From: Fulvivirga marina | GTDB taxonomy: Bacteria; Bacteroidota; Bacteroidia; Cytophagales; Cyclobacteriaceae | Assembly (NCBI RefSeq): GCF_016775155.1 | Contig: NZ_JAEUGD010000053.1 | Span: forward strand, 62,001-126,000 | DNA length: 64,000 bases | Direction of reading: 5' to 3' | In this document: positions 1-64,000 of the stretch, in pieces | Layout: every line of letters begins with the position of its first letter | Numbering within the stretch: the stretch's first letter is position 1 | Translations under genes and position numbers: made by a program | Notes under the pieces: model-generated | Told to the model about the DNA's origin: nothing | What the model saw: only the letters and a program-made list of their open reading frames with translations | Database searches by the model: none

Positions 1-282
1 ATGGAGTTACGCCCTGATGTAGACTGGGATAAGGGCAAAGCCATGGAATGGGTGGCCGGTAAACTGGGCGTTCAATCACCTCAATTTCATTATTTTTATA
101 TGGGCGATGACTTCACAGATGAAGATGCCTTTAGAGCCTTGCCAGAAAATGGGACCGGTATTTTGGTGGGGAGCCATGAAGGCTATACCTATGCAGACTA
201 CCATGTCAAAGGCCCTGAAGAAATAGACCAGCTACTTACGAGTTTCATCAATATTATTCAAAAACACCGAATGGATGTCTGA
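1..282 (+). CDS. otsB: Trehalose-6-phosphate phosphatase, C-terminal part (cut by window edge)
   Basis: This is the last 93 residues or so of a HAD-superfamily trehalose-phosphatase, which removes phosphate from trehalose 6-phosphate. The diagnostic acidic HAD motif GDDFTDEDAF is near residue 35, preceded by the family phrase ELRPDVDWDKGKA in which the Lys belongs to the phosphatase core. The reading frame is open at the left edge, so the ATG at position 1 is probably internal; the protein may be a stand-alone OtsB or the C-terminal half of an OtsA-OtsB fusion, which the window cannot decide. Its stop codon overlaps the start of the next gene by 8 bases, so the two are almost certainly co-translated. 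Confidence 0.9.
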   Translation: MELRPDVDWDKGKAMEWVAGKLGVQSPQFHYFYMGDDFTDEDAFRALPENGTGILVGSHEGYTYADYHVKGPEEIDQLLTSFINIIQKHRMDV

Positions 283-2662
283 CTGGAAACTAATATATAC
301 CGATTTGAAAAAGGAGCAGGAAGGGCTCAGGGAGTCTCTTTGCGCCCTTGGTAACGGCTATTTTGCCACCAGAGGTGCGGCAGAGGAGTCAGAAGCAGAC
401 GGAGTACATTACCCGGGGACCTACCTGGCAGGGGGTTATAACCGGCTCAAATCAGAATTGGCAGGTAAAACAATTGAAAATGAGGACCTGGTCAATTGGC
501 CCAACTGGCTACCCCTGAGCTTCAGGCTGGAAAATGACAAAAACTGGTTCCGTTTGGAAACCAAACAAGTGCTGAGCTACCGGCAAGAACTCGATCTTTC
601 AGAGGGCCTTTTCAGGCGTGAGATGCATGTTAGGGACGAAAAAAACAGAGAAACAAGGATACTAAGTACCAGGATGGTAAGTATGGATAATCCTCATCTG
701 GCTGCTATCCGGTGGGAATTTGAGCCTGTAAATTGGTCGGGAACGGTTATGATACGCTCTGCAATTGATGGCTCCGTAAAAAATGAAGGAGTGAAGCGGT
801 ATCAGGCATTGAATAGCCAACACCTGAAAATTATTGAGCAAGGAGAAACGGACGATGTTATTTACCTTTTGGTTCAAAGTAACCAATCCCGAATTTATAT
901 GGCTCAGGCGGCCAGGTGTCAGGTATTTTTTAAGAACAAAAGTGTAGCAACAAAGCGGGAATCGTTGCAGGAGGAAGGGAAAATCTCCGAACGGCTTTCC
1001 TTTCATGTTTCGCAAGGAAAAACAGTTAAAATTGAAAAGATAGTGGTACTCTCAACCTCCAAAGACCGGGCTACAAGTGACCCGCTAGACAATGCCCTGG
1101 AGGTGCTTTGTGACGAACCCGACTTTTCAACGTTGCAGGCAAGGCATTCAAGGGCATGGAAAAGGTTATGGAAGCAGTTTGGGATATCTCTAAAATCCCG
1201 GGGGAATTCTCAGTTTCTTTTACGGCTTCATATCTTTCATATTCTACAAACCAGCTCCGTACATACCATTGGCCGGGATGTGGGCATACCTGCACGGGGC
1301 TGGCACGGTGAAGCCTACCGTGGCCATATCTTTTGGGATGAGCTTTTTATATTTCCGTTATTGAATTACCGTTTGCCAGACCTCACACGCTCTTTATTGC
1401 TCTATCGTTACTACCGGCTGCGGGCAGCAAAAAAACTGGCCGCAAAGGAAGGTTTTGCAGGGGTAATGTTTCCCTGGCAGAGTGGTAGCAGTGGGCGTGA
1501 AGAAAGCCAGGTGATGCATTTGAACCCCAGATCGGGTAAATGGGTCCCGGATAATACTTACTTGCAACGTCATGTGAACCTTGCCATAGCGTATAACATC
1601 TGGCAATACTATGAGGTGACGGGCGACATGAACTTTATGAAATACTATGGGGTTGAAATGCTCCTCGAGATAGCCCGTTTCTTTGCCGGAATTACTACCT
1701 GGAGTGAATCCAAACAGCGCTATGAGATCAGAAAAGTAGTTGGGCCTGATGAATTCCACACGGCTTACCCCGAAAGTAACGAGCCTGGGATCGATAACAA
1801 TGCTTATACCAATGTGGTAACTTCCTGGCTCTTCTCTCATGCTTTGAAGGCATTTGACATTATTGACACTTCCCGTCAGGAAACATTGAAACAAAAGCTA
1901 CAGGTAGATGACCGGGAATTTCGAAAATGGGAAGAAATAAGTAAGAAGCTTTTCGTACCATTTATGGAAGAAGGGATTATTGCCCAGTTTGAGGGCTATG
2001 AACAATTGCGGGAATTCGATTGGGAAGGCTACCGGAAGCGGTACCCGGACATTAAGCGACTCGACAGGATATTGGATGCGGAGGGAGATTCTGTTAATGA
2101 TTACAAAGCCGCCAAGCAGGCGGATGTGCTCATGCTTTTCTACCTGTTTTCTTCGGAGGAATTAGTGGATTTATTCCAAAATATGGAATACGAGTTTAAC
2201 CCTGAATGGATTCCTGAGAACATCAAATATTATGTGTCCAGAACATCCGATGGTTCGACGCTTAGTCGCGTTGTTCGCTCATGGGTAGAAGCCAGGTCAG
2301 ACCGTGAATGTGCCTGGAGCTGCTTCAGAGAGGCTGTTGTAAGTGATTTTGAAGATATTCAAGGAGGCACCACGCCAGAAGGCATCCATCTTGGCTCCAT
2401 GGCCGGAACAGTAGATATCATCCAAAGGTGCTTCACTGGGCTGGAGGTGAGAGACAACATCCTTTGGATCAACCCATGCTTCCCTAATGAGATCAGTTCA
2501 TTTAGCATGCAAATTAATTATCGGGGAACCTGGCTATTCCTGGATTTTTCGGGAACCCAATGCCGGATTGAACTCAAAGATGAGACCGACTCGCCGATAA
2601 AAATCAAGTTCCGGGATCAGTTTTTTGAGATATCAGGAAAAACAACAAAGGTTGTGTCGTAA
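275..2662 (+). CDS. Glycoside hydrolase family 65 protein (trehalose/kojibiose-type phosphorylase or hydrolase)
   Basis: A 795-residue family 65 enzyme with the usual order: N-terminal beta-sandwich, an (alpha/alpha)6 barrel and a short C-terminal beta-domain. The barrel has YRGHIFWDELF around residue 350 and VVGPDEFH, whose Glu (about residue 493) is the family general acid. The second conserved element, TTPEGIHLGSMAGT, lies near residue 710 and in phosphorylases helps hold phosphate. The family includes maltose, trehalose and kojibiose phosphorylases and inverting hydrolases; I cannot pick one from motifs alone. Overlap with the phosphatase gene points to a trehalose-linked job, either recycling trehalose or acting on a trehalose-related disaccharide. 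No signal peptide is visible, so it is probably cytoplasmic. Confidence 0.88.
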   Translation: MSDWKLIYTDLKKEQEGLRESLCALGNGYFATRGAAEESEADGVHYPGTYLAGGYNRLKSELAGKTIENEDLVNWPNWLPLSFRLENDKNWFRLETKQVLSYRQELDLSEGLFRREMHVRDEKNRETRILSTRMVSMDNPHLAAIRWEFEPVNWSGTVMIRSAIDGSVKNEGVKRYQALNSQHLKIIEQGETDDVIYLLVQSNQSRIYMAQAARCQVFFKNKSVATKRESLQEEGKISERLSFHVSQGKTVKIEKIVVLSTSKDRATSDPLDNALEVLCDEPDFSTLQARHSRAWKRLWKQFGISLKSRGNSQFLLRLHIFHILQTSSVHTIGRDVGIPARGWHGEAYRGHIFWDELFIFPLLNYRLPDLTRSLLLYRYYRLRAAKKLAAKEGFAGVMFPWQSGSSGREESQVMHLNPRSGKWVPDNTYLQRHVNLAIAYNIWQYYEVTGDMNFMKYYGVEMLLEIARFFAGITTWSESKQRYEIRKVVGPDEFHTAYPESNEPGIDNNAYTNVVTSWLFSHALKAFDIIDTSRQETLKQKLQVDDREFRKWEEISKKLFVPFMEEGIIAQFEGYEQLREFDWEGYRKRYPDIKRLDRILDAEGDSVNDYKAAKQADVLMLFYLFSSEELVDLFQNMEYEFNPEWIPENIKYYVSRTSDGSTLSRVVRSWVEARSDRECAWSCFREAVVSDFEDIQGGTTPEGIHLGSMAGTVDIIQRCFTGLEVRDNILWINPCFPNEISSFSMQINYRGTWLFLDFSGTQCRIELKDETDSPIKIKFRDQFFEISGKTTKVVS

Positions 2663-3439
2663 AGCTTAAACAGGGCTGATCCCACCTGAATTTCCGGGAA
2701 GAGATACCTGCACCTTTAACCTCCGGTTCGAAGCACATGTGTACCCTTCTAAAAAAGTGAAACTACAGGCTTTTCTCTAACCTCACCCTAAACCCCATCC
2801 TAAAAGGAGAAGGACTTATACAAATGGCCTTAGCTGAATAACGCAGGTGCTATTTTAGCTTTGATCAACCTTTCTATTAAAAGCAGGAGCTTCAACACTA
2901 TTGCCGATGAGCGAACCTCAAATGAAATTGCAGAATCAACTAATTGCCGACATCCTAAAATTCTCCCTTGAGGGAGATGTCCGCAGGACAGAGGGGAGGG
3001 GATCTGCCCACCACCAGGAGACCCCTGAACTTTCAAGCACTTACTACCTGCTGTTTATCTTACCTCCTTCCCCGCGGAGACTCTCCCTTCCCGTCCCAGC
3101 AGAGTCTCTCGCAGACCTCGCAGGGGACTCTGCGCCATCTGTATACCTAAAAAAAACTTGAATTTCCCTGAAAAATACCCAAGGTTGGGTATTGACATCA
3201 ATACCAGGCTCAACTACTTTTAGATTTGGTATGTATGCGAATTACTGATGTTGGGAAAGTTCAGGTTATTGGTGTTGGTGGATCATATATATATGTTCAG
3301 GGTATGCTAGACCTGATGGTAGTTGTTTATAAGTAATACAAATATCTTATTAATTATCAGTGTTTTTAACGTTTTTGGATGTATTGCAAGTAATGTGCTC
3401 TGCACTTTACACATATGTTAGTATGAATTATCTCAGCAC
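2663..3439. other. Intergenic stretch with dispersed-repeat fragments
   Basis: No convincing gene is visible in these 777 bases. The stretch holds patches that look like low-copy dispersed repeats: a CTCCC-TTGA-GGGAG hairpin at 2963-2976, a GC-rich block at 3061-3140 that contrasts with the AT-rich flank, and the run at 3095-3135 whose close relative is found at 9648-9687. From 3200 onward the base composition drops sharply and stays low through the next gene, marking the left side of an accessory island. The promoter of the next gene should lie between 3200 and 3439, but I see no clear match to the Bacteroidota consensus. Confidence 0.6.
3095..3135 (+). repeat. Left copy of an imperfect direct repeat bracketing the AT-rich island
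   Basis: This block begins cccagcagagtctctcgcag and is matched in the same orientation at 9648-9687 (cccagaagagtctctcgcag), with both copies drifting apart after about 27 bases. They enclose the AT-rich segment carrying the AIPR gene, decayed duplicates and the IS21-type end. Seen directly: the similarity and its position. Inferred: that it marks the limits of an inserted region rather than being two members of a dispersed family. Confidence 0.5.
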
Positions 3440-5353
3440 ATGGACAGAATAATTGAAAGCTTTGTTGAAGACTTTGAAAGTGACTTCAATTACAAAGAAA
3501 AAGACAGGAATAAACTTTTCGAGCATTTTTCTAATTACCTGATAGTCTCTAAACTGTATCCTGATAAATCCTCGATTGACAAGATTAATGTTGGAGGAGC
3601 AAAAAACCCAGGAATTGACGGATTAGCAGTAATGACCAATAATCATTTAATTACTTCAATTGAAGAAGTGGATTACTTCATTCAGGAGAACGATTTATTA
3701 GAGGTAGATTTCAATTTCGTCCAGTCAAAGACAACTTCAAGTTTTGAACTATCGGGTATATCGAATTTTATCACATCTGTTCGTGAGTTTTTTAAAGATG
3801 GAAATTTATGTTTTGAAGATGAGTTATTGAACCTTAGAGATTTAAAAAACTATATCTACAAAAACAGCATCAAAATGGAAAAAAGTCCTACCATAAAACT
3901 GTATTACATAACCACAGGAAAATGGATAGGAGATCAGAACCTATTAACAACAGTCAAAACTGGGATTAATGATTTGATGAGTACTGACCTTTTCTGTGAT
4001 GTCAAGTTTATTCCTATAGATGCAGATAAAATAAAGTCACTTTACAGAGAGATAAAGAATAAAATCACCCGAGAAATTTCTTTTGAAAAACATACTATTC
4101 TTCCAATGATTGACAAAGTGTCGGAATCATATTTGGGTATTCTTCCTGCAGGTGAGTTAATAAAAATCACGACAGATGAAGATGGTGAGATCATAAAAAC
4201 AATCTTTTACGATAACGTTAGAGACTTTCAAGGATTTAATAAAGTCAATAGTGGCATTAGAGAAACAATCAACAATACTCAGTCGAAGGATAAGTTTGTC
4301 TTATTGAACAATGGGATTACAATTGTTGCCAAATCTTTGAATAAAGTAGGGAGTTCATTTAAAATTTCAGACTTCCAAATTGTAAATGGCTGTCAAACCT
4401 CTCATGTATTACATCACCTGAAAGATTTAGTAGACTCTAATGTAAAACTTCCCTTGAAACTGATAGTTACAGATGATGACGATACAATTAATGATATAAT
4501 AAAAGCTACTAACAGTCAAACAGAAGTTAAAAATGAAGCATTCGAGATTTTAAAACCCTTTCATAAACGTTTAGAGGAATTTTATGATTCATTTTCAAAA
4601 GATGAAGCCAAAAGATTGTTTTATGAAAGGAGATCAAAACAATATTCAGGTGCAAAGGCCAGGCAAGAAAAGGTGATAAGTCTTTCTACGCAAATTTCTT
4701 CCTACGTTGCAATGTTTTTAAATGAACCCCAAAGTACTCATAGGTATTTTGGAGAGTTATTGAAGGCCTACAACAATAGACTATTTCTAGAGAATCATTC
4801 ACTTTATCCCTATTATACAAGTGGTCTTGCTTTAAGTGTTATTGAAGAGTTTTACAGGGATGGAAATCTTAGTTCAAGCACTAAAAAGTTTAAATTTCAT
4901 TTATTATTAATGCTACGGATTCATGTAGCTGGGGAAAAAACCCCTATCAATGTAGCCTCAAATAGTAAACTCGAAAATTATTGTTTAAAAATTTGTGATA
5001 TTTTATGGAACAGGGAAACTGCGTTAAAAAATTTTAAATTGCTTGAATCCAAGCTTAAATCCACGCTGGATAACACTGACTTATTGAAAAGACAAGCGCA
5101 TTCAATGAGAGCCTTCACCGAAGAGCTGATACCAACCGTAACAGAAAACAGAAAATTCGGAAAAGTTACATATTATAACAGCACAAGAGGTTTTGGGTTT
5201 ATAAGGATTGATGGTACAGATGATGATGTCTTCATTCATTATACTGAAGTTATGAAAGCTTTTGATGGACTGACCCCATATGCAAAAAGTTTCTCATTTG
5301 ACGTGTATGAATCTGATAGAGGGCCTCAAGCAAAAAACATGGAATTAATATGA
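3440..5353 (+). CDS. AIPR-family phage-defence protein with C-terminal cold-shock domain
   Basis: A 637-residue protein whose centre carries the AIPR (abortive infection phage resistance, PF10592) hallmarks: LLNNGITIVA near residue 290 followed by FQIVNGCQTS near residue 315. The N-terminal 130 residues look like a PD-(D/E)XK nuclease core in a Q-K variant, with D60 in GIDG and Q95/K97 in VQSKT. The last 65 residues or so form a cold-shock/OB domain: KVTYYNSTRGFGFI contains the RNP1-like GFGFI and DVFIHYT supplies RNP2. Cold-shock domains bind single-stranded RNA or DNA, so the fusion suggests a nucleic-acid sensor or targeting module. The gene is markedly AT-rich against its neighbours and has no partner gene, consistent with transfer as a single-gene defence system. 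Confidence 0.85.
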   Translation: MDRIIESFVEDFESDFNYKEKDRNKLFEHFSNYLIVSKLYPDKSSIDKINVGGAKNPGIDGLAVMTNNHLITSIEEVDYFIQENDLLEVDFNFVQSKTTSSFELSGISNFITSVREFFKDGNLCFEDELLNLRDLKNYIYKNSIKMEKSPTIKLYYITTGKWIGDQNLLTTVKTGINDLMSTDLFCDVKFIPIDADKIKSLYREIKNKITREISFEKHTILPMIDKVSESYLGILPAGELIKITTDEDGEIIKTIFYDNVRDFQGFNKVNSGIRETINNTQSKDKFVLLNNGITIVAKSLNKVGSSFKISDFQIVNGCQTSHVLHHLKDLVDSNVKLPLKLIVTDDDDTINDIIKATNSQTEVKNEAFEILKPFHKRLEEFYDSFSKDEAKRLFYERRSKQYSGAKARQEKVISLSTQISSYVAMFLNEPQSTHRYFGELLKAYNNRLFLENHSLYPYYTSGLALSVIEEFYRDGNLSSSTKKFKFHLLLMLRIHVAGEKTPINVASNSKLENYCLKICDILWNRETALKNFKLLESKLKSTLDNTDLLKRQAHSMRAFTEELIPTVTENRKFGKVTYYNSTRGFGFIRIDGTDDDVFIHYTEVMKAFDGLTPYAKSFSFDVYESDRGPQAKNMELI

Positions 5354-5625
5354 TAATCATGTTAACATAACATATGAGCCATAGCAGTAAATATTAACTA
5401 TATTTTAGACAACTTAATTCAATCGTAATGTCACTGCTTTCATCATATGCTCAAGCGTATAGTCCACTTGCGGATTTCTTTTCAAAATCCGTGTCGCGCA
5501 GGCACACCCCTAGCTCCAGTCTGTTTTAGACTTGTGTTAGAACAATGAAAAAGAGAGTCTGAGACATGGCAATTTGAGATTGAAACTTGGCAAGTAAGTA
5601 CTTCAATACCAAAATAACATAACAA
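5354..5625. other. AT-rich spacer with a short palindromic repeat
   Basis: No gene is visible. At 5518-5532 the sequence agtct-gtttt-agact forms a small hairpin embedded in a longer phrase (ctgttttagacttgtgtt) that recurs at 6166-6183. The repeat and the low GC suggest accumulated mobile-element debris. Confidence 0.5.
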
Positions 5626-5646
5626 GAGCTGCCTCCCCGGCAGCTC
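5626..5646 (-). terminator. Hairpin downstream of the 88-residue gene
   Basis: gagctgcc (5626-5633) and ggcagctc (5639-5646) form a perfect 8-base-pair stem with a 5-base loop, 9 bases past the stop of the minus-strand gene ending at 5655. The downstream strand is T-rich but has no long T run, so this is a probable but not ideal terminator. Confidence 0.55.
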
Positions 5647-5654
5647 CATAAAAT

Positions 5655-5921
5655 TCAACACTTCACTAATTTCTCAAGACTTTCCCACAAAATCTTAAGA
5701 TTAAAAAGAGCCATCTTTTCGGTGGTATCAAGAGATAAGTCTGTATGATACAGCGCAAAGTCATGAACCATTTTTAAAGAATCAATTAACTCATCAATTC
5801 CCTGAAACTTGATTTTGTGCATAAATTCAACCTCTGAAGAATTTAAGGGCTTAAAATCCATTGAAGGATTAGGGTGATTTTCGCCTTTAAGACAGGCAAC
5901 TTGACCATTTGGGTTTCGCAT
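5655..5921 (-). CDS. Small protein of unknown function, 88 residues
   Basis: I do not recognise the family. The protein is soluble and mostly helical, with a C-terminal half (LIDSLKMVHDFALYHTDL and onward) that reads like an amphipathic helical hairpin. It is best supported as a former or present gene because a diverged second copy exists at 8306-8490, in which a CAG codon has become TAG and a base is inserted. The ATG used here arises where the 176-base segment at 5921-6096 joins the gene; in the second copy the equivalent position reads GTG. The start is therefore uncertain and the N-terminus may be recent. It sits next to the AIPR gene but on the opposite strand. Confidence 0.45.
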   Translation of the reverse strand: MRNPNGQVACLKGENHPNPSMDFKPLNSSEVEFMHKIKFQGIDELIDSLKMVHDFALYHTDLSLDTTEKMALFNLKILWESLEKLVKC

Positions 5922-6096
5922 AGTGTAAATGGATTAAATTGAAAATAAAATAGGAGAAGTCACTGCGAAACCCATCAAAGCGACGCCTTGAACGGTCTTC
6001 GGGACTTGCACCCGTATGCTTCTCCAAAATCTTCTGTCTGATCCGTAAATTGGGGATTGACGTCATAATCGTTAAAAATCTTAAATGGGTTTCGCA
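5921..6096. repeat. 176-base segment absent from the second copy, bounded by a 10-base direct repeat
   Basis: The 10-mer gggtttcgca occurs at 5911-5920 and again at 6087-6096. In the second copy of this locus (8306-8520) the sequence runs straight from the first 10-mer at 8481-8490 into the bases that here follow 6096 (cttcaa/gtatacaactaaaa). So the segment was either inserted here with a 10-base duplication or lost there by recombination between the repeats. It also contains the inverse of the same 10-mer: tgcgaaacccat at 5964-5975 is the exact reverse complement of atgggtttcgca at 6085-6096. Confidence 0.65.
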
Positions 6097-6158
6097 CTTC
6101 AAATATACAACTAAAAGTAAACTGAGGGAAGAAAATGTTAATCGTAGTACGTGCCTAG

Positions 6159-6181
6159 CACAAGTCTGTTTTAGACTTGTG
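6159..6181. repeat. Palindromic repeat cacaagtct-gtttt-agacttgtg
   Basis: A perfect 9-base-pair stem with a 5-base loop. The core and right arm recur at 5518-5540 and the left arm (cacaagtct) also occurs at 8303-8311 at the edge of the second duplicated copy. This suggests it marks a breakpoint used in local rearrangement. It might also act as a terminator for minus-strand transcripts, though no T run follows. Confidence 0.5.
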
Positions 6182-6287
6182 TTTAAAGAATGGGTTGGTA
6201 CAGGGATTTAAGGATTATTTTCTGTTTTTATAATAAATTAAGTCTCCAGTGATAAACGTATGGTCAGTCAATACAGTCTATATATAC

Positions 6288-7211
6288 TCACTTTCTGGGC
6301 AAGGTCCACTTACTGTCACCTACCATAGAGTTTAAATCTGCACTAAAAATATTGCAGATATGAGAGCTTTTTACTGAATCTGATTTACCTATTTGCCAAA
6401 AAGGATCTCTTGAAGTAAAATAGCTGATATTGAAGTAGTATCTATCATTTAGAAGTGCTATATGGTGTACGTGTCCTTCTATATCTATATTTTTTTGCTC
6501 TTCATTATCGAAAATAAATAGTTTGGTGATCATTTGCTCATGTTGGTACCACAATACAGACTGTGTTCCATTGCTGAAGAATGACCACTCATCAATGTTG
6601 TTGTCCATTTTAACAGAATGCAGTTTGCGTTTTTGTAAATCATTTCTTCGAAGGCTATAAATATTTAGGTTTTTACCATCAAATGAGCAAAGGAAGAAAA
6701 CCCCACCTACAACGGTGGCTCCTTTGATTTCCTCTCCCAGAGTTAAGCTTTCTACCTTATCATCTGAATACCAGTACAATGTTTCATTGAGATACCCAAA
6801 AATTATATCTTTCCCTTTATAATTTGAATAGCTCAGGGTATTGAAAACACCATAGTCAAGGATTTGTTGTTCTAAGGGTAATTTACCAACCCCCTCATTG
6901 TATAGATAGAACTGATTATTATAATCCTTGAACAACAAACCCATGGAATTTGTCTCATTATTATATCCCATATCCCTCACAAGCATAGAATCTATACTCA
7001 TTATGCAAGTGTTAGGGAGTTTTTTAATATTAATCTTATCAGAAAACTGGTAGTTAATTTCAGCAAAATATAAGTTATCACCCCCAACTTGAAAATCTGT
7101 AATGACAGAGGACTCAAAAAAAGTTTCTTGTGATAAGGTTTGAGCATGAATACTTGCGCCCATGCCCGCGTATAAAGTAGCAAAAAGGAAGTTGATAATG
7201 AGTTTGCTCAT
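6288..7211 (-). CDS. Exported protein of unknown function, possibly beta-propeller
   Basis: A 307-residue protein with a signal peptide (residues 1-23, ending ASIHA-Q). The rest is a run of short beta-strand-like segments with aromatic and Gly-Asp turns, such as GDNLYFAEINY, NNQFYLYNEGVG, NETLYWYSDDK and NGTQSVLWYQHE, spaced roughly 40-45 residues apart, which suggests a beta-propeller; I cannot match it to a family. Its start codon overlaps the stop of the upstream gene by four bases (ATGA), so the pair is translationally coupled. Composition is AT-rich, in line with the island. No catalytic motif is apparent. Confidence 0.6.
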   Translation of the reverse strand: MSKLIINFLFATLYAGMGASIHAQTLSQETFFESSVITDFQVGGDNLYFAEINYQFSDKINIKKLPNTCIMSIDSMLVRDMGYNNETNSMGLLFKDYNNQFYLYNEGVGKLPLEQQILDYGVFNTLSYSNYKGKDIIFGYLNETLYWYSDDKVESLTLGEEIKGATVVGGVFFLCSFDGKNLNIYSLRRNDLQKRKLHSVKMDNNIDEWSFFSNGTQSVLWYQHEQMITKLFIFDNEEQKNIDIEGHVHHIALLNDRYYFNISYFTSRDPFWQIGKSDSVKSSHICNIFSADLNSMVGDSKWTLPRK

Positions 7212-8113
7212 TCTTTCTTTGATATATTTTGATAATCTATAAATTGGTCATTTTGATTGGGAATTAATCTTTCTGCTACTTCAATATCAGCTTGTAAGTC
7301 ATAGGTGTCAAAAGTTCCAGACCCGTCATCCTTAAAATTGGTGGTCTCTTTGTTCTTAAAAGTTATGTTTTCTGGCGTCACTCCTAATGTATTAAACAAT
7401 TTTAATACCACCCCTTTAAATTTAATAGAACCAGCTATGTCAGTCACTTTATCCTTGTTTTTTCTATCTTTCAAAATTTTTGTCCCAGATTTTAATTCAG
7501 AAAAATCAATCTGAGCATTATTTTGAAGTTTTACTCCATGTTTCCCCAAATCCAATCGTATCTTATCTTCCTTTAAACTGACAGTAAGTTTTGAATCAAT
7601 TATCTCAATTTGATCTATTTTCTCAAACTCTGTTTTTTGATTTGCAAACTTATTTTTAAGATCTGAATCACTCTCAATTAAGGCAACAACATCACTCCCG
7701 TTAAGTACAATGTGTTGTTTTCCTAGTGCTATTAAAAGCTTTATTTTTTTAATTGGCCTATCCTTTGAGAGAAGCGTTTTAAGTTCCGAAGATGTTAATT
7801 TTCTAGGTTCCTGCTCACTTTTAATATCTTCTTTGTCTGGATTTTTTTCCGAGGCTTTTAGCTCTAAACTTCCATCAGTCATATGATCCGTTGCGTTAGA
7901 ATAATCTATCCGCATCATCTGGATTATATCATTTAAAGAAGCCCTTCCTACGGAATTGGAAGAAGTATTTGATGAAGCCCTAGGAACAAAATCTGCTGTA
8001 CCTACTATGCTAGTGGACCGCGAATCTCGAAACAAGTTATTCTTCTGTAAATTATCAGATTTATGACCAGGCGCTGATAATGAAGACTGTTGCTGTTGAT
8101 GATGCTCACTCAT
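7208..8113 (-). CDS. Protein of unknown function with disordered Ser/Gln-rich N-terminus
   Basis: A 301-residue protein without signal peptide or membrane segment. Residues 1-100 are low-complexity and probably disordered (MSEHHQQQQSSL at the start, then Ser/Asn/Asp/Lys-rich). Residues 100-300 are Lys/Glu-rich with alternating hydrophobic pattern (IKKIKLLIALGKQHIVL, then KIDQIEIIDSKLTVSL and similar), compatible with a beta-rich domain. I recognise no family. The disordered head recalls cargo or spike-associated proteins of extracellular contractile injection systems, but no such genes are in the window, so that is only a thought. It is coupled to the exported protein downstream by a 4-base overlap. 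Confidence 0.6.
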   Translation of the reverse strand: MSEHHQQQQSSLSAPGHKSDNLQKNNLFRDSRSTSIVGTADFVPRASSNTSSNSVGRASLNDIIQMMRIDYSNATDHMTDGSLELKASEKNPDKEDIKSEQEPRKLTSSELKTLLSKDRPIKKIKLLIALGKQHIVLNGSDVVALIESDSDLKNKFANQKTEFEKIDQIEIIDSKLTVSLKEDKIRLDLGKHGVKLQNNAQIDFSELKSGTKILKDRKNKDKVTDIAGSIKFKGVVLKLFNTLGVTPENITFKNKETTNFKDDGSGTFDTYDLQADIEVAERLIPNQNDQFIDYQNISKKE

Positions 8114-8671
8114 AACTATTCAGTTGCATAACCATTCAGTTGCTTTTTAATCAATATTAAATATGGGGAGACTGCGTTAAATTTAGGGGCGGGTAAATAT
8201 AGTTTTTTTTTCTATTAAACGAATATTTATGCTCTTGGTAAATAGGAATCACACTGAGAAAAACAAACTCAAAATAGATAAAAGCTCACAATACAATCAA
8301 AACACAAGTCTGTATGATACAGCGCAAAGTCATGAACCATTTTTAAGGAATCAGTTAGCTCATCAATTCCCTAAAACTTGATGTTGTGCATGAATTCAAC
8401 TTCTGAAGAATTTAAGGGCTTAAAAATCCATTGAAGGATTAGGATGATTTTCGCCTTTAAGACAGGCAACTTGACCATTTGGGTTTCGCACTTCAAGTAT
8501 ACAACTAAAAATAAACTGACAGAAAAAATATCTGTTGTAACACACTATCAATTGGTATATCGCTTTCGTCAATTGAAATGGCACTTACATACAATTGCTC
8601 TCACTTAAATTTCAAAGTCGTCTTATACTTGACCTAACAAATTTTTAAAACCAGTATCAAACAGTTATAAG
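8114..8671. other. Intergenic region with a decayed duplicate
   Basis: Besides the pseudogene described separately at 8306-8490, the stretch is AT-rich without a supported gene. The promoters of the divergent genes starting at 8113 (minus) and 8672 (plus) must lie here. I see no strong inverted repeats other than the remnant repeat arm at 8303-8311. Confidence 0.5.
8306..8490 (-). pseudogene. Decayed second copy of the 88-residue gene
   Basis: This block matches 5737-5920 along its whole length with scattered substitutions. On the minus strand the copy carries an in-frame TAG where the intact gene has CAG (in KFQGID), plus a one-base insertion near 8428, and it lacks the last 27 codons or so of the intact gene. 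Similarity then continues for about 30 bases at 8491-8520, matching 6097-6126 rather than the segment at 5921-6096. The copy is therefore a dead partial duplicate that records the arrangement without the 176-base segment. Confidence 0.75.
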
Positions 8672-9352
8672 ATGAAAAATGTAAGAAACCTATTTAGAAT
8701 TTGTGCCATAGTGGCTGCTTTCTTTCTCACAAGTTGTGAAGATCAATTTGTAGAAGAGCCTAAAACAACCTTAGTTGATCTACCCGCTCCTAATGGTGAA
8801 ATTAGAGGATCGAAGGATGCCCGTGAGATAACAGATCAATTATATTTAGAATTTTTTGAATGCACTTATTTTAACGGATCCTTTTTGGCGCCAAAGCCCT
8901 GGGTTATGGGAGATGTATTATGGCTTGATGACGATAAAACCCCTTTCCCTCAAAAAGACGTTGTGCCTTGGTATCTGGACAATGCCACCATATATGCTTA
9001 TAGAAAATTACAAAGTGACCCATATCCCACCCAAAAATCGCTACGCGTTGGCACCGGTGGATATGCTTACATGAATTTTCTAAGACCAGGAAACAGTTTA
9101 GGTCTTTATGTCAATTTAGCAAAAGACGTAGTCAACGATGGCAAAATGCAACAATTTAGCATCTATGCCTTTTATAACGATGCCTGGCATTTGGCAAAAT
9201 CAGGGATTATGATTGACTCGCATAACCCTACAAACATTACAGTAGATAATATCGATGCTGGCACTGGCCAACCGATATCGGTCGCGCTTGTACTTGATCC
9301 GGATAATACGATGCCATTGGACTTTTCGTCATTTTATTTGGAAGTATTGTAA
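8672..9352 (+). CDS. Lipoprotein of unknown function
   Basis: A 226-residue lipoprotein: a hydrophobic signal of about 20 residues followed by the lipobox LTSC, with Glu-Asp after the Cys, which fits Bacteroidota surface-export signals. The mature part contains many aromatic residues and predicted strands (GNSLGLYVNLAKDV, then FSIYAFYNDAWHLAKSG) and reads like a jelly-roll or other beta-sandwich, but no family is recognised. It is the last gene of the AT-rich island and is probably monocistronic, with a terminator-like hairpin at 9431-9482. Confidence 0.6.
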   Translation: MKNVRNLFRICAIVAAFFLTSCEDQFVEEPKTTLVDLPAPNGEIRGSKDAREITDQLYLEFFECTYFNGSFLAPKPWVMGDVLWLDDDKTPFPQKDVVPWYLDNATIYAYRKLQSDPYPTQKSLRVGTGGYAYMNFLRPGNSLGLYVNLAKDVVNDGKMQQFSIYAFYNDAWHLAKSGIMIDSHNPTNITVDNIDAGTGQPISVALVLDPDNTMPLDFSSFYLEVL

Positions 9353-9430
9353 CGTTAATCCACCTCGGCTAAAGCAGCCCTCTCTCAGTATACTGTAAAA
9401 ACACTGGAATTGAGGAACGCTATAAGTTAC

Positions 9431-9482
9431 AAAAAGCAGTCTGAGAAACTGAGCGATGGCGAAGTGGACAGGCTGCTTTTTT
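9431..9482 (+). terminator. Terminator-like inverted repeat after the lipoprotein gene
   Basis: aaaaagcag (9431-9439) pairs with ctgctttttt (9473-9482), leaving a long loop and ending in a T run. It lies about 80 bases after the stop at 9352. The long loop lowers confidence. Confidence 0.4.
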
Positions 9483-9496
9483 GTTTGAGTGGCTAA

Positions 9497-9620
9497 TTCG
9501 GTTCGACTAGTGCCACCCATTTCGGTGTGTTAGTGCCAGTGATTTCGGTTCAAACTGTGCCAGTCACAAGAAGCTAAAACGGTTCGATTTGTGCCAGTGA
9601 TAACGGTTCAATTAGTGCCA
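9497..9620. mobile_element. Solo terminal repeat array of IS21 type
   Basis: Five degenerate units of about 21 bases follow the pattern (a)ncggttcnannngtgcca: 9497-9514, 9520-9539, 9542-9562, 9577-9597 and 9600-9620. Elements of the IS21 family typically end in several such repeats, and many have the gtgcca...cggttc wording, because the IstA transposase binds them. No istA or istB reading frame, intact or broken, remains nearby, so this is an orphan end left after deletion. It lies at the right side of the AT-rich island. Confidence 0.55.
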
Positions 9621-9647
9621 CTTTGAAAGATCCATGTGTCATCACTT

Positions 9648-9687
9648 CCCAGAAGAGTCTCTCGCAGACTTGCAGAGGCGCTGCGTC
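9648..9687 (+). repeat. Right copy of the imperfect direct repeat bracketing the AT-rich island
   Basis: Matches 3095-3135 in the same orientation over its first 27 bases or so, as described for the left copy. It lies just beyond the IS21-type end and about 45 bases before the stop of the minus-strand TonB receptor gene. Confidence 0.5.
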
Positions 9688-9733
9688 ACCAGGAAAAGCC
9701 AGTTACTGAAGGAGATTAGCTTTTTTAAGAGCA

Positions 9734-12241
9734 TTAAAAACTGATTCTAACGAAGACATTTGGGGTAATCCCCAGCGACTTTTGATCTACCTCCCTTATG
9801 GATCCACTGTCTCCAACCTGAAAGTATGTGTTTACAATATTTTTTCTATCCAGGATGTTCCAAACGCCACCACCTGCCTGGGCTTCGATTTCCTTACCAA
9901 CCTTAAAATTATACCGTGCTGAACAGTCTATACGAACATAATCATCAAGTCGGTAGCTATTAGGTGAGTCGTAAATCACCTGGTTATCTTTAATTTGTTC
10001 GGGTACCTGAGGCTTTGTGAATGGTTTACCTGTGTGAGCATTGGCCCCTACAGAAAATTGAAAGCGCCTGGTCTGGTAAGTGGAACCCAATGTGGTGGAA
10101 TGCCTGATATCCAAATTATTGGGGAATTCAGGCGGGCTAAAGTTTTTAAAACTAAAAGTGTTTCGCGCGTATGAATAACTTAGCCACATACTTAGCCTCT
10201 TAAATTTCTTATTCATAATAAAGTCAAAACCTATGGCATCATACGTTCCAATTGACCTGACAAACTGGTATTGGTTCTGAAAACCCTGGCTGGAAGATAT
10301 AATGCCATCAACCTTTTTATAGTAGCCGTCAACACTTACCAAAAACCTCGGCCGGTTATACTGCAAGCCGAGGGATATCTGCTTACTTCTGATCAAAGGG
10401 ACGTCATTGTCATTGACCAGTATCCACCTTCTCTTTTCAACACCTAAAAAATCAGTCTGCAAATCAATGATCTGTGTGGTAACCTGGCTTTTTAGCTCCC
10501 CCAGTACCTCCACAGAAAGGTAAGGTAAAATTTTCTGACTAAAGGCTAAGCGAGGCTCCAGCCTTACTTTATCAAACTTCTTAAAATAGTTGGTACGCAG
10601 CCCGCTTCTCAGGTTGGTATTTCCTGAGTTGGAACTAAAAGTAGCTTCCGCAAAAAGGGAATGGGTTTGCACTACTTCTTTTATATACCTTCGGAATATT
10701 GGCTTATTAATGTCTTCCAGGTTTCCCACCCCAATCTCCGAAAGCTGATAACCGGTAAGAATATCCATGTTTTTGGAGAGAGATACCCTTGAGTCCAGCT
10801 TAAAACCGATGTCCAATATCTCATTTTCCTGGATCAGGCGCTGGGCGTTTAACACATCAAAATTTATAGCTTTCAGGCCATAAGACGAGAGATATGCCTG
10901 AGCTGAGGTTTTTACTTTTTTGCTCCATAAACGTTCGTACACCACATTTGAAGCCATGCTTCTTTGCCTGAGACTACTGGTCTTAAACTCCGTCTGACCA
11001 TCCATGATGGCACTTTCCTCATAGGTTATTTTATTGTTGATGCCCAGGAAATTAAAACGGAGCTTATCTTTTTTCGTGATCTCTGAAGTAACCTTCAGAC
11101 TGGCATCATAAAAATAGAAGGCTTCATTGGACCCAAAAACCTTATCGTTTGATGCATTAATAACTTCCGTATTACTAAAAGTACGCTCGAAATATTGCCG
11201 GTAAGTAGATGTTTTTACCACATCAGCGATGGATCTTCGGCCCCCTACTTCAATGGAAGTTTTATCAGATAAAGGCACTTTTACAAAGGCATCTGCATTG
11301 ATCAGGTTAACGCCCACACCTCCTGTAAACTCTTCCGCTACGTCATTGTCCGTATGAATATCTATGGTGCTGGAGACACTTTCTCCCAAAGCGGCACTGG
11401 TTCCATTTTTAATCAGGTTAGCTTCTTTGACCAGGTAAGGGTTAAATACGGATATCAAACCAAAAAAATGTCCGGGTTGATATATTCTGATACCATTCCA
11501 GAGCACCAGGTTCTGGTCATTAGTACCGCCTCTTACGTTGATATCGGAAACTGTCTCATTGATACTATGAATACCGGGCAGCGCCTGTAGTGTCTGTAGC
11601 ACATCGGGTTCTGTAAGGCCGGGCAATATTCCCAGGTTTTCGGTATGGATAGTGAAGGAGCCATCTACTTGCTTGGTTATTCCCTCGGTAATGTAATTAC
11701 TTACCACTATTTCATTCAGTGTAGTTACTTCCTGTTTTAAATACAGTTTGGTACAAGGGGTGGCTGATAAGATACGGACAGGAACATTAACAGGAACATA
11801 ACCCAGGTGCCTTATTAAGGCAGTATCTTGTGAGGATAGATTTTGAAAAGTAAACTTACCGGCTTCATCACTTACTGCGAAGCTGTTTCCGGCTTGTATA
11901 GTAGCACCGGCTACTACCTCTCCGGTCGCTACATCGACTAATATGGCACAGATATTATTTTCTTCTGCTTTTGCCCGGCTTATTGTAATAAAACGGTTAT
12001 TGAGTTGCCGAAATATCAGACCGGTTTGTTGTTCTAAAAACTGAAGAGCCGATTCAAGTGATGAATCTTTTGGGGGATGGACAACAAAAACACCTTCAAT
12101 GTTTTTGTCTACATAGGTGAAGGTGACCTGATACTGTTGTTCCAGCTTGTCTAGTATGCTATGGAGTGGTACTTTTTGCTCCTGGGCGTAACTGCTCAGC
12201 GAAAACACCAGCAACAAAACAAGGGTAAAGCCTTTATTCAC
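9734..12241 (-). CDS. TonB-dependent outer-membrane receptor with STN signalling domain
   Basis: An 835-residue outer-membrane transporter of the FecA type. Order: signal peptide (1-20), STN domain (about 23-90) for contact with the anti-sigma factor, carboxypeptidase-regulatory-like domain (about 96-170), plug (about 180-300, with GIHSINETVSDINVRGG), then a beta-barrel ending in Phe (VFVRISF), the usual outer-membrane signature. The start is GTG at 12241, eight bases inside the end of the FecR gene, so translation is coupled. The substrate is not evident; no SusD partner or siderophore gene is adjacent. The receptor, FecR and ECF sigma genes together form a cell-surface signalling module. 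Confidence 0.88.
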   Translation of the reverse strand: MNKGFTLVLLLVFSLSSYAQEQKVPLHSILDKLEQQYQVTFTYVDKNIEGVFVVHPPKDSSLESALQFLEQQTGLIFRQLNNRFITISRAKAEENNICAILVDVATGEVVAGATIQAGNSFAVSDEAGKFTFQNLSSQDTALIRHLGYVPVNVPVRILSATPCTKLYLKQEVTTLNEIVVSNYITEGITKQVDGSFTIHTENLGILPGLTEPDVLQTLQALPGIHSINETVSDINVRGGTNDQNLVLWNGIRIYQPGHFFGLISVFNPYLVKEANLIKNGTSAALGESVSSTIDIHTDNDVAEEFTGGVGVNLINADAFVKVPLSDKTSIEVGGRRSIADVVKTSTYRQYFERTFSNTEVINASNDKVFGSNEAFYFYDASLKVTSEITKKDKLRFNFLGINNKITYEESAIMDGQTEFKTSSLRQRSMASNVVYERLWSKKVKTSAQAYLSSYGLKAINFDVLNAQRLIQENEILDIGFKLDSRVSLSKNMDILTGYQLSEIGVGNLEDINKPIFRRYIKEVVQTHSLFAEATFSSNSGNTNLRSGLRTNYFKKFDKVRLEPRLAFSQKILPYLSVEVLGELKSQVTTQIIDLQTDFLGVEKRRWILVNDNDVPLIRSKQISLGLQYNRPRFLVSVDGYYKKVDGIISSSQGFQNQYQFVRSIGTYDAIGFDFIMNKKFKRLSMWLSYSYARNTFSFKNFSPPEFPNNLDIRHSTTLGSTYQTRRFQFSVGANAHTGKPFTKPQVPEQIKDNQVIYDSPNSYRLDDYVRIDCSARYNFKVGKEIEAQAGGGVWNILDRKNIVNTYFQVGDSGSIREVDQKSLGITPNVFVRISF

Positions 12242-13148
12242 CGTTACTTTTCAAAATTATTTTTTGATTGTCTAGTATTTCGTACTCCAGATTTAAGGGG
12301 TAGGCGATAGATTTCAGGGCCAACGTAAGGTCACCATGAGTAAACTTGCCCGTAAAAGTCTGCCCCAAGGCTATGCCTTCAGTAACTACTGTTACACCAT
12401 ATTGTCTTTCAAATTCGTCAACCACTTGAATGAAAGGTACACTTTCAAAAGCACTTTCATTTCCAATCCAGGCTGGTGAAGCAGCAAGGATATTAGCTTC
12501 CTGAAAAAGCTGACCGTCTACTAATCTGAACATATGCTTTTGCGACAGTTTCGCCTCATGGTCACTGGCAGATACCTGCACCAAACCTTCAAAGCACACC
12601 ACTTCAAAAAAGTTTTCACGATCTTTTACATTAAACTGGGTACCCAGAACGGTAACCGTACCAGATGATGTTTCCACACTAAATCTGGAACCTTTTTTTA
12701 CTTTAAAAAAGCCTTCACCATGGAGTTCAACTTCACGATCCTGCTCCCAATTTCCCTGGCTATAAGAAATGCTTGAAAGTGCATTGAGTATCACAATGGA
12801 TGAATCAGGAAGTACCACCTCTTTTCTATCTGCGAATGAAGTTTCGATAGTGACTTCTGCTGAATAAAAGAAATAGAAATACACGCCTGCCATGACCACA
12901 AGTGTCGCGGCAATTTTCATCAGAGAATTAAACCAGTTAACGTGGACTGTTTTACCTTGCGCACGCTTTTTATTTGCATGGAGTTTTTCCAGCTCCTGTT
13001 GAGGATTATATTCAGGGGCCTTAAATGCTTGTAATGCATTGGAGAGCTTTTCCAGAGCATGGTAGTCCTCTGTTTTTTCAAAAGCCACTTTTTCCTCTTG
13101 CGTCAGTGTGCCCTCTATCCACTTTTTTATGTATTCTTCTTTTTCCAT
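12234..13148 (-). CDS. FecR-type anti-sigma factor
   Basis: A 304-residue single-pass inner-membrane protein. Residues 1-75 are the cytoplasmic sigma-binding part, residues about 76-95 the membrane segment (LMKIAATLVVMAGVYFYFFY), followed by the periplasmic FecR domain (EVVLPDSSIVILNALSSI, then LHGEGFFKVKKG and TVTVLGTQFNVKDR) and a C-terminal STN-like domain (about 235-300) that contacts the receptor. It should hold the ECF sigma factor from the next upstream gene inactive until the receptor signals. The gap to the sigma gene is 67 bases. Confidence 0.9.
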   Translation of the reverse strand: MEKEEYIKKWIEGTLTQEEKVAFEKTEDYHALEKLSNALQAFKAPEYNPQQELEKLHANKKRAQGKTVHVNWFNSLMKIAATLVVMAGVYFYFFYSAEVTIETSFADRKEVVLPDSSIVILNALSSISYSQGNWEQDREVELHGEGFFKVKKGSRFSVETSSGTVTVLGTQFNVKDRENFFEVVCFEGLVQVSASDHEAKLSQKHMFRLVDGQLFQEANILAASPAWIGNESAFESVPFIQVVDEFERQYGVTVVTEGIALGQTFTGKFTHGDLTLALKSIAYPLNLEYEILDNQKIILKSNGE

Positions 13149-13215
13149 TATTTATGCTCAACATTATTGTAACAGATAGAAGGTCAAATCTCCTACTTGC
13201 TATTCAAAAAAAAAT

Positions 13216-13722
13216 TCAAATACCCTCAACTTTCTCTCTGAGGATAGCCAGTGCCGTATATATTCTCTTCTCTACGGCCTTTCGCGAGATCCCCAGCATA
13301 TCCGCGATTTCCTGGTGCTTCTTACCTTCCACTCTGTTCAGTAAGAACGCGACACGCTGCGCTTCTGTTAAACTTTCCAGTGCCTGCTGAAGCTTATCCA
13401 TATATTCATTTCCTTCCATGATATACTCAGGCGACTCGGGTGTATAGCTTTTTAGCTCATTTTCCTGTCGATACTTCAATACAGTCTTTTTCTTAGAAAG
13501 CTCATTCAGCACCTGATTACTGGCAACCGTATAAAGAAATGATTTCGCCTTTTCCGGCGATACCTTTTTACAGTTATTCCAAAGCTTGATAAAGGCATCC
13601 TGTACCATATCATGCGGATTGTTATCAGCACCATATTTATAATATAAAAACTGATACAATTCCCTGGACAGCTTATTAAAAAGCTTATTAAATACACCTT
13701 CTTCACAAACATTTTCTCCCAT
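13216..13722 (-). CDS. ECF RNA polymerase sigma factor (FecI-like)
   Basis: With the start at 13722 (MGENVCEEG) the protein is 168 residues, the normal size for the family; the longer frame to 13827 would add a hydrophobic, Tyr/Phe-rich stretch that is not typical. Region 2 is visible as DMVQDAFIKLWNN and SFLYTVASNQVLNELSKKK; region 4 as LTEAQRVAFLLNRVEG followed by the helix-turn-helix HQEIADMLGISRKAVEKRI. It should direct transcription of the receptor operon and perhaps of the divergent lipoprotein genes that begin at 13864. Promoters for both directions must share the 141 bases between 13723 and 13863. Confidence 0.9.
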   Translation of the reverse strand: MGENVCEEGVFNKLFNKLSRELYQFLYYKYGADNNPHDMVQDAFIKLWNNCKKVSPEKAKSFLYTVASNQVLNELSKKKTVLKYRQENELKSYTPESPEYIMEGNEYMDKLQQALESLTEAQRVAFLLNRVEGKKHQEIADMLGISRKAVEKRIYTALAILREKVEGI

Positions 13723-13863
13723 TAGTAGCAGTGGTTTGGAATAAAAGTAAAAATAAAATTTAAAAAGTAGGTAGGAATTTTTGAGGGCAATCGGTTCTAG
13801 GTATGAATGGCTTGGAAAAGCATTCAAAAAAGTAAGGAGCTGTTTAATAAAAATATCAGACCA

Positions 13864-14934
13864 ATGAAATTAAGATTCCTTTCAATGTCGCTTTATTTAC
13901 TTCTACTATTAATATTACTTGTTGCCAATGGCTGCCAGGAAGAAGTAGAAGAAATTACACCTCCCCCAACTAAGGAGGCCTTTAATGGTAGCTCAGCGGT
14001 GTCAGACCTAATCCGTAGGGTAGCACTCAGAGATGGGTCTTATGATAATATCGTTGATGAAGCAAGCTGTATTTCCATTGTTTTACCGGTAACAGTAGTT
14101 GCAAATGGCGTTGAAATCGTAATTGAATCTGAGCAGGACTACTACCAAATAGAGAAAATATTTGATGAAAGTGAGAGTGATGAAGATGATGTTGATATTA
14201 TTTTCCCTGTTACGGTCACATTAGCAGACCATACCCAGGTTACTATTACCAATGAAGATGATTTTGAAGCCCTTGTAGACCAATGCGAAGAAGGGCTGGA
14301 AGATGACGATATAGAATGCATAGACTTTAAATACCCTCTGGAACTGGCACTGTACGACTCCGATAATCAAAAATCGGATGTTATAACCATCAATGATGAC
14401 GAAGAATTCGAAGTGTTTGTTGAGCAGTTGGAAGACAGTGACTACGTCGGTTTCAACTTTCCCGTCACGCTTATTCTGTCAACTGGTGAAGAAGTCCAGG
14501 CTTTTGACAACGAAACGCTGGAAAGTATCATTGAGAGTTCCATTGACGACTGTGATGAAGACGATGACAACGACTATAATGATGACGATGTAGATGATTC
14601 AGGTCTATTAGCCGTACTATCCGGCTCTACATGGGAAGTCACCTATTTTTTCACTACCACAGATCAAACGTCTGCATTTGAAGGCTTTCAGTTTATACTT
14701 CAGGCAGACGGATCGGCTACATTAACTGATGGTTCCACCACCTATGAAGGAAGCTGGGAAGCCAGTGGAGATTCTGGCATGTTGCAAATCGAACTCGACT
14801 TTGATGGACTGCCCCTGTTAGATGAGGTTGGTAACAGCTGGAAAGTAGTTCAGTATTCTGACACGCAAATCGAGCTGGAAAGTGTAGAACCAAATGATGG
14901 TGTAACCGCAAAAATGACCCTGCAGAGGGTGTAG
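13864..14934 (+). CDS. Acidic lipoprotein with four internal repeats and a lipocalin-like end
   Basis: Using the start at 13864 gives a 356-residue lipoprotein with signal peptide and acylated Cys24 (VANGC). The mature part holds four diverged repeats, each a strand pair with a PVTV-like opening and an acidic helix: about residues 72-100 (LPVTVVANGVEIVIES), 112-140 (FPVTVTLADHTQVTI), 155-190 (YPLELALYDSDN) and 197-230 (FPVTLILSTGEEV). An Asp-rich linker (EDDDNDYNDDDVDD) precedes a C-terminal lipocalin-like sheet with WEVTYFF and YEGSWEASG. The acidic tracts could bind calcium. I know no characterised homologue. It is divergent from the ECF sigma factor, so joint control is likely. Confidence 0.75.
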   Translation: MKLRFLSMSLYLLLLLILLVANGCQEEVEEITPPPTKEAFNGSSAVSDLIRRVALRDGSYDNIVDEASCISIVLPVTVVANGVEIVIESEQDYYQIEKIFDESESDEDDVDIIFPVTVTLADHTQVTITNEDDFEALVDQCEEGLEDDDIECIDFKYPLELALYDSDNQKSDVITINDDEEFEVFVEQLEDSDYVGFNFPVTLILSTGEEVQAFDNETLESIIESSIDDCDEDDDNDYNDDDVDDSGLLAVLSGSTWEVTYFFTTTDQTSAFEGFQFILQADGSATLTDGSTTYEGSWEASGDSGMLQIELDFDGLPLLDEVGNSWKVVQYSDTQIELESVEPNDGVTAKMTLQRV

Positions 14935-14960
14935 ATATTTTTTAATTAAATAATACAATT

Positions 14961-15401
14961 ATGAGAACTATTACAAAATTGATTTATCCGCTGTTCATTT
15001 TTTTAGGATCCTTGACGATGCTGGCAGCATGTTCTGATGATGATGGAGACAACCTGGCACTGGCGGGCACATATACCCTTACAGAAGAGAGTGTAACTGG
15101 TTGTATTGATGTGGCAAACAATGGCACAGAGGCCAAAGGTTGCACAGCTACAGATTGTGAAACACTAACGATAAGTGGAGATGGTACTTTTAGTGTTATC
15201 GAGATTGATAACGGTGTTACAACAACTGAAAGTGGTACATATTCAACGAATGGAAATCAAATCACATTTACCAAGCTGTCAGGAACTACGCCGGATAGTG
15301 ACGTAGCTACTTTTGCCCTCTCAGGTTCTAGCCTTATTCTGACATTTGCGGAAGACTCAGATTCATGCGTCAAAGTGGAAACCTATATGCGGGCTAACTA
15401 A
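14961..15401 (+). CDS. Lipocalin-like lipoprotein
   Basis: A 146-residue lipoprotein with lipobox LAAC and Ser-Asp-Asp after the Cys. The mature domain has the pattern of small Bacteroidota lipocalin-like proteins: LAGTYTLTEESVTGC, then TLTISGDGTFSVIE, ESGTYSTNGNQITFT and a final strand. Five or six Cys in the mature part may form disulfides. It follows the preceding gene by 26 bases, within the same probable operon. It shares the beta-rich design of the C-terminal part of the gene before, so related origin is possible. Ligand unknown. Confidence 0.7.
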   Translation: MRTITKLIYPLFIFLGSLTMLAACSDDDGDNLALAGTYTLTEESVTGCIDVANNGTEAKGCTATDCETLTISGDGTFSVIEIDNGVTTTESGTYSTNGNQITFTKLSGTTPDSDVATFALSGSSLILTFAEDSDSCVKVETYMRAN

Positions 15402-15452
15402 ACATTAAAATAAAAACTAAAAATTAAATTAAAACTTAAATAAACTGTACAA

Positions 15453-16220
15453 ATGAAACAATCAAAAAAGATTACAATTTCTATGCTCTTGATGGCCTTT
15501 GTAGCATTTTTATCGAGCTGTAATAATGATAATGACGAACCATCTCTATCACGCGTGCAATTGGAGATGAAAGCTGCCACCAGCCTGTCTACAATATCTA
15601 CCTCTGGTAGAATGATGGGTACCGGACTCATATTCGATGAGGTACTGATAGGGGTTACCGAACTTGAATTTGAGACTTTGGAAGAAAATGAAGCAGAGCA
15701 GGAAGCTGATGACCTGGATGGTGAAGAAGGTGATGGAGAAGATGAAAATGATGAAGTTGAGTATGAGGGCAATTTTACAGTTGATCTTCTTTCAGGAACG
15801 GTCACTCCTGATTTCGGAATTGCAGATGTAGCCCCAGGTCTTTACGAAGAAATTGAGGTAGAAATGGGACCTGTTTTGGAAGGTGGTAACAGTATCTTCA
15901 TTGCTTTCCGATACCCTACTGGAAATGGAGACACCTTGAATGTTGAATTCTCAAGTACTGAGGAGTTCGAACTGGAAATTGAAAACGAAAACGGTTTCTT
16001 ACTTGATGGTGGTTCTGTTCACCAAATGATTGTGCAGTTTGATCTTGATGCATTCTTCAATAGCATGGACCTTAGCCAGGCGGTTGCTGATGGTGATGGA
16101 GTTATCAGATTAAACGGCAGCTCGAATTCAGGAATTGCAGATTTGATCGAGTCCAGCATAGACAATGCTTTTGATGCTGGTGAAGATAAAGATGGTGATG
16201 ATGAAATTGACAACGACTAA
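15453..16220 (+). CDS. Acidic lipoprotein, DUF4382-like
   Basis: A 255-residue lipoprotein with lipobox LSSC followed by Asn-Asn-Asp. The mature part contains a strongly acidic segment at about residues 75-105 (Glu/Asp-rich, ETLEENEAEQEADDLDG) and ends in an acidic tail EDKDGDDEIDND that resembles calcium-binding loops. The middle (NFTVDLLSGTVTP, GIADVAPGLYEEIEVEM) resembles the DUF4382 group of secreted beta-sandwich proteins, though the match is loose. It closes the three-gene lipoprotein cluster opposite the ECF/FecR/TonB operon; all three share acidic character and may form one surface assembly. Confidence 0.65.
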   Translation: MKQSKKITISMLLMAFVAFLSSCNNDNDEPSLSRVQLEMKAATSLSTISTSGRMMGTGLIFDEVLIGVTELEFETLEENEAEQEADDLDGEEGDGEDENDEVEYEGNFTVDLLSGTVTPDFGIADVAPGLYEEIEVEMGPVLEGGNSIFIAFRYPTGNGDTLNVEFSSTEEFELEIENENGFLLDGGSVHQMIVQFDLDAFFNSMDLSQAVADGDGVIRLNGSSNSGIADLIESSIDNAFDAGEDKDGDDEIDND

Positions 16221-16340
16221 GTCTTAAGATAAGGGTAGTGTAAGTGAGGGGCCTGAGCAATTATTTGCAAGGGCCTCTACTTTTTTAAGAGGTTATTATA
16301 ATACTCTCCCTTTTTTTGCCCAGTAATCAGGACTTGAATT

Positions 16341-16823
16341 CTAGTCATCGTCCTCATCAACATGCCTATAGTCAATATTTCCGCTGCGAATTTCCGTATG
16401 ACGGATCTCCCCGCCACTAGTGCCCACTTGTTTTGCAAGTATGCAGGTTCCGACAGACAGAATTAGAACCATAATGTAAAGAAGCGATACCATTTTTGCT
16501 TTGAACAAAGCAGATAGCAGGGTTGCTAAAGATAAAGCACCTAATATCAGGACTATAAGTAGAAATATTTTGCCAAAGCCCTCGTGTACCTCAATTATAC
16601 CTTCTGTTACGCCAGGTATTTCTTCTACGATTTCTTCTGCCCCCTCTCCGGTAAAATATGTCGGTATGACCGTAAGAGAAGAAAAAAACAAAACCCCCAA
16701 GGCCGTTTGCTTGATTGTATCATTGTTTTTAATCAAATACCCAGAAATGAGTATGAGCGTTCCAATGACAGTCCCAACAATTGGTAGGTGATTCAACAAC
16801 AAATGCCAGTGTGCTGCATTCAT
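16341..16823 (-). CDS. DUF2231-like integral membrane protein
   Basis: A 160-residue protein with four predicted membrane helices and conserved His residues at the membrane edge (HWHLLLNHLPIVG at the start, VHEGFG between helices, GGEIRHTEI near the end). This pattern is typical of the DUF2231 group and of related cytochrome-like membrane proteins, where the His residues may bind haem or metal; that role is not shown here. The gene is alone, convergent with the lipoprotein cluster, and its 5' region shows no obvious partner. Confidence 0.65.
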   Translation of the reverse strand: MNAAHWHLLLNHLPIVGTVIGTLILISGYLIKNNDTIKQTALGVLFFSSLTVIPTYFTGEGAEEIVEEIPGVTEGIIEVHEGFGKIFLLIVLILGALSLATLLSALFKAKMVSLLYIMVLILSVGTCILAKQVGTSGGEIRHTEIRSGNIDYRHVDEDDD

Positions 16824-17231
16824 ATTTACCCATTAATTTTTGTTTATTAAAATTAATTAGGGGTTGATAAAATAATTATGATGCAAGTGTACATTGATGA
16901 TGATTGTTGTTTTGAACTGTATGGGAATTAACAGTTTTCCGATGCATCACATCTTCTCATTGAATTAATAAGTGTTTGGCTTTCCGCAACGAGGTATCAA
17001 ACTTCTGCGCGCCAGGTATCGGTTTATGAGAACAATTCTTTATGGCTGTTTAAAACTTCAACCCGGAGGTTATTAGGGTTGAAACTGTTCCAGATAAGCA
17101 CTTTGAAAAATAAATTTTCAAGTCATTAGAACAGTTTAAAAGACCTGTGGGGTGAAGAACTTAGGGGTTATCCTGAAAAGGATCAATGAACCTGAATGGT
17201 ACCCCACAATGTCTTTTTTTGATCAATCCTG
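16824..17231. other. Intergenic region
   Basis: No gene is seen. The inverted pair tgtggggt (17146-17153) and accccaca (17201-17208) is followed on the plus strand by a T run at 17213-17220; it could act as a transcript end near the GH43 gene's 3' side, but the loop is long. Confidence 0.4.
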
Positions 17232-18821
17232 TTATTTACGCATGTATTCAAACCAATCGTAATATGCTGCTGCTTTTGCTGCGGAGCCATTTCCTGTAGC
17301 ATACAGCCCTACATACACACCGGTAAACCAACCAACGGTCTCTGTGCTTAAAAAACGCGCGTCTGCTCTTTCTATGATTTTGAAACCTTCACCGTTTTGC
17401 GCGTACGAAAATATGAATTCAGGGCCTGTTCCTTCTATTCTCAAGTCTACAGGGCCGGGTTTCAGGTTAACCTCCGACCGGTAGATGGTCTGGCCAAATT
17501 GCAGCTTTACTACCAGGTATTTTTGCCCCTTTTGGGTTGCTACCATGAGATCAAAGTGCGAACCATTATTTACTAAGGTCATCCCTGCTTCCTCATTATC
17601 ATTTTTTGGATCAAACTGAAGCCTTGTAGTAGCAGAGAACTTTATATCAGTCAGTCGCCTCCCCACAAATGTCGGGTTGCCTTTATCTCCTATTCTTAAT
17701 TTCGATCCTTTCAGCGAGAGTTTCCCCTTATCAGCATCAAGGTCAAAGTTTTTTTCATGAGGAGGCTGGATGTAGTTCCATTCCAGTCCCAATTTGTCTT
17801 GATTGAACAGGTCACGTGCAGGTTTAGGTGCAAATGCTTGCTGAGGAAGTGTAGGTTGCGTCATATCAACGGAGACTGATCCGTTTTTGTTAACTACTGG
17901 CCAACTGCCCTCGGGCCAGCTTACCGGTACGAGGCAGGTTTCCCTACCCAGAGTATGGTGGGGAGGATAGTCCGCCACACTGCGATAGCCATGCAGAACC
18001 ATCCACCAGCTGTCGTCGTGAGCTTGTACAAGGTCACCGTGCCCTACGCCCTGTATGGGTTTGCCCATACCGGCTACCGTAGTGTGAGTTACAATAGGAT
18101 TAGCCGGGTTGTTGATATAAGGTCCCCAGATCGTGTTGCTTCTGGCTATAGTTACGGAGTGAGCCTCTTCAGTTCCACCTTCAGCAGCCATGAGGTAATA
18201 GAAGCCGTCTTTCTTATAAATGTGGGGAGCTTCGGGATATCTGCCGCCGTTGCCATTCCAAACCTTGCGTTTTTCACCTTTTAAACTACCCGTTTCCAGG
18301 TCGATCTCCGTCAGCTCAAAGGTGGAGGAGATCACGTAGGCACGGCCGTCATCATCAAAAAAGAGGTCTGGGTCAATCCCGCCTACATCAATCCATTTCG
18401 GGTTTGACCAGGGGCCTGCAGGGTCAGTAGCGGTCACAAAAAAATTACCCTTGCTGGCCACATTAGTGGTGATCATGTAAAACGTGCCCTCATGATACCT
18501 CAGCGTGGCAGCGAATATGTTCAGGTCTTTAGGAATTTGTTCTTTTCTGTGTATGCAATGGCCTATCTGCTCCCAGTTGACCAGGTCTTTGCTATGAAAA
18601 ACCGGTACTCCCGGAAAAAATTCAAAAGTACTTGTGATCAGGTAGTAATCGTCCCCAACCCTGCAAACACTCGGGTCAGAATAGAACCCTGGAATAATGG
18701 GGTTTCGGTAGGTCACCCGGGCTGTTGTATCCTGGCTCATCACCCAGGGGTTAGGGTTTACCTCTTGTGAAAACAGGTTGGTTGCCCCCATTAGAAAAAA
18801 GCATGCTAAAAAGTGCCTCAT
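17232..18821 (-). CDS. Secreted glycoside hydrolase family 43 enzyme (xylosidase/arabinofuranosidase type)
   Basis: A 529-residue enzyme with a signal peptide (1-19). The five-bladed propeller carries the three acidic residues of family 43: D49 as base in FYSDPSV, D150 in GGIDPDLFFDDDG as pKa modulator, and E197 in RYPEAPHIYKKDG as acid. The C-terminal 190 residues or so form the beta-sandwich usual in beta-xylosidase-like members (WNYIQPPHE, RRLTDIKFSATTRLQF). It would trim xylosyl or arabinosyl side units from plant cell-wall glycans, a fit with the pectate lyases downstream. No type IX sorting domain is present, so it probably stays in the periplasm. It seems monocistronic. Confidence 0.88.
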   Translation of the reverse strand: MRHFLACFFLMGATNLFSQEVNPNPWVMSQDTTARVTYRNPIIPGFYSDPSVCRVGDDYYLITSTFEFFPGVPVFHSKDLVNWEQIGHCIHRKEQIPKDLNIFAATLRYHEGTFYMITTNVASKGNFFVTATDPAGPWSNPKWIDVGGIDPDLFFDDDGRAYVISSTFELTEIDLETGSLKGEKRKVWNGNGGRYPEAPHIYKKDGFYYLMAAEGGTEEAHSVTIARSNTIWGPYINNPANPIVTHTTVAGMGKPIQGVGHGDLVQAHDDSWWMVLHGYRSVADYPPHHTLGRETCLVPVSWPEGSWPVVNKNGSVSVDMTQPTLPQQAFAPKPARDLFNQDKLGLEWNYIQPPHEKNFDLDADKGKLSLKGSKLRIGDKGNPTFVGRRLTDIKFSATTRLQFDPKNDNEEAGMTLVNNGSHFDLMVATQKGQKYLVVKLQFGQTIYRSEVNLKPGPVDLRIEGTGPEFIFSYAQNGEGFKIIERADARFLSTETVGWFTGVYVGLYATGNGSAAKAAAYYDWFEYMRK

Positions 18822-19159
18822 GATATTGAATTAAAGTATATGTAAAGTTCGACTACTGTACATTCCATTTGATCCATTATAGGGGCGAATAGAAAGATAA
18901 TAGAAATGTACATTTTCTGACGGAAAACTAAGATAATGAAACTGAACCAGTGAGGCAAAATAGGTAAGGCTTCAAGAGGTCAATTTAGGACAAGTAAGGA
19001 TGTGCTATTTTGGGGTAAATGTTACCTATTTTGGTTAGCTTGTATCAATAGGCCATTATTTAGAGTGCAAATAAAGTGCATTTTAAAGAGATGTATTGAC
19101 ATGTGTGATTACTCTTGCCGTATAGCAGTATTAACATTACTAACAAAACTGTTATAATT
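18822..19159. other. Intergenic region
   Basis: No gene, strong palindrome or terminator hairpin is apparent. Promoters for the minus-strand GH43 gene and for the small lipoprotein on the plus strand must lie here. Confidence 0.4.
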
Positions 19160-19315
19160 ATGAAAACCCTCAAAACCATTTTATTTGCTGCTACACTATT
19201 TTTAGCCCTGATTTTAACTGCATGCAATGACCCTTACTATGAAATTATTGATAAAAATGAGAAGTTAGAAACTGATCCCAGAGGAGAAGAAGGCCAAGTC
19301 ATTAGGCGCGATTAA
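19160..19315 (+). CDS. Tiny lipoprotein, 51 residues
   Basis: Starting at 19160 (MKTLKTILF) the product is a 51-residue lipoprotein with a clean signal and lipobox LTAC at Cys22, leaving a 30-residue charged tail (NDPYYEIIDKNEKLETDP and a few more). Such short lipoproteins are common in the phylum and no function can be assigned. A longer frame from 19115 exists, but the internal start gives a canonical signal peptide. It precedes the TPR lipoprotein by about 130 bases, and both are lipoproteins, so a shared role is possible. Confidence 0.6.
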   Translation: MKTLKTILFAATLFLALILTACNDPYYEIIDKNEKLETDPRGEEGQVIRRD

Positions 19316-19446
19316 AGGGTAGTTGAACAATAAACACCTCATTCATTTTTAATTTACAGCTTGCGTATGTATGTTATCGATTTAATTTAAGCGATAAAAA
19401 AATGATTAATCCTGTATCTTGATTCTACTCAAAATTAGACTGTGCT

Positions 19447-20856
19447 ATGATTTCCCTAGACCTATGCCTGCGAAGATATTCATTATTTTTTTTATTCTTG
19501 TTCTTTTTTGGTTCATGCTCTAATACGGAAGAAATAACCCCTGAGCCTTTACCTGAAGGTGCCGTTTCCCTTGAGGCCATGCTAACTGATGACTTGGGCA
19601 ATGAAAAACGCGTGGAAGTTTACTACCAACTCTATAAAGAGTACCGTTCCAAAAATGTAAGCCAAGCGGAAGAGTATGCCAGCAAAGCCCTTTCACTAGC
19701 CAGTCAAATACAAAATCTGAAATATGAAGCCAGAAGCAGGCATGCCTTAGGCTTGCTTCAGCAGCAAAAAGGAGAGTACAAAAAAGCAATTAATTCTTAT
19801 TTACGTGCCGCAGATCTTTTCGAAAGCTCTGGTGATATAGCCCGAATGGCAGATGCTACAAACAATATTGGAATGCTCTTTCTCAATGTGGAAGGTTATA
19901 CGTACGCGCTACAATACTTTAAGAAAGCCGCTAACATTTATGCGCAAAATAAGGATTTTAAATATTTATCCGTCGCCTATTCAAATGTAGCTACCTGCTA
20001 TTCAAAAGAAAATGACTATGTCACTTCTTCAGAATATTTGAACAGGGCAATTGATGCGACAAATAAAACAACCCCTACTGATGTGGGAATGTTAGCCTAT
20101 CTATTCAACAAAAAAGGTAATATTCATTATTTTGAAAAAGATTATGAATTAGCCATAAGTAATTATGAAAAAGCCTTGGCCTATACGGGTATCTCAAATC
20201 ATCTAAAATCTACACTTTTTGATAATTTGGCTAATGCCTACATGTATTTAGCTCGTTATGGCGAAGCTGAATACTGGATAAAGAAAGGTAATGAAATCGA
20301 AAATATAATTACATTAGACATATCATCTAAAATTCAAAGCTATAATATTGAGGGTGAATTATATCAGCTACAAGGCCATCATGAAAAGGCCGTAAAGATG
20401 TTTGAAAAGGCTATAAATGAGGCCGATGAAACGGCTTTTAATGAGTACCTTGATAATACCCTGGATCTCCTTTCTAAATCTCAACGTGCACTGGCTGCTA
20501 ATAATGTACGTTTAAATATTCAGGATGTGTTTAGGATAAATGATATACGTCAGCGACAACAAACATTAAAGGAGAGTTTTATTAAAGATCTCCACTATAA
20601 TCAGTTGCAAATTTTACTTGATAAAGAAGTAGAATCCTATCACAGTGAGGTGAAGCAGGCAAAACTAGATAGTGAACGCATAACCATTTTTAAGTCGGTT
20701 GGTATAGCTATAGCATGTCTGCTTATTGCCCTTATAGGTACTGTTATTGAGAGCAGTCGCAAAATCAAGAAACACGAAGGTGACCATTACAGAATGAGCA
20801 AAATCAGGAAATTATTTCAAAGCCCATTAGGTAAAGAATACTTGGAGGACAAATAA
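19447..20856 (+). CDS. TPR-repeat membrane lipoprotein
   Basis: A 469-residue protein with an N-terminal signal ending in a lipobox (FFGSC), six or more tetratricopeptide repeats over residues 70-340 (for example ARSRHALGLLQQQKGEYKKA and MADATNNIGMLFLNVEGY), a coiled region around 345-410, then a single membrane helix (VGIAIACLLIALIGTVI) and a short basic tail. The layout matches sensor proteins of Bacteroidota that carry TPRs outside and a helix-turn-helix or kinase inside, but here the cytoplasmic tail is only about 35 residues and holds no such domain, so it may be a truncated or scaffold form. The combination of lipid anchor and C-terminal helix is odd. Confidence 0.7.
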   Translation: MISLDLCLRRYSLFFLFLFFFGSCSNTEEITPEPLPEGAVSLEAMLTDDLGNEKRVEVYYQLYKEYRSKNVSQAEEYASKALSLASQIQNLKYEARSRHALGLLQQQKGEYKKAINSYLRAADLFESSGDIARMADATNNIGMLFLNVEGYTYALQYFKKAANIYAQNKDFKYLSVAYSNVATCYSKENDYVTSSEYLNRAIDATNKTTPTDVGMLAYLFNKKGNIHYFEKDYELAISNYEKALAYTGISNHLKSTLFDNLANAYMYLARYGEAEYWIKKGNEIENIITLDISSKIQSYNIEGELYQLQGHHEKAVKMFEKAINEADETAFNEYLDNTLDLLSKSQRALAANNVRLNIQDVFRINDIRQRQQTLKESFIKDLHYNQLQILLDKEVESYHSEVKQAKLDSERITIFKSVGIAIACLLIALIGTVIESSRKIKKHEGDHYRMSKIRKLFQSPLGKEYLEDK

Positions 20857-20908
20857 GGGCTCAACTTAGGGCAAGCATGCTTGGTTTCTAATTTTAACCT
20901 TCGTTGAC

Positions 20909-21325
20909 TTAGAAAAATTTTTTGAGTAGTCCCAGCACTTTTACTCCATTCTCTTCTTGCCCATTGAGAATTTTATTGAAGACCTCTTGATCTGATTTTG
21001 ATATTTCGGTTTTAAAATCCACCAGGCTACCTACAATTTTTCGTGACCCCATATGCCAGCTAGGAAAGGACTTTTCCTTAATGGGACCATAGGAAATCAT
21101 CCTAACATTACTGTGACGAACATCCAATTTTATTTTATCATATAATTGGGTAATGACCTTAGATTCCCCTTCTACCATTTGAATAAATTTAGTATCAGAG
21201 TAAAGAAGGACACCTGTTATTTGAAGAGGAGGATTATTTCTTTTACATGAAGTCAATATTTTTGTAATCTCCTCCTCGGTACAATTACGATTACGGTTAC
21301 TTACATAGACAAGTTGTGATAACAT
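20909..21325 (-). CDS. BLUF-domain blue-light photoreceptor
   Basis: A 138-residue stand-alone BLUF protein that binds flavin. All key positions of the domain are present with exact spacing: Tyr7 (LVYVS), Asn31, Gln49 (FIQMVEG), Trp90 and Met92 (FPSWHMG); the distances Tyr-Asn 24, Tyr-Gln 42, Tyr-Trp 83 equal those in the reference AppA domain. It should be photoactive. Beyond the BLUF fold there is only a C-terminal tail of about 40 residues, so it must act through a partner protein. No GGDEF/EAL or regulator gene is adjacent; the neighbour is the TPR lipoprotein, convergently transcribed. Confidence 0.92.
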   Translation of the reverse strand: MLSQLVYVSNRNRNCTEEEITKILTSCKRNNPPLQITGVLLYSDTKFIQMVEGESKVITQLYDKIKLDVRHSNVRMISYGPIKEKSFPSWHMGSRKIVGSLVDFKTEISKSDQEVFNKILNGQEENGVKVLGLLKKFF

Positions 21326-21572
21326 TACATTAAGGTTTTAAATGATTCAAATAATTATCAAGACTATACTTATAGCAAATCACTGAAATACATTATCTTT
21401 TTTTGCTAAACAATTTTACCCAAACACCTTTGCATTTAAAATAATCAAAAGAAAACGCTTCTCATTTCTAAAAAGTCAGTAAGACTTAAATGCAGAATGG
21501 TGTTGTTGTTAGAATTAAGTGTAAGAATAATAGCAGCTTAATTCATTAAACCTTTTAGCCATCCTATAAAAG

Positions 21573-21611
21573 TAAAATGTAAGCAATTAAAAGTAAACAG
21601 CTTACATTTTA
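21573..21611. terminator. 12-base-pair inverted repeat
   Basis: taaaatgtaagc (21573-21584) and gcttacatttta (21600-21611) are perfect reverse complements with a 15-base loop. Both ends are A/T runs, so it could terminate transcription in either direction, or be a protein-binding palindrome upstream of the BLUF gene. Confidence 0.5.
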
Positions 21612-21679
21612 ATAGTTTAAAAATGTCCTTTTCTGATAGTAAATGTCCGGTTTAGGCATGTAATCTCCCCAGAGTGGGC

Positions 21680-21856
21680 TTATGCAGGTTTCTTCTTTTC
21701 TATGTCAGGGGCTGCGTATTCATATATAGCCATGGATACAATTAGTGACATATCCCCTTCGTTGCTGTTGTTGACCCTAACCATTATATCGTGGTACTTC
21801 AGGCCGGCCGACAGGAAGTTTGTGGTAATTAGGTAATAAAAACAGACGTGTAATAG
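21680..21856 (-). pseudogene. Possible C-terminal gene remnant
   Basis: On the minus strand a frame with coding-like composition ends at the TAA at 21680-21682. It includes LSAGLKYHDIMVRVNN and ends DIEKKKPA, and is more GC-rich than its surroundings. It has no start codon before an in-frame stop near 21856, except an internal ATG within the piece. I do not recognise the protein. It is best read as the tail of a lost gene. Confidence 0.35.
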
Positions 21857-22022
21857 TCGTTAAATTAAAAAACACATTGGCAATTGAAAGCAAAAAGTAC
21901 ATACTCTTGAAATGAGTGCAAACTTTAGTCATCTTAAGGCAGGTTTAGTGAATGACGGTATATAAGGAAGTTCACTGACCCTTTCCTTATCAATCATTAC
22001 TAATCTCTAAACACTAAATTAC

Positions 22023-22604
22023 ATGAATTCTAAAGTGGACTGGTTCTTTAATAAAGATACTGATTGGCAAAAAGAGTATAAGAAGTTGAGGAGGATTGTT
22101 CTGGATTGCGGACTTACCGAGGAATTAAAGTGGGGGGTGCCATGCTATACGCATAAAATGAGCAATGTAGTTTTAATTCACGGCTTTAAAGAGTACTGCG
22201 CCCTGCTGTTTCACAAAGGGGTATTGCTGAATGATTCGGAAAATATATTGATCCGGCAAACCGAAAATGTACAATCAGCACGTCAAATCAGGTTTACAAG
22301 TGTAGAGCAGATCATTGAGATGGAGCCCATATTGAAAGCCTATATCTATGAGGCTATAGAAGTGGAAAAGGCTGGTTTGAAAGTGGAAATGAAAAAGACT
22401 TCAGAGTTCAATATGCCAGAAGAATTTCAAAAGGCTTTGGATGAAAAAACAGGCCTGAAGGATGCTTTTGAGGCACTTACACCCGGAAGACAAAGAGGCT
22501 ATTTGCTTCATTTTTCGCAACCGAAACAATCCAAGACCAGGGTTTCAAGAATAGAAAAATGCCTGCCTCATATTTTTGAAGGAAAAGGGCTAAACGATCT
22601 TTAA
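22023..22604 (+). CDS. YdeI/OmdA-family protein
   Basis: A 193-residue protein with two parts: an N-terminal DUF1801-like domain (EELKWGVPCYTHKMSNVVLI, HGFKEYCALLFHKG), and a C-terminal OmdA/YdeI segment (MPEEFQKALDEKTGLKDAFE, LTPGRQRGYLLHFSQPKQ, TRVSRIEKCLPHIFEG). Family members are small cytoplasmic proteins of unclear role, linked in some bacteria to antimicrobial peptide or envelope stress. It is monocistronic. A decayed copy of its C-terminal half follows directly downstream. Confidence 0.85.
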   Translation: MNSKVDWFFNKDTDWQKEYKKLRRIVLDCGLTEELKWGVPCYTHKMSNVVLIHGFKEYCALLFHKGVLLNDSENILIRQTENVQSARQIRFTSVEQIIEMEPILKAYIYEAIEVEKAGLKVEMKKTSEFNMPEEFQKALDEKTGLKDAFEALTPGRQRGYLLHFSQPKQSKTRVSRIEKCLPHIFEGKGLNDL

Positions 22605-22770
22605 GTCCGTTTAATATTAAGATCAATGCATGAAAGGAACTCTAAGATGGATGATGCCTCATGGATGGATGCTGGAGCCGTCCATTGAGAGGTGAGCCAG
22701 ATTGCAAAGCCAAATAGTCATGGGTTATTGGTCAAACCCGGAGAGTATACACTGTCAGACCAATTGATCA

Positions 22771-22957
22771 GGCCATAGAAGTGGAAAAGACTAGTTAAAA
22801 ATTGAATCTCAAAAAGACCATGGTTCAGTACCCGAGGAGGAGCAAAGGAAATTTAAAGAAAATCCAGCCTTGAAAATTGTCTTGAGACTTTGACTATGGG
22901 GCTACAGAGGGGCTATATCCTTTATTTTTCCGAAGCAGCGAAATCAAGGGATAGAAT
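22771..22957 (+). pseudogene. Decayed tandem copy of the YdeI-family C-terminal half
   Basis: From ccatagaagtggaaaagact onward this stretch follows 22360-22556 (ctatagaagtggaaaaggct) with roughly two-thirds identity over nearly 190 bases, including the counterparts of GLQRGYILYFSEA (intact gene: GRQRGYLLHFSQP) and of the final RIEK region. Several stops and frame changes interrupt it. The upstream half is unrecognisable. It is the relic of a tandem duplication. Confidence 0.7.
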
Positions 22958-22967
22958 AAATAAAAGA

Positions 22968-22998
22968 GAGGTTGTCTAAAGCCCTGTTAGACAACCTC
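22968..22998. terminator. Strong bidirectional terminator hairpin
   Basis: gaggttgtctaa (22968-22979) and ttagacaacctc (22987-22998) form a perfect 12-base-pair stem with a 7-base loop, followed by tttc. It lies 25 bases past the stop of the minus-strand pectate lyase gene and downstream of the YdeI locus, so it can end both. Confidence 0.75.
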
Positions 22999-23023
22999 TT
23001 TCATAGTTGAAGGAAATTCTTAC

Positions 23024-25192
23024 CTATTCTATAATCAGCCTTTTACGTAATGTGCCTTGGGCAGACTCCAAAACATAAATATAGATTCCTGATTTAAGCA
23101 CGCCTCTTTTAAAGGCCACTTGATGGAAGCCAGCTTCAAAAGTATCATTGACCACTTCGGCAATATGAGTTCCGGAAGTACTATAGATATCAATGGAGAC
23201 CTTTCCTTTTTGTACCACCTTGAACCTGAAAGTTGTAACCAGCTCAAAAGGGTTTGGGAAAACCTCTGGTACATTGACACCTTCGTCGGTGGAGTTACTT
23301 TTGGCAACAGAAGAAGTGGTATTTACCGTAAACGTTGCACTCTTAGAAGCATTAGGTGAACCACCTACTGTGGTTATGGTATACTTAAATGTACCTGTTT
23401 GTGTAGGTGCTCCGCTAAATGAAACTATTTGATCAGTGTTATTAATGGCCACATTAATGCCTTGAGGGACACCGGTAACCTGAACGGTAGTAGCATAATA
23501 CCAGTTGTAATAAAAGCCGTTGATACTTTGCCCTAAACTTACTGTTTGTGATGATGAGCCGGAGCCATGTTTCACGAGAGAGGCCGGGTTAGCAGCGTTG
23601 ACGGTTACAGAGAAGGTTTGAGAGCTTTTACAACCACTGCTATTGGTGAATGTGGCTATATAATTTCCGGCAGCACTGGTCTGAATATTACCAAGGGTTA
23701 CTTCACGAGTCGATGCCGAGAAGCCGTTGGGACCACTCCAAGACCATCCACTGCTGATGGGCTGCGGTCCGAATTTAATGCTGCCACCTACATCAACGGT
23801 TGCTGAGGTTGATTGACTCCAGCTTCCACCGTTGATCTGTACATAAGGAGTGATGGCGGTTGATGAACAGTTGATAGTTACTTTAAAAGTCTGAGTGCTT
23901 TGGCAGCCACCGCTATTGGTGTAGGTGGCCACATAGTTTCCGGCACCACTTGACTGGGTGTTACTAAGAGTCACTTCACGAGTGGTTGCTGAGAAACCAT
24001 TAGGGCCGCTCCAGTTCCATGATCCACCGCTGGTAGGCTGAGGACCAAATTTTACTGTGCTTCCTGCATCAACTGTAGCTGTGGTCGTTTTGCTCCAGCT
24101 TCCTCCGTTGATCTGCACATAGGGTGTAATGGCCGTAGGTGTACAATTAGTTTCACCGCACGATGAGCATCCTCCAGGCCCGGACAGAGTAGCTCCTGCA
24201 CATGAGGTAATGGGGGTAACAATGTTATTGGGGTTGGCTACATTATATTGATAAGGAGGTGTAAATGCCGAGCCACTTCCCGATTTACTCCCTGATGTGG
24301 AGCCTGTAAATCGATTATTTCTCTCGGTAACAGCGGTGAAAGTATTGTTCATCAGGTCAATTGGATTTTTTACATTTTCAAAGACATTGCCTTCGATCAG
24401 CAGATTGGACTCAAAGCCAGCTTGTATACAATAAGTTGAGGCGGTGCTGTTGAAATAATTATTCACAATATGCACCTTTCCGAACCGTACCCTGGGCATT
24501 CGTGCTTTACAGCCGGGAGCCCACCAGCAGTTTTTAAAAGTTACACGGAGTTTACCTCTGTCCCCGGTTACACCATCACCCGAGCCGATAAGATTAGTAA
24601 ACCGGTGGTCATTGGAGCCCCCTGACCCGCCACCTTGTGGTGCTTTCTTATAACCAAATTTGCACCAGGTAACAGAAATTAGGTCTGCTCCATTGTTAAT
24701 GTCGAAGTTTCCGTCCAGTCCATCATAAAATTCACAATGATCTACCCATACATTGGCGCAATCGGAAATCAGTAAATTATCATATCCATCTACATCATAA
24801 GCCCCCGGGCCTTCGAAGGTCATGTTTCTGATGATTATGTTTTTACATCTTTTAACAATCAGGGTTCCGGATCCGCTCGATGTTTTATCTGATGAAACTA
24901 ACTTGGAGCCGGGTAACCCGAAAATTGTTTTGTCAGACTGATCTTGAAAATATATTCGGCCACCTGATGGGATATTTATGATGCCTGATACATGGACTAC
25001 TTTTACTGAAGATGATTTGAGGGCATTTTTTAATTCATCATAGGTATCTACAACTACAGGTGAGGCATTTCCTCCTCCGGTTAATGTAATACCTTGTGTT
25101 GCCCACCCTATTGGTGCGCATAGGTCCTGACTAAATACATTTCTGGACGTAATAAGAACGACTAGAAAGAACAAATAATAAATGGTTTTCAT
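23024..25192 (-). CDS. Secreted pectate lyase (PL1) with Ig-like domains and type IX sorting domain
   Basis: A 722-residue extracellular enzyme that cleaves polygalacturonate by beta-elimination. Order: signal peptide (1-22); PL1 right-handed helix (about 25-325) with NVWVDHCEFYDGLDGNFDI near 146 and the catalytic-Arg motif ARMPRVRFGKVH near 230; a Cys-rich hinge (CAGATLSGPGGCSSC, about 330); two near-identical Ig/PKD-like repeats (each with TPYVQINGGSW and SWSGPNGFSA) at about 351-440 and 443-530; a putative-Ig domain (about 540-625); and a type IX secretion C-terminal domain (PNPFELVTTFRF, then GIYIYVLES and RKRLIIE). It is one of three related lyases in the locus and shares an upstream box with the second. 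Confidence 0.92.
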   Translation of the reverse strand: MKTIYYLFFLVVLITSRNVFSQDLCAPIGWATQGITLTGGGNASPVVVDTYDELKNALKSSSVKVVHVSGIINIPSGGRIYFQDQSDKTIFGLPGSKLVSSDKTSSGSGTLIVKRCKNIIIRNMTFEGPGAYDVDGYDNLLISDCANVWVDHCEFYDGLDGNFDINNGADLISVTWCKFGYKKAPQGGGSGGSNDHRFTNLIGSGDGVTGDRGKLRVTFKNCWWAPGCKARMPRVRFGKVHIVNNYFNSTASTYCIQAGFESNLLIEGNVFENVKNPIDLMNNTFTAVTERNNRFTGSTSGSKSGSGSAFTPPYQYNVANPNNIVTPITSCAGATLSGPGGCSSCGETNCTPTAITPYVQINGGSWSKTTTATVDAGSTVKFGPQPTSGGSWNWSGPNGFSATTREVTLSNTQSSGAGNYVATYTNSGGCQSTQTFKVTINCSSTAITPYVQINGGSWSQSTSATVDVGGSIKFGPQPISSGWSWSGPNGFSASTREVTLGNIQTSAAGNYIATFTNSSGCKSSQTFSVTVNAANPASLVKHGSGSSSQTVSLGQSINGFYYNWYYATTVQVTGVPQGINVAINNTDQIVSFSGAPTQTGTFKYTITTVGGSPNASKSATFTVNTTSSVAKSNSTDEGVNVPEVFPNPFELVTTFRFKVVQKGKVSIDIYSTSGTHIAEVVNDTFEAGFHQVAFKRGVLKSGIYIYVLESAQGTLRKRLIIE

Positions 25193-25536
25193 AATAGGAT
25201 TAGGTTAAGGTTTAAAATGGTAGGGGGTAAGGGTTCAGATTAAAATAAAATATGTGTGCTACATGATATAAGTTAGTTTGTGATGCTGCTTAGCATCATT
25301 GTTGATAATTGATTTTTATTGTAGTATGCCTATCAATTATGAAAAAATAAAGATCTTTCAGTTTGCTTTTTCCTAAAAAAGCTTTGCAAAAAGCAGTTGC
25401 CCTTATGATTAAATGAGCTTATGGAGGCAGTTTATATTACCTGAAACGGGTTCAGGTCTTTGGTTTTGAGCTGCTATAGGCCAATTTTAGAGGGGAAGAG
25501 TTTGCCCTCAGGAGTTTGTTTTTTTACTAAAACAAA
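25193..25536. promoter_or_regulatory. Long upstream region of the first pectate lyase gene
   Basis: The 397 bases between the two lyase genes contain no gene. They hold the conserved upstream box at 25362-25402, set out separately, and the terminator of the next gene at 25537-25564. The length between box and start codon (about 170 bases) implies a long leader or a distal operator. Confidence 0.5.
25362..25402 (-). promoter_or_regulatory. Conserved upstream box shared by two pectate lyase genes (copy 1)
   Basis: On the plus strand the block tttgctttttcctaaaaaag continues with ctttgcaaaaagcagttgcc. It matches 28010-28050 at about nine of ten positions, while flanking bases do not match. In both cases it sits 170-215 bases upstream of a pectate lyase start on the minus strand. 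Conservation in otherwise unrelated spacer makes it a candidate operator or promoter element, plausibly read by the AraC-type regulator in the locus. Confidence 0.55.
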
Positions 25537-25564
25537 ACAACCTTCGCTCGAGAACGAAGGTTGT
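25537..25564 (-). terminator. Terminator of the second pectate lyase gene
   Basis: acaaccttcg (25537-25546) and cgaaggttgt (25555-25564) form a perfect 10-base-pair stem; on the minus strand the stem is followed by a T-rich run (ttttgtttt). It lies 26 bases past the gene's stop at 25590. Confidence 0.75.
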
Positions 25565-25589
25565 TTAATTCAAAAATTAAGAACGAGGG

Positions 25590-27836
25590 TTAGTTACGCT
25601 TAATTATTCTTATTACTTTCTCCTCTACTTTCAGGATATATATACCCTGTTTCATCCCTTCCATTTGTACTGAACTTTGATTACCTTCCATAACTTTCCT
25701 GTTTTGCATATCAAATAACATCCAGTTTCCGTTGAATTCGCCCTCAATGGTCAGCGTTTCTTTCACTGGGTTAGGGAAAACTTTCACAGATAGGTTTTCT
25801 AATTCAGGCATGGTGGATGCTTTCAATACTTCGTTAGAGTTATTTACAGCTTGCTCTTCAGAAGAATTTCCTTCAACTCCGACCAACAAAGTCTGGTCAA
25901 CATCAGGGTTAATACTTGTATTGGCTGCGTTTACAGTAAAGGTAGCAACCTTAACAGCTTCCGGATTTCCTCCTACGGTTGTGACTGTGTAGTCAAAAGA
26001 TCCTGATTCAGTAGGTGCACCGCTAAAAGAAACGGTTTGAGCACTGTTATCAATAGCTACTTTAATGCCTGCAGGTAAACCAGTCACATTTACTGTGTTG
26101 GCATCAAGCCAGTTATAGTAAAAACCAACGATGCTTTCTCCCAGATTAATGGTTTGAGAAGATGAGCCGCTTCCATGTTTTGCCAAAGAGGCGGGAACGC
26201 CACTATTTCCGCCATTAGGTGTTGCGCTTGCACTTCCGGATTCTGTCAGGTTACCCGAAGTGTCGGTGACTTTGATCCAATAATAATAGGTGGTTCCATT
26301 GCTTACATTCTCATCTCTATAGGTTGAGCCGGAAGTTACAAATGCAATGCGTACTCTTCCTGAACGATTAGGGTCTGTATCTCTCATTACCTGGATCACA
26401 TCAGGTGTTATACCATTTAATGTCCATGAAAGGTTAATGGCACCATCATCGCCTGATGCTTGCAGGCTAATAGGAGACTGGTTAGTTTCAACAGGTTTAT
26501 TTACGGTAATGTTGGCACTCTTAACAGCATCAGGCTTTCCCCCTACGGTTGTAATAGTATAGTCAAAAGATCCAGATGCAGAAGGTGTACCACTAAAAGA
26601 AACGGTTTGATTGGCGTTATCAACATCCACATTAATACCTGCTGGCATACCTGCCACTTCTACGGTACTGGCATTGGCCCATTCAAAGTTGAAATCAACA
26701 ATGCTTTCTCCCAGATTAATACTTTGTGAGGGAGAACCTGTTCCATGTTTTACTAACGAAGCAGCCAATCCTGTACTACTGCTGCTGCCTTCCGTAGTAC
26801 TACATGAAGAACATTCTCCGGGACCAGGTAAAGTTGCACCTGCACATGAGGTAATAGGATCAACGATAGTAGCAGGGTCTTTTACGTCAAGGTCATATGG
26901 AGGTCTAAATGCTGAGCCGTTTCCTGATTTGCTTCCAGAGGTAGAACCAGTGAACAGATTGTCCCGCACTGTAACGGCAGTATAATCTTTCATCAGGTCA
27001 ATAGGGTTTGTTACGTTTTCAAAAACGTTACCCTCAACCAGTAAATTAGCTTCATATGCTGCCCTAATACAGTATGTTGATGATGTACTATTAAAATAGT
27101 TATTCACTAAATGTACTTTTCCGAACCGTACTCGTGGCATACGAGCTTTACAGCCCGGAGCCCACCAGCAGTTTTGGAAAGTAATGCGGAGCTTACCTCT
27201 GTTTCCTGTAGCGCTATTACTGGAACCGATAAGGTTGGAGAACCTGTGGTCATCAGTATCACCACCAGGTCCACCGCTTTTTGGGGCTTTGTTGTAACCA
27301 AACTTACACCAGGTGATGGATATCAGGTCAGCTTCTTTGTTAATATCAAAGTTTCCGTCCAGTCCGTCGTAAAATTCACAATGATCTACCCAAACATTAG
27401 TACAGGTGGAGATCATTAAATTGTCATACCCATTTATATCATAAGCTCCAGGGCCTTCGAAAGTAATATTTCTGAGGATGATATTTTTACACCTTTTTAC
27501 GATCAGTATACCCGAGTTACTTTTCGTCATGTCATTTGAAACCAGCTTGGATCCAGGTAGTCCGAATAAGGTTTTATCCGACTGATCCTGGAAATATATC
27601 AGTCCACCTGACGGAATCTCTATAGTACCCGATATATGTACCACTTTTACTGAAGATGATCTGATTGCGCTTTTCAAGTCGTTGTAGTTGTCTACCACTA
27701 CAGGAGTGGCATTTCCACCACCAGTTACTGAACCGTTCTGGGTTGCCCACCCTACAGGTTTACAGAGATCCTGGCTAAATACATTTTGGCTTATGATAAA
27801 GAAGGCCAAAAAGGATAAGTAAAGAATTCTTTTCAT
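25590..27836 (-). CDS. Secreted pectate lyase (PL1) with Ig-like and FN3 domains and type IX sorting domain
   Basis: A 748-residue relative of the enzyme above. The signal peptide (1-22) and PL1 domain (about 25-325) are very similar, with NVWVDHCEFYDGLDGNFDI and ARMPRVRFGKVHLVNN. After the Cys-rich hinge come a putative-Ig domain (about 365-450), a fibronectin type III domain (about 455-545; INLSWTLNGITPD, GTTYYYWIKVTDTSGN), a second putative-Ig domain almost identical to the first (about 550-640), and a type IX sorting domain (PNPVKETLTIEGEF, then MKQGIYILKVEEKVIR). Non-catalytic modules therefore differ from those of the neighbour while the catalytic part is conserved, the pattern expected after duplication and module exchange. 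Confidence 0.92.
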   Translation of the reverse strand: MKRILYLSFLAFFIISQNVFSQDLCKPVGWATQNGSVTGGGNATPVVVDNYNDLKSAIRSSSVKVVHISGTIEIPSGGLIYFQDQSDKTLFGLPGSKLVSNDMTKSNSGILIVKRCKNIILRNITFEGPGAYDINGYDNLMISTCTNVWVDHCEFYDGLDGNFDINKEADLISITWCKFGYNKAPKSGGPGGDTDDHRFSNLIGSSNSATGNRGKLRITFQNCWWAPGCKARMPRVRFGKVHLVNNYFNSTSSTYCIRAAYEANLLVEGNVFENVTNPIDLMKDYTAVTVRDNLFTGSTSGSKSGNGSAFRPPYDLDVKDPATIVDPITSCAGATLPGPGECSSCSTTEGSSSSTGLAASLVKHGTGSPSQSINLGESIVDFNFEWANASTVEVAGMPAGINVDVDNANQTVSFSGTPSASGSFDYTITTVGGKPDAVKSANITVNKPVETNQSPISLQASGDDGAINLSWTLNGITPDVIQVMRDTDPNRSGRVRIAFVTSGSTYRDENVSNGTTYYYWIKVTDTSGNLTESGSASATPNGGNSGVPASLAKHGSGSSSQTINLGESIVGFYYNWLDANTVNVTGLPAGIKVAIDNSAQTVSFSGAPTESGSFDYTVTTVGGNPEAVKVATFTVNAANTSINPDVDQTLLVGVEGNSSEEQAVNNSNEVLKASTMPELENLSVKVFPNPVKETLTIEGEFNGNWMLFDMQNRKVMEGNQSSVQMEGMKQGIYILKVEEKVIRIIKRN

Positions 27837-28008
27837 AATTGGATTTAGATTGTTTTTAAGATTTAAAAAAAAACAGCCCTCTTAGACACTTTAAAGGTTA
27901 AGGATGTACTACATTTTAAGCTGGGTTATAGTTGGTAAATAACATTTTCATATAATTTTTCTTGCTGCGATATATGGCCGCAAGAACATGAAAATGAGGG
28001 CTTTAAAA

Positions 28009-28050
28009 TTTGCTTTTTCCGAAAAAAACTTTGCAAAAAAACAATGCCCT
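28009..28050 (-). promoter_or_regulatory. Conserved upstream box shared by two pectate lyase genes (copy 2)
   Basis: On the plus strand tttgctttttccgaaaaaaa is followed by ctttgcaaaaaaacaatgcc, matching copy 1 at 25362-25402. It lies 173-214 bases before the start at 27836 and just downstream of the AraC-type regulator gene. The third lyase gene, starting at 30722, has no recognisable copy. Confidence 0.55.
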
Positions 28051-28093
28051 ACCTCATAAGGGAGTATTGAGTTTGATAGGAAACTTTTATTAG

Positions 28094-29224
28094 TTAGGTG
28101 TGAAGAAGATTGCTTGATGCAGTCTTCTTCACTTTCTTCCTGTACTCATTAGGAGGGCAGCCTTCAGATGTTTTGAATACCTTATTGAAATGGGAAACAT
28201 TACCATAACCGACATCATAAGCTATTTCCATAATTTGCATGTCGGTTTGTTTGAGTAGACGTTTTGCTTCCTTCAACCTGACCTGGTTCAGGTACTTTTT
28301 AAAGGTGGTTCCACAAGACTTTTTGAAAATGGATGAGATCTTTGTTTCAGTGAGGGCAAATTCTTTTTGCAGTACTGTCAGGCTAAGGTTTGTATTATTA
28401 TAATTTTCGGAAATATAACTGATGATATTTCTTGCCTCTTCGTCTTCAATGTTGCAGACATCCAGGTTCTTGTGAGGGAAAATAACTGGTTGTTTTTTTC
28501 TTAATTTGATGGTTAAGAAAAATAGCAAATAAAAAATAGAGAGTATTGATATAACAGCTGCTACTTCTCTGGAGTAACTTTTTCCAAACCGGATGCTGTT
28601 AATAATCATGCTTTCTTTTTGGTTAAGAGGTAGTAGCTGACAGTTTTGAATGGCCAGGCCTATGGCATGTTTATAATTAGGAGGAGCTATATCTTTTTTT
28701 GTGTTTCTGGTATGTATATACCACCAATTAGGAGTTCTGAAATCAGACAGTGGGAGTCTGTAGGTGCTTTGATCTTTCTCATAGCTTAGCTCATACCACA
28801 TAGGCCGATAACGCACGGTATCATAATCAGTAAAGTAATCAGGAGATTTCAGGTTGATGATAATAGGTATGCTTTTAGAGTTCTCTGCTTGCAGGTCTAC
28901 CTCCACGTAGTCATACTGAGACAAATCAAAATTTGGTTTTGAAGGATGATTGAATTGAATGCCTATGTGTGGGTGTTGAAAACCATCTCTAAGTGTATAA
29001 CTAAAGATAAGCTTACTAGTATCCAGTAGCTTTATATTGTTTAATTGAGAAGTGCCATTATAAACATGGTCATTATAAGTGGTAATTGTATGGTTTGGGA
29101 AAATGACAAGATCGTTTTTGTAGTTTCCAAGGATGATAAATATGCCAATAATGGCAGGAACAATAAGGAAGACTTTGTTTAAGTTTTTTTTTAAAAGAGT
29201 TTTTATATGAATAAATAATGACAA
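28094..29224 (-). CDS. Membrane-spanning AraC-type transcription regulator
   Basis: A 376-residue protein with an inner-membrane helix at about 17-35, a periplasmic domain at about 40-220, a second helix at about 226-246 (AAVISILSIFYLLFFLTI), and a cytoplasmic AraC/XylS DNA-binding domain at about 280-365 (LTETKISSIFKKSCGTTFKK, then IMEIAYDVGYGNVSHFNKVF). The periplasmic part has a beta-sandwich pattern (YDYVEVDLQAENSKSIPIII) reminiscent of carbohydrate-binding folds, so it may sense an oligosaccharide, plausibly oligogalacturonide. This is a one-component transmembrane sensor. Between lyase genes two and three, it is the obvious candidate regulator for the pectin locus. Confidence 0.82.
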   Translation of the reverse strand: MSLFIHIKTLLKKNLNKVFLIVPAIIGIFIILGNYKNDLVIFPNHTITTYNDHVYNGTSQLNNIKLLDTSKLIFSYTLRDGFQHPHIGIQFNHPSKPNFDLSQYDYVEVDLQAENSKSIPIIINLKSPDYFTDYDTVRYRPMWYELSYEKDQSTYRLPLSDFRTPNWWYIHTRNTKKDIAPPNYKHAIGLAIQNCQLLPLNQKESMIINSIRFGKSYSREVAAVISILSIFYLLFFLTIKLRKKQPVIFPHKNLDVCNIEDEEARNIISYISENYNNTNLSLTVLQKEFALTETKISSIFKKSCGTTFKKYLNQVRLKEAKRLLKQTDMQIMEIAYDVGYGNVSHFNKVFKTSEGCPPNEYRKKVKKTASSNLLHT

Positions 29225-29266
29225 TGTATCTACTGTTTAATAGTGCAAGAATTACGAATGAGTTGA

Positions 29267-29294
29267 GAAGAAGGATGCCAAAGCATCCTTCTTC
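29267..29294 (-). terminator. Terminator of the third pectate lyase gene
   Basis: gaagaaggatgc (29267-29278) and gcatccttcttc (29283-29294) form a perfect 12-base-pair stem with a 4-base loop, about 50 bases past the stop at 29346 and upstream of the regulator gene start. The T tract is weak. Confidence 0.65.
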
Positions 29295-29345
29295 CTGTTT
29301 AATCCTTTAAAACTTCAGCCACTATAGAGCAATCAGGGCTACTCT

Positions 29346-30722
29346 TTATATTTTAATTAATTTATGATATCCCTCTTCGGTCTTTATAAAGTAAGTACCC
29401 GGAAGGTAATGTGTCAGTTCCAGTGCATCGCCTTTGCCCTCTGCTATTTTATTTCCCAAATGATTGAAAAGTTGCCAATGAGTGGATTTATTTAAATAAA
29501 TCAGGCCCTTTGTAGGGTTGGGGTGGATAAGGAGAGGTGTTACATCAGTTTCAGGTATAGAGGTGGTAAGGCATTCATCCGGGCTGGTAGCAGGGGTGAT
29601 ACCTGTATTTCCTCCTGCACATTTTCCGCAAACATCCACATAAGCACTTCCTCCTATATCTCCATTACAATCGACCACTCCCGGATTGTTTGCCGAGCAG
29701 GAAGAGCAATCTGTAGGATCAGACAATGTAGCTCCGGCACACGACTTGATCGGTGTAATGATGTTGTCAGGTGTGGCTATGGTAAGGGTATAGGGTGGTA
29801 CGAAAACAGTTCCATTCTCAATATTTGAAGCTCCTGAGTTGTTGCTGGCATATACTGCCGTATAATCTCCATCAAACAGATCTATGGGTTTTTGCTGATT
29901 GTCAAAGTAATTGCCTTCGGCCAGGATATCAGCCTTATACCCTGCCCGGATACAGTGATTGGATACACTACTTGAAAACAGGTTGTTTGCCATATGCACT
30001 TTGCCATACCTTATTCTCGGCATCCTTTCTTTGCAACCCTCTCCCCACCAGCAGTATTGAAATGTGATCCTGAGTTTTCCTTCATCGCCGGTGGCACTGT
30101 CAGAAGAGCCTATCAGGTTGGAGAATCGATGATCGTCCGTTCCTCCAGGGCCATCAGGGATAGGGTCTTTATCATAACTAAATGTACACCAGGTGACTGA
30201 TATGAAATCTGCCTGGTTTTTAATATCAAAATTTCCATCCATGCCATCGTGAAACTCACAATGGTCCACCCAGATATTTCTGCTATTATCTATAGTGAGG
30301 TTGTCATTGCCATCATTATCATATGCTCCCGGCCCTTCAAAATGTATATTCCTCATTATAAGATTGTCGACCCTTTTAATATAAAAAATGCCGGAACCGG
30401 AAGAAGTGAGGTCTGTTGAGATGAGCTTTGACCCAGGCAGGCCTAGTATTGTTTTGTTTGAAATGTCCTGGATGGTGATTTTGCCATTAGCCGGAAAAGT
30501 AATGCTTCCCTGAATATGAACCACAGCTATGGAGCCTGACGTAACAGCACTTTTTAGATCGGAATAATTATCAACTACAACTGGCGAAGCATCCCCTCCT
30601 CCGGTTGTGCCTCCATTTTCAGTGGCCCAGCCCTTGGGGGTACACTGACCCTGACCGTTGACATTTAAACTAGTTAAAAAAAAGATCCCTAGAAGCAGGT
30701 GTAAAATTTTTTTCATAAACAT
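29346..30722 (-). CDS. Secreted pectate lyase (PL1), compact form with type IX sorting domain
   Basis: A 458-residue relative of the other two lyases without Ig-like modules. Signal peptide (about 1-23; an alternative start is the second Met, MKKILH), PL1 domain (about 26-325) with NIWVDHCEFHDGMDGNFDI and ERMPRIRYGKVHMANN, a Cys-rich hinge (CAGATLSDPTDCSSC) and a short Cys/Gly linker (DVCGKCAGGN), then a short type IX sorting domain (HPNPTKGLIYLNKS ... GTYFIKTEEGYHKLIKI). It lies upstream of the regulator gene on the same strand but is separated from it by a hairpin. It lacks the shared upstream box. Confidence 0.92.
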   Translation of the reverse strand: MFMKKILHLLLGIFFLTSLNVNGQGQCTPKGWATENGGTTGGGDASPVVVDNYSDLKSAVTSGSIAVVHIQGSITFPANGKITIQDISNKTILGLPGSKLISTDLTSSGSGIFYIKRVDNLIMRNIHFEGPGAYDNDGNDNLTIDNSRNIWVDHCEFHDGMDGNFDIKNQADFISVTWCTFSYDKDPIPDGPGGTDDHRFSNLIGSSDSATGDEGKLRITFQYCWWGEGCKERMPRIRYGKVHMANNLFSSSVSNHCIRAGYKADILAEGNYFDNQQKPIDLFDGDYTAVYASNNSGASNIENGTVFVPPYTLTIATPDNIITPIKSCAGATLSDPTDCSSCSANNPGVVDCNGDIGGSAYVDVCGKCAGGNTGITPATSPDECLTTSIPETDVTPLLIHPNPTKGLIYLNKSTHWQLFNHLGNKIAEGKGDALELTHYLPGTYFIKTEEGYHKLIKI

Positions 30723-31559
30723 TGATTTTTACTGATATGGTACTAAAAAAATACAGCCAGCCAGACAAGAAAATAAAATGACGTTCAGTGGTCGTCTACT
30801 AAATAACCTTATACATACCATAGCTTCTAAATCTATAGTTCCAGCAAACCTGACTCATTGTGTTTTCAACACAAGAACCTGGTATTATATGATTTTTAGG
30901 GGATTACAACTGCCCGATATTTTTGATGATATCAGGTACCGGAAATTTTAATCCATATGGGGTAGGGATGTAATTCCGGTATATTTTCTCTTTAGCTAGT
31001 GGGTTAGATAATTATAGCCCTTCAGCTAAACTTTGGGTTTTGAGAAAATTTCTTAAAAGTACATTAGATTATATTGACTTTCAATTTTTCAAGTTCATTT
31101 TTTGGTTTAATAAGCATCCGTGAATTGATAAAATGCGCCAGGTCTATAGCAAGCTAAGCGTACTTGAATTACCGGTTTGTTGGACGACCAGTTAAAATAG
31201 TAACCTAAATTAAAAAGTTACCTTGCCCTCTAGAGGCAATGGAGGGCGTTTTTGTGAATAGTCCACCTTATTGTCTACCCGTCTTTTTATTAATCCATGA
31301 AAAATCGACTTAACATAGCCGCATAGTTTTAGGTTGTAGAACTTGCCTTCTTCAGGCAAGCGTTTTGTTTAGGTAGCAGGCACCTTTGGAACACAAATCC
31401 AAAGGTGCCAATTGTTCTGAAAAGGAATGCTGATGGCGTTTGATTTAGAATAGCTGCCCTCTTTTAAAGGGAATACCCATGAAACCCAATGGACATGTAA
31501 CAACAATATCGGACAGCAAGGAATTTTAAATTAACGAGTAAAAAAATCAGCAATCAGAA
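30723..31559. other. Long intergenic region with three hairpins
   Basis: 837 bases without a supported gene. Three hairpins follow each other: gccctc...gagggc then gttttt (31225-31253), cttgcc...ggcaag then cgttttgttt (31342-31370), and the 12-base-pair ggcacctttgga...tccaaaggtgcc (31379-31409). Two look like plus-strand terminators although no plus-strand gene ends here, so either a gene has been lost or they form a leader upstream of the gene array at 31560. Confidence 0.5.
31379..31409. terminator. 12-base-pair inverted repeat in the leader of the STAS-like array
   Basis: ggcacctttgga (31379-31390) and tccaaaggtgcc (31398-31409) are perfect complements with a 7-base loop and no T run. It could be a terminator relic, an attenuator stem or a protein-binding site, and it is the strongest of the three hairpins upstream of the array. 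Confidence 0.45.
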
Positions 31560-32000
31560 ATGAAAGACAATGTAGTTACCAGGCTTTATGCCACTAACAA
31601 AGCATATTTTGATTTCGATCCTTCAGTACCATGTATTATTGCGGGAAAATTGGGGTTTGTTTCTTCAGAAGAGTTCATATACAATATGCAATACGGCTTA
31701 AAACTTTTCAAGGAAAGAATAAAAGAACATTCGAAGTTGGGGTGGGTTGCCAATTTAAATCAGGCAAACGTTTATGATGCGGAGAATGTCAGATGGGTGA
31801 TAGAACATTGGAATCCTGCTGCTATTGAAGCAGGTTTGAAGTATATCGCTTTCATAGAGCCTGAAAGCGATTTTGTTAAGGAAAGTATTGAAAAATATAC
31901 CAAACAGTCCGTATTGAACGGGGGCTTGGTAATTAATAGTTTTAGCGATGTTGGAATGGCTAAAACCTGGCTTAGGTCACAGCTATTTGATGATCATTGA
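31560..32000 (+). CDS. SpoIIAA/STAS-like small protein, array member 1
   Basis: A 146-residue cytoplasmic protein, first of four tandem paralogues that share FDPSVPCI near residue 19, a following LGFxxSxEF segment, a WVANL strand near residue 62, and a Trp-Leu end (AKTWLRSQL). The alternation of short strands and helices and the final ‘SAxxWL’ motif resemble the SpoIIAA-like or STAS/SEC14 group. There is no catalytic signature. Array order, direction and gaps of 34 to 110 bases suggest one transcript. It is the most diverged member at its N-terminus and helices. Confidence 0.65.
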   Translation: MKDNVVTRLYATNKAYFDFDPSVPCIIAGKLGFVSSEEFIYNMQYGLKLFKERIKEHSKLGWVANLNQANVYDAENVRWVIEHWNPAAIEAGLKYIAFIEPESDFVKESIEKYTKQSVLNGGLVINSFSDVGMAKTWLRSQLFDDH

Positions 32001-32034
32001 TTAGATACTCAAAGCTAAATATCAATAAACCAAA

Positions 32035-32481
32035 ATGAATGCAGAAATAGAAACACCTATTACAAGATTATACGCTATTAGTAATGGTACATCACTAAAC
32101 TTTGATCCATCCGGACCATACCTGATAGCTTCATGGCTTGGGTTTGCTATGTCTGAAGAGTTTAGATCATTTTTGGATAAGAGCATTGGCTTGATCGAAG
32201 AAAAGGTAAAAGAGCATGGTAAACTGGGATGGATCTCAGATTTCAGGGAAGGCAAAGCGGTTTTGGATGAAGATGTACAATGGGCTACTGAAAACTGGAA
32301 TTCCAGGGCAAGTGAAGCCGGCTTACAATATAATGCTCTTATAATTCCCGAAAACCTCTTTTTAGGCCTGGCGGCTAATGATTATAAGGAAACTACTGAA
32401 CAGGTGGAGGGAATAGTTGTAAAGCGATTTAAAGACATAGAGTCTGCCAGAGTCTGGCTTAGTGAGGTTCTCAATAACTAG
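32035..32481 (+). CDS. SpoIIAA/STAS-like small protein, array member 2
   Basis: 148 residues. It keeps the family landmarks as NFDPSGPYLI (Pro-Cys replaced by Pro-Tyr), LGFAMSEEFRSFLDKS, EHGKLGWISDF, QWATENWNSRASEAGLQYNA and a final SARVWLSEVL. Loss of the Cys in this member while 1, 3 and 4 keep it suggests the Cys is not essential or that members have specialised. It begins 34 bases after member 1. Confidence 0.65.
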   Translation: MNAEIETPITRLYAISNGTSLNFDPSGPYLIASWLGFAMSEEFRSFLDKSIGLIEEKVKEHGKLGWISDFREGKAVLDEDVQWATENWNSRASEAGLQYNALIIPENLFLGLAANDYKETTEQVEGIVVKRFKDIESARVWLSEVLNN

Positions 32482-32586
32482 TTGAGAGTTCTCTAATTGA
32501 TTTAATGGAATATAAATGGAACAGTTACACACTTTGTTTGATCGAGAAATAAACTCTGTAAAAAATAATACTTAACAAGTTTAATC

Positions 32587-33012
32587 ATGGAAGTAACAAC
32601 TTTATTTAAAATGGGAACATCAACAATCGATTTCGATCCTTCAGTTCCCTGTCTTGTTCATACCAGTTCAGGGTTTCTGATGAGTGATGAATTGAGGCAA
32701 CAAATGAATGCTGGCTTAGAATTACTGATAAAAAAGAAACATGAATTGGGCAAAATAGCCTGGTTGGCTAATACAAAAGGCATGGAGCCTCTATTAGAAG
32801 AAGATACAATGTGGATAGCCAGGGAATGGAATGCCAGGGTATGTGAGGCGGGAGTCAGGCATATTGCATTGATTACACCGGAAAGCGAACTGGCTGAGAT
32901 GAGTCATGAAGTTTATGAAGAAAATTTAGAAATAACGGATGACGGGTTGGTGGTCCGGACATTTGCAGATCTAGCGTCAGCCAAGGCATGGCTTAAGGAA
33001 GTCTTGAAGTAA
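32587..33012 (+). CDS. SpoIIAA/STAS-like small protein, array member 3
   Basis: 141 residues with DFDPSVPCLVHTSSGFLMSD, KIAWLANTKG, MWIAREWNARVCEAGVRHIA, PESELAEMSHEVYEEN and the end SAKAWLKEVL. Closest to member 4 in the second half, where both have a HEVYEE/QEVYQD segment. The 105-base gap before it is the largest in the array and could carry an internal promoter. Confidence 0.65.
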   Translation: MEVTTLFKMGTSTIDFDPSVPCLVHTSSGFLMSDELRQQMNAGLELLIKKKHELGKIAWLANTKGMEPLLEEDTMWIAREWNARVCEAGVRHIALITPESELAEMSHEVYEENLEITDDGLVVRTFADLASAKAWLKEVLK

Positions 33013-33054
33013 AGTAATAAAAGAAACCTTGTTTGAAATAAATATTAATAACGA

Positions 33055-33501
33055 TTGAGAAAAAATAAAATGCAAACAGAAATACTTTATCAACTTGAGG
33101 AATCAATCATTGAATATGACCCATCGGTACCATGTATCATAGGTAGGCATATTGGCTTTCATATGAGCAATGAGTTCAGACAATTTTTGGATAAGGGACT
33201 GGAATTAATGGTTGAAAAAATGAAAGAGCATGGAAAGGTGGCGTGGGTGGCAAACCTGCATCAATCAGACGTTATTATAGAAGAGGACAATATATGGGCG
33301 GCTGAAGACTGGACCCCCAGGGCTTTGAAGGCGGGTATCTGCCACACGGCATTTGTGCTGCATGAAGATGAATACGCTTTGGCGAACATGAATCAGGAGG
33401 TTTATCAAGACCAGATCGCCAAAAACCAAAATGAAATGATTATTGGGCGCTTTAAAGATGAGGAATCTGCTAAAGCGTGGCTCAGGGAGATGCTTAAATA
33501 G
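33055..33501 (+). CDS. SpoIIAA/STAS-like small protein, array member 4
   Basis: 148 residues, or 145 if translation begins at the Met four codons in (MQTEILYQLE). Landmarks: EYDPSVPCIIGRHIGFHMSN, EHGKVAWVANLHQ, IWAAEDWTPRALKAGICHTA and SAKAWLREML. It is followed by a strong terminator at 33621, which closes the array. Confidence 0.65.
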   Translation: MRKNKMQTEILYQLEESIIEYDPSVPCIIGRHIGFHMSNEFRQFLDKGLELMVEKMKEHGKVAWVANLHQSDVIIEEDNIWAAEDWTPRALKAGICHTAFVLHEDEYALANMNQEVYQDQIAKNQNEMIIGRFKDEESAKAWLREMLK

Positions 33502-33620
33502 TTGGACTTAAACCCCTATTCAAATTAATAACATTTAAATTACGAAACGAGGAAAACTAAGGCTATCTAGCATGGTTAAGGGGTGAATAGTCAATTGAAA
33601 TTTTGAATAATTAATTGTTG

Positions 33621-33655
33621 TTGAGGCCGTTTTTATAAACGGCCTCAAATTTTTT
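33621..33655 (+). terminator. Strong terminator closing the STAS-like array
   Basis: ttgaggccgttt (33621-33632) and aaacggcctcaa (33637-33648) form a perfect 12-base-pair stem with a 4-base loop, followed by a run of T (33650-33655). This is the clearest intrinsic terminator in the window. Confidence 0.88.
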
Positions 33656-33736
33656 CACTCAGAATTACTTCAGGAGCCTCAGTTTTTCATTTTGATCTTA
33701 TCTTTTCATAGTCCATTTAACAGTTACTCTATAAGC

Positions 33737-33748
33737 TGACAAAAGTCA
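33737..33748. promoter_or_regulatory. FNR-like palindrome upstream of the ATP-cone/AMP phosphorylase operon
   Basis: tgac-aaaa-gtca is a perfect TGAC-N4-GTCA palindrome 122 bases before the start at 33870. The same arrangement occurs at 57319-57330, 58113-58124 and 61386-61397 upstream of genes for Ric, cytochrome c and a 601-residue protein. The Crp/Fnr regulator at 58816-59427 is the natural candidate to bind it. Confidence 0.5.
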
Positions 33749-33869
33749 TTGGTCATGCTGAGAGTGATCATTCACCAGCCCTGAAGATATAAGCATCTTT
33801 AAGTCATGGCCTTTAGAGTTTGTGCCAGTATTAAGTGAAAAATAGTGAGTCCGGTCTCAATACTAAAAG

Positions 33870-34700
33870 ATGGTTAATGTAATCAAAGCCTCTGGGGAGA
33901 AAGCTCCTTTTGTATCTTCTAAGTTACTGGCGTCATTAAAGCGCGCTGGAGCGAGTGAAAGTCTTGCACAAAATATTTTAAGAGAGATGGAGGCACTTTT
34001 GTATGAAGGGATCACTACTAAAAAAATTTATAAAGAGGCCTTTGCCAGATTACGCAAAAGCTCAAAACCGATGGCAGCCAAATACAAGCTGAAAGCAGCT
34101 ATTATGGAACTGGGGCCGACGGGTTATCCTTTTGAAAAATTTGTAGGTGAAATACTCCATTATCAGGGGTTTGATGTTAAAGTAGGAGTAATAGTGCAGG
34201 GGCATTGCGTACAGCATGAGATAGATGTAGTCGCTGAAAAAGCCTCAGATCACTATATGGTGGAGTGCAAATTTCATAGTGATCAGGCCAGGCACTGTGA
34301 TGTAAAGGTGCCATTGTACATTCATTCTCGTTTTAGGGACGTGGAAAAGCAATGGAAAAAACATGAAGCCCATAGTACCAAATTTCATCAGGGTTGGATT
34401 TTTACCAATACCAGGTTTACAGATGATGCCATTAAATATGGTAGTTGTGCAGGCTTAATGTTAGTAGGGTGGAATTATCCCAGGAAAGGTGGTTTGAAAG
34501 ACTTTATTGATAAGTTAGGCCTGCACCCCGTCACCTCATTGACCACACTGACCAAATATGAAAAACAAACCCTTTTATCAGGAAATCATGTTTTGTGCCG
34601 GGATATATGCGATAACCCTAAACTACTGAGCAAGATAGGGGTAAAGACAGGTAGGCAAAAAGGAGTATTGGAAGAAGCGAGGGCATTATGTGACCAATAA
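33870..34700 (+). CDS. ATP-cone protein with Mrr-like PD-(D/E)XK nuclease domain
   Basis: A 276-residue fusion. Residues 1-90 form an ATP-cone (VIKASGEKAPFVSSKLLASL and the KKIYKEAFARLRK helix), the nucleotide-sensing fold of ribonucleotide reductases and NrdR. Residues 90-200 carry a restriction-endonuclease-like core: D119 in HEIDVV, E132 and K134 in VECKF, with a preceding FEKFVGEILHYQGFDV helix typical of Mrr-type nucleases. The C-terminal 70 residues are helical. A nucleotide-gated nuclease is implied, either a defence or DNA-damage function. It leads an operon with AMP phosphorylase and PRPP synthetase, which links ATP/dNTP sensing to nucleotide salvage. Confidence 0.8.
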   Translation: MVNVIKASGEKAPFVSSKLLASLKRAGASESLAQNILREMEALLYEGITTKKIYKEAFARLRKSSKPMAAKYKLKAAIMELGPTGYPFEKFVGEILHYQGFDVKVGVIVQGHCVQHEIDVVAEKASDHYMVECKFHSDQARHCDVKVPLYIHSRFRDVEKQWKKHEAHSTKFHQGWIFTNTRFTDDAIKYGSCAGLMLVGWNYPRKGGLKDFIDKLGLHPVTSLTTLTKYEKQTLLSGNHVLCRDICDNPKLLSKIGVKTGRQKGVLEEARALCDQ

Positions 34701-34741
34701 GAGAAAGCGGCAATAGTAGGCAGGTATTTAATGAAAGCATT

Positions 34742-36244
34742 ATGAAACACCAGGTAAACAAACTTGTGTTTAAACGATTGGGCATTGATACCCAACACGA
34801 GCACTTTGCCTACATGCGCGAAGATTGTCAGGTCTGTATTTCAGAGGGATTCGAGGCATTGACACGAATTAGGGTCACCAATGGTAAGAAGTCGATAGTT
34901 GCGAGTTTGAATGTAGTTCGTTCGCAAATACTCAAGACAGGAGAAATCAGCTTATCGGAAAGTGCAATACAGGCGTTAGGTATTGAGGAAGGGGCAAGTG
35001 TGACGGTATCCCACCTGCATCCTATTGATTCGCTTGGCTATGTCAGGTCAAAGATCTTTGGGAATGAACTTACTTCAGGGCAGTTTCAGATGATCATAAA
35101 GGATATAGTTGATGGTAACTACTCTAATATACACCTGTCCGCCTTTATTACCGCCTGTGCTGGAAGCCGGATGCAGATAGATGAGATCATTTCACTTACG
35201 GAAGCAATGATCGATACTGGTCATAAAATGCATTGGCCAGGGCAGTGTATTGTTGATAAGCATTGTATAGGTGGATTGCCCGGGAACAGGACCACTCCCA
35301 TCATAGTGTCTATAGTAAGTGCCTTCGGGCTTACGATGCCTAAGACTTCTTCAAGAGCGATCACATCTCCTGCCGGAACAGCCGATACCATGGAAGTAAT
35401 AACACCAGTAACCCTGACCATGGAGCAAATTAAAAGAGTGGTGGAAAAGGAAGGTGGATGTATTGCCTGGGGAGGTACTGCTATGCTTAGTCCGGCTGAT
35501 GATATTTTGATCAAGGTGGAAAAAGCTTTGGATATTGATAGTGAGGGGCAGCTAATTGCCTCAGTGTTATCTAAAAAGGTATCCGCCGGATCGGGGCATG
35601 TTATCATTGATATGCCAGTGGGTGAGACTGCTAAGCTTCGAAGTATAGAAGCTGCCAACCTGCTGAAAGTTCAGATGGAAAAAGTTGCTCATGCCATAGG
35701 CTTAAAGCTTAAGGTAGTAATTACTGATGGAGCACAACCGGTTGGAAGAGGCATCGGGCCAGCTCTGGAGGCCAGAGATGTTCTTGCTGTGCTAAGAAAC
35801 GCCCCGGATGCACCAGTTGATCTCAGGGAAAGGGCATTATTACTGGCGGGAGAGTTGCTGGAATTGTCGGGAAAGGTAGACGCCGGCGAAGGGAATGACC
35901 TTGCCCGGAAGATACTCGATTCAGGTAAGGCTTATGATAAATTTCTGGCTATTTGTCAGGCACAGGGAGGGTTTTCAGAGCCAAAGGTGGCTAAATACCG
36001 ACATCAAATTAAGGCAGAAAGTGATGGTGTTGTGGTGAAAGTGGACAACCGCCGGCTTTCCAAGGTGGCCAAGCTGGCTGGAGCCCCTGATGATAAAGCA
36101 TCTGGCGTTGACTTCCTTACACCTATAGGAACCAAGGTGGAGCAAGGGCAAATACTTTATGTTGTCTATGCCGAATCAAAAGGTGAATTGGAATATGCAC
36201 TTGAATACTTGTCTTCACAAAAAGGGATCATTGAAATAGCCTGA
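34742..36244 (+). CDS. AMP phosphorylase (thymidine phosphorylase family, archaeal type)
   Basis: A 500-residue nucleoside phosphorylase-fold enzyme. Length with an N-terminal extension of about 85 residues, the phosphate-binding segment DKHCIGGLPGNRTTP, and TSSRAITSPAGTADTMEVI separate it from thymidine phosphorylase (whose motifs are DKHSTGG and SGRGLGHTGGT) and match AMP phosphorylase, which turns a nucleoside 5'-monophosphate and phosphate into a base and ribose 1,5-bisphosphate. In archaea this feeds an isomerase and form III RuBisCO; neither is in the window. Here it stands 41 bases after the ATP-cone nuclease and 3 bases before a PRPP synthetase, so salvage toward PRPP is likely. Confidence 0.82.
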   Translation: MKHQVNKLVFKRLGIDTQHEHFAYMREDCQVCISEGFEALTRIRVTNGKKSIVASLNVVRSQILKTGEISLSESAIQALGIEEGASVTVSHLHPIDSLGYVRSKIFGNELTSGQFQMIIKDIVDGNYSNIHLSAFITACAGSRMQIDEIISLTEAMIDTGHKMHWPGQCIVDKHCIGGLPGNRTTPIIVSIVSAFGLTMPKTSSRAITSPAGTADTMEVITPVTLTMEQIKRVVEKEGGCIAWGGTAMLSPADDILIKVEKALDIDSEGQLIASVLSKKVSAGSGHVIIDMPVGETAKLRSIEAANLLKVQMEKVAHAIGLKLKVVITDGAQPVGRGIGPALEARDVLAVLRNAPDAPVDLRERALLLAGELLELSGKVDAGEGNDLARKILDSGKAYDKFLAICQAQGGFSEPKVAKYRHQIKAESDGVVVKVDNRRLSKVAKLAGAPDDKASGVDFLTPIGTKVEQGQILYVVYAESKGELEYALEYLSSQKGIIEIA

Positions 36245-36247
36245 TAT

Positions 36248-37150
36248 ATGGATACAATAATATTTGCACTTCCCGGAAATGAGGAGCTGACAACAAAACT
36301 GATATATAAGCTTGATGCTGAAAAGGGAGAAGCGGTCATTCGGCATTTTCCCGACGGGGAAACGTATGTCAGGGTAAGTTCAGATGTAAAAGATAAACGG
36401 GTAGTTTTGGTATGCACACTGAATTCTCCTGATGATAAAATATTACCACTGTATTTCCTTTCTAAAACGGTTAAAGATCTTGGGGCTGGTTCGGTTTGCC
36501 TGATAGCACCTTATTTGTCATATATGAGACAGGATAAGCGGTTTAATACCGGTGAAGGGATTACTTCAGCATATTTTGGACGCCTGGTGTCTGGCTTTGC
36601 AGATACGCTGATAACCATCGACCCTCATTTGCATCGAATAGCTTCCTTGTCTGAAATATACTATATCCCTACGCAGATTATGCATGCTGCTCAAAGCATT
36701 TCTGACTGGATCAGAAAAAATATCACAAAACCGGTGCTGGTGGGGCCTGATAGTGAGAGTGAACAATGGGTTGCTCAGGTTGCTCGGGATGCAGGTGCGC
36801 CATTTGTAGTTCTTGAAAAAACCAGACATGGAGATAGAGATGTAAAGGTATCAATACCTCATGTTGAGGCATATACTGACTATACGCCTGTATTGGTTGA
36901 TGATATTATATCAACTGCTACAACCATGGTCAGGACCGTAGCCCAATTGCGGGGGGTAGGAATGAAGGCTCCGATATGCATTGGCATACATGGCATATTC
37001 GCCGATAATGCATACGAAGAATTGCTAGAGGCAGGAGCCAAAGAAGTGGTTACAACGAATGCCATTACCCATAAAAGTAACCGGATTGATATCAGTGACT
37101 TGCTCGCTCAAGGTTACCAGCATCTTCTAAGAGACCAACCTATAATGTGA
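36248..37150 (+). CDS. prs: Ribose-phosphate pyrophosphokinase (PRPP synthetase)
   Basis: A 300-residue enzyme that makes PRPP from ribose 5-phosphate and ATP. Characteristic elements: RHFPDGETYVR near 35, PYLSYMRQDKRFNTGE near 95, DPHLHRI near 125 and the PRPP loop VLVDDIISTATTM near 220. The loop lacks the Gly-Gly-Thr usual in housekeeping Prs (here Ala-Thr-Thr), and the protein is slightly shorter than standard bacterial Prs (about 310-320), so it is probably a specialised paralogue. It follows AMP phosphorylase by 3 bases; together the two could interconvert ribose 1,5-bisphosphate-derived sugars and PRPP. Confidence 0.85.
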   Translation: MDTIIFALPGNEELTTKLIYKLDAEKGEAVIRHFPDGETYVRVSSDVKDKRVVLVCTLNSPDDKILPLYFLSKTVKDLGAGSVCLIAPYLSYMRQDKRFNTGEGITSAYFGRLVSGFADTLITIDPHLHRIASLSEIYYIPTQIMHAAQSISDWIRKNITKPVLVGPDSESEQWVAQVARDAGAPFVVLEKTRHGDRDVKVSIPHVEAYTDYTPVLVDDIISTATTMVRTVAQLRGVGMKAPICIGIHGIFADNAYEELLEAGAKEVVTTNAITHKSNRIDISDLLAQGYQHLLRDQPIM

Positions 37151-37162
37151 TTAAAATACAAG

Positions 37163-37189
37163 GGTGCCCTTAGCAGGCACCTCTTGGTT
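37163..37189 (+). terminator. Terminator after the PRPP synthetase gene
   Basis: ggtgcc (37163-37168) pairs with ggcacc (37176-37181) around a 7-base loop, followed by tcttggtttta. It lies 12 bases past the stop and also ends close to the 3' end of the minus-strand peptide gene at 37190. Confidence 0.6.
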
Positions 37190-37330
37190 TTATTCGCAAA
37201 CTGTTCCAGTTGCAGGCTGGATTCCACATGTAGAATCACAACCGGTACAAATGTTTGCTCCACCTCTGATTTTATCAAGAGTAATAAAACTCTTTACCCT
37301 TAAATCTTTAAGTTTTAGTTTCTTTTTCAT
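37190..37330 (-). CDS. Class I lanthipeptide-type precursor peptide
   Basis: With the start at 37330 (MKKKLKLKDL) this is a 46-residue peptide. The leader MKKKLKLKDLRVKSFITLDK and the Gly-Gly before the core have the wording of class I lanthipeptide precursors of Bacteroidota (Lys-rich start, LKLKxLxVKSFxT, then GG). The core NICTGCDSTCGIQPATGTVC carries four Cys with several Thr and one Ser, suited to dehydration and thioether rings. The function would be a ribosomally made, modified peptide, but no LanB dehydratase, LanC cyclase, protease or exporter is visible in the window. A further upstream Met at 37372 would only add a non-typical extension. Confidence 0.75.
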   Translation of the reverse strand: MKKKLKLKDLRVKSFITLDKIRGGANICTGCDSTCGIQPATGTVCE

Positions 37331-37598
37331 AATGCTAGAATTTATTGATTTTACAATAGCATTAAAATACATAAGTAGAGTATTGAAAGCAATTTATATA
37401 ACTCATCATGTGCTTTTTGTTTTGATTTTGAATTAATTTCATTTTTGATTGAATTTGTAAATTATTGATTAAGTTGTTGTTAAATAACTTTATGTCTTTT
37501 GAATCCATGGTATGTGGGAGTAAATTACATGGGTGGTATGTAAGTTTTTGTTTGTTGAGGGAGTATCAATAAGACTTGGTTAGAAATAGAGGTATTTA
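37331..37598. other. AT-rich spacer between two small peptide genes
   Basis: 268 bases of very low GC separating the two minus-strand peptide genes. The precursor ending at 37330 must be transcribed from here or from the promoter of the upstream peptide gene. No hairpin or palindrome stands out. Confidence 0.4.
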
Positions 37599-37751
37599 CT
37601 AGTTATGGTAGAAGTCAATTTGAGAACCGCAAACCTTCAGGCAGGTATCTGCTGGGCAAAGAGTGTCCATACATGCAAATGGAAATACTGCGGGACTCGG
37701 AGTAGGTTTCGGTTTCTCTCCATTATCTTTAATCTTAGAAGGGAGACTCAT
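37599..37751 (-). CDS. Second Cys-rich small peptide, candidate modified-peptide precursor
   Basis: A 50-residue peptide. It starts MSLPSKIKDNGEKPKPTPSP and ends with a Cys-rich tail of four Cys in the pattern C-x4-C-x4-C-x3-C (ACMDTLCPADTCLKVCGSQ). The leader lacks the lanthipeptide wording of the first gene but is Pro/Lys-rich and polar, and the Cys-rich core follows a hydrophobic FPFA. On the same strand and 268 bases upstream of the lanthipeptide-type gene, it may be a companion substrate. It could also be a disulfide-rich peptide or spurious; coding evidence is the uninterrupted frame and the Cys pattern only. Confidence 0.45.
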   Translation of the reverse strand: MSLPSKIKDNGEKPKPTPSPAVFPFACMDTLCPADTCLKVCGSQIDFYHN

Positions 37752-37787
37752 GATCAAATATGACTACCGGCAAACTCAATTTATAGT

Positions 37788-38318
37788 ATGGCAAAAAGAC
37801 TAATCATCCTTTCCGATCTATGGGGCAAAGAGCGGTCTGGCTGGGTGAATAACTATATCCGTTATTTGAAAGAAGGGTTTGAAGTCCAGTATTATGACTG
37901 TTGTGAGTTGGGCGGAGTTGATAAATCTATTTATGCTGAGGAGGTGCTACACCGGCAGTTTGTAAATGGGGGAGTTGGCAGGGCTGTTGAACAGTTACTT
38001 ACCTTAGAAAAGGGCAAAGTGTCTATTCTGGCATTTAGTGTGGGAGGTACTATAGCTTGGAAATTTGCACTTGAAAGTGACAGGGTTGAATCGCTCTACT
38101 GTGTATCGTCTACAAGGTTAAGATATGAAACGATAAGGCCGGAAGGAAAAATAGAGCTTTATTTTGGGCAGAATGATCCTTTCATTCCTCAAAAACGGTG
38201 GCTTGATAAAATAAATGTTGTTTATAGCATTTTGCCTGATAAGGACCATCAATTCTATGCAGAAGCAGAGTTTTCAGAACATTTGAGTAGACATATTTTA
38301 AATAAAGACAATCATTAA
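37788..38318 (+). CDS. Small alpha/beta hydrolase
   Basis: A 176-residue compact alpha/beta hydrolase. The nucleophile elbow is AFSVGG (Ser84; the first Gly of GxSxG is Ala), with Asp130 in GQNDPFI and His154 in KDHQFY as the rest of the triad. The size and lack of a lid domain resemble YdeN/RBBP9-like or DUF1749-like small esterases. It faces away from the peptide genes (divergent, 36 bases between starts), so they share a promoter region. An esterase or peptidase role in the peptide locus is possible but not shown. Confidence 0.75.
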   Translation: MAKRLIILSDLWGKERSGWVNNYIRYLKEGFEVQYYDCCELGGVDKSIYAEEVLHRQFVNGGVGRAVEQLLTLEKGKVSILAFSVGGTIAWKFALESDRVESLYCVSSTRLRYETIRPEGKIELYFGQNDPFIPQKRWLDKINVVYSILPDKDHQFYAEAEFSEHLSRHILNKDNH

Positions 38319-38524
38319 CCCGCGAACAGACTAAATACCACGTCATTCAAAAAAATCGGAGTATAGCGAGGATAATATTTGAAATACCCTGTTTACAACC
38401 TTTGGGTTAGGTACTTCTTATGGCTTATTTTAGTTCAGCCGTACTTAACTAAATACCTTATCTTCTTGTACGCACATACAGAAATAATTAGCTTGTAGTG
38501 TTTTAAGTTAATGGATAAAATAGA

Positions 38525-39244
38525 ATGACAAGGATATTCATAGCTGTATTTGTTTTACTCTCAACTACATTGTTTGCTCAACAAATAACCCCTGAACAGT
38601 GGGAGGAGTTGGTAAAAACAAATAACAGGCTCCTTCCTAAATATGGCCTGAAGCCAAGAACAGCACCGCAGAAAGAGTCAGATGAAACATTCATTAATCA
38701 GGTTATGAAGCAAGAGCAGTTTAGCGGGGACAGGACCGCTGCTTCAAATCATATGATAGGTCTTGGGTTTGATTATTTGTACCGTGGCGATGTGAAGACA
38801 GCGATGTACCGTTTCAATCAGGCCTATCTACTGGATAGCCTTAATACAAATATTTATTGGGGATATGGGGCTGTTTATATGACAATTAGGGACTACGACA
38901 AGGCAAGAAAGCAGTATGAGATGGGCCTTACGGAAAAGCCTGAAAACACACATTTGCTAACAGGTTATGGGACATATCACATGACTCAATACTATGTACT
39001 TCAACCTCATGATGAAGAGAAAGCTTTATCATACCTTGATTCTGCAGTCACTTATATGAGAAAGTCATACAATCTGGATCCGAAAGATCAGAATACGTTG
39101 TTCAAACTTTCAATTAGCTACTGGTTAAAAGGAGATTGCGATAATGCCTGGAATTACTATGATAAATGTGCTACTCTGGGAGGCCGGCCCATTACAGAAG
39201 CATATACAAAAGATTTAAATAAAAAATGTAAAAGAAAGAAATAG
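38525..39244 (+). CDS. Secreted TPR-repeat protein
   Basis: A 239-residue protein with a signal peptide (1-19, ends LFAQ) and three or four TPR motifs at about residues 78-215 (AASNHMIGLGFDYLYRGDVK, NIYWGYGAVYMTIRDYDKA, TLFKLSISYWLKGDCDNAW). It is probably periplasmic; such proteins scaffold complexes. Partner unknown. The gene is monocistronic, closed by the terminator at 39287. Confidence 0.7.
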   Translation: MTRIFIAVFVLLSTTLFAQQITPEQWEELVKTNNRLLPKYGLKPRTAPQKESDETFINQVMKQEQFSGDRTAASNHMIGLGFDYLYRGDVKTAMYRFNQAYLLDSLNTNIYWGYGAVYMTIRDYDKARKQYEMGLTEKPENTHLLTGYGTYHMTQYYVLQPHDEEKALSYLDSAVTYMRKSYNLDPKDQNTLFKLSISYWLKGDCDNAWNYYDKCATLGGRPITEAYTKDLNKKCKRKK

Positions 39245-39286
39245 GGAACCTTCAGGAACTATATCCACCATCCTACAGTATGAAGA

Positions 39287-39325
39287 AAAAAGCCCGCTTC
39301 GACATTTGCCAAAGCGGGCTTTTTC
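39287..39325 (+). terminator. Strong terminator
   Basis: aaaagcccgctt and aagcgggctttttc form a GC-rich stem with an 11-base loop and a T run, 43 bases after the TPR gene; it also stands 75 bases from the 3' end of the convergent peptidase gene. Confidence 0.85.
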
Positions 39326-39401
39326 TGCACGATGCTACCTAATTTATTTATCCTTGTAAAAAACTGTAACGGTTATTCCGCACTAGTCACAGTTTTGGTA
39401 A

Positions 39402-41438
39402 TTACTCAACCGGAAGGTTGGCGTAATTCTCTGAGTAGTATAACATCTGCTCTGTAAAGTCTTTAGGGTACTCTACTTTAACATCAGTAATATTTCCAGA
39501 GTCGTCAGTTACCGGTACAAGTACAGGGTTAATGAAACCACCGTAAGGAGCAGTTTTTAATTTTTCCACTCTTTGAAGCACTTCTTTATGAAGCTCCTGA
39601 TCCACCTGAACGCCATAGTTTTCAATCAGGTTTTTACCAGCCTCATAGTCACCCTCTGATTTAATGCGTTGAATTTCTTTGAGCAACTCACCAAAGAGGG
39701 TTCTTAGTTTTTCATAATTGTTAACTACAAAATAAGTCTTTCCATCCTTCGTCTTTCTTTCTATCACATTATCCTCTTTGCCTTTTTCGTAAACCCATTT
39801 GGCAATCATTTGACGGTTTCTCATGTGAGCTTCTTCTATTACCTCACCCTCTTCAAGTCTTCTGAGTTGGAGTAATAGTCCGTTTCTGATGTAGCTATCA
39901 TACTCCTCTTTTCCTACTTCCAGGCTAGGGATCAGACCTAGTTCTACCATTTTAGGGTCCATCAGGTAGTATAGAGCTACCAAGTCAGCACGTCCTTCTT
40001 CTAATGCTGAGGCATAGTTCTTCAAGGTTTCCTTAGGCGTGCCTACACCTTCATTAAGTTTACCGGAGGCGTGACCAATAACTTCATGAAGGGCTGTGTG
40101 GAGCTTATCTCCCAACTCAGCATGTTCCTTAGCACGCTGCATTTCCTCTTCAGTAAAAGAAAACTCTTCAAGCATACCAGAACCCGAAGCGCCATCATAT
40201 GCTGAAACGATGTTACCGAGACTCACAGATTTGGAGCCGTGTTGTGCTCTGATCCAGTCAGAGTTAGGCAGGTTAACACCAATGGGGGTAGAAGGGGAAG
40301 CATCACCAGACTCACCGGCTACATTAACTACTTTATAGGTAATACCTACAACGTTTTTCTTTTTGTTTTCCTCCAAAATAGGAGCATTGTCTTCAAACCA
40401 CTGGGCATTGGCTGAGAGTTTAGCCATTCTTTCAGATGCTTCAAAGTCTTTGATCTCAATGATTGACTCATAAGAGCCTCTGTAACCTTTGGGGTCGTTG
40501 TATACTTCTATGAAACCATTGATGTAGTCGATATCACCTTCAGTAGCATTTACCCAGGCGATGTTATATTCATCCCATACTTCCAGGTCACCAGTTTGAT
40601 AATATTTGATTAGCAACTCAAGCGCTTTCTTCTGTTGCTCATTTTCAGCCACGGTAGTAGCTTTTTCAAGCCAGTAAACTATTTTTTCTATAGCGGGACC
40701 ATATAGACCGCCTACTTTGTACACCTGCTCCTTAAGCTCACCATTCTCTTTCACCATTCTCGAGTTAAGGCCATACCATACAGGAGTTTTGTCTTCTTTA
40801 TCCACTTTAGAAGCATAATATGCATCTACCTCCGCTGCTGTAATGTCAGGAGCATAGAAGTTAACGGCTGAACCTGTTAATAGACCTTTTTCAGGATCAA
40901 GGTTCACTTTCTTGTTATCGATCTCAGCATTGAAAAGGACTTCAACAATAGTATTGTCAAGGCTGGTAGAGGTGGCACTTAACAGTGAATCGAAGTACTC
41001 TCTGGAGAACTCAGGCATGATCTTGTTATTAGAATAATGGTGGTGAATACCATTTGAAAACCATATTCTTTTTACATAGACCATGAAGTTTTTCCAATCC
41101 TCACTTTCCTTATCGCCCGAATAGTTTTTTACAATGTTTTCGAGAGCATGTCTGATCTCAAGATTGTGTCTGTAATTTTGGTCATACATGATGTCACGTC
41201 CTTCCAGGCCAGCTTGAGTGAGGTAATAGACTAGTGTTTTCTGCTGGGCTGTCAATTTATCAAATCCGGGGATCTGATATCTAATGATCTTGAGGTCAGC
41301 AAATTGCTCTGCCAAGTGCTCAAACGATTCTTTCTCAGGGGTCACTTCTGCCTGTTGCTCCTGTTGTTTAGGCTTGTTGCAGCTGATCAGTGCCACCGTA
41401 ATGAGGAGTAGCCAGGCGGTTGGTTTAAAAAGTTTCAT
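39402..41438 (-). CDS. Dipeptidyl peptidase III-like metallopeptidase (family M49), lipoprotein
   Basis: A 678-residue zinc peptidase that removes N-terminal dipeptides. A lipoprotein signal (ALISC, Cys near residue 20) places it at the envelope. The zinc site HEVIGH (about 451-456) is the bacterial HExxGH form, and the third ligand Glu lies in LEEGRADLVALYYL about 28 residues later. The N-terminal half (about 60-400) is the helical lobe; a long loop carries SVSLGNIVSAYDG. Family members with these motifs act on short peptides. The gene seems to stand alone. Confidence 0.88.
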   Translation of the reverse strand: MKLFKPTAWLLLITVALISCNKPKQQEQQAEVTPEKESFEHLAEQFADLKIIRYQIPGFDKLTAQQKTLVYYLTQAGLEGRDIMYDQNYRHNLEIRHALENIVKNYSGDKESEDWKNFMVYVKRIWFSNGIHHHYSNNKIMPEFSREYFDSLLSATSTSLDNTIVEVLFNAEIDNKKVNLDPEKGLLTGSAVNFYAPDITAAEVDAYYASKVDKEDKTPVWYGLNSRMVKENGELKEQVYKVGGLYGPAIEKIVYWLEKATTVAENEQQKKALELLIKYYQTGDLEVWDEYNIAWVNATEGDIDYINGFIEVYNDPKGYRGSYESIIEIKDFEASERMAKLSANAQWFEDNAPILEENKKKNVVGITYKVVNVAGESGDASPSTPIGVNLPNSDWIRAQHGSKSVSLGNIVSAYDGASGSGMLEEFSFTEEEMQRAKEHAELGDKLHTALHEVIGHASGKLNEGVGTPKETLKNYASALEEGRADLVALYYLMDPKMVELGLIPSLEVGKEEYDSYIRNGLLLQLRRLEEGEVIEEAHMRNRQMIAKWVYEKGKEDNVIERKTKDGKTYFVVNNYEKLRTLFGELLKEIQRIKSEGDYEAGKNLIENYGVQVDQELHKEVLQRVEKLKTAPYGGFINPVLVPVTDDSGNITDVKVEYPKDFTEQMLYYSENYANLPVE

Positions 41439-41677
41439 ATTAATTTTAGGTTTGTTTTAATGCTTTGCAAATATAGTGATTCAGATTTTAGCACCACAGC
41501 TGCGCACAAAAGCACTCTAAAGGTGTGTTTTGCAGTATAGATGTGCCTGAAATTCAGATAAATGCTAGTTGAGAGATAGGTATTTTTAATGCATGTCTTA
41601 GGGGTGTAAGCAGTTGATAGTGCTATTTATATCCATAATTATTAAATTACTAAACAACCCGACTCTAAAACGATAAC

Positions 41678-42274
41678 ATGATGATCAGATTAAAACCATT
41701 GCTTTTACTTTTTGTACTTTTCATTCTGTTGGAGGCTTGTAGTAGTAATACCGTGGAGACAGGTGATAATTTTGAAATGGTAGAGTTGCCAGACGGATCG
41801 GTAGTGTTCTTAAATCACCATAGTGAAGTTAGTTATGATAAGGATTTTGAAACCAGAACCCTGGAGGTTGCCGGGGAGGTTTTTTTGGATGTAGTCAAAG
41901 CTGAAGGTTCATTTGTTGTGAAGACCGCTCATGGAGATGTGACAGTGCTGGGTACAGAGTTCAACGTGAAAACCAGTGCAGAGGAACTGGAAGTAGAAGT
42001 AGAGGAAGGTGTGGTAGAAGTTAAAAACTCGAAAGGATATCAGAAGGTTAAGAAAGGGCAGCGGGCTACCTGGAAAAAGGGTGAACAGACCATCAAAAAA
42101 GGGAAAGCCGAAATGAAATTTAAAGTCTGGCTTAGTGCGCTGGAAAGGGAGTTTAAGAAACTTGGTAAAGAGATAAAACGAGGGAGCAAGCACGTGCAGA
42201 AGGAATCAAAAGAGGTCGGTAAGGAGTTTCATAAAGGTGCAAAAAAGCTTAAAAAAGAGCTTAAAAGCTTATAA
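41678..42274 (+). CDS. Free-standing FecR-domain lipoprotein with Lys-rich coiled tail
   Basis: A 198-residue lipoprotein (LLEAC, Cys21) whose mature N-terminal half is a FecR domain (MVELPDGSVVFLNHHSEVSY, EVFLDVVKAEGSFVVKT, VTVLGTEFNVKTSA, KGQRATWK). Unlike true FecR it has no cytoplasmic domain or sigma factor partner. The last 80 residues are highly basic and predicted to coil, with a repeated KExxKExx pattern (KEFHKGAKKLKKELKSL). A role as a surface or periplasmic scaffold is more likely than anti-sigma function. The gene is not linked to the ECF cluster at 9.7-13.7 kb. Confidence 0.7.
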   Translation: MMIRLKPLLLLFVLFILLEACSSNTVETGDNFEMVELPDGSVVFLNHHSEVSYDKDFETRTLEVAGEVFLDVVKAEGSFVVKTAHGDVTVLGTEFNVKTSAEELEVEVEEGVVEVKNSKGYQKVKKGQRATWKKGEQTIKKGKAEMKFKVWLSALEREFKKLGKEIKRGSKHVQKESKEVGKEFHKGAKKLKKELKSL

Positions 42275-42321
42275 AAGCCGATGTGCTACATTCATGGAAA
42301 TGGCTGTATTTTCAGGTGAGA

Positions 42322-44121
42322 TCATATAAGCCCATAGATCAGAGGAATGCAAATGGTTGATAGAATCCAGAAGAGGATGTTTAGTAGGGTGCCCACTCTG
42401 AGAAAATCCAGAAACCGATACTGACCTGCGCTATAGACCATAGTGTTAGTCTGGTAACCCACAGGTGTCATAAAGCTTGCCGATGCTGCAAAAGTTATAG
42501 CCATAAGAAAAGGCGTAGGTTCTAAACCAAGGTTTTGTGCTGTGGCAATAGCAATAGGAGCCAAAAGTGCAGCGGCTGCGTTGTTTGACATAATCTCCGT
42601 AATCAGAGATGTAGTAAGGTATAGACCGGAAATAATAGCAACGGGACCCCAATGCCCCAGGTTCCCTACCAATGTTTGGGCTATCACCTGGTCAAGACCG
42701 GTATTGGTCATGGCAGTGCCCAGGCTTAATGCTCCCGCTAGCAAAAACACTATTTTCCAACTAATGGCCTCATAGGCCTCGCGCATGGAGAGGCACCCCA
42801 AAAGTACCAGTACACATACTGCAGTGATGGCACCTACCATGATATCCATAACACCAAGGGTGGCAAGTATAATAATGCTTAGGATGGAGGCCATTACTAT
42901 TGTAAACTTCTTTTTGTCGAAATCAGTGATAGAATCTTCTGATAGCAGCACAAATGGGGCATCCTGCTCATTTTCCATTTGTTTCAACTCTTTAACAAAG
43001 TGTGTTTTTACCTCAGCAAGGATAACGTCACCTGCTTTCAGAGGTACATCATACAGATGGTCTCTAACCACTTCCTGTCTATGCTTGATGGCTAGTGGGA
43101 TTGCCCGAAAGCGTCTTCTGAAATCTACCTCTTTCAGTGTCTTGCCATCAACCTCCGAGTTAGAAGTGATCACCATTTCTATGAGGGTGGAGTTCGTAGC
43201 TTTCAGATCGTCATCGCCAATTTTTACTGGTGAGTTAACGAGTACCTTTGCCCGGCCTTTTAATGACTTGATATTATCTACATTGCACTTTACTTTCAAA
43301 ATGTCATGGGCTTGGAGCACAAAGTCACCAGGAGGCAGCGTGAAGCGACCGTGCCTGTTTCTTCTGACCTCAATAATATCCATCTCCAACTCTTTTACCA
43401 GCTCAGAATCCATGATTTTTTTGCCCACAGAGTCCCCTTTGCCCAGAATCTCGATTTCCGTGAGATAATCGCGTAGCCCAAATTTTGCGGCAAGGTCTTT
43501 TTCCTCCTTACGGGATGGTAGCAGTCTGATGCCAATAAATACCATATACAGAATACCACCCGTTAGAAGAACCAACCCCATAGGAGAGAGCTGGAACATG
43601 GAGATGGGGTCAAGTCCTGCTTTTTCCGCTATACCACTGACCAGAATATTGGTGGAGGTGCCTATCAAAGTGCATGAGCCTCCAAAGATAGAGGCAAACG
43701 AAAGAGGGATCAGCATTTTGGAGGGGCTTTGTCCGGAGGCATTACCAATTTGAATGATTACTGGTATAAATACAGCTACTACCGGAGTATTGTTAACAAA
43801 AGCTGAAATAATGGCAATAAGTATCATCATGAGTATGATACCCGAATTGAAGTTGTATCTAAACACTTTGGAAAGCCGGTAGGCCAACAGTTGTAATGCC
43901 CCTGTTTTTAGCAGTGCAGCGCTCAGAATAAACATAAAAGCCACCGTTATAGTAGCCTTATTGCTAAACCCTTCCACACCTTCTTCCGCAGTTATGACCC
44001 CTGTCAGAATGAGTGATACCATAATCAGTAGTGCTACAAGATCGATAGAAAGTATCTCCGTAGCGAAGAGTATAACCGCACCTAAAATTACACAAAGAGT
44101 AATAATAGCATCTGTGGACAT
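42322..44121 (-). CDS. SLC13-type sodium/anion symporter with two RCK_C domains
   Basis: A 599-residue transporter with about 10 membrane helices split into two blocks around a cytoplasmic insert of 180 residues (about 210-390). The insert holds two TrkA_C/RCK_C domains. Signature repeats are [12 protein letters not shown] and [16 protein letters not shown], the anion-coordination loops of the divalent anion:sodium symporter family. RCK_C-containing members often move sulfate, so sulfate uptake is the likely role. An Rrf2-type regulator gene lies 145 bases upstream on the same strand and may control it. Confidence 0.85.
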
Positions 44122-44266
44122 TTTAGCTTTTAAGTTAAATTGTTAGTAGTCAGCGATAAAAGTCTGAACTCATTATCGCCAAAATGCCCACATAATTTTT
44201 GGGGCCATCAAAGGTAGTAAAATATTAAGTCTATCTATTTAGTAGGGTAAAGAATTAAATTTTTTT

Positions 44267-44713
44267 TTAATCTTCATTTATTTCGTTTTTCTGTTGGCCT
44301 TCCCGCCTAATGATCTCCAGTAGCGTTGATTTTTTTAACATGGAAACGGTTTTATTCCTTACCTCGAGGAATACCTCCCTGATGCCGCAGGTTTCTTCAT
44401 CTTTACACTCCTCGCAGCGTTCGTAGTACATATAGGTGACACAAGGTAGCAGGGCAATAGGCCCGTCAAAAAGTCGCATGACATCAGCCATGTTTACATC
44501 TTCAGGAGCTTTGAGTAGATAGTAGCCCCCAGCTTTACCTTTTCTGCTGGCGAGAATGCCAGCCTTTTTCAAATCAAGTAGTATAGCCTCCAGAAATTTT
44601 TGAGGAATACTTTCCGCTTTGGCAATCTCCGCAATAATGATGGGTCCTTCATCTTTTCTTTTGGCAAGGTGAACCAATGCATTTATGGCGTATTTAGTCT
44701 TTTTTGAGATCAT
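44267..44713 (-). CDS. Rrf2-family regulator with Cys-rich Fe-S site
   Basis: A 148-residue winged-helix regulator (AEIAKAESIPQKFLEAILLD and SRKGKAGGYYL as the DNA-binding part). Cys91, Cys100, Cys103 and Cys109 form a C-x8-C-x2-C-x5-C set, close to the Fe-S binding pattern of IscR/NsrR/RsrR, with an extra Cys. The gene lies 145 bases before the SLC13 transporter and may act as a sulfur or redox sensor for it. It is divergent from the TonB operon that begins at 44982, and a palindrome at 44883-44900 lies between the two. Confidence 0.82.
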   Translation of the reverse strand: MISKKTKYAINALVHLAKRKDEGPIIIAEIAKAESIPQKFLEAILLDLKKAGILASRKGKAGGYYLLKAPEDVNMADVMRLFDGPIALLPCVTYMYYERCEECKDEETCGIREVFLEVRNKTVSMLKKSTLLEIIRREGQQKNEINED

Positions 44714-44882
44714 GAGTGTAAATTTAACACTCTCAGAGTTAAATTAACTACTTCATTTTAAGGATTTAAGGAGCGGTGAGACTTTTAGAGGACTTAGGGG
44801 CACACCCATTTCCAGAAAGGTCAACCTGACCTGCACCTCTAAAGGATAAGTCTTTAACTAAAAATGCATTAGTGACCAAAAA

Positions 44883-44900
44883 ATCACTAGTACTAGTGAT
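44883..44900. promoter_or_regulatory. 18-base perfect palindrome in the Rrf2/TonB divergent region
   Basis: atcactagtactagtgat is its own reverse complement. A third half-site (tagtga) occurs upstream at 44871-44876. It lies 82 bases before the TonB receptor start and 170 bases before the Rrf2 start, the geometry expected of an operator. Candidate binders are the Rrf2 protein or an iron-responsive regulator; it does not match the classical Fur box. Confidence 0.55.
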
Positions 44901-44981
44901 GTAATTTGACTACGGATAGCTATTGATAAACAATTTCTGCACCTATAGCTTTGTCTTAATTTTTAATTAGTCTAAATAAGA

Positions 44982-47351
44982 ATGACTGTTACCCAAAAAA
45001 TGTATCGTTATAGCTTATTAATATTTCTGCTTTCTTTCATTTTCTCACTGAGTTATGGACAGGCTACTCTGTTGGGTAAAATAACTGACAAAAGTGGAGA
45101 ACCTCTAATAGGTGCTGCTATAGTTTTTGAAGAACTAAATAAAGGTGTGGTAACGGATGTTTCAGGTACTTATAACATCAATGTTGAACCAGGCAGTTAC
45201 ACGGTTAAAATAAGCTTTGTCGGTTACAAGTCACATGTTGAAATGATCAGACTGTCAGAGAAATCGCAGACCCTTAATCTGAGCCTGGAGGAGGATGCCA
45301 ATATTTTGAGTGATGTGGTGGTTATGGGCAAATCGGAAACTACCGAGACCATGGAAAGGCCTTTTACAGTTTCTGCGATTGATGTAAAGCCATTAAAAAT
45401 TCAAAACCTCGACATCAATCAGATTCTGAATACAACCACGGGTGTGCGTATCCGAGAGGAAGGGGGACTTGGCTCAAATTTCAATTTTTCATTGAATGGA
45501 TTTAATGGAAGTCAGGTCAAATTTTTTATTGATGGTATACCTATGGATTATTTTGGGTCATCCCTTTCATTGAATAACATTCCTTCCAACCTCATTTCAA
45601 AAATCGAAGTATATAAGGGCGTAGTACCAGTGCATTTAGGGTCTGATGCTTTGGGTGGAGCCATAAATATTACCACCAATAGAGCTATAAAAAACTACCT
45701 GAATGTATCCTACGCTTTTGGTTCTTTTAATACGCACCGAGCATCCTTGATTGGCAGATTTACCGATAAATCCGGGTTTGTAGTTAATGCCAATGCCTTT
45801 TTTAATTACTCCGATAATAATTATACAGTTGATGCGGAGGTGGTAAATATCCAAACCGGGAAAGTGACTGAAGAAGAAGTGGAGCGTTTTCATGATGCCT
45901 ATCAGTCACAAACCGTGCAGTTAGAGGGAGGTGTTGAAAACAAAAGCTATGCAGACGACCTTTTTCTGGGGCTGATCTTATCTAGTAATGAAAAGGAGAT
46001 ACAGTCTGGCTATAACCTGACCAAGGTGGTGGGGGAGGCATTTACCACTGATAAGGCCCTAATCTCCACCTTGAAATACCAAAAGAAAGACTTGTTGGTC
46101 AATGGGTTATCACTAACTGTTAATTCCACCTATAAATATGGTGAAAGTATGCGTGTTGATACCAGCAGCAGGCAGTATAATTGGCGAGGTGAATATGCTG
46201 TTAAAGATCTGGACGTACGCTCGGGGGAGATAAGTTGGGATAAGACGGAATTTCGTTTTAACGATAACGCACTCATGGCTTCTGCCAATATTAGCTACAC
46301 CATAGATGAAAGGCAGTCTATAGCACTTAACAATACTTACTCACGATATAGAAGAGTAGGTGAAGATCCTATTAGTTATAATGCGGTGCCGTTTAGCGAG
46401 CCCAATATTCTGACCAAAAATATTACGGGCCTTTCCTATAGCCTTGATTTGGTGGAGGGCAAGCTTCGTTCTGTGCTTTTTGGCAAGCTACTTTATATGG
46501 ATGCTTTGACCAGAGATGGAGAGGGGACGGCAGATGATGATGTTCTGGTGGCCATAAACAATAAACAAACGCAATATGGTTTTGGCGCAGCTACAACTTA
46601 CTTTTTAAGTGATAATCTGCAAGTCAAAGCTTCTTACGAACATACCTACAGGCTACCGGAAGTATTGGAAATGTTTGGAAACGGACTTCAAATATTGAGC
46701 AACCCAAACCTTGAGGCAGAAAAGAGTCAAAACTTTAATATAGGTTTGTTAGGCAAGAAGAGGTTTAATAGAAACTATATCCTTATAGAAGCAGGCTACC
46801 TGTATAGGTTGCCAGAAAACCTGATCCGAAACGCAGCTCTTGGACAAACGAGTACTTATGAAAACCTTCAATCAGCCAGAGCTCATATTTTTGAAGGGGT
46901 TATTAAATACACCTACAACGATTGGTTAAACCTGGAGGTAAATGGTACTTACCAGAATATTGTAAATAATCAGAAATACACTTCGGCAGGAGGTGAAAAT
47001 TATTTGTACGAAGACCGTCTGCCCAATATGCCATTTCTGTTCGGGAACGCAAAAGCAGGCGTGATATTTAATAATGTAGGTAGTGAGACCGGAAAATTAA
47101 GCGTTAACTGGTCTACACTTTTTGTGGAAGCTTTCTATCTCAAATGGCCTAGTCAGGGTAGCCAGGAAAGTAAGTATGATATTCCAAGACAAATTTCGCA
47201 CGACCTTTCGGCTTCTTATGCTATGCAAGATGGAAAATATAACCTGTCCTTGTCATGTACCAATATTATGGACAGCAAACTCTTTGACAATTTCATGCTT
47301 CAAAAACCAGGTAGAGCTTTCAATGTGAAGCTCAGTTACTTCATACAATAA
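44982..47351 (+). CDS. TonB-dependent outer-membrane receptor
   Basis: A 789-residue receptor with signal peptide (1-26), a carboxypeptidase-regulatory-like domain (about 28-110; GKITDKSGEPLIGAAIVFEE), plug (about 120-230) and a barrel ending in the aromatic tail SYFIQ. It lacks the STN domain of the receptor at 9.7 kb, so it is a plain transporter. Its operon mates (DUF4374, DUF4198, DUF3325/DUF3649-like membrane proteins and PepSY) fit iron or haem-type uptake as in known proteobacterial sets. The last residues run without the usual Phe, but the C-terminal strand is intact. Confidence 0.88.
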   Translation: MTVTQKMYRYSLLIFLLSFIFSLSYGQATLLGKITDKSGEPLIGAAIVFEELNKGVVTDVSGTYNINVEPGSYTVKISFVGYKSHVEMIRLSEKSQTLNLSLEEDANILSDVVVMGKSETTETMERPFTVSAIDVKPLKIQNLDINQILNTTTGVRIREEGGLGSNFNFSLNGFNGSQVKFFIDGIPMDYFGSSLSLNNIPSNLISKIEVYKGVVPVHLGSDALGGAINITTNRAIKNYLNVSYAFGSFNTHRASLIGRFTDKSGFVVNANAFFNYSDNNYTVDAEVVNIQTGKVTEEEVERFHDAYQSQTVQLEGGVENKSYADDLFLGLILSSNEKEIQSGYNLTKVVGEAFTTDKALISTLKYQKKDLLVNGLSLTVNSTYKYGESMRVDTSSRQYNWRGEYAVKDLDVRSGEISWDKTEFRFNDNALMASANISYTIDERQSIALNNTYSRYRRVGEDPISYNAVPFSEPNILTKNITGLSYSLDLVEGKLRSVLFGKLLYMDALTRDGEGTADDDVLVAINNKQTQYGFGAATTYFLSDNLQVKASYEHTYRLPEVLEMFGNGLQILSNPNLEAEKSQNFNIGLLGKKRFNRNYILIEAGYLYRLPENLIRNAALGQTSTYENLQSARAHIFEGVIKYTYNDWLNLEVNGTYQNIVNNQKYTSAGGENYLYEDRLPNMPFLFGNAKAGVIFNNVGSETGKLSVNWSTLFVEAFYLKWPSQGSQESKYDIPRQISHDLSASYAMQDGKYNLSLSCTNIMDSKLFDNFMLQKPGRAFNVKLSYFIQ

Positions 47352-47380
47352 AATTACTAATACTTATAAATAAAACTTAA

Positions 47381-48616
47381 ATGGAAAGATTGCTTAAAAA
47401 TACACCGATACTTTTAGCCTTTGTGTTGATACTATCTCTTGCCTCGTGCTCAGATGATGACACGGTAGTCAAATCAGTTGAAAGTGGCTATGTGATGTCA
47501 CTCAGAACGCAGGATGCAGATGAAGAGAGTGCTGATTATTATATAACAGTTAACGACCTTATGACAGGTGAGATCAGCGCAGAGGGACAGGGAGTAGAGT
47601 TGGCTGGCTGGAACTATAACGGGCATTTTGCTGATACCTATTTTGCATTTGGTTATGACTTAAATGAGTGTATCGGATACAAAATAGTAAACAACCAACT
47701 TGTGGAGCAAGGTAAATTTGTCTATGAAAGATTTGATGTTATGGGTGCTATAGACGATCAAAGCTTTTTGGCTATTGGAGCTCCATGGGGAGGAGGATCA
47801 TATGATTGTCAGATTCAGGTGGTAGATATTAACGAAATAGCTATAACTAAAAATGTTAAACACCCTATATACGAATCGTATGATGCAGAAGGAACGCAGC
47901 TTAATGCGTGGCCTACCGGAGCTTATGTAGATGGGGAGAAGCTTTTTGTAGCCTTTTATCCACTAAACGGAAGCTCTTGGAAAACACCTAACACTGATAC
48001 AGCATACATCAGTGTATACTCCTATCCTGAAATTGAATACATCAAAACCATTAAAGATGCTCGAACAGCACCCATTGGATACTATGGAGGTTCTCCAAGT
48101 ATTTTGGAGGATGAAAGCGGCAATCATTACACACTGTCTGTTAGCTCTAAAGCTGCAGGTTATACCCAGACAACCAAGCCTTCAGGTATCCTGAAGATTA
48201 ATGCTGGTGAGGATGAATTTGATGCTGACTATTTCTTTAATGTGGAAGAAGTAGGTTATAAGGTGCTTTCAGCTACCTATATGGGTAATGGACTTGCTGT
48301 TGCCAGAGTGATCTCTTTGCAAATGGATGAGGCTGCAGGGGCGCAATCTCAATGGGCTGCTTTCAGCGAGGTTACTCCCCTTTTGAATGTAGCCGTTCTT
48401 GACCTTAATAAGAAGACCGTAACTATCGTAGATGATGTGCCATTGCATGGTGGGCAGTACCAAACCCCTTATTTAATTGAAGGTGGTAAAGTATATGTTT
48501 CTGTTAATAATGGAACTGAGGCTCATGTATACCAGGTAGACCCTGTTACTGCCTCAGCAACCCAAGGGGCTAAGTTGATAGGAAACCAATTCCAGGCTCT
48601 TTTCACTGCTAAATAA
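47381..48616 (+). CDS. DUF4374-family lipoprotein
   Basis: A 411-residue lipoprotein (LASC followed by Ser-Asp-Asp-Asp). The sequence fits the DUF4374 group, a beta-propeller-like exported protein found next to TonB receptors in Bacteroidota: SGYVMSLRTQDADEESADYY, AGWNYNGHFADTYFAFGYD, and repeated Gly-Gly blade edges (GAPWGGGSYD, GYYGGSP). It starts 29 bases after the receptor stop. It probably sits on the outer surface and assists the receptor by ligand capture, as for other iron-uptake accessory lipoproteins; not shown here. Confidence 0.75.
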   Translation: MERLLKNTPILLAFVLILSLASCSDDDTVVKSVESGYVMSLRTQDADEESADYYITVNDLMTGEISAEGQGVELAGWNYNGHFADTYFAFGYDLNECIGYKIVNNQLVEQGKFVYERFDVMGAIDDQSFLAIGAPWGGGSYDCQIQVVDINEIAITKNVKHPIYESYDAEGTQLNAWPTGAYVDGEKLFVAFYPLNGSSWKTPNTDTAYISVYSYPEIEYIKTIKDARTAPIGYYGGSPSILEDESGNHYTLSVSSKAAGYTQTTKPSGILKINAGEDEFDADYFFNVEEVGYKVLSATYMGNGLAVARVISLQMDEAAGAQSQWAAFSEVTPLLNVAVLDLNKKTVTIVDDVPLHGGQYQTPYLIEGGKVYVSVNNGTEAHVYQVDPVTASATQGAKLIGNQFQALFTAK

Positions 48617-48626
48617 CAGCTATTGT

Positions 48627-48661
48627 AAGCCTTATTCCCCACTTATGGAGGAGTAAGGCTT
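48627..48661 (+). terminator. Intercistronic hairpin between DUF4374 and DUF4198 genes
   Basis: aagccttattcc (48627-48638) pairs with ggagtaaggctt (48650-48661) with one mismatch, followed by ttga. It can act as a partial terminator and lower expression of downstream genes. Confidence 0.55.
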
Positions 48662-48679
48662 TTGAGAACCACTTGTAAG

Positions 48680-49411
48680 ATGAAAAAATCACTATTTATA
48701 TTTACCTGTCTTTTGGCAGTGGCATTTCAATCCTCTGCGCACTACTTGTGGTTGGAGACAGCCGAATCGGGTGAGAAAAACAAAGAACATGTAGTTGAGG
48801 TATATTTTGGAGAGTACACATACGGGGTTATTGAAAATCCCAATGGTGAAAACTTTGCCAAGGTTAAAAATTTCAGTTTGTGGGTGATATCACCTTCCGG
48901 AAAGAAAACGACCATTACTACCTCTGTTAAGGGCAATGCATTTCAGGGGATCTTTACTCCTAAAGAAAACGGAACTTATACCGTTGTGCTTAATAATAAC
49001 GAAATTGATGTTATCGACTATACGAAGTATGATTTTGGGATATTCAAAACGCATTATCATTCCACAGCCAAAGTGGTAGTAGGAGACAAAGTTGATCTTA
49101 CCACAGCAGATAATAATGCAGGCTTGGTAGTGGTAAATGCTTCGAGCGATCTGGCTGTTCAAAATTCTTCGGTGGAACTTCAGGTTCTTTACAAAGGCAA
49201 GCCCCTGGCCGGACAGGAAGTAGATGTTTATGTAGCTGATCTTTGGACTAAAAAGTTAAAAACCGATGAGCATGGAAAAGTGAGCTTCTCCTTACCATGG
49301 AAAACTAAATATACTGTAGAAACTACTAAAAAAGAAGACTTCCCCGGCACCTATAAAGGAGAGGGCTACCAATTTATATGGCATTGCACCACATACTGTA
49401 TTGCCCTTTAG
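48680..49411 (+). CDS. DUF4198-type periplasmic protein
   Basis: A 243-residue exported protein counted from the Met at 48680 (MKKSLFIF), with signal peptide ending SSAH. The family opening HYLWLETAESGEKNKE and the beta-sandwich style (FSLWVISPSGKKTTITT, TYTVVLNNNEIDVIDY) match the nickel/cobalt-uptake DUF4198 group. The tail ends in CTTYC, a possible metal-binding pair. A start codon at 48662 would be TTG. It lies 63 bases after the preceding stop and 3 bases before the next gene. Confidence 0.7.
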   Translation: MKKSLFIFTCLLAVAFQSSAHYLWLETAESGEKNKEHVVEVYFGEYTYGVIENPNGENFAKVKNFSLWVISPSGKKTTITTSVKGNAFQGIFTPKENGTYTVVLNNNEIDVIDYTKYDFGIFKTHYHSTAKVVVGDKVDLTTADNNAGLVVVNASSDLAVQNSSVELQVLYKGKPLAGQEVDVYVADLWTKKLKTDEHGKVSFSLPWKTKYTVETTKKEDFPGTYKGEGYQFIWHCTTYCIAL

Positions 49412-49413
49412 CT

Positions 49414-49746
49414 ATGATGATCACACTGAGTAGTTTAGTTACTTTCTTTGGGTTTTGGTGTTGTTACCAAACATCTCAACGAGTAGAGCTTAAAGCCACT
49501 ACCCGTTTGGAGCAATGGCTGGGGAAAGATCTGCCCAAAGCACGACTGATCGGCGTTGGAGGCATGGTAGCCGGATGGGTATTAAGCATGTTAACCTTTG
49601 GGATTGGGGCAGGTATTTTTGCCTTTTTGCTCATGCTTATAGTTATATCCAGCCTGGTGATAATGCTAACGCCACTTGGTTTAATGACTCGGAAGAATAT
49701 TGCTATAGCGGTTCTTATTTGCATCTTTTTAGAATTAGCTTTATAA
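49414..49746 (+). CDS. DUF3325-like small membrane protein
   Basis: Using the Met at 49414 (MMITLSSLVTFFGFW) gives a 110-residue protein with three membrane helices and a short basic loop (QTSQRVELKATTRLEQWLGK). This is the pattern of the DUF3325 proteins that stand with PepSY and DUF3649 in iron-uptake operons. The identification is by position and hydropathy rather than sharp motifs. It starts 2 bases after the DUF4198 stop and its stop at 49746 is 2 bases before the next start. Confidence 0.55.
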   Translation: MMITLSSLVTFFGFWCCYQTSQRVELKATTRLEQWLGKDLPKARLIGVGGMVAGWVLSMLTFGIGAGIFAFLLMLIVISSLVIMLTPLGLMTRKNIAIAVLICIFLELAL

Positions 49747-49748
49747 AT

Positions 49749-50057
49749 ATGCCAGCCAACAAAAAGCATCTGACGCCTTCCTTCCACCAGCGTTTTGCCA
49801 AGATTACGGCTGGGTTTCTTGGGGGATATTTTATAACCAGTACTTTATTTATGGTATTGGCACTTTATACCGACCGTGCAGTTATGCTGGTCACACTGAG
49901 ATTTGGAGGATTTATATTATGGTGTGTACTCATGATTATTCCATTTCTTTTCAGAAATGGCTGGAAAGCATGGGGGATCTACCTTGTCACTACCTTGCTG
50001 TTTTCTTCTATACTCTATTTTACAAAAACCGAATCACCTGAATTATTTCCCGTATAA
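49749..50057 (+). CDS. DUF3649-like small membrane protein
   Basis: A 102-residue protein (MPANKKHLTPSFHQRFAKIT) with three or four membrane helices. Basic charges are at the start. It matches the DUF3649 position in iron-uptake operons, between a DUF3325-like protein and a PepSY protein. The start at 49749 was taken because a longer frame would overlap the preceding gene heavily. It shares one base with the next gene (TAATG). Confidence 0.55.
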   Translation: MPANKKHLTPSFHQRFAKITAGFLGGYFITSTLFMVLALYTDRAVMLVTLRFGGFILWCVLMIIPFLFRNGWKAWGIYLVTTLLFSSILYFTKTESPELFPV

Positions 50058-51700
50058 TGAGCAATCGTATCTATAACACCCTTTTTCACATCCATACCGT
50101 CAGTGGTTTAGTGATTAGTGTTGCGCTATTTGTGATTTTTTTCGCCGGCTCTATAAGCTTCTTTCGCGATGATATTATCAACTGGGAGCGTCAACAGCCC
50201 ATTGTGAAAGGCTCCCAAATGGATGTGGACTTCGATACAGTTATGGACACGTTGGCAGCACGTCATTCTCTTTATGGTAGGGCACTTACCATCCGGCAAA
50301 TGCATCAGGAGCGAAGGGTCATGGTGTCGGCTACTCCATCGCTGGATACCGCGGCAATAGATGAGGCTAAAAGCAGATTTTTCCTTTACCAGGATCCAGA
50401 TTCGCAAAAAAGCTATAGCTATTTTGAAGATTTTACCCTTGGAGAGTTTATATACAGACTGCATTTTTTCGCTCAGATACCATACCCCTACGGATACCTG
50501 CTTTCTGGTTTTGTGGCATTTTTCTTTCTGTTTGCTATTGTTACGGGTATCATCGTCCATTGGAAGAAGATCATCAGTAACTTCTATTTATTCCGTCCTT
50601 GGGCAAAACTTAAAACAGTATGGACAGATGCACATACAGCATTGGGAGTGATTGGACTGCCCTTTCAGTTTATGTTTGCTGTTACCGGAGCGGTGTTGAT
50701 CATTGGTAGCACGGTTATGCTTGGAGCTACCACCTTATTCTTTTATAATGGCGATACAGAAAAATTGCGTAAGGAAATTTTTGCTGAAGAAGATGCATAT
50801 CCATTTGCCAATGACCCACAGGAGCACAACTTCAGTATCAATGAACTGGTGTCGAAGACTTTGCAAAAGTGGCAGAACGTAAGCGTAACCAGGGTCGTAC
50901 TGCAAAACTATGGTGATGCCAGTATGCATGTTGTTGTAAAGGTGAAGCCCAATGATAGTCAGCGTTTTACCGGTATAGGGCAGGTAGCTTATAATGCTTC
51001 TACAGGAGAAGAAGTAGCAGCGAAAGATCCATTTGGAAGTACTGACTACGCGGTGGCTGTTCAGGATATTATCCTAAAACTACACTTTGGTAACTATGGA
51101 GGGTATGGACTTAAGATCATATATTTTATTTTTGGTATGATCACATGTTTTGTGATACTCTCAGGTGTATTGCTTTGGGTGGAGGCAAGAGACAAGAAAA
51201 GTACAGTCCGGTGGAAAAGAAAATCAAACCAATGGGTAGCCGCTATAGTTTTGGCAGTCTCACTAAGCATGTATCCTGTAACAGCACTAAGCTTTACGGT
51301 GGTTAAGCTCTTTAAAGATGTGAATGATCCAGCACCCCACCTACTCATTTTTAAGACTTTTTTCATTTCATGGCTGGTATTTTCTATATTTTTTTCAATT
51401 AAAAAGGACAGTTATTTCACTAACAAGTACTGCTTGTTATCGGGTAGCGTATTGGGTTTTCTGGTGCCCATTGCCAATGGAGTGGTTTCAGAAACCTGGT
51501 TGTGGAAAACATTTAATCAACAACAGGTGCAGATTTTTGTAGTAGATGCTTTTTGGCTGGTAACATCTGTGATAACCTTCCTGATTGTACTTAACTTGAA
51601 GCCAAAGATCAAGGGAGAGCATATAGAGATACCCGCACCAATAAAAGATAAAACTGCTGCTAAAAAGGTAATAAAAACCCGTAAGCTACAGCCCGTATAG
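50057..51700 (+). CDS. PepSY-associated inner-membrane protein (iron reductase type)
   Basis: A 547-residue protein with six or so membrane helices and a PepSY domain pair in the middle (about 75-125 and 255-330). Membrane-edge His residues in the first and later helices (HIHTVSG near residue 11, IIVHWKK near 165, WTDAHTALG near 195) are suitable for haem binding, as in PiuB-type reductases, and KDPFGSTDYAVAVQDIILKL is typical of the family. It would reduce ferric siderophore or haem iron in the periplasm after TonB uptake. It closes the intact part of the operon. Confidence 0.82.
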   Translation: MSNRIYNTLFHIHTVSGLVISVALFVIFFAGSISFFRDDIINWERQQPIVKGSQMDVDFDTVMDTLAARHSLYGRALTIRQMHQERRVMVSATPSLDTAAIDEAKSRFFLYQDPDSQKSYSYFEDFTLGEFIYRLHFFAQIPYPYGYLLSGFVAFFFLFAIVTGIIVHWKKIISNFYLFRPWAKLKTVWTDAHTALGVIGLPFQFMFAVTGAVLIIGSTVMLGATTLFFYNGDTEKLRKEIFAEEDAYPFANDPQEHNFSINELVSKTLQKWQNVSVTRVVLQNYGDASMHVVVKVKPNDSQRFTGIGQVAYNASTGEEVAAKDPFGSTDYAVAVQDIILKLHFGNYGGYGLKIIYFIFGMITCFVILSGVLLWVEARDKKSTVRWKRKSNQWVAAIVLAVSLSMYPVTALSFTVVKLFKDVNDPAPHLLIFKTFFISWLVFSIFFSIKKDSYFTNKYCLLSGSVLGFLVPIANGVVSETWLWKTFNQQQVQIFVVDAFWLVTSVITFLIVLNLKPKIKGEHIEIPAPIKDKTAAKKVIKTRKLQPV

Positions 51701-51712
51701 AGGTACTTTATC

Positions 51713-51965
51713 ATGCAAATGGCGCTTGCAATGTTATTGCATACATTTTTCCGTAATGCTGCCGCAGATGAAGACTTTGATGTCCATATCGATGATCACA
51801 CTTTTTCTGATAAGAGGGTTGGTGTCGAGTATGTATATCTGCTGTGGATTACAAAAGCTTCCCAATCTGCTTGACCATTATCAGGAGCATAAAGATTGTA
51901 ACGGAGGAGTCCCCTTCTTTCCATTTTTGGTAGAGGACTATTTCCGTGATCACCATTGTGTTTGA
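51713..51965 (+). pseudogene. Frameshifted small ORF after the PepSY gene
   Basis: Starting with ATG at 51713 the frame reads MQMALAMLLHTFFRNAAADE, then VEYVYLLWITK, and changes frame around 51850, where KLPNLLDHYQEHKDCNGGVP continues to a stop at 51963. The two pieces joined would make a single 84-residue His-containing protein resembling small genes that follow PepSY in Bacteroidota. A real frameshift, a decayed gene or a sequencing error would explain it. Confidence 0.35.
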
Positions 51966-52350
51966 AAAAAAGTTCATCTCTACCTTGCAAGGCAGCTCGT
52001 TAATGAGCAGATCATGGTAGCGGAATTGTAACGACCGGAGCTTATTACCTCTTATCCGAAATGAAAAAAGGAGAGGGTGGGCATCATCACTGATGTCAAT
52101 GTTATAATACCAGTTGGTTTATTATGGAGGTATAGCAATACCTTCGGTTCTTTAAAATATAGAGTGTGAGATTGACTAACTGGTAGCTATATCGATACAA
52201 AGGGTTGTATCTTTCTCTTTTTCAGTTGTTTGAAATCTCTGGGAATCGGTATAATTTTAAAATTATCTTCGGTGGACTCGTTTTTTTTATACATTTGTAG
52301 ATTGAATTTTGATTAAAATCAAAATTTACTTCAACCTAAACCAATTAATA
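51966..52350. other. Intergenic region upstream of the large BNR protein
   Basis: No gene or strong hairpin is visible in these 385 bases. The promoter of the gene starting at 52351 lies here. Confidence 0.4.
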
Positions 52351-55300
52351 ATGAAAAACCGCCCCACTCGCAGAGCTCTGCGCGGAAGAGTTCTGTCTGT
52401 ATCAATGTGTCTCCTGGTGATTGCTTTGATAAGTGTCTACTATTCAGGAGGTCAGAAAAATGATCAAGTTTCGTATTATGAAAAAATTGCCGGGCTCTCT
52501 CCGGAAGAATTGAAAAATACGCCTAAGTATGACAGGCCTGATCTGGCGCTTTTGCATGAGTTCGAGATGACAAAAGACCCTTCATTAGGTTTTGTGCCTT
52601 CCGAAAGGAAAGTAGCGGCTTTTAAGGAAGTTAAAAGTTTGATTAGAAAAAGAGCTACTCAAAAAGCTATTGACAATGTGAACTGGACTGAACGTGGACC
52701 AAATAATGTTGGTGGACGTACCAGAGCACTTATGTTTGACCCTAATGACACCAATGCGCAAAAAGTATGGGCAGGAGGTGTAGCCGGAGGCCTTTGGTAT
52801 AATAATAATATTACCAGCAGTAGCTCACAGTGGGTTGCTGTAGATAACTTCTGGGCCAACCTGGCAATCAGTACCATCGCTTATGATCCTTCCAACACCC
52901 AAAATTTCTATGTGGGTACAGGTGAGGGTTTTTATAATGCTGATGCAGTAAGAGGAGCCGGCATCTGGAAGACTGCCGATGGTGGTTCTACCTGGAGTCA
53001 GCTTTCAAGCACCAACAACAGTAACTTTTATTATGTTCAAAAGGTGGCTGTTACAAGCTCAGGTACTGTACTAGCAGCTACACGTGCCGGACTTTATCGC
53101 TCAACTGACGGTGGAGCATCCTGGAGTCAGGTCATTGCAGGGAAGATGGCTGACATCGAAGTTACCAGCAACGGAAATATTTTTGTAAGCAAAGGTATTT
53201 TTGACACAGGAGTTGTTTACAAGTCTACCAATGATGGTGTAAGCTTCAGCACAGTAACTCCTGCAAGCGGTGGGGAGCGAATAGAGCTGGCTTCAGCGCC
53301 TTCTAATGGAAATGTGATCTATGCAGTAGCATCATCAGGTTCTGATATTGCCTGGTTCAGAAAATCTACCGATGGTGGTAGTACCTGGACTAGCGTTACT
53401 ACTCCGAATTATCTTTCTCAGAGTTGCACAAACAGTGGTCAGGATTTTACGCGTGGTCAGGCATGGTATGACCTGATACTTGCCGTACACCCTACCAATT
53501 CTAATATAGTGCTTGTAGGAGGGGTTGACATCCACAAGTCTACAAACGGAGGTAATTCCTGGAGCTCGGTCTCTTACTGGACAGGAGCTTGCGCTTCATA
53601 CTTACATGCAGATCAGCATGCCATTGCATTCAGACCCGGATTTGTTGATCAGGCTATATTTGGTAATGATGGAGGAGTATCCTATTCATCTAACGTTGGT
53701 AGTTCATCCAGCCCTTCATTTTCTGCCAGAAATAATGGCTACAATGTTACCCAGTTTTATGCTGTTGCTGCTTCTAATACTGCTAACTCAAATTATTTTC
53801 TGGCAGGTGCTCAGGATAATGGTTCGCATAAATTTACCTCAGCAGGTATTAACTCTACTACGGAGGTTTCAGGAGGCGACGGTGCTTTCTGTCATATAGA
53901 TCAGGATAACTCTAATTACCAGATCACTTCTTATGTTTACAACGTTTATTACAGGTCTACCAACGGAGGGTCAAGCTTTTCTAACTTCATTAGTGATCAG
54001 GGGCGAGGTCGTTTCATTAACCCAACTGATTACGATGACAGTGCAAATAAGTTATACGCTGCCGGTAACGCCAATGAGTTAGTTAGAATTGACAATATCA
54101 CCGGTTCTGCAAGTAAAGCAGTGGTTAATGTAAGCATCAATTCAGGAAAAATTTCGGCTGTGAAAGTATCTCCATTTACAGCGAATAGAATATTTGTTGC
54201 CACTGAAAACGGTGATGTTTATCGCATTGATAATGCACATACTAGTTCCCCGACCGTTACAAGCATACGCGGAGCGTCATTCCCTAATGGTTATGTGTCA
54301 TGTATAGAAATTGGTAGCAGCGATAGCCAATTGCTGGTAACCTTCTCAAGTTACGGTGTTGCATCTGTTTGGGAAAGTAGAAATGGGGGATCTTCATGGG
54401 CCAACAAAGAAGGAAACCTCCCTGATATGCCTGTAAGATGGGTACTTTATAACCCGTCTAATACCAACCAGGTACTTTTGGCTACTGAGCTGGGTGTATG
54501 GTCAGTAGATGATATTAATGTAACTTCTCCGGTTTGGGATGTTTCAAATGCAGGACTTGCTAATGTGAGATGTGATATGTTGCAGTACAGGGCTGCGGAT
54601 AAACTTGTAGTATTGGCAACCCATGGTAGAGGTGTTTTTACAACGGATGTATTTAGCTCTACAATACCACCTCCGACATGTACCACTACTATTAGCTCAT
54701 TTCCATATGCAGAGAGTTTTGAAAGTGGCTTGGGCAGCTGGACTCAGGATACCGGTGATGATATCGACTGGACGCGTCAGTCAGGAAGCACCCCTTCATC
54801 CAGCACCGGACCGACGGCGGCAACGGATGATTCTTACTATATGTTTGTAGAGTCATCGTCACCAAACTACCCTGGCAAAGTTTCAAATTTGGTAAGCCCA
54901 TGTTTCAACCTGGCTTCATTGAGCAACCCTGAGCTTAAGTTCGCATACCACATGTATGGAGCAGCTATGGGTACATTAAATGTACAGGCAAGTACTGATA
55001 ATGGCGCTACCTGGACTACAGTATGGACAAAATCAGGGGATCAGGGCAATGCATGGGCCGATGCTACTGTTGATCTTTCTGCTTACAGTGGAACTATTAA
55101 GTTGAGATTCAGCGGAACTACGGGATCAAACTACACAGGTGATATGTCAGTGGATAAGATAAGTGTTGCCTCAGGCGGAACGTCTTCATGTGCGGCAGTT
55201 TCTTCATTCCCTTATAACGAAAGCTTTGAGATTGGCTTAGGAAGCTGGACCCAGGATAGTAGCGATGATATTGACTGGACGCGTCAGTCAGGAAGTACTC

Positions 55301-56415
55301 CTTCATCAAGCACCGGACCTACAGCAGCAACCGATGGCTCTTACTACATGTTTGTAGAGTCTTCATCTCCAAACTATCCAAGTAAAGTAGCCAATCTGAT
55401 CAGTCCATGCTTTGATATTACTGTATTAAGTAATCCAACCTTAGAGTTTAGCTACCATATGTACGGTGCAGCTATGGGTGTATTAAATGTTCAGGTAAGT
55501 ACCAACAACGGCTCGTCATGGAGCACTGCATGGACAAGGTCGGGAGATCAGGGCAATAGCTGGTCTACAGCTTCTGTAGATCTGTCTGCATACAGTGGTA
55601 CAATCAAAGTAAGATTCAATGGAACGACTGGTTCTAATTACACAGGCGATATGTCTGTTGATAAAATAAGTCTTAAAGAGGGAGTTACCAGTGTTACATA
55701 TTGCGCAGCTCAGGGTAACTCAGTGACTGATGAGTGGATACAGAGAGTAAGATTAGGTTCTATTGATAACAACTCAGGAAGTAACTCTGGTTATGCTGAC
55801 TTTACTTCTATTTCAACAGACCTGGCAAAAGGCTCTTCATATACCATCACAATCAATCCTGCTTGGTCTGGTACAGTTTATTCAGAGGCGTATGCAGTGT
55901 GGATAGATTATAATAAAGATGGAGACTTTACTGATTCGGGTGAGCAGGTTTATTCAGCAGCTGCATCAACTAACACTTTAGTAAGTGGGAATTTTACAGT
56001 TTCTTCATCGGCACTTTCAGGTTCTACACGTATGAGAGTGATTATGAGATATAATACAGCACCTTCTTCATGCGAATCATTCGATTATGGTGAGGTAGAG
56101 GATTATGCAGTAAACATTACTAGTAGTGGAGCTATGATGGAGGCTGCAAATACCCCTGAAATGTCTTCTGTTGGTGAGCATCAGATCAAAGCATACCCTA
56201 ACCCTTTGAAAGAAAGGTTGAATGTTGATTTACATGGATTTGAAGGCGCGGTGAATGTGAGACTTCTTAACTCTGCGGGTAAAGAAGTAATGGTAACTCA
56301 AACTACATCAGGTACAACGGTTTTTATGGATGTAAGTCAACTAAAAGCCGGTATCTATGTTCTGGTGGCAGAAGATAATGATAAAGTGCTTAAGCAGCTG
56401 GTGTTTAAAGACTAA
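52351..56415 (+). CDS. Giant secreted BNR-propeller protein with MAM and GEVED domains and type IX sorting domain
   Basis: Starting at the Met at 52351, a 1354-residue secreted protein. After a signal-anchor (about 10-35) there are BNR/Asp-box propeller repeats over about 80-770 (many copies of STDGGASW-like boxes such as KTADGGSTW, RSTDGGASW, KSTDGGSTW, ESRNGGSSW). Two MAM-like domains follow (about 783-940 and 948-1107), close duplicates with DDIDWTRQSGSTPSS in both, then a GEVED domain (about 1117-1257; FDYGEVEDYAVNI) and a type IX sorting domain (about 1280-1354; YPNPLKERLNV to KQLVFKD). The layout fits a cell-surface adhesin or protease-like glycan binder; no catalytic site is seen. Confidence 0.85.
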   Translation: MKNRPTRRALRGRVLSVSMCLLVIALISVYYSGGQKNDQVSYYEKIAGLSPEELKNTPKYDRPDLALLHEFEMTKDPSLGFVPSERKVAAFKEVKSLIRKRATQKAIDNVNWTERGPNNVGGRTRALMFDPNDTNAQKVWAGGVAGGLWYNNNITSSSSQWVAVDNFWANLAISTIAYDPSNTQNFYVGTGEGFYNADAVRGAGIWKTADGGSTWSQLSSTNNSNFYYVQKVAVTSSGTVLAATRAGLYRSTDGGASWSQVIAGKMADIEVTSNGNIFVSKGIFDTGVVYKSTNDGVSFSTVTPASGGERIELASAPSNGNVIYAVASSGSDIAWFRKSTDGGSTWTSVTTPNYLSQSCTNSGQDFTRGQAWYDLILAVHPTNSNIVLVGGVDIHKSTNGGNSWSSVSYWTGACASYLHADQHAIAFRPGFVDQAIFGNDGGVSYSSNVGSSSSPSFSARNNGYNVTQFYAVAASNTANSNYFLAGAQDNGSHKFTSAGINSTTEVSGGDGAFCHIDQDNSNYQITSYVYNVYYRSTNGGSSFSNFISDQGRGRFINPTDYDDSANKLYAAGNANELVRIDNITGSASKAVVNVSINSGKISAVKVSPFTANRIFVATENGDVYRIDNAHTSSPTVTSIRGASFPNGYVSCIEIGSSDSQLLVTFSSYGVASVWESRNGGSSWANKEGNLPDMPVRWVLYNPSNTNQVLLATELGVWSVDDINVTSPVWDVSNAGLANVRCDMLQYRAADKLVVLATHGRGVFTTDVFSSTIPPPTCTTTISSFPYAESFESGLGSWTQDTGDDIDWTRQSGSTPSSSTGPTAATDDSYYMFVESSSPNYPGKVSNLVSPCFNLASLSNPELKFAYHMYGAAMGTLNVQASTDNGATWTTVWTKSGDQGNAWADATVDLSAYSGTIKLRFSGTTGSNYTGDMSVDKISVASGGTSSCAAVSSFPYNESFEIGLGSWTQDSSDDIDWTRQSGSTPSSSTGPTAATDGSYYMFVESSSPNYPSKVANLISPCFDITVLSNPTLEFSYHMYGAAMGVLNVQVSTNNGSSWSTAWTRSGDQGNSWSTASVDLSAYSGTIKVRFNGTTGSNYTGDMSVDKISLKEGVTSVTYCAAQGNSVTDEWIQRVRLGSIDNNSGSNSGYADFTSISTDLAKGSSYTITINPAWSGTVYSEAYAVWIDYNKDGDFTDSGEQVYSAAASTNTLVSGNFTVSSSALSGSTRMRVIMRYNTAPSSCESFDYGEVEDYAVNITSSGAMMEAANTPEMSSVGEHQIKAYPNPLKERLNVDLHGFEGAVNVRLLNSAGKEVMVTQTTSGTTVFMDVSQLKAGIYVLVAEDNDKVLKQLVFKD

Positions 56416-56443
56416 GATTGATTTAAAAGTTACGATTTAAGCG

Positions 56444-56473
56444 AAAAAGAGAAGGTTTAGGCCTTCTCTTTTT
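56444..56473 (+). terminator. Terminator of the BNR protein gene
   Basis: aaaaagagaagg (56444-56455) and ccttctcttttt (56462-56473) form a perfect 12-base-pair stem with a 6-base loop and a T end, 29 bases after the stop. Confidence 0.85.
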
Positions 56474-56578
56474 GTATATTGTATTATGCACCTATGTTGC
56501 TGAATTATATTCAGGAACATTCATTTATGTAAGGTTGTTTACTTTTTATAGGCTATTTGCACTTTAAAATAGGGAATT

Positions 56579-57016
56579 ATGAAAAACCAGTTAAGTAAAT
56601 TGTCCGAAGAAGACAGAGCGCTTTTGTTGAGAGCACCTGCATTATTTTCACTATTGGCCGCAAGCACTGATGGGCCAATTACTCATTCAGAAAAGGCTGA
56701 AGCCATTGAACTTTCACATTTAAGGACTTTTACAGCACCACCAACCTTACAACCCTACTACAGAGAAGTGGAGAAAATATTTCAACCCGAATTGGAAAAG
56801 TTAATAGAAAAGTACTCACCCATCACGGACGAACAGCAAGAAGCCTTGCAGCGGGAGGCTGAAAGTGTTTATGCTGTTTTAGATAAACTTGATGAAAATT
56901 TCAAGTTTGACATGGTGGTAAGTTTAAAAAGTTATGCGAGGCACGTGGGCCGGGTTCACACCAACTTTCTCGAGTATTTTGTGTTCCCCCTTTCTATTTG
57001 GGGTATTACGGAGTAA
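56579..57016 (+). CDS. TerB-like small helical protein
   Basis: A 145-residue helical cytoplasmic protein. The pattern LLLRAPALFSLLAASTDGPITHSEKAEAI, with an acidic turn DGPITHSEK, recalls the calcium-like loop of TerB-type proteins, but I cannot confirm the family. The remainder is a long helical bundle. It has no signal peptide. It stands alone between the BNR gene and ric. Confidence 0.5.
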   Translation: MKNQLSKLSEEDRALLLRAPALFSLLAASTDGPITHSEKAEAIELSHLRTFTAPPTLQPYYREVEKIFQPELEKLIEKYSPITDEQQEALQREAESVYAVLDKLDENFKFDMVVSLKSYARHVGRVHTNFLEYFVFPLSIWGITE

Positions 57017-57316
57017 TTGATATTCCTATTATCTCTAAATGATGCTAGATATAATCCTTGATTCTTCTCCATATTGTATGAAATAAGTGGATAGTAATTT
57101 TGGCTGGATTCAATATCTGATAAAAATAACCTTAATCGGTTATCAGTCAGGTGTTGTGAGAATTCCCAGGAAAGTAGCTTGTAAGTTTTGCTGAGCATTC
57201 AAGAGAAGATTGCCCCGAAAGTGTGTGTCCTTTTGTTATTGGTGTTAATGGCTTTGTGAGTATCCCTTTTACATGTTTTCTGACTATGTCTACATTGCAT
57301 AACTAATTAAATGCTT
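57017..57316. other. Intergenic region upstream of ric
   Basis: About 300 bases without a supported gene; the candidate operator at 57317-57332 follows and is described separately. Confidence 0.4.
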
Positions 57317-57332
57317 TATGATTAGAGTCATA
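57317..57332. promoter_or_regulatory. FNR-like palindrome upstream of ric
   Basis: tatgattagagtcata has the form TGAT-N4-GTCA with flanking TA/TA symmetry, 61 bases before the start of ric at 57393. Compare 58111-58126 and 61384-61399, which share TATGACT-like halves. Confidence 0.55.
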
Positions 57333-57392
57333 AGAAAATGGTTATGCTCTCCAGAACTTTGGGTATGAGTTTTTTAACATACATCTAAGTAA

Positions 57393-58091
57393 ATGGAAGA
57401 CATAAAAAGTAAAAAAGTCGGCAGTCTTGTAGCAGAAGACTATAAGTATGCTGACATTTTTAAAAAGCATGGCATAGATTTTTGTTGTGGAGGAGGAAAA
57501 AGCATAGAGGAGGCCTGCAAAAATAGAGGAGTGAATTATGGGCAATTGGTTAAGGATCTCTTATCAGTTAATGAGAATAGCCACGAAATAAACGGAGCAA
57601 ATGAATGGCCACTTGATCAGCTGATTAACCACATTGAAAATGTTCACCATACTTATGTGATGGAGAATGTTCCGTTGCTTCTGGAATATTCCAATAAAGT
57701 GGCCAAAGTTCATGGAGACAGGCATCCTGAGACCATAGAAATTAACAGACAACTTTACGCTCTTGTAGATGAGCTATTACCCCATCTGAATAAGGAGGAA
57801 ACTATCCTTTTTCCCTACATTCTTAAGCTGATCAAAACGAATGTGAAGGCAGGTTTGTCTGCCGTACAATATCCAATTGAGGAGATGATGGATGAACATG
57901 ATACTGCAGGTGAGATTATGAAGACGATATCAGAACTGAGTATGGGCTATACACCCCCGGCCAGTGCCTGTGCTACTTATAGGGTGCTTTATCAAAAGCT
58001 TAGGGAGTTTGAAAATGACCTGCATAGGCATATTCATCTTGAAAACAATATTTTGTTTCCAAAAGCACTATCTGTGGAGCAGTCGCTTTGA
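57393..58091 (+). CDS. ric: Iron-sulfur cluster repair di-iron protein (ScdA/YtfE)
   Basis: A 232-residue protein that repairs Fe-S clusters damaged by nitric oxide or oxidants. The N-terminal ScdA domain has the Cys pair FCCGG (Cys31, Cys32), and the di-iron hemerythrin-like bundle has HH near 85, HGDRHPE near 115, HLNKEETILFP near 139, EHDTAGEI near 170 and RHIHLENNILFP near the end, providing the His and Glu ligands. It lies upstream of a cytochrome c gene and near a Crp/Fnr regulator, in keeping with control by nitrosative stress or low oxygen. Confidence 0.92.
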   Translation: MEDIKSKKVGSLVAEDYKYADIFKKHGIDFCCGGGKSIEEACKNRGVNYGQLVKDLLSVNENSHEINGANEWPLDQLINHIENVHHTYVMENVPLLLEYSNKVAKVHGDRHPETIEINRQLYALVDELLPHLNKEETILFPYILKLIKTNVKAGLSAVQYPIEEMMDEHDTAGEIMKTISELSMGYTPPASACATYRVLYQKLREFENDLHRHIHLENNILFPKALSVEQSL

Positions 58092-58110
58092 AGAAACCGG
58101 ACCAAAATTT

Positions 58111-58126
58111 CATGACTAAAATCATA
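58111..58126. promoter_or_regulatory. FNR-like palindrome upstream of the cytochrome c gene
   Basis: catgactaaaatcata has the form TGAC-N4-ATCA. It lies 79 bases before the start at 58205 and 20 bases after the ric stop. It matches the 61384-61399 site in 14 of 16 bases. Confidence 0.55.
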
Positions 58127-58204
58127 TAAGTCCTTGACCCAGATCACTGACTAAGGATATGGATAATATAAAATTTACACATGTACCAAAAAAATTAAAC
58201 AATT

Positions 58205-58687
58205 ATGTATGCGCGCTTAAAGTATCTGATTGGTTTTATGCTTTTACCGCTATTAATAGTGGCTTGCGGTGGTGGCGGAGAGAAAAAAGCACTACCACCT
58301 GCAAAACATCCTTCTGAATCGGCCAATGTCACACCTGAAGACCCCATGAAGAACTGGGAGGATAACAAAGGGATCGGACCGGTAAAATCAGTAACCCTGG
58401 GAGAGATTGACCCCGCAATGGCTGAAGAAGGTAAAGCAATTTATGAAGAACTATGCACGGCATGTCACAAGCCGGATAAAAAATTCATAGGTCCGGCACC
58501 TAAGGGACTTTTGGATAGAAGAACACCGGAATGGGCGATGAATATGATTCTCAACCCAGAGGAAATGATCGAGAAAGATCCTATAGCCAAGCAATTATTA
58601 GTAGAAGCTAATGGAGCTCCAATGGCCAATCAAAATCTTACTGAGGATCAGGCCAGAAAGGTGCTTGAGTATATCAGAACCCTCTAA
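58205..58687 (+). CDS. Lipoprotein c-type cytochrome
   Basis: A 160-residue lipoprotein (IVAC, Cys21, followed by a Gly-rich spacer) with one class I haem-binding motif CTACH at Cys84, Cys87, His88, and a Met in GAPMANQNL about 60 residues later as the axial ligand. The Pro/Glu-rich stretch before the haem domain (LPPAKHPSESANVTPEDP) tethers it to the membrane. It could carry electrons to a terminal oxidase or reductase, in keeping with a respiratory role under the same control as ric. Confidence 0.88.
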   Translation: MYARLKYLIGFMLLPLLIVACGGGGEKKALPPAKHPSESANVTPEDPMKNWEDNKGIGPVKSVTLGEIDPAMAEEGKAIYEELCTACHKPDKKFIGPAPKGLLDRRTPEWAMNMILNPEEMIEKDPIAKQLLVEANGAPMANQNLTEDQARKVLEYIRTL

Positions 58688-58815
58688 CCTTAACGTAAAT
58701 TGATATGAAGCTAATAAACTTATCCACCCGGTAAATTTTCCTTGGTAATGACGGTATTGAATCCGGTAGATCTTGCACGAATAGCTACAGCCTGTTTGGG
58801 TATACCTTCCAGGGA

Positions 58816-59427
58816 TTACGCAGCGTAGGCTCTGAAAACTTTTCTTTTAATTATTTGAAGCTCCTTTTTAGCAACCAGGGCCTTGATCGCCCTGATTACA
58901 GTTTCAACCCTGAGGCCAGTCATATCGGCTATTTGCTGTCTGGTGAATGGAACTTCATAATCATTGTTAGCACTCTCCGTGTCTTCTTTCTTTTTGAAAT
59001 AGTCAATTAAAGTAAGTACACGGTGTTCGGGAGTGTAACTGGATATTTCTTTGGCCATCATGGCCTTAAATTGGAGTCGCTTACTTAATATGGCGCAGAA
59101 TTTTAAGTGAAGTTCAAAGTTCTCCTTTAACAGTTTGATGAAATTTTCCTTGGGCAGTTTCCAGATCAAGGAGTCGATCACAGCATCAGCATTGGCGGGA
59201 TAGGGGAATCCGCCGAAAAGAGGCGGTTCACCAAAGCTTTCACCATCCTTAAACATGCCTTGAATAAACTCCTGCCCATCTGCACTGAAATTATTCATCT
59301 TCACTATACCCTCAGCTACCTGGTAATAATTGAGAGCAGAACTACCTTCAAGAAAAAGCACCTCATTTTTCTTTAATGAAATGGCTTTTGCTCCATAGCT
59401 TTCTAAAATACCTTCGTCTATTACCAT
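58816..59427 (-). CDS. Crp/Fnr-family transcription regulator
   Basis: A 203-residue regulator with a cyclic-nucleotide-fold sensor (about 20-115; GESFGEPPLFGGFPYPANAD) and a winged helix (about 150-203; FTRQQIADMTGLRVETVIRA). In the recognition helix Glu and Arg (VETVIR) occupy the positions of Glu209 and Arg213 of FNR, which read the TGA half-site. The N-terminal FeS-binding Cys of FNR are missing, so the sensor input differs; a haem- or NO-type DNR/HcpR-like mode is possible. It lies between the cytochrome gene and the 601-residue gene, both preceded by TGA(C)-N4-(G/A)TCA sites. Self-regulation is not evident. Confidence 0.85.
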   Translation of the reverse strand: MVIDEGILESYGAKAISLKKNEVLFLEGSSALNYYQVAEGIVKMNNFSADGQEFIQGMFKDGESFGEPPLFGGFPYPANADAVIDSLIWKLPKENFIKLLKENFELHLKFCAILSKRLQFKAMMAKEISSYTPEHRVLTLIDYFKKKEDTESANNDYEVPFTRQQIADMTGLRVETVIRAIKALVAKKELQIIKRKVFRAYAA

Positions 59428-59527
59428 ACCGCAAAAATACTCACTTTATCAGCGAGTCCTATGTAATTAGAACGGACTTTGCTTACCAGGGCATAGGTTT
59501 TTTGGTATATGTGCTGATTCTCAGTTT

Positions 59528-61333
59528 TTAGTTTGAAATAGCTAAAATGTCTTCCAGAATGTGAGTCAATCTGTTTTCTTCCAGATTAAGAGATTTCTCA
59601 AATGCATCTCGAGATTTTCCAGGGTTAGTCGGAGCAGTGAGATCCCTGTAATAACCAATACCAGTAATTAAATTCTTGCAAAAATTGGTTAAGTGCCGGA
59701 CTGTTTTGGGAGCAGGAGCAAAACATTCATTTACCTGCTCCTGAATATGGTCAACGTAAAGCCTGAGTTCCCGGATAAACATGTGGGGTCTGTTTTCGTC
59801 GATCAGGGAATTTGACCTGCCGTAGATGTGATCTACCATCTCCCTGAGCGTAACTACCTTTTTGAAATTCACAATATTTGGTCCCGGACATACAGTAACA
59901 GAGTGGAGTCTCTTAACCAATGGCACATCATACTCTAGAGAAGCAGCGTTACTCAGGCCTATGCAGAGACACTCCTTGTTCAATACTTCATCAATTTGCT
60001 TCTGGCGTTCTTTTTCAGGTAAATCACTTGTTTCCAGCTCTTTGATCTTAAATTTCTGATATTGGCGTGATGCTGTGCATATAGGCTCCTTAGTAAACTC
60101 GGTATTGGACACCAGATACTTTTCAGTACATGGGCTACCTGGCAACCCTTTTTTTATACGTTCAAGTTTTTCTTCCTCGCTACTGGTTCCTTTAAGGTAG
60201 TTAAAACGAACCCCTAATGGAGAATTTTTACTTAATACGACATCCTTCTCCCCGGCATCGCATAACAATTGAAGGGTTTTCTTATCAACTGTGGTAGCCT
60301 CAGTGCAAAGCAAAAAAGGACTGCCCCAGCCGGTGCTGTCCATGTCATAGTGCTGATGCAAAAAATCATCTTCTTCATGCGTGCCAATTCCTCCCTGAAC
60401 GGTTAGTTTTATAGGGTGAGGCATTTGATAGGTTTTTTTACCTTGAGCCTCGACAGCAGGCTTGTAAACTTCAAAAAGGCTATTTATCAATTCATACTTC
60501 TTGCGTTTAAACTCCTCAAGTATCGGACCTAATAATAGTCCTTCAGTAGCAAAAGCATGCCCGCCACAGTTCAAACCGGACTCAATTCTGAATTCGCTTA
60601 CCCAAACGCCCTTTTTAGCTAAAAACTTGCCCTGGATAAGTGCTGATCGATAGTCACTTACCTTGATAACGACCTTTTTATCAAATTTACCCCAGCCCTT
60701 GGCATCAAACCCGCTGAACTTTTCAAGATAACTATACAACCGAGGGTTTAAACCGGCCGAAAAGATAACCGAAGAGTTGGTAAGGTTGCTTTTTGCATAC
60801 CCTTTCAGGGCTGAAAGTGCATCAGAACTATCTTTCATTAGCGTACCATCTTTGGCATAATTGTTTTTATCAACTTTAGTCATAATGTTGACCTCAATGG
60901 AACCAGGACTCATTTGGCTGCGAAGAAACTGAGAAATGGTTTCGCGGGTAACTTTATTAGTAGCCTTAAGCATGGAATGATATGCATTCTTTAGCTCATG
61001 GTTTTCAGGCAGCATCTCGAAGTATTTTACAAGGTCACTACCTGGTTCGAAAAGAGATAGCTTGAGCTTGGTAAACTTCTCATTCACCATCCTATTGACC
61101 AGATTAAGGTAGTCAGTTATGCGTCGGGCGCGATAGTCCTCTTCCTTATCGCTTATGGCAATATATGGCTCATTCTTTTGTTCGTAGTAATATTTCCGCA
61201 TCATTTCAACCAGATTATCCTCAATGATGGAAATGGCAGATGTGATGCCGAAATGGGCTACTTTAACCGGAGAGTCTATGGTGTACGCAAGTCCCATAAC
61301 GGGGATGTGGAATTGATGAGGAGGTAGTTGCAT
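59528..61333 (-). CDS. Uncharacterised 601-residue Cys-containing protein, possible TIM-barrel flavoprotein
   Basis: No family name can be given with certainty. The middle contains GLNCGGHAFATEG (about 251-263), LTVQGGIGTHEEDDFLHQHY and a following substrate-loop-like STGWGSPFLLCTEATTVD, which recall FMN-binding TIM-barrel proteins of the nitronate monooxygenase/IMP dehydrogenase kind. A separate cluster of Cys follows: PGSPCTEKY, EPICTAS, ECLCIGL and TVCPGP at about 400, 418, 453 and 481, suited to a Fe-S cluster. The start at 61333 is preceded, at 51 bases, by a perfect TATGACTAAAGTCATA palindrome. The gene is directly upstream of crp/fnr and next to nrdJ, pointing to anaerobic or redox metabolism. 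Confidence 0.55.
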   Translation of the reverse strand: MQLPPHQFHIPVMGLAYTIDSPVKVAHFGITSAISIIEDNLVEMMRKYYYEQKNEPYIAISDKEEDYRARRITDYLNLVNRMVNEKFTKLKLSLFEPGSDLVKYFEMLPENHELKNAYHSMLKATNKVTRETISQFLRSQMSPGSIEVNIMTKVDKNNYAKDGTLMKDSSDALSALKGYAKSNLTNSSVIFSAGLNPRLYSYLEKFSGFDAKGWGKFDKKVVIKVSDYRSALIQGKFLAKKGVWVSEFRIESGLNCGGHAFATEGLLLGPILEEFKRKKYELINSLFEVYKPAVEAQGKKTYQMPHPIKLTVQGGIGTHEEDDFLHQHYDMDSTGWGSPFLLCTEATTVDKKTLQLLCDAGEKDVVLSKNSPLGVRFNYLKGTSSEEEKLERIKKGLPGSPCTEKYLVSNTEFTKEPICTASRQYQKFKIKELETSDLPEKERQKQIDEVLNKECLCIGLSNAASLEYDVPLVKRLHSVTVCPGPNIVNFKKVVTLREMVDHIYGRSNSLIDENRPHMFIRELRLYVDHIQEQVNECFAPAPKTVRHLTNFCKNLITGIGYYRDLTAPTNPGKSRDAFEKSLNLEENRLTHILEDILAISN

Positions 61334-61383
61334 GCTTTTTGGTTTTGTTCGCCGTAAAGGTTGGTATTAATCAGCGTGATAAA

Positions 61384-61399
61384 TATGACTAAAGTCATA
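61384..61399. promoter_or_regulatory. FNR-like perfect palindrome upstream of the 601-residue gene
   Basis: tatgactaaagtcata is a perfect 16-base palindrome with TGAC-TAAA-GTCA at its core, 51 bases before the minus-strand start at 61333. It is the best example of the repeated motif found in this region. Confidence 0.65.
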
Positions 61400-61792
61400 A
61401 GCATGAGGTATTAAGTTCATTGTAAATCAGTTGCTTAAATGGAGTTTTGTTTTCCGGATGATGCCTAAGTTTTTACCGATATCCAAACTTAAAGCGCCGT
61501 CATGCCGAGCCATTGGCACCGGCATCTCCATCTCCATCATCGGTTGGGAGACTCTCGGAGATTTCAGACCATTTTTGACTGTTCCAACTCAAAAACGGAA
61601 AAAATACTGAAATGACGCGCTTCAGCAGTCCATTATAAAGTCATGAGGAGACCTGTTTTTACAACAGTGTCCCGCCTGTATTCAGCTAACCGTTCAAGTT
61701 AGCAGTATATACCATCAATACTGATTACCGAATACTGCCTACTCTTTGCCAACTGCTCATCAAGTCTCAATCATGACTTAATACTCTATTTA
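61400..61792. other. Intergenic region before nrdJ
   Basis: About 390 bases without a gene; contains GC-rich patches (tcatgccgagccattggca at 61502) that look like dispersed-repeat remains. No terminator hairpin of note. Confidence 0.4.
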
Positions 61793-64000
61793 TTACCCAC
61801 ACTTACTATACCCACACTGGCTACATTGCAGACACGACTCCTGGTAGATCATCGCCGGCTCTTTGCAATGAGGACAGGTCTGGTCCGTAGGAACAGTGCC
61901 ATTGGGAATAAATTGTAACAGAGCACGTTTTACACCATTTCTCCAGGTGTTCAATGTTTGTCCGTCAAGGCATAGGTCGTCAACCATTTCTATCACATAC
62001 TTGAGAGGCATACCATGTCGTAGCACACCACTGATAAGCTTAGCATAGTTCCAGTATTCCTTGTCGAATGTTCTGGAAAGTCCCTCGATAGTAATTCTGT
62101 AGCCATCACCATCCACATATTGGAAATCATACCTGTTTTTCCCATTTTTGCCCTTGCCTTTGATCACTTTGCCCTTTTTTACCTTAGACAGGATAGAAAA
62201 TGAATTATCAGCACGGCCCGTGAATATCTCATAGGGCTTGTTATTATACAAACCAACTACCGCTACCCACTTTTCATGATTGTTTTTAAACTGTAGTACT
62301 GCGGCTTCCAATTCTTTTGGTCTTTTGGGTGGATTAGTTTCCACAAAATCCTGTTTGTCTTTGGAGGTATCACTGACCAGAATGCCTGACCGGCTACCCT
62401 CGCGGTAAACCGTGATACCTTTGCAGCCTTGTTTCCAGGCTTCAAGGTAAATCTCAGAGATCATAGATTGTGGAGTGCTTTCCGGCAGGTTGACGGTTAC
62501 GCTGATAGAGTGATCAACCCACTTTTGTAGTACACTCTGTAGTTTTACTTTTGAAGTCCATGATATCTGATCACTACTGGCACCTGCGTATGGAGATTTG
62601 TTAATGAGTTTGTCAAGATCTTTAGGCTTAAGTTCGCTGATCTCTTCAGCATTAAATCCCTGAGTTTTCAGCCATTTTTTAAAACCATGATGGAATACGG
62701 CATACTCTTCGTAGTAATCACCATTATCATCTACAAAATATGGGTGATCATCACTGGCTTTGGCTGCGTTAATTTTCTTTCTTCTTGAATAATATAGCCT
62801 GAAAGCAGGCTCTACACCCGAGGTAGTTTGAGTCAACAAGCTTGTGGAACCTGTTGGAGCAATGGTAAGCATAGCAATGTTCCTTCTGCCATGTTCTGTC
62901 ATTTCCTTGATCAATTCCGGGTCTATCTGTTTTATTCGATTGATAAAGGGATGGTCGAGCTCTTTTTTAGCATTGTAAACAGGAAATGCTCCTCTTTCTT
63001 TAGCCAGTTTTACTGAGCTTCGGTAGGCTTCCTGCACCAAGGTGCTTTGTATTTTTTCAGCCATTACAATAGAGGCATTAGAACCGTATTGTATGCCTAG
63101 TGAAGCCAACATGTCACCAAGACCGGTTATGCCCAGTCCGGTACGGCGGCCGTTTTTACATTTCTCTCTGATTTTCAGCCATAAATTTTTCTCTGTTAGC
63201 TTATACTGTTCTGGTTCGGGGTCATTGTCAATTTTAGCTATAACTCTGTCAATTTTTTCCAGTTCAAGATCTACCAGGTCATCCATCAGGCGTAAGGCAG
63301 CCTGCACATGTTGCCGGAATAATTCAAAATCAAAGTGGGCTTCTTTGTAAAAAGGTTTGTTTACATAGCCAGCCAGGTTAATCGCCATCAGTCGGCAGCT
63401 ATCATACGGGCAAAGAGGAATCTCACCGCAAGGGTTTGTGGAAACGGTTTCAAAGCCTTCGCCAGCGTAACGGTCAGGCAGAGACTCCCGGGTTACTGTA
63501 TCCCAAAAGATTACCCCTGGTTCAGCAGACTGCCAGGCACCTTCTGTTATTTCTTTCCATATGTCCTGAGCCCGGCTTTTATGGGTAACCTGTGGAGATT
63601 TGCTATGGATAGGGAATTGCTGTTTGAAGGAGCCGTCGTGCTCCACAGCCTGCATAAAAGCGTCGTCAAGCTTTAATGATATATTGGCACCTGTAACAGC
63701 GGTGGTCTCTCTTTTCGCTCTGGCAAAAGCTATGGCCTCCGGGTGTTTTACGGAAAGTGTCAGCATCAGTGCCCCTCTTCTGCCCCCTTGAGCTACTTCA
63801 CGAGTGGAGTTAGAAAACCTGTGCATGAAAGCCACAATGCCGGTTGCGGTAAGAGCAGAATTATTTACAGAACTGCCCTCCGGCCGAATGTGTGACAGAT
63901 CCAGGCCAACACCTCCGCGTCTTTTCATAAGCTGTACCAGTTCTTCATCCATCGTCATTACCGATCCATATGAGTCGGCATCTTGTTCGACTCCTATTAC
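61793..64000 (-). CDS. nrdJ: B12-dependent ribonucleotide reductase, C-terminal part (cut by window edge)
   Basis: The last 735 residues or so of the class II, adenosylcobalamin-dependent reductase that makes deoxynucleotides without needing oxygen. Landmarks: FMHRFSNSTREVAQGGRRGA, TNPCGEIPLCPYDSCR with active-site Cys, the APTGSTSLLTQTTSGVEP block, and a C-terminal Cys-rich tail (TCPHCKEPAMIYQES, LQCSQCGYSKCG) used in redox exchange. The open frame continues past the ATG at 63958 without a stop up to the right edge, so the start lies outside. Location beside the Crp/Fnr-type region fits growth at low oxygen. Confidence 0.93.
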   Translation of the reverse strand, partial: VIGVEQDADSYGSVMTMDEELVQLMKRRGGVGLDLSHIRPEGSSVNNSALTATGIVAFMHRFSNSTREVAQGGRRGALMLTLSVKHPEAIAFARAKRETTAVTGANISLKLDDAFMQAVEHDGSFKQQFPIHSKSPQVTHKSRAQDIWKEITEGAWQSAEPGVIFWDTVTRESLPDRYAGEGFETVSTNPCGEIPLCPYDSCRLMAINLAGYVNKPFYKEAHFDFELFRQHVQAALRLMDDLVDLELEKIDRVIAKIDNDPEPEQYKLTEKNLWLKIREKCKNGRRTGLGITGLGDMLASLGIQYGSNASIVMAEKIQSTLVQEAYRSSVKLAKERGAFPVYNAKKELDHPFINRIKQIDPELIKEMTEHGRRNIAMLTIAPTGSTSLLTQTTSGVEPAFRLYYSRRKKINAAKASDDHPYFVDDNGDYYEEYAVFHHGFKKWLKTQGFNAEEISELKPKDLDKLINKSPYAGASSDQISWTSKVKLQSVLQKWVDHSISVTVNLPESTPQSMISEIYLEAWKQGCKGITVYREGSRSGILVSDTSKDKQDFVETNPPKRPKELEAAVLQFKNNHEKWVAVVGLYNNKPYEIFTGRADNSFSILSKVKKGKVIKGKGKNGKNRYDFQYVDGDGYRITIEGLSRTFDKEYWNYAKLISGVLRHGMPLKYVIEMVDDLCLDGQTLNTWRNGVKRALLQFIPNGTVPTDQTCPHCKEPAMIYQESCLQCSQCGYSKCG

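Follow-up and report, generated by a model that had tools for sequence, protein, structure and literature searches.

A predicted class I lanthipeptide precursor of Fulvivirga marina is one of many scattered through the genome and is probably matured in trans

The small gene pepA of Fulvivirga marina most probably encodes a class I lanthipeptide precursor that is matured in trans, as a member of a set of precursors that are scattered over the genome and share a pinensin-type leader while their Cys-rich cores are unrelated. This reading is built on sequence, namely on the leader family, the single enzyme set, the scattering, the conservation of orthologous cores and the diversity of paralogous ones; modification of the scattered cores, ring formation and export would follow from it, and antagonism of neighbouring microbes is our guess at the biological role. 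The scattered companions of pepA are not visible from the window alone, by which we mean the whole stretch of 64,000 nucleotides that was analysed (bases 62001-126000 of contig C49, in a genome of 6.78 Mb in 69 contigs). Elsewhere, a scattered arrangement of this kind is best documented for ocean cyanobacteria, in a peptide family unrelated to this one.

Results

An earlier note on this DNA had singled out two orphan Cys-rich peptide genes on the minus strand of the window, and both ORFs are indeed present there. The features of the region are as follows.

37190-37330, minus strand: pepA, predicted precursor of 46 residues, in which a leader of the pinensin type and a Gly-Gly precede a core rich in Cys and Thr (NF038180 match, orthologues; counted from the inner ATG)
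37259-37330, minus strand: pepA leader, 24 residues, Gly-Gly at its end
37193-37258, minus strand: pepA core, 22 residues with four Cys and five Ser/Thr (stop codon 37190-37192)
37163-37181, minus strand: terminator-like hairpin with T-rich tail, just 3' of pepA
37599-37751, minus strand: pepB, 50-residue ORF with four Cys (from ATG), a candidate gene known as an ORF only
36248-37150: ribose-phosphate pyrophosphokinase-like gene, neighbour of pepA
37788-38318: alpha/beta-hydrolase (weak match), neighbour of pepA and pepB

The 46-residue gene is as the note described it, with a leader containing LKLKDLRVKSF, a Gly-Gly and a Cys/Thr-rich core. The class I leader claimed for it was recognised in the NCBIfam profile search, where pepA scores 26 bits against NF038180 (leader_pinensin; curated cut-off 24) over positions 1-15 of the profile's 28, a match to part of the model. 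In family searches of pepA and pepB at E<=10 NF038180 was the sole NCBIfam match, and neither a Pfam match nor a Nif11-type leader was found. Orthologues of pepA occur in three genomes of the same genus (G014, G001 and G002) with 87, 85 and 74% identity over leader and core, and their scores of 27.4, 26.8 and 24.6 bits against NF038180 are all above cut-off. The codon score of pepA is 0.056, to be read against real 50-codon windows (n=250, mean 0.101, 5th percentile -0.013) and against ORFs of 40-60 residues that lie inside longer ones (n=64, mean -0.078, 95th percentile 0.015). The leader match and the orthologues put pepA beyond chance, as a genuine precursor gene with a class I (pinensin-type) lanthipeptide leader.

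Terminator-like sites number three in the pepA region, with 0.9 expected from shuffles, and the alignment rows of G014 and G001, but not that of G002, show a hairpin similar to that of pepA. A sigma-70 promoter scan found four sites (3.3 expected from shuffles) and placed none for pepA, and an Rfam search of 36500-38500 returned no family. Besides the two neighbours listed above, a pyrimidine phosphorylase-like gene, a TPR protein and an M49 peptidase are encoded nearby, none of them lanthipeptide-related. The M49 peptidase gene is found near pepA in G000, G014 and G001, and a PIN-like gene, named by eye, adjoins pepA in G014 and G001.

The enzyme genes are absent from the window, as the note had stated: tblastn searches with LanB-N, LanB-C, LanC, HlyD and the C39-ABC exporter gave no match there at E<=1. 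Its proposal that the enzymes must be elsewhere was confirmed by the whole-genome search for LanB and LanC, which found LanB, split into an N-part and a C-part, and LanC, each once; the lack of any LanB/C in the genome, named in the note as a refutation, thus does not hold. Lant_dehydr_N, Lant_dehydr_C and LANC_like (PF04738, PF14028 and PF05147) each have one match above cut-off in the whole genome, side by side at the end of contig C63 and not beside pepA on C49; HlyD and the C39-ABC exporter likewise carry Pfam domains above cut-off. Next to LanB and LanC, C63 encodes an HlyD-like adaptor and a LuxR-type response regulator, and the end of the contig holds a partial histidine-kinase-like ORF and one precursor. 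Another precursor, together with a 730-residue C39 peptidase-ABC exporter, occupies the first 2.7 kb of C58. The corresponding cluster of G014, a genome in a single contig, holds exporter, three precursors, kinase, regulator, HlyD, LanB-N, LanB-C and LanC together, so that C63 and C58 probably abut, with the junction deduced from the G014 gene order.

LanB-N resembles the lantibiotic dehydratase domain protein of PDB 6ec7 (E 1.8e-20), LanB-C matches NisB (E 4.4e-7) and LanC matches LicM2 and NisC. About 230-250 residues of LanC lie beyond the cyclase domain. A model of this tail from F. kasyanovii, built with 17 sequences, has a mean pLDDT of 83.4 and a pTM of 0.73, and its top Foldseek matches are mostly RREs: PqqD (E 0.016, probability 1.00), TbiB1 with leader, MibB and lasso B1 with leader, with TglHI at rank 4 and no match reaching E 0.001. 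Pfam PqqD matches one of four LanC tails, below cut-off. We read the tail as a predicted RRE that would bind the shared leader. In G014 a break in the LanC reading frame, due to sequencing error or to a real change, separates the cyclase part from the RRE-like tail (L104:16005-17947).

In the maturation that we propose, the leader would be recognised by the RRE-like tail of LanC and probably also by LanB. The split LanB would dehydrate Ser and Thr of the core by the glutamyl-tRNA chemistry known for LanB, and LanC would close the thioether rings. During export via the ABC transporter and the HlyD adaptor, the exporter's C39 peptidase domain would then cut after Gly-Gly, and each core would give rise to a different secreted product.

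Across the window's genome NF038180 has 18 match sites at E<=10, of which 14, on ten contigs, are above cut-off; ten of these 14 matches reach profile position 28 from position 1, 3 or 4 and the others are partial. Five of the 18 were dropped (no in-frame start; no core Cys; TAG; truncated leader; a 15-residue frame), which left 13 intact precursors for the statistics, one of them (C55) below cut-off. Their leaders are 50% alike (22% when shuffled) and their cores 24% alike (23% when shuffled), and all 55 Cys residues of the 13 paralogues lie in cores, none in leaders. Several of the leader matches are damaged (L009, L016, L018 and L020; the defects are a missing start, a lack of Cys, an in-frame TAG or a truncation), which suggests that precursor genes arise and decay.

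An abundance of Cys, with up to nine in a core, is also what one would expect if the scattered precursors borrowed only the C39 exporter, to be cut after Gly-Gly and secreted unmodified as disulfide-bonded, microcin-like peptides, while LanB and LanC served the cluster precursors alone. Co-occurrence does not separate this alternative from modification, since LanB and the C39 exporter stand in one cluster. We nevertheless regard it as improbable. In the leader, the conserved residues stand well upstream of Gly-Gly and are shared by cluster and scattered precursors, as would be expected of a binding site for modifying enzymes, and the core of every intact precursor contains Ser/Thr, two to nine in each.

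Still less probable is that pepB forms a second, lineage-specific precursor with a leader of its own, perhaps acting with pepA. The 50-residue ORF lies on the same strand as pepA and ends in a C-terminal run of four Cys, and its codon score of -0.002 falls between the distributions of real and spurious ORFs, where the two overlap. The Cys count is, however, unremarkable, since at least four Cys occur in 13 of the window's 168 ATG-started ORFs of 35-60 residues, pepA and pepB being two of the 13. No convincing relative was found among 58 genomes (best other match E 0.0032, with an internal stop) or among 295 genomes of the family (best E 0.0019 over 27 residues), two overlapping sets that both include the window's own genome. 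Moreover, pepB has no Gly-Gly and no match in the family libraries (NCBIfam, Pfam), and the G001 DNA match that covers pepA stops at window position 37553, short of pepB. The note's reading of the 50-residue gene therefore finds no support: with no family, no convincing relative, an ambiguous codon signal and an ordinary Cys count, relatives, family libraries and codon usage give no support to a partner precursor, although pepB may be a young gene.

Orthologous cores, unlike paralogous ones, are conserved between species. Between pepA and its G014 orthologue dN is 0.069 and dS 1.257; the core is 0.82 identical to that of G014 and also to that of G001, with a core dN of 0.109 and dS of 0.955 and 1.590, respectively. 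For ten of the 13 intact precursors, orthologue sets could be assembled from the stretches of G014 and G001 that were compared, which hold part of the precursors of these genomes. In the 26 pairs of these sets core identity ranges from 0.62 to 1.00 and dN is usually far below dS, with dS saturated in several comparisons; the sets were selected by core match, so the share of conserved cores and their turnover cannot be estimated from them. That the scattered genes are decaying, functionless copies, as the five damaged leader matches of the 18 (truncated, without start or Cys, or with a stop) might suggest, is made highly improbable by these pepA values (core dN 0.109 against dS 0.955) and by the similar picture in the other nine sets, within the limits of saturated dS and of selection by core match just given.

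Among 58 relatives 14 have a leader match at E<=0.1, 13 of them above cut-off, and all 13 have LanB. The counts at this limit reach 21 in G014, 22 in G001, 23 in G033, 33 in G002 and 115 in G027, a genome of the same family, while G004, G006, G007, G009, G013, G051 and G052 have one match each. At E<=0.01 G027 has at least 113 matches, a lower bound, as 134 of its 183 first-look candidates were scored. In G014 18 of the 21 matches were placed; they fall into 13 separate places, three within 15 kb of LanB, at a median distance of 1273 kb. In G027 47 of the listed matches were placed, at 34 places, none of these within 15 kb of LanB; a leader profile of our own found four precursor ORFs in the 20 kb around the G027 LanB (L109), so that some are near. 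A G027 precursor about 2.8 Mb from LanB (L259:517-762) has a core that resembles a Fulvivirga cluster precursor.

Of 48 LanB-bearing genomes, G027 included, 45 have a leader match and ten have at least six; the other three have none, and among the 58 relatives LanB is present with no pinensin-type leader match in G024 and G055. The ten include MAGs, where binning may err, with 65 matches in one titled Acidobacteriota, 17 in one titled Ignavibacteria, and ten and six in those titled Aminicenantes. In an even sample of 395 genomes of the class, with at most 20 candidates scored per genome, matches at E<=0.001 occur in seven, of which three have at least six (14, 12 and 7; the window's genome included). 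LanB was found in G133, G151, G445 and G456 and was not found in G115 (one leader match above cut-off), G260 and G016 (weak matches). The genomes with LanB and no such leader, and those with a leader match and no LanB, count against our reading. The Ignavibacteria MAG G079 has three consecutive pinensin-type leaders on frames of 254-259 residues (C3:111073-112745, L211), far longer than the other precursors.

For a quick LanB tree 48 of the 75 LanB loci and five others were prepared, L139 and L187 being left out. All 13 many-precursor genomes fall within one group of 27 rows (SH-aLRT 93, unstarred, no bootstrap) and none among the 24 rows outside it, in a tree that carries long-branch and composition warnings and labels taken from precursor counts at two E-value limits, 0.1 and 0.01. 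Since the label needs seven changes of state on this tree, we reject one common origin for the condition of having many precursors. An E/K-rich stretch of LanB-N with at least 18 E/K residues, a threshold chosen after the sequences had been seen, is present in 13 of 13 genomes with at least six matches and in eight of the 37 others. When kinship is allowed for, about five independent pairs remain, of which on average 3.4 agree and none disagree (sign test, median p 0.25), and we treat the long E/K-rich stretch as a marker of many precursors only as a lead. F. sediminis (G007) and G004, with one precursor each (L115, L116), have a shorter, less charged LanB-N stretch; their LanB is placed inside the many-precursor group.

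Discussion

The pepA system shares several traits with the pinensin-type class I lanthipeptides of Chitinophaga (family I 17), as these are presented in the part of Walker et al. 2020 (PMC7268733) that concerns them: the leaders belong to the same family, above the NF038180 cut-off, and LanB is split into two proteins. The same source states for this family a likeness of LanC to class II LanM cyclases, which is seen here too, below the curated cut-off. The systems differ in that the precursors are many here and mostly far from the enzymes, whereas the Chitinophaga and Pedobacter genomes counted had one match each. The class I precursors of Bacteroidetes with LxLxKx5L leaders and Gly-Gly, also covered in Walker et al. 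2020 (PMC7268733), agree in phylum, class and the Gly-Gly together with a C39 protease in the cluster, but NCBIfam places pepA with the pinensin leader. The precursor survey described there was confined to seven genes around LanC, and scattered precursors would therefore lie beyond its reach.

The closest parallel in arrangement is found in class II, in the prochlorosins and synechococsins of ProcM and SyncM. According to the portion of PMC10783134 that deals with them, they too combine one enzyme set with many precursors scattered over the genomes (29 for ProcM, 79 for SyncM, against at least 113 per genome in G027 as the largest count here), with alike leaders ending in Gly-Gly, diverse cores and a C39-type exporter. 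The enzymes found here are LanB and LanC where those systems have LanM, the leader is pinensin-type here and Nif11 there, and the cyclase has CHG here where ProcM-type enzymes have CCG, a three-Cys zinc site. An excerpt of PMC12328550 links this CCG to low specificity. With a pattern that allowed CHG or CCG, the second cyclase motif was CHG in 29 of 29 loci in which both motifs were found, of 53 examined, and ten of the 13 genomes with at least six precursors are among these 29; where the motif is readable, a CCG cyclase is rejected as the cause of tolerance.

As far as its sequences tell, the pepA system is prochlorosin-like but of class I. We lean, by a small degree, towards the wider reading that Fulvivirga and relatives, perhaps also Acidobacteriota, Ignavibacteriota and Aminicenantes, hold a class I counterpart of the prochlorosins, in which a split LanB and LanC would modify a dozen to more than 100 scattered precursors per genome. 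Tolerance would here be reached without a CCG cyclase, perhaps through the LanC-borne RRE and the E/K-rich stretch of LanB-N, and as orthologous cores are conserved between species, unlike a random library, each core would be a selected product. Scattered class I precursors are not described in the open literature that we searched, whose scope excluded subscription papers, and the novelty is provisional.

Genome-mining tools seek precursors beside enzymes and would thus miss most of this repertoire. If the scattered cores are modified, this branch would offer, in its LanB and LanC, catalysts from nature with a broad substrate range for a second chemistry, and a comparison with ProcM would test where the tolerance of lanthipeptide enzymes comes from, the cyclase here having an ordinary CHG site. 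Conservation of single cores across species makes the role of large repertoires testable product by product.

Two further observations concern the window itself. Four consecutive ORFs of about 141-148 residues at 31560-33501 look mutually paralogous, the first having no Pfam match, and a run resembling them is present in G014 (L105:345-5227). At 33870-34700 lies a gene with an ATP-cone domain and an Mrr-type restriction endonuclease domain.
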